NCBI GenBank assembly: GCA_022565795.1
Contig: JAIUMA010000029.1
Span: forward strand, 1 to 38,731
Source of the DNA: Balneolia bacterium
Lineage (GTDB): Bacteria; Bacteroidota; Rhodothermia; Balneolales; Cyclonatronaceae
Reading direction: 5' to 3'
Length of the DNA: 38,731 nucleotides
Shown here: in pieces, positions 1 to 38,731 of the stretch
Position numbering within the stretch: position 1 is the stretch's first letter
How the letters are laid out: each line of letters opens with the position of its first letter
Position numbers and translations under genes: made by a program
Notes under the pieces: model-generated
What the model was told of the DNA's origin: nothing
The model's input: the letters and a program-made list of their open reading frames with translations, nothing else
Database searches by the model: none

Positions 1-143
1 ACCAAAATCTCAACCGGTTGGACAGGGAAGGCCAGGGCATGGACTACGCCAAAGCCTTGCGTAAGGCACGACTCGAAATGATTTCAAGGCCGGGCTTCAA
101 TCATCCGTATCAATGGGCGTCGTTTATCCTTACCGGTATTTGA
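1..143 (+). CDS. C-terminal end of a CHAT-domain protein (partial)
   Basis: A reading frame open from the left edge (first full codon at base 3) ends with TGA at 141-143. The last 46 residues contain an ARLEMI helix followed by NHPYQWASFILTGI, which matches the typical end of CHAT domains (HPxxWAxFxLxG). CHAT is a caspase-like peptidase fold, often attached to TPR repeats. The catalytic His and Cys lie outside the window, so activity and domain order cannot be judged. The stop codon abuts the stop of the next, convergent gene with no spacer. Confidence 0.7.
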   Translation, partial: QNLNRLDREGQGMDYAKALRKARLEMISRPGFNHPYQWASFILTGI

Positions 144-1007
144 TCAGCCGCCACGGCTCGATTCCAGTACGGAAAGAATGCGGCTAAGCTGGGCAGCCTT
201 CTTTTTCTCCCCCAATTCCTGGTGTCCGTTTATCAGATTTCTGATGAATCTCGTGAACATGGAGTAGGGTGAAGCCGTGTCGAAAAACTGCTCACGCACT
301 TTAATCCGACTCTTCTTCAGGAACTGCTCGCACTGCTCTCTTGTGATGATGCTCCCGTTATTAAATGGATCAATAAGAATATCGCTGCCACTGCTGGTTG
401 TAAACTTTACCATAAAGTGAAGCGGCATATTCATCCCGTAAAACGGAAGCTGAAGCCTGCGTGCTGTGAAAAGTATGATGAATGCCAATGATAGCGGAAT
501 CCCCGTTTGCTCATTAATCACGTGGTGGAGGTACGAATGGCGCGGATTTAGATAATCGTCGTGGCATCCTTCATACTGATGCTTTGAATAGATGTGCTGA
601 ATGAGCATCAGCATTTTTTTGCGGTCGCTGTCGGCGCGGTGTACTTTTATGGAAGCTTCATCAGCCAGGGAATCCAGATGCTGCACGTAAGGGCGCGTTC
701 GAATAGTCGGATCATCAAATCTTGAAAACAGAAAAATGGCATCTTCAAGGTCTTCCATACTCATGATGCCGTCTTCAGCCAGCTCCAAAACCTCTTGCTG
801 AAAGCTGTCGAAGGTAATATCACGAATAATGTCGGTAATCAGAGCTTTGTGATTTTTATCAACAGTCGAGGATCGGGCCTGATCCAGCAACGGCACGGCT
901 GATTCACCGATTTCATTCAGCCTGCTCACCACATTCGTGCGAACAAAGGGCTCGGGATCATCAAGCAAAAATACCAGTGATTCTATTTCTTTAGGGTCAG
1001 TTTTCAA
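144..1007 (-). CDS. SirB1-like / transglutaminase-core-2 family protein
   Basis: 287 residues. The N-terminal ~50 residues look like a HEAT-type repeat (LDDPEPFVRTNVVSRLNEIG). From about residue 130 the SirB1 / Transglut_core2 signature follows: IYSKHQYEGCHDDYLNPRHS, then VINEQTGIPLSLAFIILF and GMNMPLHFMVKF. The NEQTGIPLSLA block and the MPLHF histidine are the family hallmarks. The biochemical role of SirB1-type proteins is poorly defined and many are thought not to be active transglutaminases. No signal peptide is visible, so it is probably cytoplasmic. It is divergent from the thioesterase gene, with about 180 bp between the two starts. Confidence 0.8.
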   Translation of the reverse strand: MKTDPKEIESLVFLLDDPEPFVRTNVVSRLNEIGESAVPLLDQARSSTVDKNHKALITDIIRDITFDSFQQEVLELAEDGIMSMEDLEDAIFLFSRFDDPTIRTRPYVQHLDSLADEASIKVHRADSDRKKMLMLIQHIYSKHQYEGCHDDYLNPRHSYLHHVINEQTGIPLSLAFIILFTARRLQLPFYGMNMPLHFMVKFTTSSGSDILIDPFNNGSIITREQCEQFLKKSRIKVREQFFDTASPYSMFTRFIRNLINGHQELGEKKKAAQLSRILSVLESSRGG

Positions 1008-1140
1008 GTAGCTTGGTAACGTTTATTGATGATTGGTTGCGTCTTCTACAGTCTTATTTTTTGCAACGACTTTTTGCAAAAAAAGGTTTAAAAAAGTGAT
1101 ATCAAAATATTTCGATCTGAATTGTCGTAAATTTACAGAA

Positions 1141-1158
1141 GCCGGATTTGGCTCCGGC
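1141..1158. other. GC-rich hairpin upstream of the thioesterase gene
   Basis: A perfect 6-bp inverted repeat (GCCGGA / TCCGGC) encloses a 6-base loop, 27 bases before the preferred ATG at 1186. No T run follows, so it is not an intrinsic terminator. It may be a leader structure in the mRNA or chance. Confidence 0.25.
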
Positions 1159-1185
1159 GCTTTAAAACTACTACTATTAAAAGCT

Positions 1186-1596
1186 ATGAATTTCTATTCC
1201 AGAAAACTTATTAAACCTGAGGATCTTAATCCCAACAACACCCTTTTCGGCGGAAGCCTTCTTCGCTGGATCGATGAGGAAGCAGCTATTTTTGCTATTT
1301 GTCAGCTCAATACCGATAAGCTTGTAACAAAATTCATTTCAGAAATCAACTTCATCAACACCGCGCGTGCCGGAGATATTATTGAAATGGGCATGGAAGT
1401 TATCAAGTTCGGAACGTCGTCCATCACCTTTAAGTGTCTGGTGAGAAATAAGTTCAACAAAAAGCAGATTATTACAATCGACAAGATTGTGTTTGTGCAC
1501 GTAGACGAAAACGGGCGTCCGAAAGCGCACGGAGTTACAACCGCAACGGAACCGGAGCGGGAACCTGAACCGCAGCCGGTGCATCTTCAGAACTAA
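1186..1596 (+). CDS. Hotdog-fold acyl-CoA thioesterase
   Basis: 136 residues from the ATG at 1186, the usual size for a single-hotdog YciA/BACH-type acyl-CoA hydrolase. The key block is the LNPNNTLFGGSLLRWIDEEA helix region, in which the N-T-x-F-G-G and D-E-A pattern forms the CoA and substrate site. FISEINFINTARAGDIIEMG and VFVHVDENGRP follow. The frame stays open upstream to 1033, but those ~50 residues do not resemble the family and there is no good ribosome site, so the shorter start is preferred. It likely cleaves acyl-CoA in the cytoplasm. It is convergent with the alternate glmU gene, 14 bp away. Confidence 0.85.
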   Translation: MNFYSRKLIKPEDLNPNNTLFGGSLLRWIDEEAAIFAICQLNTDKLVTKFISEINFINTARAGDIIEMGMEVIKFGTSSITFKCLVRNKFNKKQIITIDKIVFVHVDENGRPKAHGVTTATEPEREPEPQPVHLQN

Positions 1597-1610
1597 GCCG
1601 GTTTGCGCTC

Positions 1611-2816
1611 TTAGCGGTCTGATTGCTCAAAAATGTGACGCATCATACTTCGGTAAGCCGGGGTGAGCTCAACGCCCCGGCGTGCCATTACTTTTTCTGC
1701 CGTTTCAATAGCTTTATCGAAGCGGTATAAGTCTTCTGAGTCCGGGCTAATCCAGCGGAATGAGCGGATGAACTTGGGCGGAAATGTGCCTGATACTATG
1801 CTTGATGAAACCCCGCAAACGGTACCTGTATTAAGCATGGTGTTGATGGCCGTCTTGGAGTGGTCTCCCATGATTGTGCCGCAAAACTGCTGACCGGTAT
1901 CATATTCGCGCCCGGTTTCCATGTCGGTTAGACGGACCGTGCTATAGTTGTTTTTCAAATTCGAATTGTTCGTATCGGCACCCAGGTTACACCATTCGCC
2001 TATGGCAGAGTTTCCCAGAAAGCCGTCGTGTGCTTTGTTGGAGTAGCCCTGAAAAACAACATTGTGGAGCTCACCGCCAACTTTACACCAGGGACCAACG
2101 GTAGTGTCACCATAAATTTTTGCCCCCATTTTTACCGTGGCGTGTTCACCAATGGAAACGGGGCCCTGAATAAGCGCCCCCGCCATAATAGTTGCATTAT
2201 CGGCAAGATGAATGGGGCCGGTGCTGGCATCAAGTACAGCGCCCGGACCTATCCGGACTTCACTGCCTGCAAAAACCTGCTCCGGACTAATGAAGTAGAC
2301 ATTTGGAAAGGATGAAGCTATCACGGCCTTAAACTCTTCACTGCGGTGCTTCAGGTCTTCTTTGATTTGGGCGCCGTTCTCTGTGAAAACCTGCCATGGT
2401 GCATCGAGAAGCGTGCCATGGTTTGTTTCCGAAAACGTGACATCCGAACCGGGAATATTACCAGCCTTAAATATGGTGCGGCTTCTGCTGCCGTCGAGCC
2501 GAAGCGCTACCGGCGTTGTGCCGTGCATGAGCCCTTCATCAACTGAAAGCGCCAGTATCTGATTGGCTACCTCATCATCGGGCAAAAAACGGCCGTTTAT
2601 CCATAAACACTCATGCTCGGAATTTGGCTCAGGCGCTTCGTAAACTCCCTGCATGTAGGCTGGCATTTGTCGGGTAACCAGGTTTGGTTTGAGCCGGCTG
2701 ATCCATTTTTTTGAAATGGTGAAAATGCCAACACGAAGCATGTTGGACGGCTTGGTTAGGGTAAGCGGCATCAGGCGGGCGGAACGGGTGTCATCGAAAA
2801 AGCAAATTTGAAGCAT
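1611..2816 (-). CDS. Alternate GlmU: sugar nucleotidyltransferase / left-handed beta-helix acyltransferase
   Basis: 401 residues, matching the Bacteroidetes-type GlmU replacement family (TIGR03991-like, 'alt_bact_glmU'). The N-terminal half (ICFFDDTRSARLMPLTLTKP) is a variant nucleotidyltransferase domain. From about residue 175 hexapeptide repeats build a left-handed beta-helix (IGPGAVLDAS, IMAGALIQGPVSIGEHATVK, KIYGDTTVG), as in the acetyltransferase half of GlmU. The expected role is acetylation of glucosamine-1-phosphate and formation of UDP-GlcNAc for peptidoglycan and LPS. It lies back to back with glmS, the enzyme that starts the same pathway. Family membership is secure; the exact substrates are inferred from family and context. 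Confidence 0.85.
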   Translation of the reverse strand: MLQICFFDDTRSARLMPLTLTKPSNMLRVGIFTISKKWISRLKPNLVTRQMPAYMQGVYEAPEPNSEHECLWINGRFLPDDEVANQILALSVDEGLMHGTTPVALRLDGSRSRTIFKAGNIPGSDVTFSETNHGTLLDAPWQVFTENGAQIKEDLKHRSEEFKAVIASSFPNVYFISPEQVFAGSEVRIGPGAVLDASTGPIHLADNATIMAGALIQGPVSIGEHATVKMGAKIYGDTTVGPWCKVGGELHNVVFQGYSNKAHDGFLGNSAIGEWCNLGADTNNSNLKNNYSTVRLTDMETGREYDTGQQFCGTIMGDHSKTAINTMLNTGTVCGVSSSIVSGTFPPKFIRSFRWISPDSEDLYRFDKAIETAEKVMARRGVELTPAYRSMMRHIFEQSDR

Positions 2817-3114
2817 AAGGCAGGTATAGCGCGGGACGAGAGTGTATAGTTGATATGCTAAGTAATGTACAGGATTTTAAAACAAAGAGACAGACAACCT
2901 GAGTGTTCTAAGTTGCCGTCATTCAGCAGCTTATTAAAGCGTTATTTCTGTTTTATTAACGGTTAAAAATCCCTAATTTAAAATGATTTATTAAGTATGG
3001 GAATAAGCATCTGAGTGAGTAATTATCCCCTTCTTCTGAAGGCGCTGAGTGAACACTTTCATTAGAATTAAGTACAACATTTATCATTCAATTTTTTACC
3101 AATAAACATCTTTT
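2817..3114. other. Divergent intergenic region between alternate glmU and glmS
   Basis: 298 bp, AT-rich, carrying the upstream sequences of both amino-sugar genes. No RNA fold typical of the glmS ribozyme is evident, as expected outside Firmicutes. There is no good Shine-Dalgarno before glmS; the sequence just upstream of its ATG is A/T-rich. Both promoters must lie here, but I cannot place them with confidence. Confidence 0.5.
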
Positions 3115-4950
3115 ATGTGTGGAATAGTAGGATACATTGGCTTCCGTGAAGCTTCAGACGTTATCATCAAGGGACTTAAAAGGCTGGAGTACAGAGGGTA
3201 CGATTCAGCCGGCATCGCAGTACTTAATGGCGATGTTAAGGTTCGCAAGGGAAAAGGTAAAGTCGTAAACCTGGAAAAAATGGTTGCCGAATCCGGCGCG
3301 GCCGGAACGGTAGGTATCGGGCATACCCGTTGGGCGACACATGGTGAGCCAAACGATGTGAATGCGCACCCGCATACCGATGGCACCAAAAATTTTGCTT
3401 TAGTTCATAATGGTATTATTGAGAACTACGACGCGCTCAAAAAAGAGCTGCTCGCCAAGGGCCACGTGTTCGAAGGTCAAACGGATACTGAAGTCCTTGC
3501 ACACTTGATTGAAGAAATCCAGAAAGTTGCCAAAACCGATTTTGAAACCGCCGTTCAAATGGCGCTAAAGCAAGTTGATGGCACCTATGGCATCGCCATT
3601 GTTAACAAAAATGAGCCCGACCAGATTATTGTAGCCCGTAAAGGCTCACCGCTCCTTCTTGGAATTGGTGATGATGAGGTTTTTATCGCCTCTGATGCCT
3701 CCCCGATCATCGAATACACCAATAAAGTTATTTATCTGGATGATGATGAAATGGCGACTATCACCAGAGAAGGCTACCAGGTCAAAACCATCAGCAACAT
3801 TGAGCTAAGCAAGGAAGTGCACGAACTCGAAATGAGCATCGAGCAAATCGAAAAAGGCGGCTTCCCGCACTTCATGCTCAAAGAAATTCATGAGCAAAGC
3901 CAGACTATTGCAGACTGTATGCGAGGCCGTCTGATGGTAGATCAAAACCGTATCGTTTTAGGTGGAATTGAAGGCGTACTTGACCGCCTCACCAATGCAA
4001 AACGCCTGGTAATTGCGGCCTGCGGCACAAGCTGGCACGCCGGACTGGTTGGCGAGTACCTGCTCGAATATATTGCCAAACTACCTGTTGAAGTAGAATA
4101 TGCATCAGAGTTTCGTTATCGGGAGCCCTTAATTGGTCCGGATGATGTGATGCTCGTTATTTCCCAAAGTGGCGAAACTGCCGATACGCTTGCCGCAGTG
4201 CGGGAAGCCCGTCAGCGCGGAGCACTCGTGCTTGGTATCTGTAATGTAGTTGGCTCAACCATCGCCCGCGAAACCGATGCGGGTGTATACACCCACGCAG
4301 GCCCTGAAATCGGGGTGGCCTCCACTAAGGCATTTACCGCACAGGTAACTGTACTGAGCATGATTTCAATTCTGCTTGGTCAGCGCCGTAAGGTGCTGAG
4401 TGAAGCAGATGCCGCTATACTTATTAAGGCCATGAGCGAGATTCCGGGCAAAGTGGCCCAGATTACCGAAAAGCAGGATGAAATCGACCATATTTCAAGA
4501 CTGTTTGCGTATGCTCCGAATTTCCTCTACCTGGGTCGCAGCTACAATTTCCCTGTTGCGCTTGAGGGAGCTCTTAAGCTTAAGGAAATTTCCTATATCC
4601 ACGCGGAGGGCTATCCGGCTGCGGAGATGAAGCACGGCCCGATTGCTCTTATTGATGAGCATATGCCGGTTGTGGTGCTTGCAGTTACCGATCATACCAA
4701 TGAAAAAATGATCAGTAATATTGAAGAGGTTCGTGCACGCAAGGGACGCATCATCGCTATTACAACCGAAAGTAACCACGATGTTCGTAATCTGGCCGAG
4801 TTTGCAATAACCATTCCGGATACGCATGATGTGCTTACGCCACTCCTTACCGTAATTCCGCTTCAGATTCTGTCCTACCAGATTGCAGTTTACCGTAAGG
4901 CAAATGTGGATCAGCCCCGAAACCTGGCGAAGAGCGTTACCGTGGAATAA
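3115..4950 (+). CDS. glmS: Glutamine--fructose-6-phosphate aminotransferase (isomerizing)
   Basis: 611 residues, full length. It begins MCGIVGYIG, so Cys2 becomes the N-terminal nucleophile of the glutaminase domain after Met removal; this fixes the start. The glutaminase motifs GIGHTRWATHGEP and ALVHNGIIENY follow. The second half holds two SIS sugar-isomerase domains with CGTSWHAG, ISQSGETADT and EIGVASTKAFTAQ, and the protein ends in the canonical LAKSVTVE tail. It makes glucosamine-6-phosphate from fructose-6-phosphate and glutamine in the cytoplasm. It is divergent from the alternate glmU and is followed by an intrinsic terminator. Confidence 0.98.
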   Translation: MCGIVGYIGFREASDVIIKGLKRLEYRGYDSAGIAVLNGDVKVRKGKGKVVNLEKMVAESGAAGTVGIGHTRWATHGEPNDVNAHPHTDGTKNFALVHNGIIENYDALKKELLAKGHVFEGQTDTEVLAHLIEEIQKVAKTDFETAVQMALKQVDGTYGIAIVNKNEPDQIIVARKGSPLLLGIGDDEVFIASDASPIIEYTNKVIYLDDDEMATITREGYQVKTISNIELSKEVHELEMSIEQIEKGGFPHFMLKEIHEQSQTIADCMRGRLMVDQNRIVLGGIEGVLDRLTNAKRLVIAACGTSWHAGLVGEYLLEYIAKLPVEVEYASEFRYREPLIGPDDVMLVISQSGETADTLAAVREARQRGALVLGICNVVGSTIARETDAGVYTHAGPEIGVASTKAFTAQVTVLSMISILLGQRRKVLSEADAAILIKAMSEIPGKVAQITEKQDEIDHISRLFAYAPNFLYLGRSYNFPVALEGALKLKEISYIHAEGYPAAEMKHGPIALIDEHMPVVVLAVTDHTNEKMISNIEEVRARKGRIIAITTESNHDVRNLAEFAITIPDTHDVLTPLLTVIPLQILSYQIAVYRKANVDQPRNLAKSVTVE

Positions 4951-4970
4951 CGTACAGTTTTCATCGTTTT

Positions 4971-5007
4971 AAAAGCAGGGTGTCGCTCAGGCATCCTGCT
5001 TTTTTTA
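4971..5007 (+). terminator. Intrinsic terminator after glmS
   Basis: A 12-bp stem (AAAAGCAGGGTG / CATCCTGCTTTT, with one G-T wobble) around a 9-base loop is followed by seven more T residues, 20 bp downstream of the glmS stop. It separates glmS from the copper genes that follow. Confidence 0.9.
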
Positions 5008-5048
5008 TATTATGAATGCACCAAATCTCAACCCGATAAACAAGCACA

Positions 5049-5612
5049 TTGAAAGAACTACGAATCCAGCATATGGTTTGCCCCCGCTGCATCGAAGCTG
5101 TAGAGGAAGGTCTGCGAAAAAATGATATGCAGTGGTCTTCCGTTGATCTTGGCAGGGTTGTGCTGACCAAAGAGCCGGAAAAAAAGCAGCTTGAGGACTT
5201 CTCTGAATACATAAATAGCAGAGGATTTGAGCTGATTCAGGAAAATAAAGATGCGCTGGTTTCCGATATCAAAAGCGGATTAATCCGGTACCTGGAGCAA
5301 ATCGAGTCGGGTGATGAACCGGGGAATTTTTCAGACTGGCTGAGTAAAAGACTTCATAAAAACTATAGCTACCTGAGTGACAGGTTTTCCGAAACGACGG
5401 GACAAACCATAGAAAGGTACTACATCAAGCTTCGGACAGAGCGGGCGAAGGAGCTGCTTGAAGCTGATATAATGCAAATCGGAGAAATAGCTCACGTTTT
5501 GGGATACAGCTCCTCACAGCACTTTTCAGCTCAGTTCAAGAATGTTACAAATCTCAGCCCCGGTAAGTGGAAAAAAACGTTCGAAGGCAGAAAGGGACTG
5601 GTTGATTTATAA
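5049..5612 (+). CDS. AraC-family regulator with N-terminal HMA-like metal-sensing domain
   Basis: 187 residues from a TTG start at 5049. The next in-frame ATG (5073) would cut off the first beta strand of the domain. Residues 1-65 resemble a degenerate heavy-metal-associated (HMA) fold with MVCPRC at 9-14 (Cys11, Cys14), in place of the usual GMxCxxC. Residues ~95-180 form an AraC-type double helix-turn-helix: TIERYYIKLRTERAKELL, IGEIAHVLGYSSSQHFSAQF and LSPGKWKK. Such fusions are common next to copper genes in Bacteroidetes. The protein most likely senses Cu(I) and controls copA and the genes downstream. There is no classic sugar-type AraC ligand domain. Confidence 0.85.
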   Translation: MKELRIQHMVCPRCIEAVEEGLRKNDMQWSSVDLGRVVLTKEPEKKQLEDFSEYINSRGFELIQENKDALVSDIKSGLIRYLEQIESGDEPGNFSDWLSKRLHKNYSYLSDRFSETTGQTIERYYIKLRTERAKELLEADIMQIGEIAHVLGYSSSQHFSAQFKNVTNLSPGKWKKTFEGRKGLVDL

Positions 5613-5730
5613 TACCGGATTTGTTCATTGTGATAATCCAAAAATTTTATACAAACTTGCGATTCACTTGAACGCACTGCCACGGGGTATTTGGTAATTT
5701 ATTTCGAAAATAAAGAAAATCCGGAATCCT

Positions 5731-8157
5731 ATGACCGAAACAATGACTAAAACCCGACTTGATGTACACGGCATGAGCTGCGCATCCTGCGTTGGAGGAG
5801 TGGAAAAAGCTCTTAACCGTCTGGATGGTGTAGTTGAATCATCCGTGAACCTGGCCACAGAACAGGCCGATGTTACATTCGATGCCGAAAAAGTCTCGGT
5901 TAGCGATATTCTCAAAGCTATAGAGGATGCCGGTTATGAAGCGGCTGAGCAGCAAAAGCGAGGTTCATCTTCCTCCTCTGAGTACAGGCTTGCCATTGGC
6001 GGCATGACCTGCGCTACCTGCGTATCCGGTGTTGAAAAAGCAATTTCCAGAGTTGAGGGCACCTCAGATATTTCCGTAAATCTGGCAACCGAGGAAGCCC
6101 GCTTTAAATGGGGCGGCTCAGATACGGAACGTATCATTCAGGCAATAGAGGACGCCGGTTTTGAAGCCAGCGTTGAGGAAAGCAATATCCCGGCCGGAGC
6201 GTCGGTGCTGAGCGGTGACTCCGCTTTTAAAAGACGTTTTCTGATTGCGCTTCCGCTCGCCTTTGTAGTAAGCGTGATGGATATGGGGCCGATGCTTATC
6301 GAAAGCTGGCATCATGCTATTCATAACTACATCTTTGAGTGGAATCTTGCGCAGCTGCTGCTCACGGGTTTCATCATGTTCTATGCGGGACGCTCGTTTT
6401 TTACGGGAGCCTGGAAGGCGCTTAAGCGTAAAGCGGCCGATATGAACTCATTGGTAGCTGTCGGTACGGGCGCGGCGTTTTTATTCAGCGGGTATGCCAC
6501 GTTTTTTGGGGTTGAGGGCGGCCTGGTTACGCCCATGGACGTCTATTTCGATACGGCGGCCGTCATCATTGCGCTTATACTTCTGGGTAAATGGATGGAA
6601 GAGCGGGCACGCTACAAAAGCCGGGACGCGCTCAGCGGCCTCATTAAGCTAACCCCTCAAAGAGCGCACAGAATAAAGGGTGATAACACCACGGAAACCA
6701 TCACCCTTGATAAGGTAAAATCCGGCGATGTGCTGCTGGTTAAGGCATTTGAGCAGGTTCCTGTCGATGGCGTTGTTGAAGACGGCACTCCTTCTGTAGA
6801 TGAGTCGATGATGACCGGTGAAAGCGTGCCGGTCGATAAAACGCAGGGTGATAACGTTACCGGAGGAACCCGGAACACAGACCGCTCTTTCCGGATGAAA
6901 GCAACCGCCGTTGGTGAAGAAACCGCACTGGCGCGCCTGATCGAAACTGTGAAAACGGCTCAGGGTTCAAAGCCGCCGATTCAGCGTCTGGTAGATAAGC
7001 TGGCGTCTGTATTTGTGCCGGTTGTAATCGTGATTGCGCTTATCACCCTAACCGTTTGGATGCTGATAGACGGGGACCCTGCCAAAGCGATTGTGAATAT
7101 GGTCGCGGTGCTGATTATCGCGTGTCCATGTGCTTTAGGACTGGCAACGCCTACCGGAATAATGGTCGGATCCGGCCGTGCAGCAGAAAAGGGAATCCTG
7201 ATAAAAGACGCGGTAACGCTCGAAGAAGCGCGAAAGGCTGACGTAATTTTACTTGATAAAACAGGTACCCTCACAACGGGCGAAATGCAGGTCAGTAACG
7301 TAAGGCCTGTTTCAGGAATAGAAGAGAACGAGTTGATTCGCCTTGCAGCAGCTGTCGAAACTCAAAGCGATCATCCGATTGCTCAGGCTGTTGTACGATA
7401 TGCCGAAAAGCTGGATATCAAGCTGCCGGATGCACAGGAGGTTGAGACCAGGGCCGGATCCGGAATTAAAGGCCGGGTGGAAAACAGCCTGATAGAAATC
7501 GGATCGGTGGAGCTTATTGAAAACGAAAAAGCGAAATATGATGACCTCATTGCCGGAGAGCAGGAAAAGGGGCGCACGGTTCTTGTGGTGAAGGCAGATA
7601 AGGCAATAGCGGGATTCATAAGCGTGAGTGATGAGCCCAGAAAAGACGCTGAGGCCTTCATCCGAAAGCTGAAAAAGCTGGATATTCATCCGGTTATGGT
7701 GACCGGAGATCAGGAGCGAACCGCGAACTATGTGGCAGGCAGCCTTGGTATTGAAGACGTGCGGTTCGGTGTTAAGCCGGAAGGCAAGGCGGATATCGTC
7801 AAGCAATATCAGGATAAAGGCAAACGTGTTGCGATGGTCGGCGACGGTATAAACGACGCTGCTGCGCTGGTTCAGGCGGACCTGGGCATTGCGCTGTCGG
7901 GCGGGACGGACCTTGCGGTTTCCTCGGCAGACATCACGATTATGGGAGATAGCCTGGATAAAGTCGCTGAGGCCATCATCCTTTCGCGGGGCGCACTCAG
8001 AATTATTCGACAGAATCTGTTTTGGGCATTCATATACAATACGGTTGGAATTCCGCTTGCCGCGTTCGGAATTCTCAGCCCAATGTTTGCGGCTGCAGCC
8101 ATGGCGCTTAGCTCGGTGAGCGTGGTATCAAACAGCCTCAGGATTAAGAGATTGTAG
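5731..8157 (+). CDS. copA: Cu(I)-exporting P1B-type ATPase CopA
   Basis: 808 residues, full length. It has two N-terminal HMA domains with GMSCASC (14-20) and GMTCATC (91-97). The intramembrane CPC metal site is at 465-467 (ACPCALGLATP). The actuator loop TGES is at 362-365, the phosphorylation site DKTGTLT starts at Asp509, SDHPIAQA binds nucleotide, and the hinge GDGINDAAAL starts at 704. It pumps Cu(I) (or Ag(I)) out of the cytosol at the cost of ATP. The gene follows the HMA-AraC regulator by 118 bp and is likely under its control. It ends in the usual SVVSNSLRIKRL segment. Confidence 0.97.
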   Translation: MTETMTKTRLDVHGMSCASCVGGVEKALNRLDGVVESSVNLATEQADVTFDAEKVSVSDILKAIEDAGYEAAEQQKRGSSSSSEYRLAIGGMTCATCVSGVEKAISRVEGTSDISVNLATEEARFKWGGSDTERIIQAIEDAGFEASVEESNIPAGASVLSGDSAFKRRFLIALPLAFVVSVMDMGPMLIESWHHAIHNYIFEWNLAQLLLTGFIMFYAGRSFFTGAWKALKRKAADMNSLVAVGTGAAFLFSGYATFFGVEGGLVTPMDVYFDTAAVIIALILLGKWMEERARYKSRDALSGLIKLTPQRAHRIKGDNTTETITLDKVKSGDVLLVKAFEQVPVDGVVEDGTPSVDESMMTGESVPVDKTQGDNVTGGTRNTDRSFRMKATAVGEETALARLIETVKTAQGSKPPIQRLVDKLASVFVPVVIVIALITLTVWMLIDGDPAKAIVNMVAVLIIACPCALGLATPTGIMVGSGRAAEKGILIKDAVTLEEARKADVILLDKTGTLTTGEMQVSNVRPVSGIEENELIRLAAAVETQSDHPIAQAVVRYAEKLDIKLPDAQEVETRAGSGIKGRVENSLIEIGSVELIENEKAKYDDLIAGEQEKGRTVLVVKADKAIAGFISVSDEPRKDAEAFIRKLKKLDIHPVMVTGDQERTANYVAGSLGIEDVRFGVKPEGKADIVKQYQDKGKRVAMVGDGINDAAALVQADLGIALSGGTDLAVSSADITIMGDSLDKVAEAIILSRGALRIIRQNLFWAFIYNTVGIPLAAFGILSPMFAAAAMALSSVSVVSNSLRIKRL

Positions 8158-8318
8158 ATTCTGTTTTGGAATTAAATGCCGGGATATGAATTAATAAAAA
8201 CAGTTGCTTAATCTGATTGAAAAAGTTGATTTAATATTCACATAACATAGCGGTAAACCAGAGTTAACGTAGCATCCCTTTCTTTAATTAGTTAACAAAA
8301 ACCTAATAATTAAAGGGT

Positions 8319-11159
8319 ATGGTTAAACAGATATACAAAAATTCGCTATGTGCACTGTTTTTGTTCCTCTCTATACATCTGAGTGTTGATGCAAAAGCAG
8401 AGGTCCGGCAAACTGATAGTCGGGGTACTATCTTTGGTATTGTTACAGACGCAGACACCGGTGAGCCGCTACCAGGTGTAAGCGTTTATATTAGCGGAAC
8501 AAGTCTGGGGAGCGCCACGGACGTGGAAGGCCGCTATCGTATCCGCAGGGTTCCGGTGGGTGAGCAAATCGTTGCTGTACGTTACATCGGATATGAATAT
8601 CTCGAGCAGGAAATAAACGTTACAGCCGGGTCTCAGGAGCTTGATTTGGCTATCTCAGTCAGTGTTCTTGAACTGCAGGGTGTAAATATTGTTGCTCAGG
8701 CTATTGGTCAGGGTGGTGCATTTAACCGCCAGCGTAACTCGGCAAATATTGTGAATATTGTATCTGACGAGCAGATCCAGAGATTCCCGGATCAAAACGT
8801 TTCGGATGCATTGAGAAGGATGCCCGGAATCTCTACAGAGGAGTTCCGCGGAGAAGCAACCGCGATGTTTGTTCGTGGTATGGCACCGGGACTTAACACG
8901 GTTACGTTAGACGGTGAGCGCCTCCCAACAACAAGCGCGACCGACCGTGATGTTTCGCTTGTTGGCATTTCTTCTGACATCGTAGGCGCGATTGAAGTGA
9001 CCAAGGCCATCACTCCGGATATGGATGCCGATGCGGTTGGCGGATCAATTAACCTTGTAGCTGCCCGCCCTGTTGGTAATCAGGAAGTGTTTTCTGTTGC
9101 TGCATCCGGCGGATGGCATAACTTTGCAGGTTTTGGCAATCCTAAAGCAAGCATGCACTACGGGCAGTCCTCCGGAAACCTGAGTTATGTGGTAAGAGCA
9201 AACGTGAGTCGTGAAAACCGCAGGATGGATGATATCCGCCATTTCTGGTCGGAGCAGGAGTTCAACGGCCAAACAATCGACCGAATCGACCAAATGCGAA
9301 TTGGGGCTTATGAGTTTCAGTCAGATCGCTATGCATTAAGTGGCCGCGTAGACTACAGGCTAAACAACAATCATAGTTTATTTGTGCGTGGTTTGTACAA
9401 CCTGAGAGATAAGCGTGGTATCCGCCATCAGTTCAGAATCAGACCGGATCGTGGCAGCATTCAGGAGTTGAATGGTACTACGTATACCATCGACGGAGCC
9501 AGGCTGGAGCCAATCGGGCGCAGAAACCACATCATGAATTCTCTTGCCAGCTTAACACTGGGTGGTGAAAGCCAGCTGAATCGTTTTAATATGGACTATA
9601 GCGTAACCTATGCTCACGGCCGTTACGATCAGCCTTATCAGGAGTATCTGCGCTATCGCCAGAACGGACTGGAAATGACTTATGATGTTGCAGACAGAAA
9701 TGCAGCCAACATTAACTGGATTAACGGTTCACAGGATATCGTATCGAATCCGGGTAACTTTCGCCTCACCAGATATGAAAACCGTATCGACGATATGCGC
9801 GACAACGATTTGAATACACGCGTAAACTTCAGCATGCCGTATGAAGTCGGAGATATGGCGGGAAATTTCAGATTTGGTGGCCGTTATTTCTATAAGCATA
9901 AAGACAGAAGCGAATCCGTAATCGAGTATAACGACATAAACGGAACATTTTTGTTCAATGAAGTAATGTCAGACGGGTTCCACCGTACGCTGGTTGATGG
10001 CCGCTATCAGATTTTTAACTTTGTGGACTGGAGCCGTGCGGGTTCATTCATCGATCAAAACCGGGAGTTCTTTCAACAGGATTCGGATGACGTAATTGAA
10101 ACATTGCTGGTTTCTGACCCTTCGGATTATGTCGCGACCGAGCAGATTGCTGCCGGTTATGCAATGACCACGCTGGAGCGCGACAGATGGCTGTTTCTTG
10201 GAGGTGTGCGTGTTGAAGCCACATCAACAACATACCAGGGAACACAGACGCAGATTCTTGGAGTGGATCCGGAAACTGATGAGGTCAACTTCGTGCGTCA
10301 GGACATCAGTACCAGCAATGACTATGTGAACTTTTTCCCGATGTTCCATACCAGGTATTCGCTGAGTGATGTGTCCAACCTTCGTTTTGCATGGACCAAC
10401 GCTATCGCAAGACCTGCTTTTACCGCACTGGCGCCATTTGAGATTGCCAACTTTGAAAATGAAACCGTGCGTCGCGGAAATCCGAACCTCAAAGCTTCCA
10501 GAGTGATGAGTTTCGATCTGATGTATGAGCAGTATTTCCGGAGTATTGGTATACTCTCCGCTGGTGTGTTTCACAAGCGCCTTCAGGATTTTATTTTTCA
10601 GGAAGTAACTACTGTACAAGATGGAGTTTATGAAGGATTTGAGTCAAGAATGCCGCAAAACGGAACCACAGCAGAAGTCTGGGGTGCTGAGTTTGCCTGG
10701 CAGCAAAGGCTTCACTTCCTGCCGGGTGCTTTAAGTGGTTTGGGTGTTTATACCAACTACACTTTTGCAACGTCCAAAGCGCAGCTGCGTATCGATCGTG
10801 AAGTTGAGCTTCCGCGCCAGATACCTCACGTAGTAAATGCGGCGCTCACATACGAACTAGGCAATTTTTACGGGATGGTATCATACAACTACCAGAGTAC
10901 ATATCTGTATGATATCAGCACCACACAGGTTGCCAACCACAGAAGTCACCTGTTTCCGACTAACGACCGCTACATGAGGTGGCAGGATCGTCTGGACGTG
11001 ACGGTCAGATATAATCTTACCTCGCAGTTCCAGATATTCGGAGACGTCAGAAACCTGACCAACTCACCGCAGCTTTGGTATGATGGCGGATCTGATTACC
11101 ACTACAGATCTTCTTTCAACCATGTGAATGCGACTATGGGTATCCGCTTCACCAGATAG
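8319..11159 (+). CDS. TonB-dependent outer-membrane receptor
   Basis: 946 residues. A signal peptide (about 1-28) precedes a carboxypeptidase-regulatory-like beta-sandwich (~37-110; IFGIVTDADTGEPLPGVSVY). A plug domain follows (~140-245; FPDQNVSDALRRMPGIS, then VTLDGERLPTT and DADAVGGSINLVA). The rest is a 22-strand-type barrel ending GIRFTR. The PDQN-x-x-DALRRMPGI pattern resembles the TonB-Xanth-Caul receptor group. The ligand is unknown. Its place between copA and a copZ-like gene suggests a copper-linked role, but receptors of this type import many ligands and no metal-binding cluster is evident. It is followed by a strong terminator. Confidence 0.93.
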   Translation: MVKQIYKNSLCALFLFLSIHLSVDAKAEVRQTDSRGTIFGIVTDADTGEPLPGVSVYISGTSLGSATDVEGRYRIRRVPVGEQIVAVRYIGYEYLEQEINVTAGSQELDLAISVSVLELQGVNIVAQAIGQGGAFNRQRNSANIVNIVSDEQIQRFPDQNVSDALRRMPGISTEEFRGEATAMFVRGMAPGLNTVTLDGERLPTTSATDRDVSLVGISSDIVGAIEVTKAITPDMDADAVGGSINLVAARPVGNQEVFSVAASGGWHNFAGFGNPKASMHYGQSSGNLSYVVRANVSRENRRMDDIRHFWSEQEFNGQTIDRIDQMRIGAYEFQSDRYALSGRVDYRLNNNHSLFVRGLYNLRDKRGIRHQFRIRPDRGSIQELNGTTYTIDGARLEPIGRRNHIMNSLASLTLGGESQLNRFNMDYSVTYAHGRYDQPYQEYLRYRQNGLEMTYDVADRNAANINWINGSQDIVSNPGNFRLTRYENRIDDMRDNDLNTRVNFSMPYEVGDMAGNFRFGGRYFYKHKDRSESVIEYNDINGTFLFNEVMSDGFHRTLVDGRYQIFNFVDWSRAGSFIDQNREFFQQDSDDVIETLLVSDPSDYVATEQIAAGYAMTTLERDRWLFLGGVRVEATSTTYQGTQTQILGVDPETDEVNFVRQDISTSNDYVNFFPMFHTRYSLSDVSNLRFAWTNAIARPAFTALAPFEIANFENETVRRGNPNLKASRVMSFDLMYEQYFRSIGILSAGVFHKRLQDFIFQEVTTVQDGVYEGFESRMPQNGTTAEVWGAEFAWQQRLHFLPGALSGLGVYTNYTFATSKAQLRIDREVELPRQIPHVVNAALTYELGNFYGMVSYNYQSTYLYDISTTQVANHRSHLFPTNDRYMRWQDRLDVTVRYNLTSQFQIFGDVRNLTNSPQLWYDGGSDYHYRSSFNHVNATMGIRFTR

Positions 11160-11186
11160 CGAAAGCCCGTTTATTCAAACTTGGAA

Positions 11187-11217
11187 GGGAGCTGGCGGTG
11201 GTCAGCTCCCTTTTTTT
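11187..11217 (+). terminator. Intrinsic terminator after the TonB receptor gene
   Basis: A perfect 8-bp stem (GGGAGCTG / CAGCTCCC) with an 8-base loop is followed by seven T residues, 27 bp after the receptor stop. It ends the upstream transcript, so the CopZ-to-CusB genes need their own promoter. Confidence 0.93.
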
Positions 11218-11381
11218 ATAATTAAACCTGGAAAAACAAGGATGTGTTAATGGAGTCGCTACTGGAGTTAAGGAATGGCAGGGAAACAGTTATCATTGCA
11301 CAAACAGCTTGTTTTCCGCAGTGCGTTTAGTAAACCAGTTCTTTATAAACAACTTTATTATAAAATATTTACATTTGGGAG

Positions 11382-11413
11382 TTTGTTAACCGCTGGTTGC
11401 ATCGCTATATTCG
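11382..11413 (+). promoter_or_regulatory. Possible Bacteroidetes-type promoter for the microprotein/copZ transcript
   Basis: TTTG at 11382-11385 and TATATTCG at 11406-11413 are 20 bp apart. This approximates the Bacteroidetes sigma-factor pattern TTTG-N19-21-TAnnTTTG. It sits after the receptor terminator and before the first small ORF, where a promoter is needed. It is a match by eye only. Confidence 0.35.
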
Positions 11414-11450
11414 CAATGTTCTGGCATTCTTACTGTAATCAAGTGGCTTA

Positions 11451-11525
11451 ATGCGAAAATATAAAACAACCATGCTCAAGGCATCCCTTGTGGCTCTTGT
11501 GGTACTCGTGATGTTGGTAGGTTAA
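11451..11525 (+). CDS. Possible 24-residue hydrophobic microprotein
   Basis: ATG to TAA encodes a positively charged start (MRKYKTTMLK) followed by a hydrophobic run (ASLVALVVLVMLVG), which is one short membrane helix or a bare signal-like segment. It lies 39 bp upstream of the CopZ-like gene and downstream of a possible promoter. It could be a real small membrane peptide, a leader peptide, or the decayed 5' end of a larger exported protein. No family is recognised. Confidence 0.35.
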   Translation: MRKYKTTMLKASLVALVVLVMLVG

Positions 11526-11564
11526 TCAATCGATTAAACGAACACTCAAAATTATTTAGGTCAA

Positions 11565-11780
11565 ATGGAAGATACCTTAAATCTTAAGGTTGAAGGCATG
11601 ACGTGCGACGGTTGCTCGTCGCGCCTGAAGAAACTATTCGACAAACATCCTGATGTTGTTCAGGCTGAGGTAGATCATGTAAACGGCACAGCTATGATCG
11701 CCGGAAAAATTACCGAAGAAATGGCTGCCGAGATAATCGACAAAGCAGGCTTCATCTATAAAGGCAAAGACGCGCCTTAA
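11565..11780 (+). CDS. copZ: CopZ-like copper chaperone (single HMA domain)
   Basis: 71 residues, a single heavy-metal-associated domain with the GMTCDGC motif at 11-17 (Cys14, Cys17) and the beta-alpha-beta-beta-alpha-beta pattern expected for CopZ/Atx1 proteins. The KAGFIYKGK end matches the final strand. It would bind Cu(I) in the cytosol and hand it to the ATPase or regulator. It is followed one base later by the Cys-rich exported protein, so the two are probably co-transcribed. An alternative view is a MerP-like protein, but no signal peptide is present. Confidence 0.88.
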   Translation: MEDTLNLKVEGMTCDGCSSRLKKLFDKHPDVVQAEVDHVNGTAMIAGKITEEMAAEIIDKAGFIYKGKDAP

Positions 11781-11781
11781 G

Positions 11782-12318
11782 ATGCTTCTGAGATCAGCTT
11801 CACATATAAAATCCGCCGGGCGACTGCTGCTCTTGAGTATGTTGCTCTATACGATTATTCCGGCCGCAGTTAGCTGCGCAACCGGAATTGTTGCGCTATG
11901 TGATATGAACGCTGAAGCTGAAACAATGACCTGCTGCCCCTCCCAGTCTGGTGCCCAAAATGATGCCGGGCTACCGCTGATTACCGATTTGGCACCGTCG
12001 TCTTCTCATTGCGACATGCCTTCTCAGGACACTAAACAAACCGCTCCTTTATGTAGCGGATGCGACTGTGCTATTTCAGCTGAGACTTCTTCAGCGCTTT
12101 ATTCTGAAGCAGTCGTTGCTCTGAAAAAAAATACATCCGGGGAGCTACTCGCGAAACAGTTCGAATCTGTTTATTCATTTTCAGCTCTGTTTTCTGCCCT
12201 TACCGTTTCAAAATCCGCTTCGCTTTCCGGAGCGTCGTTCGATAGAGCTCAAATTGATTTCAACACCCGCAGCACCGCCACTCCGCTGCGCGTAAAGCAT
12301 TGCACATATCTAATCTGA
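11782..12318 (+). CDS. Cys-rich exported protein of the copper cluster, function unknown
   Basis: 178 residues. It has an N-terminal hydrophobic segment (RLLLLSMLLYTIIPAAVSCA). Nine cysteines follow: Cys32, 40, 51, 52, 77, 91, 94, 96 and 174. CCPS, HCDMP and CSGCDC are dense Cys/His/Met clusters typical of soft-metal ligands. The C-terminus (PLRVKHCTYLI) resembles short proteins found before CusA-type pumps in Bacteroidetes (possibly the HYC_CC_PP or DUF2946 type; I cannot confirm this). It starts one base after copZ. A periplasmic or membrane-tethered copper-binding role is plausible but inferred from composition and position. Confidence 0.65.
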   Translation: MLLRSASHIKSAGRLLLLSMLLYTIIPAAVSCATGIVALCDMNAEAETMTCCPSQSGAQNDAGLPLITDLAPSSSHCDMPSQDTKQTAPLCSGCDCAISAETSSALYSEAVVALKKNTSGELLAKQFESVYSFSALFSALTVSKSASLSGASFDRAQIDFNTRSTATPLRVKHCTYLI

Positions 12319-12521
12319 GATCAGTATTCCCCGCTTTTTGCTGCAATGCACACACCCAAACCTGAATTACAGGTAAACGCTGCCTCTGTATAAGCATTTC
12401 TCTGATACACCAAGTTATCAGCCAATTGCTTTTAAGACTTTCGGGTTTTGTTTCACATAATTCGCCTCTATGGTGAAAGCATTGCAGTTTTTCCACATGC
12501 TGTACTCAAACTTCACTGCAT

Positions 12522-15500
12522 ATGCTTAACCATACCATTCGATTTTTCCTCGAAAATAAACTTATTGCCGGCCTGCTGTTGCTATTTATGGTCGGTTGGG
12601 GCCTTACGACTGCCCCCTTCAACTGGGATTTGGGAGTTTGGCCGCGCGATCCTGTAGCGGTAGACGCCATTCCGGATATTGGCGATAATCAGCAGATTGT
12701 GTTTACCGAGTGGCCGGGTCGTTCGCCTCAGGATATTGAGGATCAGCTTACCTATCCCCTCACCACCCAGCTCATAGGCCTGCCCGGCGTTCGGGTGGTC
12801 CGGTCGAACTCGATGTTTGGGTTTTCGGCTATCAACATCATTTTTGAAGATGATGTTGAGTTCTATTGGAGCCGGGCCCGAATTCTGGAAAAGCTCAATG
12901 CGCTTCCTTCGGGACTGCTGCCATCCGACGCTCAGCCGACTCTCGGCCCTGATGCTACCGCTCTCGGCCAGATTTTCTGGTACACGCTTCAGGGCATGGA
13001 TGAGGACGGAAACCCAACCGGAGGATGGGATCTGGACGAGCTCCGAACCATACAGGATTTCCAGGTTAGGTTTGGACTGTCCTCGGCCTCGGGCGTGGCT
13101 GAAGTGGCCAGCATCGGTGGTTTTGTATCCGAGTATCAGATTGATATCGATCCTGATGCCATGCGTCAAAGCGGGGTTACGGTCACCCAAATTGCCGATG
13201 CGGTTCGCAAAAGCAACATGGATGTTGGGGCCAGGACCATCGAGCTGAATCGCGCCGAGTATGTTGTTCGCGGTCTGGGGTATATTAGGGAGCTATCAGA
13301 TATCGAAGAGAGCGTAGTGGCTGTAAATGAAAGCGTGCCGGTGCGGATTAAGGATGTGGCCAAGGTTTCACGCGGACCAGCGCAGCGCCGGGGAATGCTC
13401 GACCTTGCAGGCGCGGAGGCCGTTGGCGGCGTAGTCGTGGCACGATACGGCGAGAACCCGCTGCAGGTCATAGAAAACGTGAAGGCGAAAATTGATGAAA
13501 TCAGCGCGGGTTTACCAACTAAAACGCTGGCTGACGGTACGGTTTCACAGGTTCAGATTGTGCCATTTTATGACCGCACCGACCTGATTTACGAAACGCT
13601 GGGCACGCTTGAGGAGGCGCTTACGCTTCAGGTGCTCATCACCCTTATTGTAATTATCGCCATCCTGATGCATCTCCGGGCTGCATTCCTTGTGGCCGCA
13701 CTGATGCCCGTTGCTGTTCTGATGAGCTTCATTCTGATGCGCTATGTGGGCATTGATGCAAACGTGGTGGCTCTTGCCGGAATCGCCATTTCCATCGGGA
13801 CCGTGGTCGATATGGGCATCATCCTCACGGAAAATATGCTCCGGCATCTGGAGGAAGCCCGGGAGAAGGAGTCGAAACTTGAGGTGATTTACCGGGCCGC
13901 CACCGAGGTGAGTCCGGCCGTAGTTACAGCACTGCTCACGACCATTATCAGCTTTTTGCCGGTATTTATGCTGGAGGCTCAGGAAGGGCGACTGTTCGGT
14001 CCGCTTGCGTTTACAAAGACCTTCGTGCTGATTGCGGCGCTCCTTATTACGCTTACAATCATTCCGGCGCTGGCCCACATATTCTTCACCCGAAAAGCAG
14101 GCAGCCGTAATATGAAGCTTTTCTGGAGCGGTCTGCTGATAATCGCTGGTCTGATTGGCTTCTTTGTGCAGCCATGGGCCGGTTTCATACTGTTTGGCCT
14201 CGGCGTAAGCAAGCTGCTGTTTGTGCTCTACCCGGAAAGACTATCTGAAGCAAATCATGGCGTAATTAATACAATTATTGTGGCGCTTGGTTTGGCCTGG
14301 CTGATGTCCGGTACCTGGCTTCCGCTCGGTCCGGAAAATTCGCGCATTGCAAATACGCTTTTTGTGGTTGCAATGATTGCGCTTGTTCTGGTTCTGTTCT
14401 GGCTGTTCATGCGCTATTACGAGCGAATGCTGCGCTTTTTCCTGAGTAAACGGGCAGTTTTCTTCAGCATCCCTTTGGTCATACTTCTGGTTGGACTGAT
14501 GTCCTGGCAGGGATTCGACAGCGTCTTCAGCTGGCCTGCAAAAGCTGCGGAATCTGTGGGCTGGGACATCCGGGAATCATCCGGCTGGCAGTCTGCAGAT
14601 GCCCGTTTTCCGGGTATGAGCCGCGAGTTTATGCCCAAGCTGGATGAGGGCTCCTTCCTGCTGATGCCAACAACTATGCCGCATGCTGGTATGGAGGAGG
14701 TGATCGACGTGGTTCAAAAAATGGACATGCGTGTCGCATCCATACCTGAAATTGAAAGCGTGGTGGGTAAAGTAGGGCGCGTGGAATCGGCGCTTGATCC
14801 CGCTCCTATTTCGATGTTCGAAAATGTGATTACCTACAAAAGCGAGTTTAAAACCGATGAGGAAGGAAGGCGCATTCGATTCCGAACCGACCGGGACGGG
14901 GAGTTTGTGCGGGATGATGATGGCGTGCTTATTCCCGACCGGCGCGGACGTTTTTACCGTCAGTGGAGGGATGAAATCCGGTCGGTAGACGATATCTGGG
15001 CCGAGGTAACCAGGGCGGCCAACATTCCCGGCACGACCTCGGCTCCGCGTCTGCAGCCGATCGAAACGCGCATCATTATGCTGCAAACAGGCATGCGCGC
15101 GAATATTGGCATGAAGGTTACCGGACCGGATCTGCAAACGATCGATGATTTCTCCGTAGAGCTGGAGCACATTCTGCGGGAAGTTGAGGGCGTGCGTCCG
15201 GCCTCAGTTTTTGCCGATCGCGTGGTCGGCAAACCCTATCTGGAAATCGATATCGACCGGCGCGAAATTGCGAGACACGGCCTCAGTATACAGGATGTGC
15301 AGGACGTGATTTCAATCGCGGTTGGCGGCATGACCCTCACCACTACCGTTGAGGGGCGGGAGCGCTATCCGGTACGTGTTCGCTACGCCCGCGAGCTGCG
15401 CAACACGCCGGAAGCCATCGCCCGAATCCTTGTTCCGGCTCCCGACGGAAGCCAGATTCCTCTTGGTCAGCTGGCGGAGATACGCTATGAGACCGGCCCG

Positions 15501-16277
15501 ATGAGCATCCGGAGTGAAGATACCTTCCTCAACAACTATGTCACGTTCGACAATCAATCGGGCTTTGCGGCGGTTGAGGTGGTAGAGAACGTCCGTGCTG
15601 CCCTTGATGAGCGCATAGCCGATGGAAGCCTTACGATACCAACCGGGGTAAATTACAGCTTCGAGGGTGAGTACAGAAATCAGCAAAGAGCCGCCGAGCG
15701 CCTGATGGTAATCGTACCCATCACGCTCATTCTCATCTTCCTGCTCATTTACATGCAGTTCCGCTCGACCACGCAAAGTCTCATCATCTTTTCGAGCATA
15801 GCGCTGGTTTGGTCCGGCGGCTTTGTGATGCTCTGGCTCTGGGGGCAGCCCTGGTTTATGGATTTCAGCATTCTGGGAACCAATATCCGGGATCTCTTCA
15901 GCATGGGCTCCGTTAATCTGAGCGTGGCCGTTTGGGTTGGGTTTCTGGCGCTGTTTGGCATCGGAGTAGACGACGGCGTGGTACAGGCCACCTATCTCCG
16001 CCAAATGTTTGAAAAGATGAAGCCAACCACAAGAGCCGAAATTCTGGAAGTGGGCGTAAAAGCAGGTCTGCGACGCGTTCGTCCCTGCCTTATGACCACC
16101 GCAACCACGCTTCTGGCGCTGCTGCCTATTCTAACCTCGCCCGGCCGCGGATCAGAAATAATGCTGCCAATGGCCGTCCCGCTTTTCGGGGGCGTGCTGT
16201 TCCTGCTGCTTTCCCTGTTTCTGGTGCCCATTCTGTACGTAATCTGGTGCGAAAAAACCATGGAGAAAACCTCATGA
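12522..16277 (+). CDS. cusA: CusA-type heavy-metal RND efflux pump
   Basis: 1251 residues, about 200 more than E. coli CusA. Typical blocks include VDAIPDIGDNQQIVFTEWPG, EDQLTYPLTTQL, the DMGIILTENMLRHLEEA helix and GVDDGVVQATYLRQMFEK. EFMPKLDEGSFLLMPTT leads into a Met-rich region (MPHAGMEEV) and IMLQTGMRANIGMKV, consistent with the CusA methionine relay for Cu(I)/Ag(I). Two insertions explain the extra length: two to four additional membrane segments near residues 525-640, and a charged loop near 770-820. It overlaps the next gene by 4 bases (ATGA), so the pump and outer-membrane channel are translationally coupled. Confidence 0.95.
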   Translation: MLNHTIRFFLENKLIAGLLLLFMVGWGLTTAPFNWDLGVWPRDPVAVDAIPDIGDNQQIVFTEWPGRSPQDIEDQLTYPLTTQLIGLPGVRVVRSNSMFGFSAINIIFEDDVEFYWSRARILEKLNALPSGLLPSDAQPTLGPDATALGQIFWYTLQGMDEDGNPTGGWDLDELRTIQDFQVRFGLSSASGVAEVASIGGFVSEYQIDIDPDAMRQSGVTVTQIADAVRKSNMDVGARTIELNRAEYVVRGLGYIRELSDIEESVVAVNESVPVRIKDVAKVSRGPAQRRGMLDLAGAEAVGGVVVARYGENPLQVIENVKAKIDEISAGLPTKTLADGTVSQVQIVPFYDRTDLIYETLGTLEEALTLQVLITLIVIIAILMHLRAAFLVAALMPVAVLMSFILMRYVGIDANVVALAGIAISIGTVVDMGIILTENMLRHLEEAREKESKLEVIYRAATEVSPAVVTALLTTIISFLPVFMLEAQEGRLFGPLAFTKTFVLIAALLITLTIIPALAHIFFTRKAGSRNMKLFWSGLLIIAGLIGFFVQPWAGFILFGLGVSKLLFVLYPERLSEANHGVINTIIVALGLAWLMSGTWLPLGPENSRIANTLFVVAMIALVLVLFWLFMRYYERMLRFFLSKRAVFFSIPLVILLVGLMSWQGFDSVFSWPAKAAESVGWDIRESSGWQSADARFPGMSREFMPKLDEGSFLLMPTTMPHAGMEEVIDVVQKMDMRVASIPEIESVVGKVGRVESALDPAPISMFENVITYKSEFKTDEEGRRIRFRTDRDGEFVRDDDGVLIPDRRGRFYRQWRDEIRSVDDIWAEVTRAANIPGTTSAPRLQPIETRIIMLQTGMRANIGMKVTGPDLQTIDDFSVELEHILREVEGVRPASVFADRVVGKPYLEIDIDRREIARHGLSIQDVQDVISIAVGGMTLTTTVEGRERYPVRVRYARELRNTPEAIARILVPAPDGSQIPLGQLAEIRYETGPMSIRSEDTFLNNYVTFDNQSGFAAVEVVENVRAALDERIADGSLTIPTGVNYSFEGEYRNQQRAAERLMVIVPITLILIFLLIYMQFRSTTQSLIIFSSIALVWSGGFVMLWLWGQPWFMDFSILGTNIRDLFSMGSVNLSVAVWVGFLALFGIGVDDGVVQATYLRQMFEKMKPTTRAEILEVGVKAGLRRVRPCLMTTATTLLALLPILTSPGRGSEIMLPMAVPLFGGVLFLLLSLFLVPILYVIWCEKTMEKTS

Positions 16278-17638
16278 GAATCATAAATCAACCAACTATC
16301 AAACCGTTGGCAGAAACAATACCTGCTGCCGGAAACCGGGCACGGGGCGCATCACCCTTTAACGGAACACTTTTGTTTCTGGTGATGGCGTCTGTGCTGC
16401 TGTTTGCCCGCCCTGATTACCTTAGCGGACAGGTTGCTTCGCAGGAGCCGCCCGCCCGGCTGATGGAGTACTTTGCCGAAGCGCTGGAAAACAGTCCGGC
16501 TCTTGCTGTCTATCAGACGCGTATCGAGGCCGGAAACCAACGAGAGCGTCAGGCGGGATCATTGCCCGATCCGGTTGTTAATCTGGGCTATTTTCTGAAC
16601 CCCGATATGGAGACGCAGGTTTTGGGGCGCTTTTCGGTATCGGCCATGCAGATGTTTCCGTGGTTTGGCTCTCTTGGCGCCGCACGGGATGAGCAGCGAT
16701 TTCTGACCGATGCAGAGAAGCAGCAGTACAAAAATTCAGCTCTCGGTTTGTTTCGCGATCTCCATCTGGCCTGGCTCGATATAGCCGAGATCCAAACGGA
16801 GGCAGAACTGACCAAAAAGGAGATTGATCTGCTGGATAACCTGAAGTCTCAGATTCAGACGCGCTTCGAAACGGGGCGCGCGTCGCAGGTGGATCTGCTT
16901 TATGTAGAGCTGGAGCAGGAAAGGCTTGCCGTTCGAATCGAAAATTTGGAGAGCAGGCTTCCGGCCCTGTACGTGCGATTCAACAGCCTTATGGGGCGTG
17001 AAGGGGATGCTGAGATACAAGCTTCGGGATTCACTGGCCGGGAGCTGGTTGCCGACCGTGCGGGAATTGCGGAACTGGCCAACACAAGGAGTCCGGAGAT
17101 CATGAGTCTTGAGGCTGGCTACGCGTCGCTCGAAAGCGGAATCGACAGAAACCGCCGGATGGGCATGCCCGAGTTTGGCCTGGGGCTGGAGGTAATGGGC
17201 CGAGATTACGGAAGCATGACCATGATGAATATGAATGAAGGGTACTTTGCCATGGCAACGGTCCGGCTGCCGCTGTGGCGCGGGAAGTATGATGGCCGCC
17301 GTGACGAGTACCGTGCCCGCCAGCGTGGGCTGCAGCTCGAAATCGATTCCGAGCGTCTTCAGATCGAACAGAACGCATCGCGACTCATAAACAGCTATGA
17401 GGAAGCCGGCCGTGAAATTACGCTCATTGAGGAGCGCATCATACCGCGCATTGAGCGCATGTATCGGCTTGTGCTGGAGAGCTATGCAAGCGGAAGCACA
17501 GACTTCAATGAGCTGATTAGTCTGAGGCGTGAACTGCTGGCGCAGCAGATTGCGCACGCTGGCCTTCAGTTCGAACAAGAGCGGGCCCTCACCGAGATTG
17601 AACGCGAGGCCGCCGAACATATCAGACTGTTGAATTAG
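16274..17638 (+). CDS. cusC: TolC-family outer-membrane channel (CusC-like)
   Basis: 454 residues from the ATG at 16274, which overlaps the cusA stop as ATGA; an in-frame ATG at 16247 exists but lies deeper inside cusA. A signal or anchor segment (GTLLFLVMASVLLFARPDYL) precedes two outer-membrane-efflux-protein repeats (ENSPALAVYQTRIEAGNQ, then ARLINSYEEAGREITLIEER) rich in long helices. The family trimerises into a channel-tunnel through the outer membrane. Position between the RND pump and the adaptor identifies it as the CusC partner. cusC is assigned by context; sequence alone says only TolC family. Confidence 0.9.
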   Translation: MRIINQPTIKPLAETIPAAGNRARGASPFNGTLLFLVMASVLLFARPDYLSGQVASQEPPARLMEYFAEALENSPALAVYQTRIEAGNQRERQAGSLPDPVVNLGYFLNPDMETQVLGRFSVSAMQMFPWFGSLGAARDEQRFLTDAEKQQYKNSALGLFRDLHLAWLDIAEIQTEAELTKKEIDLLDNLKSQIQTRFETGRASQVDLLYVELEQERLAVRIENLESRLPALYVRFNSLMGREGDAEIQASGFTGRELVADRAGIAELANTRSPEIMSLEAGYASLESGIDRNRRMGMPEFGLGLEVMGRDYGSMTMMNMNEGYFAMATVRLPLWRGKYDGRRDEYRARQRGLQLEIDSERLQIEQNASRLINSYEEAGREITLIEERIIPRIERMYRLVLESYASGSTDFNELISLRRELLAQQIAHAGLQFEQERALTEIEREAAEHIRLLN

Positions 17639-17695
17639 GCGCTGATGCCATCACCATGCAACTGCATTAACTGCACATTTTAAACACACAGAACA

Positions 17696-19450
17696 ATGAA
17701 TATTCAGTTGAACAAAACCACAATTTTACTGCTGTCGGGCGTGATGCTTATCGGGCTTCTGTTGGGCTACCTCATTTTCGGAGGCAGTGGCCACGGCCAT
17801 GATGATCACAGCGGGCACAGCCATGAAATGACTACCGATGCAAATGGCAACGAGGTCTGGACATGCTCCATGCATCCATCGGTTCGTGAAGACGGCCCCG
17901 GTATTTGTCCGATTTGCGCCATGGACCTGATTCCGGCATCGGCCTCTGGCGAAGACGAAGGAGACTTCGCCATGGTAATGAGCGAATCGGCCGTTCGACT
18001 GGCGGAGATTCAGACCGTGGCCGCCGAGCGCATGGTGCCCGAAAAAGAGATTCGCCTGCCGGGCCGTGTTGTAGCCGATGAGCGGAATCTCAGCAGCATC
18101 ACAGCGCACTTCCCGGGCCGAATTACGCGCCTGGACGTTAATTTTACCGGTATGGAGGTGCGTCGCGGTGATGTGCTGGCCACCATCTATTCGCCGGAGC
18201 TGGTAGCTGCCCAGCGTGAGCTGCTTGAGGCCATTCGCTTTGAAGAGAGCAATCCGGGCATGACCGAAGCCGCAAAGTCGAAACTTCGGCAGTGGGAGCT
18301 CTCCGAAAATGAGATTGAACGCATCATTGAAAGCGGAGACGTACAGCGCGAAATAGCGGTGACTGCGCCGGCAAGCGGAGTTGTGATTCAACGAAATGTC
18401 GCCAGGAACGACTATGTGCAAACCGGCACGGTGATGTTCGAAATCGCTGATTTAAGCAATGTCTGGCTACAGTTCGAGGTCTATGAAGACGATATTTCGT
18501 GGATTTTACGTGGCGACGCCATTACGTTTGCCACCCGATCGAACCCCGGTACAACCTACGAAACAATCGCCGAATTTGTAGACCCGGTGCTGAACGAGCA
18601 AAACCGAACGGTTGCTGTCCGGGCCAGCTACTCAAACAACGAAGGAAACCTGCGCCCGGGTCAGATTCTGAGCGGCACGCTTAAAGCGGCCTACCATGGC
18701 GAGCCTCAGGTAATGATACCTGCCAGCTCCGTTCTTTGGACTGGTCCGCGCTCGGTTGTTTACGTGCACGACACCTCAGCAGACGGCTTCCGGTTTGAAG
18801 CACGTGAGGTCGAAATCGGTGCCCGTGCCGGAGATTTCTTCGCCGTGCATTCCGGCATCGAGGAAGGCGAACACGTTGTCTCTAACGGTGCTTTTAAAAT
18901 TGATAGCGAAATGCAGCTATCGGATCGCTTCAGCATGATGAACCGAAATGTACTTGCCCCGGAAGACCCTCACGAGCGTGAGATTGAAGACGTGAGCGAA
19001 GGCGTTTCAGACGAGTTCAGAAGTGAATTTACTGCTCTTGTTGAAACCTATCTGGATGTGAAGGACGCTCTGGTGGAATCTGATTTTGAAACAGCGTCTG
19101 AACTGACGGGCGAGATGGTTGCACAGCTTGAGGCAATCGGCGAGCACCGCAACGACGGCGATGCCCACATGCTCTGGATGGAAACCTACGGCAATATTGA
19201 GGGCCACCTTAGTGCTGCCGCAGAAGCCGGAGACATCGAGGCGCTACGCGGCGAATTTCGCTTCCTGTCTGATCTTTTCGTGGATGCGGTGAAGGCGTTC
19301 GGTATCGAAGGTGTGGTCTATCAGCAGTACTGCCCTATGGCATTCGATGATGAAGGCGGCTACTGGCTGAGCCGCGAAGACCAAATTATGAACCCCTATC
19401 TGCCCGAAACCATGCTGATGTGCGGCGAGGTCATTGAGCGGATTGAGTAA
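17696..19450 (+). CDS. cusB: CusB-type periplasmic adaptor with N-terminal heavy-metal-binding domain and C-terminal DUF3347-like domain
   Basis: 584 residues. An N-terminal membrane anchor (8-30) is followed by a His-rich linker (GHGHDDHSGHSHEM). A heavy-metal-binding motif comes next, with WTCSMHPS and CPICAMDL (Cys57, His60, Cys71, Cys74). The membrane-fusion core covers ~95-410: barrel-sandwich (GRITRLDVNFTGMEVRRGDV), helical hairpin and beta-barrel. Residues ~440-584 are a DUF3347-like helical domain ending YQQYCPMAFDD and MCGEVIERIE, rich in Cys/Met. The protein links CusA to the TolC channel and would load periplasmic Cu(I). The fusion places two extra metal-binding modules on one adaptor. 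Confidence 0.93.
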   Translation: MNIQLNKTTILLLSGVMLIGLLLGYLIFGGSGHGHDDHSGHSHEMTTDANGNEVWTCSMHPSVREDGPGICPICAMDLIPASASGEDEGDFAMVMSESAVRLAEIQTVAAERMVPEKEIRLPGRVVADERNLSSITAHFPGRITRLDVNFTGMEVRRGDVLATIYSPELVAAQRELLEAIRFEESNPGMTEAAKSKLRQWELSENEIERIIESGDVQREIAVTAPASGVVIQRNVARNDYVQTGTVMFEIADLSNVWLQFEVYEDDISWILRGDAITFATRSNPGTTYETIAEFVDPVLNEQNRTVAVRASYSNNEGNLRPGQILSGTLKAAYHGEPQVMIPASSVLWTGPRSVVYVHDTSADGFRFEAREVEIGARAGDFFAVHSGIEEGEHVVSNGAFKIDSEMQLSDRFSMMNRNVLAPEDPHEREIEDVSEGVSDEFRSEFTALVETYLDVKDALVESDFETASELTGEMVAQLEAIGEHRNDGDAHMLWMETYGNIEGHLSAAAEAGDIEALRGEFRFLSDLFVDAVKAFGIEGVVYQQYCPMAFDDEGGYWLSREDQIMNPYLPETMLMCGEVIERIE

Positions 19451-19513
19451 TGAATATGGCGGAAGGGAAAGTAATCCATTCCTCCGGTCCATTAAGAATA
19501 TATAAGGGGATAT

Positions 19514-19894
19514 ATGATGAGTTCAAAACATGCACAGTACGAAAATCACGATAAAGAAAATCATTCGGAAGATAACGGACATGCCCACAATCACGACCAC
19601 AGCGATCATGAGCACCTCAGTCCGGGGGTGTTTCGGGACCGGTTTTGGGTGAGCTTTGCGCTTACGCTGCCCATTCTGTATCTCACCGAACAAATACAGC
19701 AGTGGATTGGGTCGGTTATGAAGCCATTTCGTTTCCGGGTGATGAATGGGTGGCGCCGGTATTCGGGACGATATTGTTCTTTCACGGCGGTTGGTCTTTT
19801 GCTCACGTCCGCCGTCGTAGCCATATATATGAGCACCTCTGTGATAATTGTTGCCGTAAACGCCATGCTGATGCGAAGGGCGATGCTGTCGTAG
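19514..19894 (+). pseudogene. Remnant of a CopB-like P1B-type copper ATPase (large internal deletion plus frameshift)
   Basis: The frame at 19514 starts with a His-rich region (HAHNHDHSDHEHLSPGVFRD), then FWVSFALTLPILYLTEQIQQW, typical of the CopB N-terminus and first membrane helix. Near 19709 the frame shifts: GYEAISFPGDEWVAPVFGTI and LFFHGGWSF continue in the other frame. At about 19791 the sequence jumps to the extreme C-terminus in the first frame (SAVVAIYMSTSVIIVAVNAM, then LMRRAML), which matches the last helix of P-type ATPases. The actuator, CPC/CPH site, DKTGT and GDGIND regions (well over 500 residues) are missing. It cannot encode a working pump. Confidence 0.85.
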
Positions 19895-19920
19895 GGGGAG
19901 TGATGTGGCAATTTGATGTA

Positions 19921-19996
19921 ATTACAGGACTCCGACTCCTCTAATTTATATAAATTGAAGGATTATCAATCCTGTAATTTTAGTTAATTACAGGAT
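19921..19996. promoter_or_regulatory. Palindromic repeat block upstream of the DUF4143 ATPase gene
   Basis: A perfect inverted repeat (ATCCTGTAATT / AATTACAGGAT, 19969-19979 and 19986-19996, 6-base spacer) lies 18 bp before the ATPase start. A third copy of the half-site, ATTACAGGA, is at 19921-19929. The palindrome sits where a repressor site for the downstream gene would be expected. No T run follows, so it is not a terminator. Autoregulation by the ATPase or control by another factor is inference. Confidence 0.5.
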
Positions 19997-20014
19997 TTTG
20001 AGTATATTTTAGTC

Positions 20015-21145
20015 ATGAGCAAGATTACCAGATCATTCAACCTTTCGGATCTCCTGCAAAAAGGTAAAGTCCTGATACTATACGGTGCGAGGCAGGTTGG
20101 CAAGACTACGCTGGTTCATCACTTCCTGGGAAAAACATCGCTCAACCATGCATTTTACACCGGGGATGATATGTCCTTTGGTGCTGATTTAGCGAAATGC
20201 GACCTCACCATCATAAAAAAAATGGTTCAGGGTTTGGAGCTGTTCGTAATCGATGAGGCTCAAAAAATTGAAAATATCGGTACTGCCCTGAAGCTGATTG
20301 TTGATAATTTTCCTGAAGTGTATGTGATAGCCACAGGTTCCTCATCTTTTGATTTAGCCAATGCAGCTGAGGAGCCGCTTACCGGAAGAAAGAATGTGAT
20401 ATCGCTTTATCCCGTCGCTATCAGCGAGCTGGCTGCCAAAAGTACGGTTTATGAAGTTGAAAGGCGCCTTGAAGATCTGTTGATTTACGGTTCTTATCCT
20501 GAAGTAGTAATTATGGATAACCACGATGAGAAAGTGAATCGTATCACCGAAATAAAAAACTCGTATCTCATCAGAGACATACTCGAATTTCAGCTTCTGA
20601 AACGATCTAACATAATTCTCGATCTGCTGAAACTGCTCGCATATCAAATCGGGAGTCAGGTTTCTACTGTTGAGCTGGGCAAACAGCTGGGGCTGGATTA
20701 TAAAACCGTTCAGCGATATCTGGATCTGCTGGAAAAATCGTTTGTGCTGGTATCTCTACATGGGTTTTCAAGAAACCTGAGAAAGGAAGTGAGTAAAATG
20801 AATAGGTATTATTTCGTGGATAACGGAATCAGAAATGCCGTTATCGCTAATTTCAACACTTTGGACAAGCGCAATGATGTGGGGCAGCTCTGGGAAAACT
20901 TCCTGTTCATCGAGCGTCTTAAGCGAAATGCGTTCAAGAAAAAAACCGCCAATTACTACTACTGGCGCACATATGACCAAAAGGAAATCGATTTGATTGA
21001 AGAAACGGGGGGGCAGTTAAACGGCTACGAATTCAAATGGGGAAGCGGTAAAAAAGCAAAGGCCCCGAAAGACTGGACAGAAACCTACGATAACGCAACC
21101 TGGGAGCTTATTACACGCGAAAACTTTGCCGAATTTGTGATGTGA
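20015..21145 (+). CDS. AAA-family ATPase with DUF4143 C-terminal domain
   Basis: 376 residues. The Walker A motif GARQVGKTT is at 24-32, Walker B is LFVIDEAQ at about residue 75-82, and a sensor-like VIATGSSSFDLAN follows. The C-terminal half is DUF4143: SQVSTVELGKQLGLDYKTVQ, KSFVLVSLHGF, RYYFVDNGIRNA, and a PD-(D/E)XK-like end (YYYWRTYDQKEIDLIE, then GYEFKWG). These proteins are widespread, mobile and functionally poorly defined, often scattered among genomic islands. No partner gene is adjacent. It sits between the decayed CopB gene and a decayed transposase, which fits acquired DNA. Confidence 0.9.
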   Translation: MSKITRSFNLSDLLQKGKVLILYGARQVGKTTLVHHFLGKTSLNHAFYTGDDMSFGADLAKCDLTIIKKMVQGLELFVIDEAQKIENIGTALKLIVDNFPEVYVIATGSSSFDLANAAEEPLTGRKNVISLYPVAISELAAKSTVYEVERRLEDLLIYGSYPEVVIMDNHDEKVNRITEIKNSYLIRDILEFQLLKRSNIILDLLKLLAYQIGSQVSTVELGKQLGLDYKTVQRYLDLLEKSFVLVSLHGFSRNLRKEVSKMNRYYFVDNGIRNAVIANFNTLDKRNDVGQLWENFLFIERLKRNAFKKKTANYYYWRTYDQKEIDLIEETGGQLNGYEFKWGSGKKAKAPKDWTETYDNATWELITRENFAEFVM

Positions 21146-21272
21146 GCCGGGTATCGCCACATTTCAAAGAAAGCTAAGCAGATAAATCGGCTGCCCGGCA
21201 GGTGTTTCCGCAGGCATTGATCGTAACTGACCGTTAGCGCTTAGGGATACTACCTATCATCTGGTATAGTTA

Positions 21273-21818
21273 GTGAATGAATTTGTACAGCAGGTTCGCG
21301 TTGGGCTGCGCAGGCAAGAGATGGATGCCGAAAACCGGGCAATTATTCATGCAAGGGCCGATAAGAAGCGTTATGTGGCCGAAGAGTTGCCCAATAGCGA
21401 CACACCGAAACAGCTGCTGGCCCGCACGAGGAATACGCTTAATCAGCCCAAAAGCAGCTGGTCGTTATCCCAGCACCTTCGTATGAGCATTGCTTTTGAC
21501 CGCTATCCTCATTTACAGATTACCTATGAACATGCCATGCGGCTGCGATCTATTTATGAGCAGAAACACAAAGCAATAGCCGCTGAGCACCAAAAAAACT
21601 GGAAAAATGACTCTCATACCTGCTATAAAGAGGAGTTTGCCACGCAGGTAAACTCCGTATTGAACCACATATATACCATTCCGAATTTCTTCAATCTCTG
21701 GTCAACCCATGCGAATGCAGCGTCCTTTAATACCAGGATCAAGCTGTTCCGTGCCATCCAAAAAGGCGTTAGTGATGTCCCGTTTTTTCCTGTTCAGGCT
21801 CGAAAAGCTTTTTGCTGA
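21273..21818 (+). pseudogene. Decayed C-terminal part of an ISL3/ISAon1-type transposase
   Basis: About 180 residues of the C-terminal half of a DDE transposase: VQQVRVGLRRQEMDAENRAI, SSWSLSQHLRMSIAFDRYPH and the RLRSIYEQKH helix. The end, NFFNLWSTHANAASFNTRIK, corresponds to the usual NASAESFN block, where the catalytic Glu is replaced by Ala. The 5' half, with the first two Asp residues, is absent. Near 21783 a one-base slip in a T run converts the normal ending FFLFRLEKLFA (present in the other frame) to FFPVQARKAFC. It is therefore inactive. TTACCCACT from about 21820 may be part of the old right end. Confidence 0.8.
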
Positions 21819-21925
21819 TTACCCACTACTCCCAGGGAAATTGACTTGCCCCAATCTGTTTTTTTTTTATAATAAATTTGCTAAGCAGTTTCATAAATCA
21901 AATTTTAAATAAAAAGTTTAAGAAA

Positions 21926-22153
21926 ATGATTAAACAAATAATAGTTTCCTTATGTTGTGTCGCTGCAGGCCTTGCGATGACGCTTGATATTCATGCGCAA
22001 AAAACAACTTCAGGTAGTTGAATGTGTGAAGGAGGTTTTGAAAACCATTTCTGCTTCCCTACTGGAGGTGGGAGTACAGGTGTTCATTATTTGTGCCATG
22101 CCGGTGGTGAAGATACATGCAATAAGAGATCTGAAAATGAAGTATTTGACTAA
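21926..22153 (+). pseudogene. Small secreted Cys/Gly-rich peptide gene with an in-frame TGA
   Basis: One frame runs from ATG 21926 to TAA 22151 and is broken only by TGA at 22019-22021. The first 31 codons give a signal peptide (MIKQIIVSLCCVAAGLAMTL, then DIHAQ with Ala at the cleavage site). The 43 codons after the TGA begin with ATG and read CEGGFENHFCFPTGGG, VHYLCHAGGEDTC, a compact four-Cys Gly-rich module. The layout resembles NVEALA-type peptides found beside 6-bladed beta-propeller genes in Bacteroidetes, but the NVEALA motif itself is not visible. It could be a nonsense mutant, a recoded gene, or two ORFs joined by TGAATG reinitiation. Confidence 0.5.
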
Positions 22154-22829
22154 AAATAATAAATCCGTTGGTTTACTAGCCAACGGATTTATTTTAGTAT
22201 TAGCTGTTGCAATCGCTCTGCTTTGGTATTATGAGTTTATTATTATAAATTATTTTTATAAAAACTCAAGCTTTGGTTTCCTTGTGATTGTGCAGTTTTA
22301 TTTCTCATTATTGTTTTCACTATTGGGGCTAGTATATATATTATCTTTATTGCAAAAAAAAGTTTCTTATATTTTATTTTATGTAGTGTCTGTGCACGTT
22401 GTGTGGTATATTTATATTTTAGTAATAATATGTGATATGTGGAAGCATGGCATGGCTCAAGTAAATAGATATCATCTTGGTTTACTTATTATATTATTTA
22501 TGTATAATTCATCCAGTCAAAATTTGGATCAAAAGGTCGAGAAATACGCATACTCAGATATAGAAGTTATTAATAAGCATGAGCTTGCGGAAATATCAGA
22601 CTTGGCATTTGTTGATGCCAGGGAAATTTACTCAGATTTGGAGCTGCCGATTGTTTATAAAAATATTGATATTATTAGAATTGAAGAGTTTGCAAACAAC
22701 AAAATAAAAAGAACTAAAAACTATGTTTTTTTCTGTGACGGGGTGATTTGTGGTGAAGTGTTAAGCAAAATAAATAAACTAAAAAGAGAATATTCATTTA
22801 AGTCATTTTATTTGGTCGGAGGCTTATGA
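22137..22829 (+). CDS. Polytopic membrane protein with C-terminal rhodanese-like domain
   Basis: 230 residues from ATG 22137. The frame opens earlier (21984), but that stretch is the shadow of the peptide gene. Three to four membrane helices (about 11-30, 46-70, 76-99 and 112-126) resemble the four-helix MauE/DoxX layout. From ~140 a rhodanese-like domain follows: LAFVDAREIYSD, then NYVFFCDGVICGE with Cys200 at the active-loop position and Cys205, and FKSFYLVGG. This suggests sulfur transfer or thiol redox work at the inner face of the membrane. It overlaps the end of the peptide frame by 17 bases and the next gene by 4 (ATGA). The gene is markedly AT-rich. Confidence 0.65.
   Translation: MKYLTKNNKSVGLLANGFILVLAVAIALLWYYEFIIINYFYKNSSFGFLVIVQFYFSLLFSLLGLVYILSLLQKKVSYILFYVVSVHVVWYIYILVIICDMWKHGMAQVNRYHLGLLIILFMYNSSSQNLDQKVEKYAYSDIEVINKHELAEISDLAFVDAREIYSDLELPIVYKNIDIIRIEEFANNKIKRTKNYVFFCDGVICGEVLSKINKLKREYSFKSFYLVGGL
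22158..22193 (+). terminator. Strong hairpin (terminator or attenuator) at the end of the peptide gene
   Basis: A perfect 14-bp inverted repeat (AATAAATCCGTTGG / CCAACGGATTTATT) with an 8-base loop begins four bases after the peptide stop and is followed by a T-rich stretch. It lies inside the first codons of the membrane-rhodanese gene. It would end most transcripts after the peptide while letting some read through, or stabilise a short peptide mRNA. Confidence 0.6.
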
Positions 22830-23845
22830 TGCTAAGGATTTACCTTCTCTATTTTGTGATTATTTTAACGCTATGTTCTTGTCATCAAAATCGCCAACAT
22901 GATAATGCGGACAATATCTTGCTACATGACACTAAAATAATTTTGCCTGAATATCTTGGGGGTGATATTGTTTCCATCACAAGTGTAAATAACATCCTGT
23001 ATTTCACAGATCTTTCTAATAGGCAGATTAATGTATATGGTAATACAGAAAATGACAGCTATATCCAAACATACGGGAATCGTGGCCGTGGACCAGGAGA
23101 GTACGAGTTTCCATACCATGTTAACGGTGTAAACAATCAGTTGTTAGCGTGGTCAGATATAACAAAAAGTGAAATTATAATCGCAGATCTCGATGGCAGG
23201 TTAGTCCAATCGGTAGTTCATCCCTATGGTGGTGGCAGAAAATTTAGCATTAACGATGAATTCCTTCTTGTTACACCCGGTTTTTCCCACCTTATAAATA
23301 TCATAGAAATAGATAACAATGAGAATAGAATAGAACGGTTTGAGTTGTCATCAAGAGACAAGGCTATTCAAAGAGTCGTTCCGGGAGGTGGAGGGATACT
23401 GTTAAATGATCGGGCTGTTGCGACCCTTCCACATAAGCCTGTTTTTTATATTTATGATATGACTGATGGTATAGAACACGAAGTAGTGCCCCAGTCTTTT
23501 CAGAAATACTTCGACGATTATAAATCATACGTCGGAAATATAAACAGGCCTTCCGATATTAATGCAGATGAGCTTTATGAATCGCTGTTTATAATAAACC
23601 GGGTACACAGGCTTGAGCATAGGGAAAATACCTTGATACTTATCGAAGCCACTTATCAATCTAACATCAGGATATATGTTTTTGATGAGATCTTCAATTT
23701 GTTGTTTAGTTCTGACACATCGTTTTCACCACTTGGGGCTTCAGGAAGTGTAATCTATGGGGCACAAGTAAGTATAGATGATGATGCAGTGGTTTCAATT
23801 ATATCTAAAGATTTAACAAGATATTTTGTAAATTTGAATGATTAA
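22826..23845 (+). CDS. 6-bladed beta-propeller lipoprotein
   Basis: 339 residues. A lipoprotein signal (MMLRIYLLYFVIILTLCSC) places the lipidated Cys at residue 19. The family hallmark follows at ~90: YGNRGRGPGEYEFP, then repeated propeller strands such as ITSVNNILYFTD, QLLAWSDITKSEIIIADLDG and RIYVFDEIFNLLF. Bacteroidetes proteins of this 6-bladed (TolB-like) class are exported and usually travel with small peptide genes and redox or membrane proteins; their ligands are unknown. The ATGA overlap with the membrane-rhodanese gene shows coupled translation. Base composition matches the AT-rich cassette. Confidence 0.85.
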   Translation: MMLRIYLLYFVIILTLCSCHQNRQHDNADNILLHDTKIILPEYLGGDIVSITSVNNILYFTDLSNRQINVYGNTENDSYIQTYGNRGRGPGEYEFPYHVNGVNNQLLAWSDITKSEIIIADLDGRLVQSVVHPYGGGRKFSINDEFLLVTPGFSHLINIIEIDNNENRIERFELSSRDKAIQRVVPGGGGILLNDRAVATLPHKPVFYIYDMTDGIEHEVVPQSFQKYFDDYKSYVGNINRPSDINADELYESLFIINRVHRLEHRENTLILIEATYQSNIRIYVFDEIFNLLFSSDTSFSPLGASGSVIYGAQVSIDDDAVVSIISKDLTRYFVNLND

Positions 23846-23895
23846 GCCTGTATTCAATTTTAGAAAGTAAATTTTCCATAATATAAAAAAATGTT

Positions 23896-24246
23896 ATGAG
23901 CCGCATTATAAAATTGTTATCTCTGCTCGTTATGACACTCATTCTGATTGCTTCAACAACAAAATCTGTTTCAGCTATGGAGCTTGATATTCACAGTTCC
24001 ACCTCAGTCAACGAATCGGTAACCGTTAAATTAATCATTAGTGATTCAAAAACGCTGATGCTGAATGAAAAACATCTTCATATAGACTTCCTTTCAGACG
24101 TGCTTATGGGTATGCAAATCAGGAAAGATGTGAATATAGAGCTGCGAATTTCGTCAAACGCACCAATGGGAGTTGTAAACGACACTCAGCAAATTCTCAA
24201 TGAGCTTGGAATAGAGCCTACGCTTGTTGTGGACTTACAAAACTAG
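23896..24246 (+). CDS. Secreted ExbD/TolR-like periplasmic domain protein
   Basis: 116 residues. A signal-like segment (MSRIIKLLSLLVMTLILIAS, then TTKSVSAME) precedes a domain with the ExbD/TolR pattern: VKLIISDSKTLMLNEKHLHI, then DVNIELRISSNAPMGVVNDT and ILNELGI. This resembles the ExbD fold (xxINGKxVxxxxL...vxIxaDxxvpyGxvvxvmdxlrxaGi). Normal ExbD keeps an uncleaved N-terminal helix carrying a conserved Asp; here that helix has no acidic residue, so it could not act as a proton-channel subunit. It lies 50 bp after the propeller gene on the same strand. The ExbD relation is my reading and should be treated as moderate. Confidence 0.5.
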   Translation: MSRIIKLLSLLVMTLILIASTTKSVSAMELDIHSSTSVNESVTVKLIISDSKTLMLNEKHLHIDFLSDVLMGMQIRKDVNIELRISSNAPMGVVNDTQQILNELGIEPTLVVDLQN

Positions 24247-24268
24247 TTTTTAAGCCAATCCGGTTAAA

Positions 24269-24478
24269 TTATTCCGAAAGACGCGTAATGGCTGAGGTTG
24301 GAGTATATTTAGAAGCAAATGTAGATAGTTTCTCGAATAGTGTGTCTGGGGTAGCAAAAAAAGAAATTTGTGCTACCGATTCTTGCCCGTCATCTTCGCA
24401 AGAGCACGATATAAGAACTGCTGCAATAATGATATCTGTCAGCGGGATTATTCCTGCAATGATGATGTGTCGAAGCAA
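24269..24478 (-). CDS. Possible small membrane protein downstream of glnS
   Basis: 69 residues, 23 bp after the glnS stop on the same strand. It has a hydrophobic N-terminus (HIIIAGIIPLTDIIIAAVLI) followed by SCSCEDD, which could be a lipobox-like or membrane-exit segment, then a polar tail. No family is recognised. A competing plus-strand frame covers the same bases but has no recognisable features. Coding status is uncertain. Confidence 0.3.
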   Translation of the reverse strand: MLRHIIIAGIIPLTDIIIAAVLISCSCEDDGQESVAQISFFATPDTLFEKLSTFASKYTPTSAITRLSE

Positions 24479-24501
24479 ATATGAAAGGGTGACTTATCTC
24501 C

Positions 24502-26193
24502 CTACTTTCCCTTCTGTTTCGCCCAGGTGTCGCGCAGGCCAACGGTCTGGTTGAAGACGGGTTTCTCCGCCGTAGAGCTGATGTCCTCATAGTAGTAGCC
24601 CTTGCGCATGAACTGGAAGTGTTTAGCGCTCCCGCTTTTCTCTTTGAGGTCGTCCAGAATGGCCGGCTCTGCCCACGCCTGCGGGATGGTAACCAGGCTG
24701 TCGGGGTTGATGTAATCCGTGATTTCGCCTTCTTCACCAGCAGGATCCTCAACATTGAACAGGCGGTCGTAGCTGCGAACTTCAACAGGCACGGCATGTG
24801 ATGCGCTTACCCAGTGGAGCGTGCCTTTTGCTTTTATACCCGAGGTGTCGCTGCCGCTCCGGCTATCGGGGTGGTAGGTTGCGTAAATTTCGGTTACTTC
24901 ACCCTTTTCATCCTTTTTGAAATCATCGCAGGTAATGATGAACGCGCTTTTGAGCCTTACGTTACGGCCCGGCGACAGACGGAAAAACTTGCGGGGTGCG
25001 TCTTCCATAAAGTCTTCCCGCTCGATGAGCAGCTCACGGGTGAAGGGCACCTCACGCTCGCCGCTCTGCTCGTCTTCCGGATTGTTTTCGGATGGAAGCA
25101 TTTCGGTTTTATCTTCCGGAAAGTTGGTGATGATGAGCTTCACGGGATCCAGCACAACCATCCGGCGCTCGGCGATGCGGTTGAGGTCTTCGCGCGCGCA
25201 GAATTCCAGCAGGGAGACGTCAATCAGGTTGTCGCGCTTGGCTACACCGATTCGGTTGCAAAACTCGCGGATGGCAGCTGGCGTGTAGCCGCGGCGGCGC
25301 AGTCCGGAAATGGTCGGCATGCGGGGATCATCCCAGCTCTCAACGTGCCCCTCGTTTACCAGCTGAAGCAGCTTGCGCTTGCTCATTACCGTATAGCTGA
25401 GGTTGAGCCGGGCGAATTCATACTGCCTTGATGGAAACAGACCCAGCTTTTCGATAAACCACTCATACAGCGGACGGTGCGGCATAAACTCCAGCGTACA
25501 GATGGAGTGGGTGATGTTCTCAATGGCATCGCTCTGACCGTGCGCAAAATCGTAGGTCGGATAGATACACCATTTATCGTCAGTCCGATGGTGGTGCGCG
25601 TTCTTGATTCGGTAGATAACAGGATCGCGCATAAGCATATTCGGAGCGGCCATGTCGATCTTGGCACGCAGGGTACGGGAGCCGTCAGGAAACTCGCCGT
25701 CACGCATCCTTTTGAAGAGCTCTTCATTCTCTTCCGGGCTGCGGTCCCGGTAGGGCGAGTTGGTGCCCGGCGTGGTTGGCGTGCCTTTCAGGGCGGCAAT
25801 TTGCTCGGAGGTGGAATCATCCACATAGGCAAGGCCGTCGCGAATTAGCTTAAGGGCGAATTCATAGAGCTTCTCAAAATAGTCGCTGGCATAAAGCTCC
25901 TGCTTCCACTCGTAGCCCAGCCACTCTACGTCCCGCTTAATGCTCTGTACATACTCGGTTGACTCGGTAATCGGATTGGTATCATCAAAACGCAGGTTGG
26001 TTTCGCCACCGTACTTTTTAGCCAGTCCGAAGTTTACGTTTATGGACTTGGCGTGGCCAATGTGAAGATATCCGTTTGGCTCCGGGGGGAAACGCGTAAG
26101 AATGGAGGTATGGCGCCCCTCGGCAAGATCCTTATCGATGATTTCTTCGAGAAAGTTTTTTGAGCTTTTTGCTTCAGCTGAAGAGTCGGACAT
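24502..26193 (-). CDS. glnS: Glutaminyl-tRNA synthetase
   Basis: 563 residues, full length. The class I signature PPEPNGYLHIGHAKS (HIGH at 44-47) and the KMSKS-type loop VMSKRKL at about residue 270 are present, together with the GlnRS-specific FDDTNP and EFARLNLSYTVMSKRKL blocks and the two-part C-terminal anticodon-binding beta-barrel. It charges tRNA-Gln with glutamine in the cytoplasm. GlnRS in bacteria is of horizontal eukaryotic origin; its presence implies that this lineage need not rely solely on the GatCAB amidation route. The upstream region is shared with the divergent YciI-like gene. Confidence 0.97.
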   Translation of the reverse strand: MSDSSAEAKSSKNFLEEIIDKDLAEGRHTSILTRFPPEPNGYLHIGHAKSINVNFGLAKKYGGETNLRFDDTNPITESTEYVQSIKRDVEWLGYEWKQELYASDYFEKLYEFALKLIRDGLAYVDDSTSEQIAALKGTPTTPGTNSPYRDRSPEENEELFKRMRDGEFPDGSRTLRAKIDMAAPNMLMRDPVIYRIKNAHHHRTDDKWCIYPTYDFAHGQSDAIENITHSICTLEFMPHRPLYEWFIEKLGLFPSRQYEFARLNLSYTVMSKRKLLQLVNEGHVESWDDPRMPTISGLRRRGYTPAAIREFCNRIGVAKRDNLIDVSLLEFCAREDLNRIAERRMVVLDPVKLIITNFPEDKTEMLPSENNPEDEQSGEREVPFTRELLIEREDFMEDAPRKFFRLSPGRNVRLKSAFIITCDDFKKDEKGEVTEIYATYHPDSRSGSDTSGIKAKGTLHWVSASHAVPVEVRSYDRLFNVEDPAGEEGEITDYINPDSLVTIPQAWAEPAILDDLKEKSGSAKHFQFMRKGYYYEDISSTAEKPVFNQTVGLRDTWAKQKGK

Positions 26194-26389
26194 AGAGTCG
26201 GTAAATACTGTATTTGTTGAGCCGTCACGGCCTTTTTAGTGAACGCGGAATATACGGATTATTTAGCATTTGAACAGATTAGAGGGAATAAAGCTAACTG
26301 TGGTATGTTCGGCTGAATCATTACATTTAGAGACGCTCTGCCCAAACCGGCGGGAATTCATACTTGCCATCATATAACAATCTGAATTC

Positions 26390-26887
26390 ATGAAATCACT
26401 TTTACTTTTACCCATCATCTTATTGATGATAACGATTTCGTCTGTGGCGCAATCATCTAACCCTGATTATAACCCGGAGCTGGCCCAGGAGCTCGGTGCC
26501 GATGACTACGGAATGAAGTGGTATGTACTTGTCATGTTGAAAACCGGTGAAAACACCACGGCAGATGCTGAAACGCAGGCCGAGCTTTTTTCCGGCCATA
26601 TGGCAGCGATCAGAAAGCTGTCTGATGAGGGCTTGATGGTACTGGCCGGGCCGCTGGAGCCTAATGAACGCACTTTTCGCGGAATTTTTGTTTTTGACGT
26701 GCAGACAATCGATGAGGCCAGAGAGCTATTAAAAGAGGATCCGGCCGTTCGTGAAGGGCTTCTAAGCGCCGAACTGTTTCGCTGGTATGGTTCCGCTGCA
26801 CTTGCAAAGTACATTGATGTGCACAGGCAAATCGAAAAGGTATCTTTTAGTTTATTATCATTCGCACACCATCAAACAGTATTGTGA
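26390..26887 (+). CDS. Exported YciI-like (YCII-related) domain protein
   Basis: 165 residues. A signal peptide (MKSLLLLPIILLMITISSVA, Q) precedes a YCII-like ferredoxin-fold domain: KWYVLVMLKTGEN, SGHMAAIRKLSDEGLMVLAG, then FRGIFVFDVQTIDEARELLK and DPAVREGLLSAELFRWYG. The conserved His (SGHM) and Asp of the family are both present. The catalytic role of YciI-like proteins is largely unknown. The exported form is unusual for the family. It is followed 16 bp later by the flavodoxin-fold gene, probably as one operon. Confidence 0.8.
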   Translation: MKSLLLLPIILLMITISSVAQSSNPDYNPELAQELGADDYGMKWYVLVMLKTGENTTADAETQAELFSGHMAAIRKLSDEGLMVLAGPLEPNERTFRGIFVFDVQTIDEARELLKEDPAVREGLLSAELFRWYGSAALAKYIDVHRQIEKVSFSLLSFAHHQTVL

Positions 26888-26903
26888 ACTCAAAATTTCA
26901 ACC

Positions 26904-27422
26904 ATGAACGTACTTATCATCAACGGACATCCGGATCGGGAGAGCCTCGAAACCTCAGCGGCTATTGCGTACAGAGATGCCGCAGTTCACGCAGCGGAGA
27001 ATGTGGATCAGATCACCATTTCGGAGCTTAAAAAACAGCCTGGCTCACGAAACATTGAGAGAGATGAACTAGAAAAAGCCCGCAAAAAAATTATGGATGC
27101 TGATCATCTGGTTTGGGTTCATCCTTCATTAAAATCAGGCTTCCCGGCAGGAACGGCTGTGTTTGCACAAATGCTGTTCAGCAAAAGCAAGATGTATAAA
27201 GGAAAGTCAGCCCGGATTATTACAAGCATGGAAGAAGACGGGTGGAAATACAGACTCCTGAAGGGCAGACAGCTTATCAACCGGCTGAAGAAAGGGGTAC
27301 TGGAGAAAGCAGGCATCTATAATGTATCGGTGCTGAACCTTGGCTATGTGAAAAATGCCGGCAAAGCAGAGCAATCCGAGCTCCTGAGAAAAGTGGCAAG
27401 ATTGGGGCAGGGTTTGAAGTAG
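26904..27422 (+). CDS. Flavodoxin-fold NAD(P)H-dependent oxidoreductase
   Basis: 172 residues from ATG 26904. The N-terminal strand-loop VLIINGHPDRESL is the FMN phosphate-binding region of the Flavodoxin_2 family (MdaB/KefF-like). VWVHPSLKSGFPAGTAVFAQ covers the usual isoalloxazine-contact loop, which normally reads FPxWWxxxPA; here the tryptophans are replaced. A C-terminal helix packs the fold. The likely activity is two-electron reduction of quinones or similar acceptors. An in-frame start at 26787 would overlap the YciI gene and is not preferred. Confidence 0.75.
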   Translation: MNVLIINGHPDRESLETSAAIAYRDAAVHAAENVDQITISELKKQPGSRNIERDELEKARKKIMDADHLVWVHPSLKSGFPAGTAVFAQMLFSKSKMYKGKSARIITSMEEDGWKYRLLKGRQLINRLKKGVLEKAGIYNVSVLNLGYVKNAGKAEQSELLRKVARLGQGLK

Positions 27423-27738
27423 CTGAGTGCTTAAAGTGGTGAGCGGTGATGATTATATCGAGATTAGCTTTTTGAGTAAGACTGAATTCTTCGATTTTTT
27501 TAACAGACGCCGTCACTGGAAACCTCATAAAATGTAAAATCGAAAATTCAGACAAACTCCTGCCTGAAACAGCTATTTCGGGATGGCTTTTTTATTTGTG
27601 TATAGCCTGTTTAATCAATTGCTTATGTGTGGGTCTCTTGGGGTTAATTTAAATTAATTAATTTTTTTTAATTAATGGTGCATTTCACTATTTTTCATTT
27701 AGATTAAAAGCCCTTAATGACAACAAAGGTTTAGCACT
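27423..27738. other. Intergenic region with an imperfect inverted repeat
   Basis: 316 bp without a supported gene. An imperfect 16-17 bp inverted repeat (27482-27498 and 27536-27551, one extra C) encloses 37 bp. A weak terminator-like hairpin follows. The last 80 bp are very A/T-rich (TTAATTAA runs) and probably carry the promoter of the next gene. Confidence 0.4.
27562..27593 (+). terminator. Weak terminator-like hairpin after the flavodoxin-fold gene
   Basis: A short stem (CCTGAAA / TTTCGGG, one G-T pair) plus GCC / GGC outer pairing is followed by six to seven T residues. It lies about 140 bp after the stop, so assignment to that transcript is tentative. Confidence 0.35.
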
Positions 27739-28113
27739 ATGAACAACAGAGACAACAACCGCCTGTTATTGCAGGCTACAATCGGAAAAAATGATTTCAT
27801 CAAGAGAATCACTTCCGTAATTGCACTTACCATCTTTATCGCCGGGTATTTCTGGATTCTTTCAGTGAATTACCCGTCTATGATTATTTTTCCAATCGTT
27901 TTTGCTGCTGTAGCCGTGCTTGGCCACACCATAGCTGCAACGTTCATTGTTAGAAGATTACGCACGCTTGGAGACTACAGTAAAACGACCTCAGTTATAT
28001 TTATACCGTTTTTTGGAGCGATGTATGCTCTTCCTACTGCTCTAATTGATAATGAGCGTACCTGGGAAGACACCTACATCTATACCGAGGCAGAGCTTGA
28101 AAACGCCGCCTGA
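27739..28113 (+). CDS. Small 3-TM membrane protein (tandem paralogue 1)
   Basis: 124 residues with three hydrophobic segments (about 22-45, 47-70 and 85-103): ITSVIALTIFIAGYFWIL, MIIFPIVFAAVAVLGHTIAA and VIFIPFFGAMYALPTALI. A basic loop (IVRRLRTLGDYSK) lies between the second and third. The next gene encodes a clear paralogue with the same pattern (AGYFWIL-SVNYP / SGYVWTL-AITYP; FGAMYALPTA / IGLAYALPAV) and the same NAA ending. No known family or function is recognised. It has its own strong terminator. Confidence 0.75.
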   Translation: MNNRDNNRLLLQATIGKNDFIKRITSVIALTIFIAGYFWILSVNYPSMIIFPIVFAAVAVLGHTIAATFIVRRLRTLGDYSKTTSVIFIPFFGAMYALPTALIDNERTWEDTYIYTEAELENAA

Positions 28114-28191
28114 TTCTTTGACATTTCAAGCTTTACGGGGGTATGGTTTGATTTTAATAAGGTGCAAATAACTTAACTTTGTATGATATAC

Positions 28192-28227
28192 AAAAGCCTG
28201 ATTGCGGAAGCAGTCAGGCTTTTTTTT
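28192..28227 (+). terminator. Intrinsic terminator after paralogue 1
   Basis: A 14-bp stem (AAAAGCCTGATTGC / GCAGTCAGGCTTTT, one wobble) with a GGAA tetraloop is followed by a run of T. It lies 78 bp after the stop of the first 3-TM gene. Confidence 0.95.
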
Positions 28228-28355
28228 GCTCAAAAATTGGTCAGTAATGATTAAAATCATCCTTTTAATATTTTTTTTTAAAAAAAGTAATCCGGTGGTA
28301 TAGGTACTTCGTAATTCAGGGTGTAAACAACATAATCCTAACTAATACTGCCCTT

Positions 28356-28760
28356 ATGAATACGACCACGTCTGAAATACAGCTTACAGCGTCAGAAGCA
28401 ACTCTTAGCAGCTTCGACGAGGAAAAAACCTTTGCCGTCCGTTTTTCAGCCAGTATGCTGATTACGCTTTTTGCATCGGGATATGTTTGGACGCTCGCCA
28501 TCACCTATCCTGCAATTGCGCTGCTTCCGATACTGTTCTTTGCTGTAGCACTGGCGGGTCATTTTGTTATGGCTGTACAGCTCATAAAGCGCCTGCAAAC
28601 TCTTGATGACACAACAAAAAATACGGCGCTTGTGTGGATGCCTTTCATAGGTCTGGCTTACGCACTACCTGCAGTTATGGATGCAGAACTAAATGAGCAG
28701 ACCGTAGACAGCAGAAAAAGGGGATTTGCAACAAAAGATGTGGAAATGAACGCCGCCTGA
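28356..28760 (+). CDS. Small 3-TM membrane protein (tandem paralogue 2)
   Basis: 134 residues, homologous to the preceding gene, with a longer acidic N-terminus (about 25 residues) and a longer C-terminal tail. Hydrophobic segments are FSASMLITLFASGYVWTLAI, IALLPILFFAVALAGHFVMA and VWMPFIGLAYALPAVM, with the shared basic loop IKRLQTLDDTTK. The divergent tails suggest that the two copies separated some time ago while the membrane core was kept. Function is unknown. It has its own promoter region and its own terminator, so the pair is not a simple operon. Confidence 0.75.
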   Translation: MNTTTSEIQLTASEATLSSFDEEKTFAVRFSASMLITLFASGYVWTLAITYPAIALLPILFFAVALAGHFVMAVQLIKRLQTLDDTTKNTALVWMPFIGLAYALPAVMDAELNEQTVDSRKRGFATKDVEMNAA

Positions 28761-28781
28761 TGCACCTTTTTAGGATTATAC

Positions 28782-28817
28782 AAAAGCCCGATGGCCTATA
28801 CCATCGGGCTTTTTTTT
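28782..28817 (+). terminator. Intrinsic terminator after paralogue 2
   Basis: A perfect 13-bp stem (AAAAGCCCGATGG / CCATCGGGCTTTT) with a 6-base loop and a T tail, 21 bp after the stop. The flank TATACAAAAGCC is nearly the same as at the terminator of paralogue 1, as if gene and terminator were duplicated together. Confidence 0.95.
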
Positions 28818-28899
28818 GATTGGTAAATCCGGCTGAAATGCGATTACGTATTTGTTCATGAATACAAAAATTAGTCAATTTGAATATATTTAAACCACC

Positions 28900-29397
28900 A
28901 TGAAATCTTTTTTGTCACTCCTTATTTTCTCATCAGCTTTTCTGATTCTTCTTTCTGCCTGCTCAGACAGCGTAAGCCCGGTAGTTGAGGATGAGCCCGA
29001 TCCGGAAGCTCCACCAGTTGTAATCGGACCGGGAGCAGTAATTACGCTCGATAATTCCGGAGCACAGGCTTATCTGGTACTCGATATTGAAGGGGAGGGA
29101 GCTTCAGCCGAGCTGGATGAACCAAATCCGGAAATAACTTTGGAAGCAGGAATGCGCTACACTTTTATTAATGAGTCCGGTGCGTCGAGCCATCCGTTGG
29201 ATTTCAGGAATGCAGACAATCAAAAACTTTTCGGGCAGAGCAATCAGTCCGGCCTGCTGGATGACGATGAGTCAGTAGACGTAGAGCGCGACGGAAACCT
29301 GATTAGCTTTAACCTCACGGAAGAGCTGGCTGAGGTATTGGCTAATTACGTCTGTTCCTTTCATCCGGGCATGGGCGCCGCAATCATAATAGAATAA
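28900..29397 (+). CDS. Cupredoxin (plastocyanin-like) lipoprotein
   Basis: 165 residues. A lipoprotein signal (FLILLSAC, Cys21) and an acidic Pro-rich linker precede a cupredoxin domain (~45-165). A full type 1 copper ligand set is visible: His98 (SSHPLDF) and Cys152, His155, Met158 in CSFHPGM. It should bind a blue copper ion and act as an electron carrier or copper store on the periplasmic face of a membrane. It stands alone, outside the main copper island, so its partner is unknown. The gene is convergent with the SnoaL-like gene, 37 bp away. Confidence 0.88.
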   Translation: MKSFLSLLIFSSAFLILLSACSDSVSPVVEDEPDPEAPPVVIGPGAVITLDNSGAQAYLVLDIEGEGASAELDEPNPEITLEAGMRYTFINESGASSHPLDFRNADNQKLFGQSNQSGLLDDDESVDVERDGNLISFNLTEELAEVLANYVCSFHPGMGAAIIIE

Positions 29398-29434
29398 GAA
29401 TGGTGAGTAAGGAGAACGGGCGCAGACAATTGTC

Positions 29435-29887
29435 TCAGGATTTACGGTAGTCTGCAGCCTCGATGTTCCCGTCTTCACCCATAATATGCGTCTCTTTTCC
29501 CGACACGATGTCCGTATTGTGAGCTGACGCACAGCTCCATTCTCCATCCCCGTTGCGGTGAACTACAAAACTAAAAAGCGTAAAGCGGCGCTGTGGCGTA
29601 CTATTGTCCAGCGCCGTTTGATTATCCAGCTGCATACGCGCGTGAACGACAGCCACATCTTCTGTGAGCATTTTTGTTCTGGTTTTTGTGATGCGCAGGT
29701 TTGAGTCCTTAAAAATTACGCGCAGCCCGTAATCATGCGCCCGCCGGATATCAGCCCGGTTACGCCACCAAATGCCAACCACGTTCACAAAGTCGGCGTC
29801 TTCATCGAATACCGAAGCCAGCTTGTCAACATTACGCTCATTCCAGCCTTCGGCAAATCGCTTGGGTATGGACTCAGGGTTATTCAT
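29435..29887 (-). CDS. SnoaL-like / SgcJ-EcaC family protein
   Basis: 150 residues, cytoplasmic, of the NTF2-like fold: PKRFAEGWNERNVDKLASVF, DEDADFVNVVGIWWRNRADI, then AVVHARMQLDN and RFTLFSFVVHRNGDGEWSCA with a C-terminal AHNTDI. The pattern matches the SgcJ/EcaC branch of SnoaL-like (DUF4440-type) proteins. Members have been linked to varied ligands and reactions; no specific role can be given. The final strand His/Asn (SAHNTD) is typical of the branch. Confidence 0.82.
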   Translation of the reverse strand: MNNPESIPKRFAEGWNERNVDKLASVFDEDADFVNVVGIWWRNRADIRRAHDYGLRVIFKDSNLRITKTRTKMLTEDVAVVHARMQLDNQTALDNSTPQRRFTLFSFVVHRNGDGEWSCASAHNTDIVSGKETHIMGEDGNIEAADYRKS

Positions 29888-30084
29888 CGTTTAATGTTGT
29901 TATGATGTATTGTGATTAAAATCGAACTCAACTACGAGCAACTATTAAGGTAATATAAAGCCTGAAATTGCGCGGAGTGAGAATGGCACAGAGCTGAAGT
30001 GATCAATAACGTAGCAAGCTATTGATTCTTTTTTTATTATGGTGAAATAGTGTTCCCGTAAGTTTACAGATCATTTTCGTGCTT

Positions 30085-31467
30085 ATGTATACTTTTCTAA
30101 AAATCTTCGTCTCAGTAGTGCTGCTACTAACGCTTGGCGGATGTTCCCTGTTCGACGACACAAACGTTGCGGAACGAGTGCCGGTGCAGCTTGGCGAGCT
30201 GCCTGAATTCAGTACGGGTGAATATACGCAGACATCCATACGCTGGCAGCCTCAGATTCCATCAAAAGCTCTCCGTCTGGAGGCTGAGGCTCAGATTGGT
30301 CGGCACATCTGGACAGTCGATGTACAGCAGACGCTCATGCAAGCGCAGTTTGGCAGCGCGCAGCCTGCGGGAGAATATACAATTACTACGCCATCTGGTG
30401 AACAGGAAGTTCTGAGGAGACGCGACAGGCAGATTCCGGGCATGAACGACATCATCCTTACCGAATACCTCAATCAACTAACAGAACAGTCCGGGCGCAT
30501 AGAGTGGAACGGGCACGTTTTCTATGTGCTTTCTACGGCAATGGATTCTCAGAATGCTTCCGGGGAGCCGGAAAGGCATCATCGTGTAATAGCGATAGAT
30601 GAAAACGGCATAGGCGTAGCTTCATTTAATACGGGTCGGGTTCAGCGAACCAGCGGACCAAATAGTGAACATCCCGGATACTTGCCGTCGCAGCCGCTTC
30701 AGTTCAGCCTTGTAAAAAACGATGATGGTATGTGGATTGTCTACAGGGAAACGGACGGTATATATGTCAGGAGGTTACTTTTGGGCAATTCGGGTTTATC
30801 AGGCAGCATGGCCGGTCAGCTTAGCACGGGAGAATCCTTTTCGTTTAGCGCTCCGTTTAAAGTTTCATATGCTGCCCGGGCCTATGGCGAATTTCAGCTT
30901 ATTAGCCGATCTGATGAAGAAGGGAATCTGCACGTTATTTGGACCGATACGCGTGATAAAAGCGATCTATGGTATTGTCGCTTCATCCCGGAATCCGGTG
31001 AGTCCTGCCGAAGACCTGTACGGCTGAGCCGATCCATCACCCTGGATACGGTAAACCTGATGATCTCGGGTGATAACGTCTACATTTCATGGATTGACAG
31101 TCGCTATGAAACCGGATGGTGGACCAAGCGAAACTACGCCAAGCTTTTTCTTGTGAAAAGCAGCGATTTGGGCAGAACATTCGGCACGCCTGTTTCCATA
31201 CACCCGCCGGATGATGCAAACGAAATAGCCAACTTTGCACTCACGATGCCTGCTGAGGCTCCCTATGAAGGTGTGCTGGTTTTCTGGAGCCGTGAATGGC
31301 GGGCTTCACCTAACACCCTCAACAGAGACCTTCACTACGGACATCTGCAGCCCGATATGAAGACGCTCCGACTGGCAGACACGCAGGTGACGGGAGAGGA
31401 GTTGTATGAAAGGCTGAGGGAGAGGCTCGTAAACCACCACAGAAGGATGGCATCCGGGAGGGATTGA
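30085..31467 (+). CDS. Lipoprotein with BNR/sialidase-like propeller strands, function unknown
   Basis: 460 residues from ATG 30085; an in-frame GTG at 30079 is possible. The lipobox LLTLGGC gives a lipidated Cys near residue 20. The middle and C-terminal parts contain strands like those of sialidase-type propellers: DEEGNLHVIWTDTRDKSDLW, VNLMISGDNVYISWIDSRYE and LFLVKSSDLGRTFGTPVS (Asp-box-like S-x-D-x-G-x-T-F). No catalytic sialidase residues can be assigned. It is probably an envelope-bound recognition or structural protein. It ends at a terminator shared with the convergent ferritin-like gene. Confidence 0.6.
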   Translation: MYTFLKIFVSVVLLLTLGGCSLFDDTNVAERVPVQLGELPEFSTGEYTQTSIRWQPQIPSKALRLEAEAQIGRHIWTVDVQQTLMQAQFGSAQPAGEYTITTPSGEQEVLRRRDRQIPGMNDIILTEYLNQLTEQSGRIEWNGHVFYVLSTAMDSQNASGEPERHHRVIAIDENGIGVASFNTGRVQRTSGPNSEHPGYLPSQPLQFSLVKNDDGMWIVYRETDGIYVRRLLLGNSGLSGSMAGQLSTGESFSFSAPFKVSYAARAYGEFQLISRSDEEGNLHVIWTDTRDKSDLWYCRFIPESGESCRRPVRLSRSITLDTVNLMISGDNVYISWIDSRYETGWWTKRNYAKLFLVKSSDLGRTFGTPVSIHPPDDANEIANFALTMPAEAPYEGVLVFWSREWRASPNTLNRDLHYGHLQPDMKTLRLADTQVTGEELYERLRERLVNHHRRMASGRD

Positions 31468-31524
31468 GAGACGGAAGCTGGTACCTGCAAATAATAGAAA
31501 GCAAATGAATAAGCTGCACACAAA

Positions 31525-31552
31525 AAAAGCCGAACAACACTGTTCGGCTTTT
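31525..31552. terminator. Bidirectional terminator between convergent genes
   Basis: A perfect 12-bp stem (AAAAGCCGAACA / TGTTCGGCTTTT) with a 4-base loop, flanked by A on one side and T on the other. It lies between the plus-strand lipoprotein gene (58 bp) and the minus-strand ferritin-like gene (34 bp). Confidence 0.93.
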
Positions 31553-31585
31553 CGAAGAATTCGTTCTTGCTAAATTTCGCTGATA

Positions 31586-32170
31586 TCAGACGATATCCGG
31601 CTGCATGTTAAATACTTCCGGCTTCCACGCGTGTTGCGTGTTTTCCAAAGCTTTTTCCCCGATTGTTTTGGCCTGGTTTTCATCATCAATAATTTCCGAG
31701 GCCACAATGAGCGGAATCACTTTACTGGTTTCTGTAATCAGACCCGTGCAATCAGTGAGGTGCACTGAAGTTACCTCAGCAAGCGCCGTATCATTAGAGG
31801 CCAGTGCGTGGGTGTGTAACATGGTATAACCAATTGTAATCATTGATAGGGCTGTATAATCATCACGCAGCATTTTTGACACGGTATCATCCCGCACCGT
31901 ATCAATCAAACCCGCGATAGAACCGGCAAATGATGCTACAGCGGCTTTAATATTCGATGTAGTCTCGCCGCCTAATCTGTCTACGTGCTTTTGTAGCGTC
32001 TCCACATGCGATGAGGCCATCTTGTCAAACTCATGCATTAAATCAATAACTCTGGTGTCGGTTACTTTATCGGATGCTTTTTGCTTTCTTACAGCATTCA
32101 TAAAATGCTTTTCCAATGCAAGAAGGTCTGATGTATAGGTTTGAATGCTTTCACTTTTGTCTGTACTCAT
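31586..32170 (-). CDS. Ferritin-like four-helix-bundle protein (tentative)
   Basis: 194 residues from the ATG at 32170; an earlier in-frame ATG at 32194 adds only 8 residues. The predicted structure is all helical: LLALEKHFMNAVRKQK, LMHEFDKMASSHVETLQKHV, then DDTVSKMLRDDYTALSMITI and LHTHALASNDTALAE. The spacing of E, H and HxxT residues resembles ferritin-like bundles of the DUF892/YciE kind, but no complete EXXH pair can be named with certainty. A stress-related cytoplasmic role would be usual for the family. Moderate confidence. Confidence 0.5.
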   Translation of the reverse strand: MSTDKSESIQTYTSDLLALEKHFMNAVRKQKASDKVTDTRVIDLMHEFDKMASSHVETLQKHVDRLGGETTSNIKAAVASFAGSIAGLIDTVRDDTVSKMLRDDYTALSMITIGYTMLHTHALASNDTALAEVTSVHLTDCTGLITETSKVIPLIVASEIIDDENQAKTIGEKALENTQHAWKPEVFNMQPDIV

Positions 32171-32286
32171 AATTCTGTGATAAATTTTATTCAACTTAGT
32201 TCTGACTTACTTAACGAAATCGGGCCCCCTAACGTTCAGGTTAGGATGTTGATTCGCTATGTGGAGCAACTAATGAACTTAAACCT

Positions 32287-32322
32287 AAAAAGCCCTCCGC
32301 ATTGCTGCGGAAGGCTTTTTTT
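32287..32322 (-). terminator. Intrinsic terminator after the SOD-like lipoprotein gene
   Basis: Read on the minus strand, a 14-bp stem with one mismatch (AAAAGCCTTCCGCA / TGCGGAGGGCTTTT, loop GCAA) is followed by T residues. It lies about 100 bp after the stop at 32423. Confidence 0.85.
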
Positions 32323-32422
32323 CTCCCTCGATGACATGTTTTGACATGAGGTGATGCTTTCAGGAGATTGTTTGTTTACTTCTTTTGAGTCGCAGAGGAA
32401 GTTGAGCTTCGTCCTGTTGTAA

Positions 32423-33904
32423 TTATCTGGCTGTGAGGCCAAGAATCACATAGGTCGTGAGGTCGGTAGTGCTCAGCTCCTGAAGCGGATCGTGGACCAC
32501 AAAGAAGCCTTCGTAGTTTCTTGTCAGCTCGTTGAATGATAGCGGCGAGATGTTATCACCCGTACCGCTCATACCGTCAGCCATCACGCCGCCGGCAAAT
32601 ACATCGCCGTTTGGCGTCTCATTGTATGGCGTGCCGTTAGGAGTGGTGCTCGGATCGGCTGCATCGTGGCTGTGTACCGGATAGGTCTCGCCTGCAACTG
32701 TGTTATTCAGCATCACGATTACTTCAGTTGTGCCGTCGATTTGCTCGTTGAGCGTAAGCGTAGCGCTCAGGTTGCGCGGGTGGTCGCCTTCATAGGCAAG
32801 TGATGGATCGTCCAGCAGCTGACCTTCATTAAAATCGTAGTTGAATGTAGCTGAGCGCAGGTTCGCTTCACCTTCTTCAAGATCCTCAGCGAAGATGCCA
32901 AGTACCAGGTAGGTAGTCAGGTCTGTAGTGCTGATATCCTGAGTTGGATCATGCACGACCAGAAACGCGCCGTACTCTTCAGTTAGCTCTACCCATGAGA
33001 TTTCGGTCTCATTAGAAAGGCTTGCAGAACCGCCGTTGCCAGAAATCGCTCCGGCAAATACATCACCGTTCGGAGTTTCGTTATAAGGAGTACCGTTTGG
33101 CGTTTCGGCCGGATCGGCAAAATCGTGCGCATGCACCGGATAGTTGAATCCATCAAGCGTATTTTCCAGCGTGATGGTTACATTGGCCATTCCGTTCGGA
33201 CGCTCTTCGATCAGCAAAATAGCGCTCAGGTTACGCGGGTGATCGCCCGCTCCGTCGCCGTCATAAGCGGTGTCAGGATCACCGAGAAGCTGCCCTTCGT
33301 TGAAGGCATACATAAACTCGGCAGAGCGCAGGCTAAGGTCACCCGGAGCAAGATCATCACCAAATACACCAAGAATAAGGTAGGTGGTTAGATCGGTGGT
33401 GCTCAAATCCTGAAGCGGATCGTGTACTACAAGAAAGCCTTCATACTGGTTTACAAGCTCCATATAGTCGATGTCGGTCTCGTTGGTTTGCATCACCGTG
33501 CCGCCATTACCGGAAATACCGCCGGCAAAGATGTCGCCATTTGGCGTTTCATTGTAAGGCGTACCGTTTGGTGTGGTAGCCGGATCAGCCGCATCGTGGG
33601 CGTGTACGGGATAAGTGACGCCATCAACGGTGTTGCGAAGGGTGATGATGACGTTGGCATTTCCGTCAGCTCGTTCTTCGATAGTAAGCTCGGCGCTGAG
33701 GTTTCTCGGGTGATCCCCGCGGTATGCTGTGTTTACATCGCCCAGAAGCTGCCCTTCATTGAAGGCGTAGTCGAACGAAATTTCACCGGTTTCAGGATCC
33801 GGGGCCACGGTAGATGAGCTGCTGTCGCAGGCGGCAAAAATGCCGAGGGAAAGCAGCGTGATAATCATCAGGTAGGTTACTGATATCTTTTTAGAGGTAA
33901 TCAT
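32423..33904 (-). CDS. Lipoprotein with three tandem Cu/Zn-SOD-like domains
   Basis: 493 residues from ATG 33904; the frame opens 24 codons earlier but the signal starts here (MITSKKISVTYLMIITLLSL, GIFAAC, Cys26). Three repeats of ~148 residues follow (about 43-190, 197-345 and 353-490). Each has HPRNLSA, YPVHAHD (or HSHD), TPNGTPYNETPNGD and FLVVHDP..DLSTTDL, ending LGVFG-like. This parallels Cu/Zn SOD: GFHVHEF (Cu ligands), GDLGN, LVVHEKADDLG (third Cu ligand) and CGVIG. Candidate copper His are 101/103/161, 258/260/318 and 411/413/471. The bridging and zinc His, the disulfide Cys and the active-site Arg are not seen, so it may store or bind copper rather than dismutate superoxide. Confidence 0.75.
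   Translation of the reverse strand: MITSKKISVTYLMIITLLSLGIFAACDSSSSTVAPDPETGEISFDYAFNEGQLLGDVNTAYRGDHPRNLSAELTIEERADGNANVIITLRNTVDGVTYPVHAHDAADPATTPNGTPYNETPNGDIFAGGISGNGGTVMQTNETDIDYMELVNQYEGFLVVHDPLQDLSTTDLTTYLILGVFGDDLAPGDLSLRSAEFMYAFNEGQLLGDPDTAYDGDGAGDHPRNLSAILLIEERPNGMANVTITLENTLDGFNYPVHAHDFADPAETPNGTPYNETPNGDVFAGAISGNGGSASLSNETEISWVELTEEYGAFLVVHDPTQDISTTDLTTYLVLGIFAEDLEEGEANLRSATFNYDFNEGQLLDDPSLAYEGDHPRNLSATLTLNEQIDGTTEVIVMLNNTVAGETYPVHSHDAADPSTTPNGTPYNETPNGDVFAGGVMADGMSGTGDNISPLSFNELTRNYEGFFVVHDPLQELSTTDLTTYVILGLTAR
32435..33778 (-). repeat. Three in-frame ~148-codon tandem repeats
   Basis: The units lie at about 33335-33778, 32870-33316 and 32435-32848. They share long identical peptide blocks (TPNGTPYNETPNGD, STTDLTTY) with many silent changes, so duplication is not recent but the sequence is held by selection. 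The middle unit carries a short insertion (GDGAGDHPRN). Confidence 0.85.
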
Positions 33905-34273
33905 GGTAACGTGATTTTTTAGGTTGTTTTGGTTAATTAGCAGAAATGTTTTTCCTGTCTTGCATCTGCCTACCAATACGAACCCGTATCACGACCGGAT
34001 TTAAAAAGATCAGAGTTTTTTGATGATGGCACCATTAAGCCATAATCTGAGAATTGATTTTATTGGGGATAGAGACAGTGAAAAAATCTGATTTTATATG
34101 GAGAAAGGTAAATCAGAGATTGGAGAAGTGCGGATTTTCGAGGGCTACGAAGGGTAAAGTACCCATCGACTCCGCCCAGAGTACGCATATTGCTAAAAAA
34201 CATTTAAGAACTGGCACTGGTTGAACGGAGCCGAGTCGAAACCGACACTTCCCGGGCATTTCGTACTAATGCC
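33905..34273. other. Intergenic region with a degenerate palindromic repeat
   Basis: 369 bp without a gene. Bases ~34165-34250 contain CGACTCCGCCC and, further on, GAACGGAGCCGAGTCGAAACC, which are imperfect complements. This type of GAxCGGAGxCGAAACC element is often scattered between genes in this group. The rest is AT-rich and must contain the promoter of the SOD-like gene next to 33905. Confidence 0.4.
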
Positions 34274-35128
34274 TTATTGATTCGACTCCTGCACCGAGAA
34301 TTCACTGTTTGCAGCTTGAGCGTAGCGTCCGCGATTTGCTCTGATTAATACATAGCTGTTTCGCTCGTCTCTCCACCGCTCGAGAACCTGAATTTCCCCA
34401 ACTCTTAACTCAGATTCCTGCAGGGTGATGGCTTCTGAAGCTCCGTTCAGACTCCGTACCAGTCTTTGATGCCTGATTTCATAATCCTGAGCCAGATTTT
34501 TAAGGGCCGAAATCTCCGCTCTTTTCCACGACTCATGCTCATAATAGTACACCGGACTGTACCCCACTGCGTAGGCGTAATCACCCGATACCGGCGGGTT
34601 TCTCACCCAGTTCGGCTGCGGACCGGGATGAACGCGGTTGTTGTGCAGGGTGATGGCGTCTGATGCGGAAACCAGCGAAATGGTCATTCGATTGACCGTC
34701 GCGAAGTCCGCTAAATGCAGATCCTGCGCGGGAGCTGCTAAGGTATCAGTTAGGAACTCCTCGCCGGTGAGGCGAAAGCTGTCGTCGGGAAGCTGCTCCC
34801 AAAACGTTGTGTAGCTGATAATCAGGCCCTGCTGCGCACGAAAGGCTAGCTCACCATTATGAAACGCACGCTCTGCAGCGCGCTCCTCATAAAATGAAGC
34901 CATTGCGAATCCGACAGCGTTTTCCTCACTGATCGACCCGGGATGAAGAAACCAGGCCGGATATGCCGGAATGCCCGCTGATGACAAATTCTCTGAGCTG
35001 CCAGTGGAATCTCCGGCCTCTCCGGAGCCCGTGCAGCCCTTCATCACCAGAAAAAACAGAGCCAGTAAAAACAGGCAGAATGATGTTCCGGAGAACGGAT
35101 GATGCCGGTATGTGATTCCGCAACTCAT
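34274..35128 (-). CDS. Envelope protein with two LPP20-like segments
   Basis: 284 residues. A hydrophobic N-terminus (FCLFLLALFFLVMKGC) may be a lipoprotein signal with Cys32, though the -2 Lys is not canonical. Two copies of an LPP20-type unit follow: YPAWFLHPGSISEENAVGFA and PNWVRNPPVSGDYAYAVGYS (both P-x-W-x-x-x-P...AVG), each followed by a helix rich in Ala and Glu (SWKRAEISALKNLAQ). LPP20 domains occur in outer-membrane lipoproteins of unclear function. It starts 4 bp after the stop of the transglutaminase-like gene, so the two are one operon. Confidence 0.65.
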   Translation of the reverse strand: MSCGITYRHHPFSGTSFCLFLLALFFLVMKGCTGSGEAGDSTGSSENLSSAGIPAYPAWFLHPGSISEENAVGFAMASFYEERAAERAFHNGELAFRAQQGLIISYTTFWEQLPDDSFRLTGEEFLTDTLAAPAQDLHLADFATVNRMTISLVSASDAITLHNNRVHPGPQPNWVRNPPVSGDYAYAVGYSPVYYYEHESWKRAEISALKNLAQDYEIRHQRLVRSLNGASEAITLQESELRVGEIQVLERWRDERNSYVLIRANRGRYAQAANSEFSVQESNQ

Positions 35129-35132
35129 TTGA

Positions 35133-36641
35133 TTAAAACGGATGGAGCGTGGCTTCTAGTCCGCGGAAGTCAGGCATCACCATTCCGGCGTTTGCGTTGA
35201 TATATGTCGGGTCGCAGATTATCCAGGTATCGCCGTCGTAGCGAAGCTGAGAACCCGCAACGCTATTTGTGCGAACAGCTGTGGCCATATGCCCCGGCCA
35301 GGTTACGCCAATGACCTCAAGCCCCATGAAGTTTCGTACGAGGTAGGCAAAGAAGATGGCGCGATCATCGCAGTCCGAGTAGGGGTAATGGATGATCTGG
35401 TCGGGCGTCATGTATTTCTGACGACCGAATTGCTCACGGTCAGTTTTGTATTCGAAGGCTGTCTGTGAGAAACGCAGCAGGAAGTTGAGCGCCTGTGCTT
35501 CGCTCATTTCAGCAAGTATGGGCCCAAGAGCCTGCTCCATCTGCAGGTGAAGCGCATCGGATACCGGAGCGCGAAAATAAAACTCGGGATCCATCGATGG
35601 AAACTTGGCGAGCAGTGAGGTATAGGCCGCATCATAGCTGAACTCGAATTCGTAGGTTTTTCCTTCGAAAGCGAAGCTAATCAGCTGAGCAGATGAAGCA
35701 ACCGGAGCCGGTGCGGCATGCAGGTCCATGGCGAGTATGCCGAGCTCAGAAGCTTCGTCAGGTTCGTAGGTACGAATGGCACCCGGGCGCTCAACGGGCG
35801 TATGTCCGGCCCGCATCACATAGAATCTGGAGGCGCTGATGGTGTAGTAGTCCTGATTGTAAAGGCGCTCCGAAACGGGCATAAGCAGATGCAGCATGTT
35901 TGCCGTATAGCCCGCATTCGCATGAAACCCACTCTGATGAAGCAGGAACCAGCTCAGGAATACGGCTTCGTTATGCCCCGCAAATACGTTCCGGCTGTAA
36001 TCTTTAACAAGCAATGCAAACATCCACTCGTTCAGCTGCTTTCTTTCGGAGAATGCCTGAAGCGTGCTTAATACCTCCTCGTAGTTGCTCTCCGACATTT
36101 CCAGCCAGGCATCGGCTATGCTTTCGTTGTCGGGCTGCGGCAGTGAAAACGAACGCGCCACGCTCAAAGGAGGCAAAGGGGCGTGGTGATGGTGCCATTC
36201 GAAGCGAAGCTCAGGCGGTAGGGTCGAAACGCTGGTTCCTTCAGGCGATGAACGGACCGGCGGAGGAGCAGGCGGCAATGACGGAGGAGTCGGAGTTTCA
36301 TCAATATCCGGTGAGGGCTCGGGATCTGTTGCTGGCTCAGCCGGGATTTCCTCAGATTCTGCATCTTCCCCGGACAGAGGAGCTACGGGCGCTTCGTCTG
36401 GCTTGGGCACTTCGTCCGGCACGGGTTCGGCAGCTTCGGGCTCAAAGCTTGACCACTGTCTGCGAAGGAAGTCGGCAAAGCGTCGGTTCTCATCATCGAC
36501 AAACTGCTCAAATGCCTGCTGCTGCTCGCGCTGCCAGCGCTCGAAATCACTGTCCTGAGCAAAAGAAGGCGAAAACAGAAAAAGGGCAAAGCAGGCCGTA
36601 AGAAACAGCGAAAGGGTGGTTCTCTGGTGAAAGTCAGACAT
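35133..36641 (-). CDS. Secreted transglutaminase-like cysteine protease-fold protein
   Basis: 502 residues. A signal peptide (about 1-28, ending SFAQ) precedes a coiled, Glu/Arg-rich stretch (~30-65), a Pro/Glu-rich acidic linker (~66-145) and an HHHH-containing segment. The C-terminal third has a full transglutaminase-like triad: Cys424 (YPYSDCDDRAIFF), His451 (WPGHMATAV) and Asp477 (IICDPTYINANAG). It may act as a protease or crosslinking enzyme in the periplasm or at the surface. A GGAGG ribosome site stands before the ATG. It is translationally close to the downstream LPP20-like gene. Confidence 0.8.
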   Translation of the reverse strand: MSDFHQRTTLSLFLTACFALFLFSPSFAQDSDFERWQREQQQAFEQFVDDENRRFADFLRRQWSSFEPEAAEPVPDEVPKPDEAPVAPLSGEDAESEEIPAEPATDPEPSPDIDETPTPPSLPPAPPPVRSSPEGTSVSTLPPELRFEWHHHHAPLPPLSVARSFSLPQPDNESIADAWLEMSESNYEEVLSTLQAFSERKQLNEWMFALLVKDYSRNVFAGHNEAVFLSWFLLHQSGFHANAGYTANMLHLLMPVSERLYNQDYYTISASRFYVMRAGHTPVERPGAIRTYEPDEASELGILAMDLHAAPAPVASSAQLISFAFEGKTYEFEFSYDAAYTSLLAKFPSMDPEFYFRAPVSDALHLQMEQALGPILAEMSEAQALNFLLRFSQTAFEYKTDREQFGRQKYMTPDQIIHYPYSDCDDRAIFFAYLVRNFMGLEVIGVTWPGHMATAVRTNSVAGSQLRYDGDTWIICDPTYINANAGMVMPDFRGLEATLHPF

Positions 36642-36664
36642 GGAAATCCTCCGGTTGGCAGAGA

Positions 36665-36728
36665 TAAAAAAGGCAGCCTGAAGCAGAATGATGAGCTTCT
36701 ATGACGCATCATTCGTTTTCAGGCTGCC
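36665..36728 (-). terminator. Long hairpin terminator after the LPP20 lipoprotein gene
   Basis: On the minus strand, GGCAGCCTGA pairs with TCAGGCTGCC, an inner GAATGATG / CATCATTC stem extends the hairpin, and six T follow. It lies just after the stop at 36756 and before the transglutaminase gene start, so the two genes are probably uncoupled or only partly read through. Confidence 0.85.
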
Positions 36729-36755
36729 GAAATTGAAGGTGAGTTCAGCCGGGAA

Positions 36756-37319
36756 TTAGTAGCCCTGGCTGCGTCGCCATTCGCGGTAGTCCTCAATTTC
36801 CTTCTCGAGGTCTTCGAAAGCCTGCGTAGAGCGGAATCGGGTATACATATTGTTATTGTCGCGGATACGCTGCATCAGCGCCTCATTAGCAGCGCCAATC
36901 GGCATTTCAACCAGTACAAACGAGCGGTAGATGCCATTTTCCTGGCGGACTTCCTGCTCACGGGCGCGGGAGCCAACCAGCGTCTCTTCAACTACTGATT
37001 TGTAGGCAGAGGTGAACTGGTCAAGAAGTTCAGAGTCGTTACCAAGGCCAACCTCTTCCTGGAAACGACGCTGCATTCCGCTCATGCGAACTTCAAGCTG
37101 CTCGGCAATTTGAGCACGGCCGTCCATCAGCGATTTGTTGATGGAGAGCTGCATGTCGCGGGAGGTGTTGGTTGCAGCTGCGAAAAGATAATTATCGTCC
37201 TGTGGCACATTGATGTACCAGCTTGGGAGATTAAGCGTGTTTGTGTCTGGCTTGGACGACCCGCAGGCGCTGAGTATCAGCAGCGTGACGATTATTAAAG
37301 AAGAGTAGAAAAGTTTCAT
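36756..37319 (-). CDS. LPP20-family lipoprotein
   Basis: 187 residues. The lipoprotein signal (IIVTLLILSAC, Cys19) is followed by an LPP20 domain: LPSWYINVPQDDNYLFAAAT, then SINKSLMDGRAQIAEQLEVR, and RSFVLVEMPIGAANEALMQR. The W-x-x-x-P...Y...A-A and helix-strand pattern match the family. It is anchored in the inner or outer membrane; its function is unknown. A GGAGG ribosome site precedes the ATG. The downstream genes (transglutaminase-like, second LPP20-like) lie on the same strand, giving a themed envelope cluster. Confidence 0.82.
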   Translation of the reverse strand: MKLFYSSLIIVTLLILSACGSSKPDTNTLNLPSWYINVPQDDNYLFAAATNTSRDMQLSINKSLMDGRAQIAEQLEVRMSGMQRRFQEEVGLGNDSELLDQFTSAYKSVVEETLVGSRAREQEVRQENGIYRSFVLVEMPIGAANEALMQRIRDNNNMYTRFRSTQAFEDLEKEIEDYREWRRSQGY

Positions 37320-37634
37320 GCATTCCTCCCTGATAAGTGGAAAAAGTAGAGTTGTGTTGTGAAGGATAACGGACAGTTTTCGAAATCAGGTATATGATGG
37401 CCCAAATTAGTTTATGATGATGCCATCACATTTACCATTTAGAATTCATACTGTATACTGAAATTTATCCGTTTAGGTTCTGATTAAGATAGGGCTAAAT
37501 GCTTTTCACCTACAACAGCCAGAGTAAAGTCATAAAGTATTAATGGTTCCGGCAGGGATTAATTAAATCAAAATAGTATCTACACAAAAAAGCCCGGATG
37601 AACCGGGCTTTTCTATAACTATTAATAAAGTGTT
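37320..37634. other. Intergenic region, AT-rich
   Basis: 315 bp. Besides the terminator near 37588 I see no gene. The right part belongs to the 3' side of the cytochrome peroxidase gene, and the left part should hold the promoter of the LPP20 lipoprotein gene. Confidence 0.4.
37586..37612 (-). terminator. Intrinsic terminator after the cytochrome c peroxidase gene
   Basis: A perfect 10-bp stem (AAAAGCCCGG / CCGGGCTTTT) with a 5-base loop. Read on the minus strand it ends in six T residues, 22 bp after the stop codon at 37635. Confidence 0.92.
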
Positions 37635-38731
37635 TTACCTGCGTTCAGCGGGCGGATTTCTTGGTAAAGACGGATGCGGAACCATTGGGAATTCACCCGT
37701 TAATGTGTGGAGAAATGCTACAAGGTCAGCTACTTCTTCATCCGTAAACGTACGATCCAGCTGCGCATATCCCATAATTGATACCGCTTCCTCGAGTGTA
37801 GGAACGGAACCATCGTGGAAGTAAGGGTATGTTTTGGCAATATTTCTGAGAGGCGCCACGCGGAAAACGAACTGATCGTCTGGAGAGCCCGTAATACCAC
37901 CAACACCAAGGTCATCGCCCCCAAGATGCGAAAACTCCATAAACAGATTGCCACCAAGAAGCGGCCCATGGTGGCAGCTTGCGCAACCAGCGTCCTGAAA
38001 CAGCTTAAGTCCGGCCAGCTCCTGCTCGTTGAGGATATCATAATTCCCTTCGAGATAATGATCGAACGGTGAACCCGGAGTAAGAAGGGTGCGCTCGAAA
38101 GAGGCGATTGCAAAAGCGATGTTCTGGAACGTCAACGGGTCTTCCTCGTCCGGGAAAGCGGCCTCAAAGTAGGGCAGGTAACCTGTGTTGTACATTCTTT
38201 TTACAGCTTCTTCAGGCGTTAAATCCATTTCCACGTGTGCCTGAATCGGACCTTCAGCCTGCTCCTCAAGCGTTGCGGCGCGGCCATCCCAAAACTGAGC
38301 CTTCAGGAAAGCAGCGTTAAATACGGTCGGTGAGTTTCTTGGTCCAACCTGTGCTCCTTCACCGATTGCGCGGGCACGGTGATCAACACCGGCGGCGCCG
38401 ACAACGTGGCATGAGTTACAGCTGATAATTCCCGAGCGTGAAAGCTTTGGCTCGAAAAATAGTTTGTGTCCCAGGTCTACTTTCTCAGGAGTGCTGGGAT
38501 TGTATTCCGGATCTTCGGCTTCAGCCGGAAGTACTTCAAATAAAGGGTGTGGCGTTACGGGCGCTTCGGCCGTCTGCCGGGCATCATCACTTTGCTGGCA
38601 GCTGATAATTCCGAAGGTGCCTAACAGGAAAATTAGCGTGATAGACAGCAGCGCAGGTTTTGTGCTGACCCTTGATAAGAAGGCTTTGAATAACCCATCG
38701 TTGTTCTTTGGTTTATTTTTCGTGGCTGAAT
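37635..38731 (-). CDS. Di-heme cytochrome c peroxidase (MauG/CcpA family) lipoprotein, partial at 5' end
   Basis: The frame stays open to the right edge (about 365 codons) with no usable start inside the window apart from an internal GTG at 38234, which would cut off the first heme domain. A hydrophobic segment ends GTFGIISCQQ, a lipobox. The first heme site is CNSCH, followed by GPRNSPTVFNAAF and FWDGRAATLEEQA. The second is CASCHHGPLLGG, followed by VAPLRNIAKTYPYFHDGS. The end VADLVAFLHTLTGE is standard. It reduces hydrogen peroxide with electrons from c-type carriers in the periplasm. The nearby cupredoxin could in principle be a partner, but no link is shown. Confidence 0.92.
   Translation of the reverse strand, partial: SATKNKPKNNDGLFKAFLSRVSTKPALLSITLIFLLGTFGIISCQQSDDARQTAEAPVTPHPLFEVLPAEAEDPEYNPSTPEKVDLGHKLFFEPKLSRSGIISCNSCHVVGAAGVDHRARAIGEGAQVGPRNSPTVFNAAFLKAQFWDGRAATLEEQAEGPIQAHVEMDLTPEEAVKRMYNTGYLPYFEAAFPDEEDPLTFQNIAFAIASFERTLLTPGSPFDHYLEGNYDILNEQELAGLKLFQDAGCASCHHGPLLGGNLFMEFSHLGGDDLGVGGITGSPDDQFVFRVAPLRNIAKTYPYFHDGSVPTLEEAVSIMGYAQLDRTFTDEEVADLVAFLHTLTGEFPMVPHPSLPRNPPAERR

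What the first reader, a model, noticed from the sequence alone, without database searches (positions are those of the whole stretch)
32423..33904. Triple Cu/Zn-SOD-like lipoprotein that keeps HxH and VVH but lacks other SOD residues
Each of three repeats shows the order H-x-H, GD..G, LVVHDP..DL, LGVFG, which tracks Cu/Zn SOD (HVHEF, GDLGN, LVVHEKADDLG, CGVIG). The copper-type His are retained in all three units, while the bridging/zinc His, disulfide Cys and catalytic Arg are not visible. It may be a multi-site copper-binding surface lipoprotein, comparable in concept to copper-only SOD repeat proteins.
Basis: partly seen in the sequence, partly recalled or inferred. Interest (0 to 1): 0.7.

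Follow-up and report, generated by a model that had tools for sequence, protein, structure and literature searches.

The report
Triple SOD-fold putative copper lipoprotein
A bacterial envelope protein made of three copies of an unnamed relative of the copper enzyme superoxide dismutase keeps the copper-binding histidines in every copy and sits beside a copper electron-transfer protein in related bacteria, so it is probably a three-site copper protein of the cell surface.

Summary
Window 32423-33904 (-) encodes a 493-aa lipoprotein with three ~145-aa repeats. The mature protein has exactly 12 histidines, four per repeat, at identical spacing (36-2-58), and no Cys except the lipid anchor. No Pfam or NCBIfam model matches. 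The AlphaFold2 unit model (pLDDT 95.9) finds mostly Cu/Zn SODs in the PDB. Profile comparison joins the family, through an intermediate family, to CHRD and Sod_Cu, with HxH and VVH in register with CHRD's. The bridging/zinc histidines, disulfide and loop-VII arginine are absent. A cupredoxin lipoprotein is encoded beside the gene in 11 genomes and fused to it in Longimonas. I read it as a bacterial SOD-fold, probably copper-binding surface lipoprotein: a new variant related to CHRD and analogous to animal Cu-only SOD repeat proteins. Copper binding and SOD activity are inferred, not shown.

The parts
32423..33904 (-). 493-aa lipoprotein gene with three SOD-fold repeats
33827..33904 (-). signal peptide and lipobox (FAA-C26)
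   Evidence: Cys26 invariant in full-length alignment
33356..33778 (-). repeat 1 (aa 43-183): H65, H101, H103, H161
32885..33319 (-). repeat 2 (aa 196-340): H222, H258, H260, H318
32426..32848 (-). repeat 3 (aa 353-493): H375, H411, H413, H471
28900..29397 (+). cupredoxin-like lipoprotein (type-1 ligand set H, C-x2-H-x2-M); its orthologue is adjacent to, or the domain is fused with, the SOD-like gene in relatives

Best explanation
Each repeat is a small eight-stranded SOD-type barrel. The His pair on strand 4 (HxH) and the His at the end of strand 7 (VVH) form one copper site, so the protein can carry three coppers outside the cytoplasm on a lipid anchor. The zinc site, disulfide and long electrostatic loop of SodC are gone, which leaves an open, copper-only site. 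I think it handles copper redox chemistry at the envelope together with the neighbouring cupredoxin: it holds surface copper and probably scavenges superoxide or other oxidants. Shown: repeats, invariant His, lipoprotein signal, cupredoxin association. Predicted: SOD fold. Inferred: copper binding (about 0.7), superoxide scavenging (about 0.35), surface exposure (about 0.6).
For: AF2 unit model pLDDT 95.9, pTM 0.90. Foldseek PDB hits mostly Cu/Zn SOD or CCS, prob up to 0.99; single repeats of the full-length model also match SODs, including SOD5. Profile chain: A2 vs intermediate family E 2.5e-11 with HxH and VVH/VNVH in register; intermediate vs CHRD E 1.4e-9, 22 of 33 members hit Pfam CHRD, vs Sod_Cu E 6.5e-5, and Candida Cu-only SOD5 is the top PDB hit, E 6.6e-4. 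Four invariant His in 47/47 units, no Cys. Cupredoxin gene near it in 11 genomes, all those where both lie on one contig, co-occurrence Fisher p 5e-16 not corrected for phylogeny, and fused in Longimonas. The same cupredoxin domain is fused to the CHRD-like HxH repeats elsewhere. ECF sigma/RskA anti-sigma genes nearby in six genomes. Precedent: DR_0644, an envelope SOD-fold protein assigned a three-His Cu site, in a complex that quenches superoxide (PMC9823218).
Against: No direct significant match to PF00080 or PF07452, and direct hhalign to either is not significant. Foldseek E-values are modest (6e-3) and TM-scores 0.42-0.50. There is no bridging-His equivalent, no conserved Arg in loop VII and no disulfide. 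The copper export genes of the window lie 13-27 kb away and are not conserved neighbours. CHRD domains of human chordin have the fold without metal His, so the fold alone does not imply copper.
Confidence: 0.66

Rival explanations
1. It is a true superoxide dismutase: three open-site Cu-only SOD domains that disproportionate superoxide at the cell surface, replacing SodC, which this genome lacks.
For: SOD fold and Cu-type His; this genome has no PF00080 match and two Fe/Mn SODs; open-site Cu-only SODs and CSRPs without an extended loop VII are active (PMC13017621).
Against: The bridging-His equivalent retained by SOD5, the loop-VII Arg and the disulfide are absent; genomes G009, G026 and G076 have both this gene and SodC, so simple replacement does not hold.
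Confidence: 0.3
2. It is a copper store or sponge: redox-silent His sites bind surface copper and hand it to the cupredoxin or keep it away from the cell.
For: Three sites per chain, all-His ligands, acidic mature protein pI 4.05, cupredoxin partner, CopA and CusABC-type genes elsewhere in the window.
Against: Copper export genes are not conserved neighbours in relatives; SOD-type sites usually exchange electrons.
Confidence: 0.3
3. It is a structural or adhesive surface repeat protein on a re-used SOD/CHRD scaffold, as chordin is, with the His serving structure or another metal.
For: Chordin CHRD domains have the SOD barrel without metal His (PMC13382577); related CHRD-like and FAS1 repeats occur in the same kind of proteins; a long conserved TPNGTPYNETPN loop has no counterpart.
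Against: Absolute conservation of exactly four His per unit, and association with a cupredoxin, favour copper.
Confidence: 0.2
4. The resemblance is coincidence: an unrelated beta-sandwich with fortuitous HxH and VVH motifs.
For: Direct profile comparisons with CHRD and Sod_Cu are not significant.
Against: The intermediate family bridges both ways with His in register, and the independent fold search gives mostly SODs.
Confidence: 0.04

Closest known systems
CHRD domain (PF07452), including the Bacteroidota HxH...VNVH repeats found here as the intermediate family A6
   Same: SOD-like barrel, HxH and a third His in register, tandem repeats, envelope proteins, fusion to the same cupredoxin domain
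   Different: Window units miss the Pfam model, lack GEIRGQ, have an extra invariant His before strand 2 and a long TPNGTPYNETPN loop
[quoted passage not shown]
   Same: Tandem SOD-fold domains, no zinc site, short loop VII, extracellular and membrane-anchored
   Different: CSRPs have 4-12 repeats, a disulfide per repeat and often the SOD5-type Cu site; here 1-3 repeats, no Cys, no bridging-His equivalent; different lineage
Fungal Cu-only SOD5 (4n3t)
   Same: Top PDB sequence hit of the intermediate family, and SOD5 is among the fold hits of the window protein; zinc-less, open-site type
   Different: SOD5 keeps four Cu His (75, 77, 93, 153), a disulfide and E110/D113
DR_0644 of Deinococcus radiodurans (PMC9823218)
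   Same: Bacterial envelope SOD-fold protein assigned a three-His Cu site (74, 76, 182)
   Different: Single domain in an S-layer complex; its homology to this family was not tested here
Bacterial SodC (PF00080)
   Same: Fold; HxH and VVH
   Different: No zinc ligands, bridging His, disulfide or Arg; no match to the model

Membership tests
Sod_Cu (PF00080) | Match to curated model | tested here: not met
   no hit for the protein or for any of 47 units
Sod_Cu (PF00080) | Eight-stranded SOD Greek-key barrel | tested here: met
   AF2 and Foldseek, (prediction)
Sod_Cu (PF00080) | Four Cu His including bridging His, and zinc ligands in loop IV | tested here: not met
   HxH and VVH kept; no conserved His in the loop after HxH
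Sod_Cu (PF00080) | Intramolecular disulfide and catalytic Arg | tested here: not met
   0 Cys in 47 units, no conserved Arg in loop VII
CHRD (PF07452) | Match to curated model | tested here: not met
   only the intermediate relatives match
CHRD (PF07452) | Homology to CHRD domains | tested here: met
   Through intermediate family only; direct comparison not significant
[quoted passage not shown]
   anchoring and location predicted from sequence
[quoted passage not shown]
[quoted passage not shown]
   needs protein
Bacteroidota surface lipoprotein | Lipobox plus acidic export signal after Cys | tested here: inconclusive
   Most relatives carry C-[SND]-D-D like the SDDDD/SDDFE signals of PMC5080379; the window copy has CDSSSS

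The most novel reading that the evidence does not exclude
A bacterial lineage independently built a tandem, zinc-less, disulfide-less Cu-only SOD-type protein whose fourth copper ligand has moved from loop IV to the strand 1-2 loop (the invariant G-x-H), and which works as a redox pair with a type-1 cupredoxin on the cell surface.
Probability: 0.2. Interest if true: 0.75.

Novelty: new variant of a known kind. Interest (0 to 1): 0.52.

Why it matters
The reviewed copper-only SOD repeat proteins are from animals and their unicellular relatives. This would be an unnamed bacterial counterpart with a different site make-up, and it bridges CHRD, a large family of mostly unknown bacterial function, to copper chemistry. 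The cupredoxin pairing and fusions suggest a bacterial envelope copper-redox module, repeated in several domain combinations, that can be tested with one small stable domain.

Tried and rejected
Direct Pfam, NCBIfam and PDB sequence searches with the protein and units found nothing. Direct hhalign of the units against CHRD and Sod_Cu was not significant; the intermediate family was needed. The viral structure library was uninformative beyond weak SOD and CHRD hits. Replacement of SodC was rejected as a general rule, because several genomes hold both. Conserved linkage to Cop/Cus copper export was rejected: these genes sit in the window but are not neighbours in relatives. Library dN/dS functions failed at saturation, so counts were done with my own script. 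Distances between His could not be measured because no coordinates are returned.

Full report
Observation. The gene at 32423-33904 (-) encodes a 493-aa lipoprotein. It has three repeats of 141-145 aa. The mature protein holds exactly 12 His, at 65/101/103/161, 222/258/260/318 and 375/411/413/471, and no Cys except the anchor Cys26. So each repeat has the same four His, 36, 2 and 58 residues apart.

The family. Of 245 genomes of the class, 24 have a match, from full-length relatives at 66-76% identity down to short fragments and one distant relative. A scan of species genomes gave 31 loci in Balneolia, Longimonas (Rhodothermia), Cyclobacterium, Indibacter, Mongoliibacter, Litoribacter, Saprospiraceae and Schleiferiaceae. 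Proteins have one, two or three units. A unit tree groups units largely by position in the protein, so the duplication is old. In 47 units H23, H59, H61 and H119 are invariant. Between the window gene and its nearest relative pN is 0.18 and pS 0.74, so the protein is under strong purifying selection. No Pfam or NCBIfam model matches the protein, and no Pfam model matches any unit convincingly.

Fold. AlphaFold2 on the unit alignment gives pLDDT 95.9 and pTM 0.90. The strands run in SOD order, with HxH on strand 4 and VVH at the end of strand 7, the positions of the Cu ligands in SOD (SOD anatomy from established knowledge; ligand numbers in PMC13017621). Foldseek against the PDB returns mostly Cu/Zn SODs and CCS domains at probability up to 0.99, E about 6e-3 and TM 0.42-0.50. 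Repeats of the full-length model also match SODs, including Candida SOD5. The E-values are modest, so the fold call rests on agreement with sequence evidence.

Sequence bridge. Direct profile comparison with CHRD (A4) or Sod_Cu (A5) is not significant. A distant relative, L024, matches the window units (E 1e-6 to 3e-4) and Pfam CHRD (E 8e-9). Its family (A6, 33 units) matches the window units at E 2.5e-11, with HxH on HxH and VVH on V-N-V-H. A6 also matches CHRD at E 1.4e-9, and 22 of 33 members hit Pfam CHRD. A6 matches Sod_Cu at E 6.5e-5 over the first half only, and its best PDB hit is Cu-only SOD5 at E 6.6e-4. Crystal structures show that CHRD domains are SOD-like barrels (PMC13382577). 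The E-values are for single comparisons. Together this places the repeats in the SOD/CHRD superfamily as an unnamed branch.

Context. A cupredoxin-like lipoprotein (window 28900-29397) has a conserved type-1 set, H then C-x2-H-x2-M, in all ten sequences aligned. In the 11 genomes where a close cupredoxin homologue and the SOD-like gene are on one contig, they lie 188-883 bp apart in ten and 3,032 bp in the window; in four more genomes they are on separate contigs. Co-occurrence is 15 of 24 against 2 of 221 genomes (Fisher p 5e-16, not corrected for phylogeny). In Longimonas halophila the domain is fused to two SOD-like units. The same domain is fused to CHRD-like HxH repeats and to fasciclin-type repeats in other proteins (fasciclin recognised by eye). 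An ECF sigma factor and an RskA-type anti-sigma factor lie near the gene in six genomes of three groups. The window's genome has no PF00080 or PF07452 match and two Fe/Mn SODs.

Mechanism. I think each repeat binds one copper through HxH and VVH, and the protein acts with the cupredoxin in copper redox chemistry or oxidant scavenging outside the cytoplasm. Most relatives have C-[SND]-D-D after the lipid Cys, like the surface export signals of Bacteroidota (PMC5080379); the window copy has CDSSSS, so its surface exposure is less sure. An envelope SOD-fold protein with a three-His Cu site has been proposed in Deinococcus, in a complex that quenches superoxide (PMC9823218). Whether this protein is catalytic is open: the bridging-type His, the Arg and the disulfide are missing. 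The role of the fourth invariant His is unknown. In ordinary SOD topology its loop is on the other pole of the barrel from the copper, so I do not claim it as a ligand.

Verdict. It is a new variant of a known kind.

Noticed in passing
window 28900-29397 (+): Cupredoxin-like lipoprotein with H and C-x2-H-x2-M ligands, below the Pfam Copper-bind cut-off; conserved neighbour or fusion partner of the SOD-like gene
   Followed up: yes
L030, L031, L034, L035, L042, L052, L057: ECF sigma factor plus RskA_C anti-sigma factor pair 0.1-2 kb from the SOD-like gene in Balneolaceae, Longimonas and Saprospiraceae
   Followed up: partly
L141, L181, L182-L188, L190, L191: The same cupredoxin domain fused C-terminally to CHRD-like HxH repeats and/or fasciclin-type repeats in other Rhodothermia and Balneolia proteins
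   Followed up: partly
L132, L134, L135, L138: CHRD-like HxH...VNVH domains in tandem arrays of four or five, an intermediate family between CHRD and the window units
   Followed up: partly
window 5049-5612 (+): Small protein that looks like an HMA metal-binding domain fused to an AraC-type DNA-binding domain, directly before the CopA-type ATPase at 5731-8157
   Followed up: no
window 19514-19894 (+): His-rich fragment that looks like the truncated start of a P-type ATPase, followed by an AAA-ATPase-like gene at 20015-21145
   Followed up: no
L037 8604-9053: Second unit of this two-unit protein carries a His-rich insertion (GHSHGSTSSHGG) before strand 6
   Followed up: no
window 32423-33904, aa 65, 222, 375: A fourth invariant His per repeat (G-x-H) without counterpart in CHRD or SOD; role unknown
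   Followed up: partly
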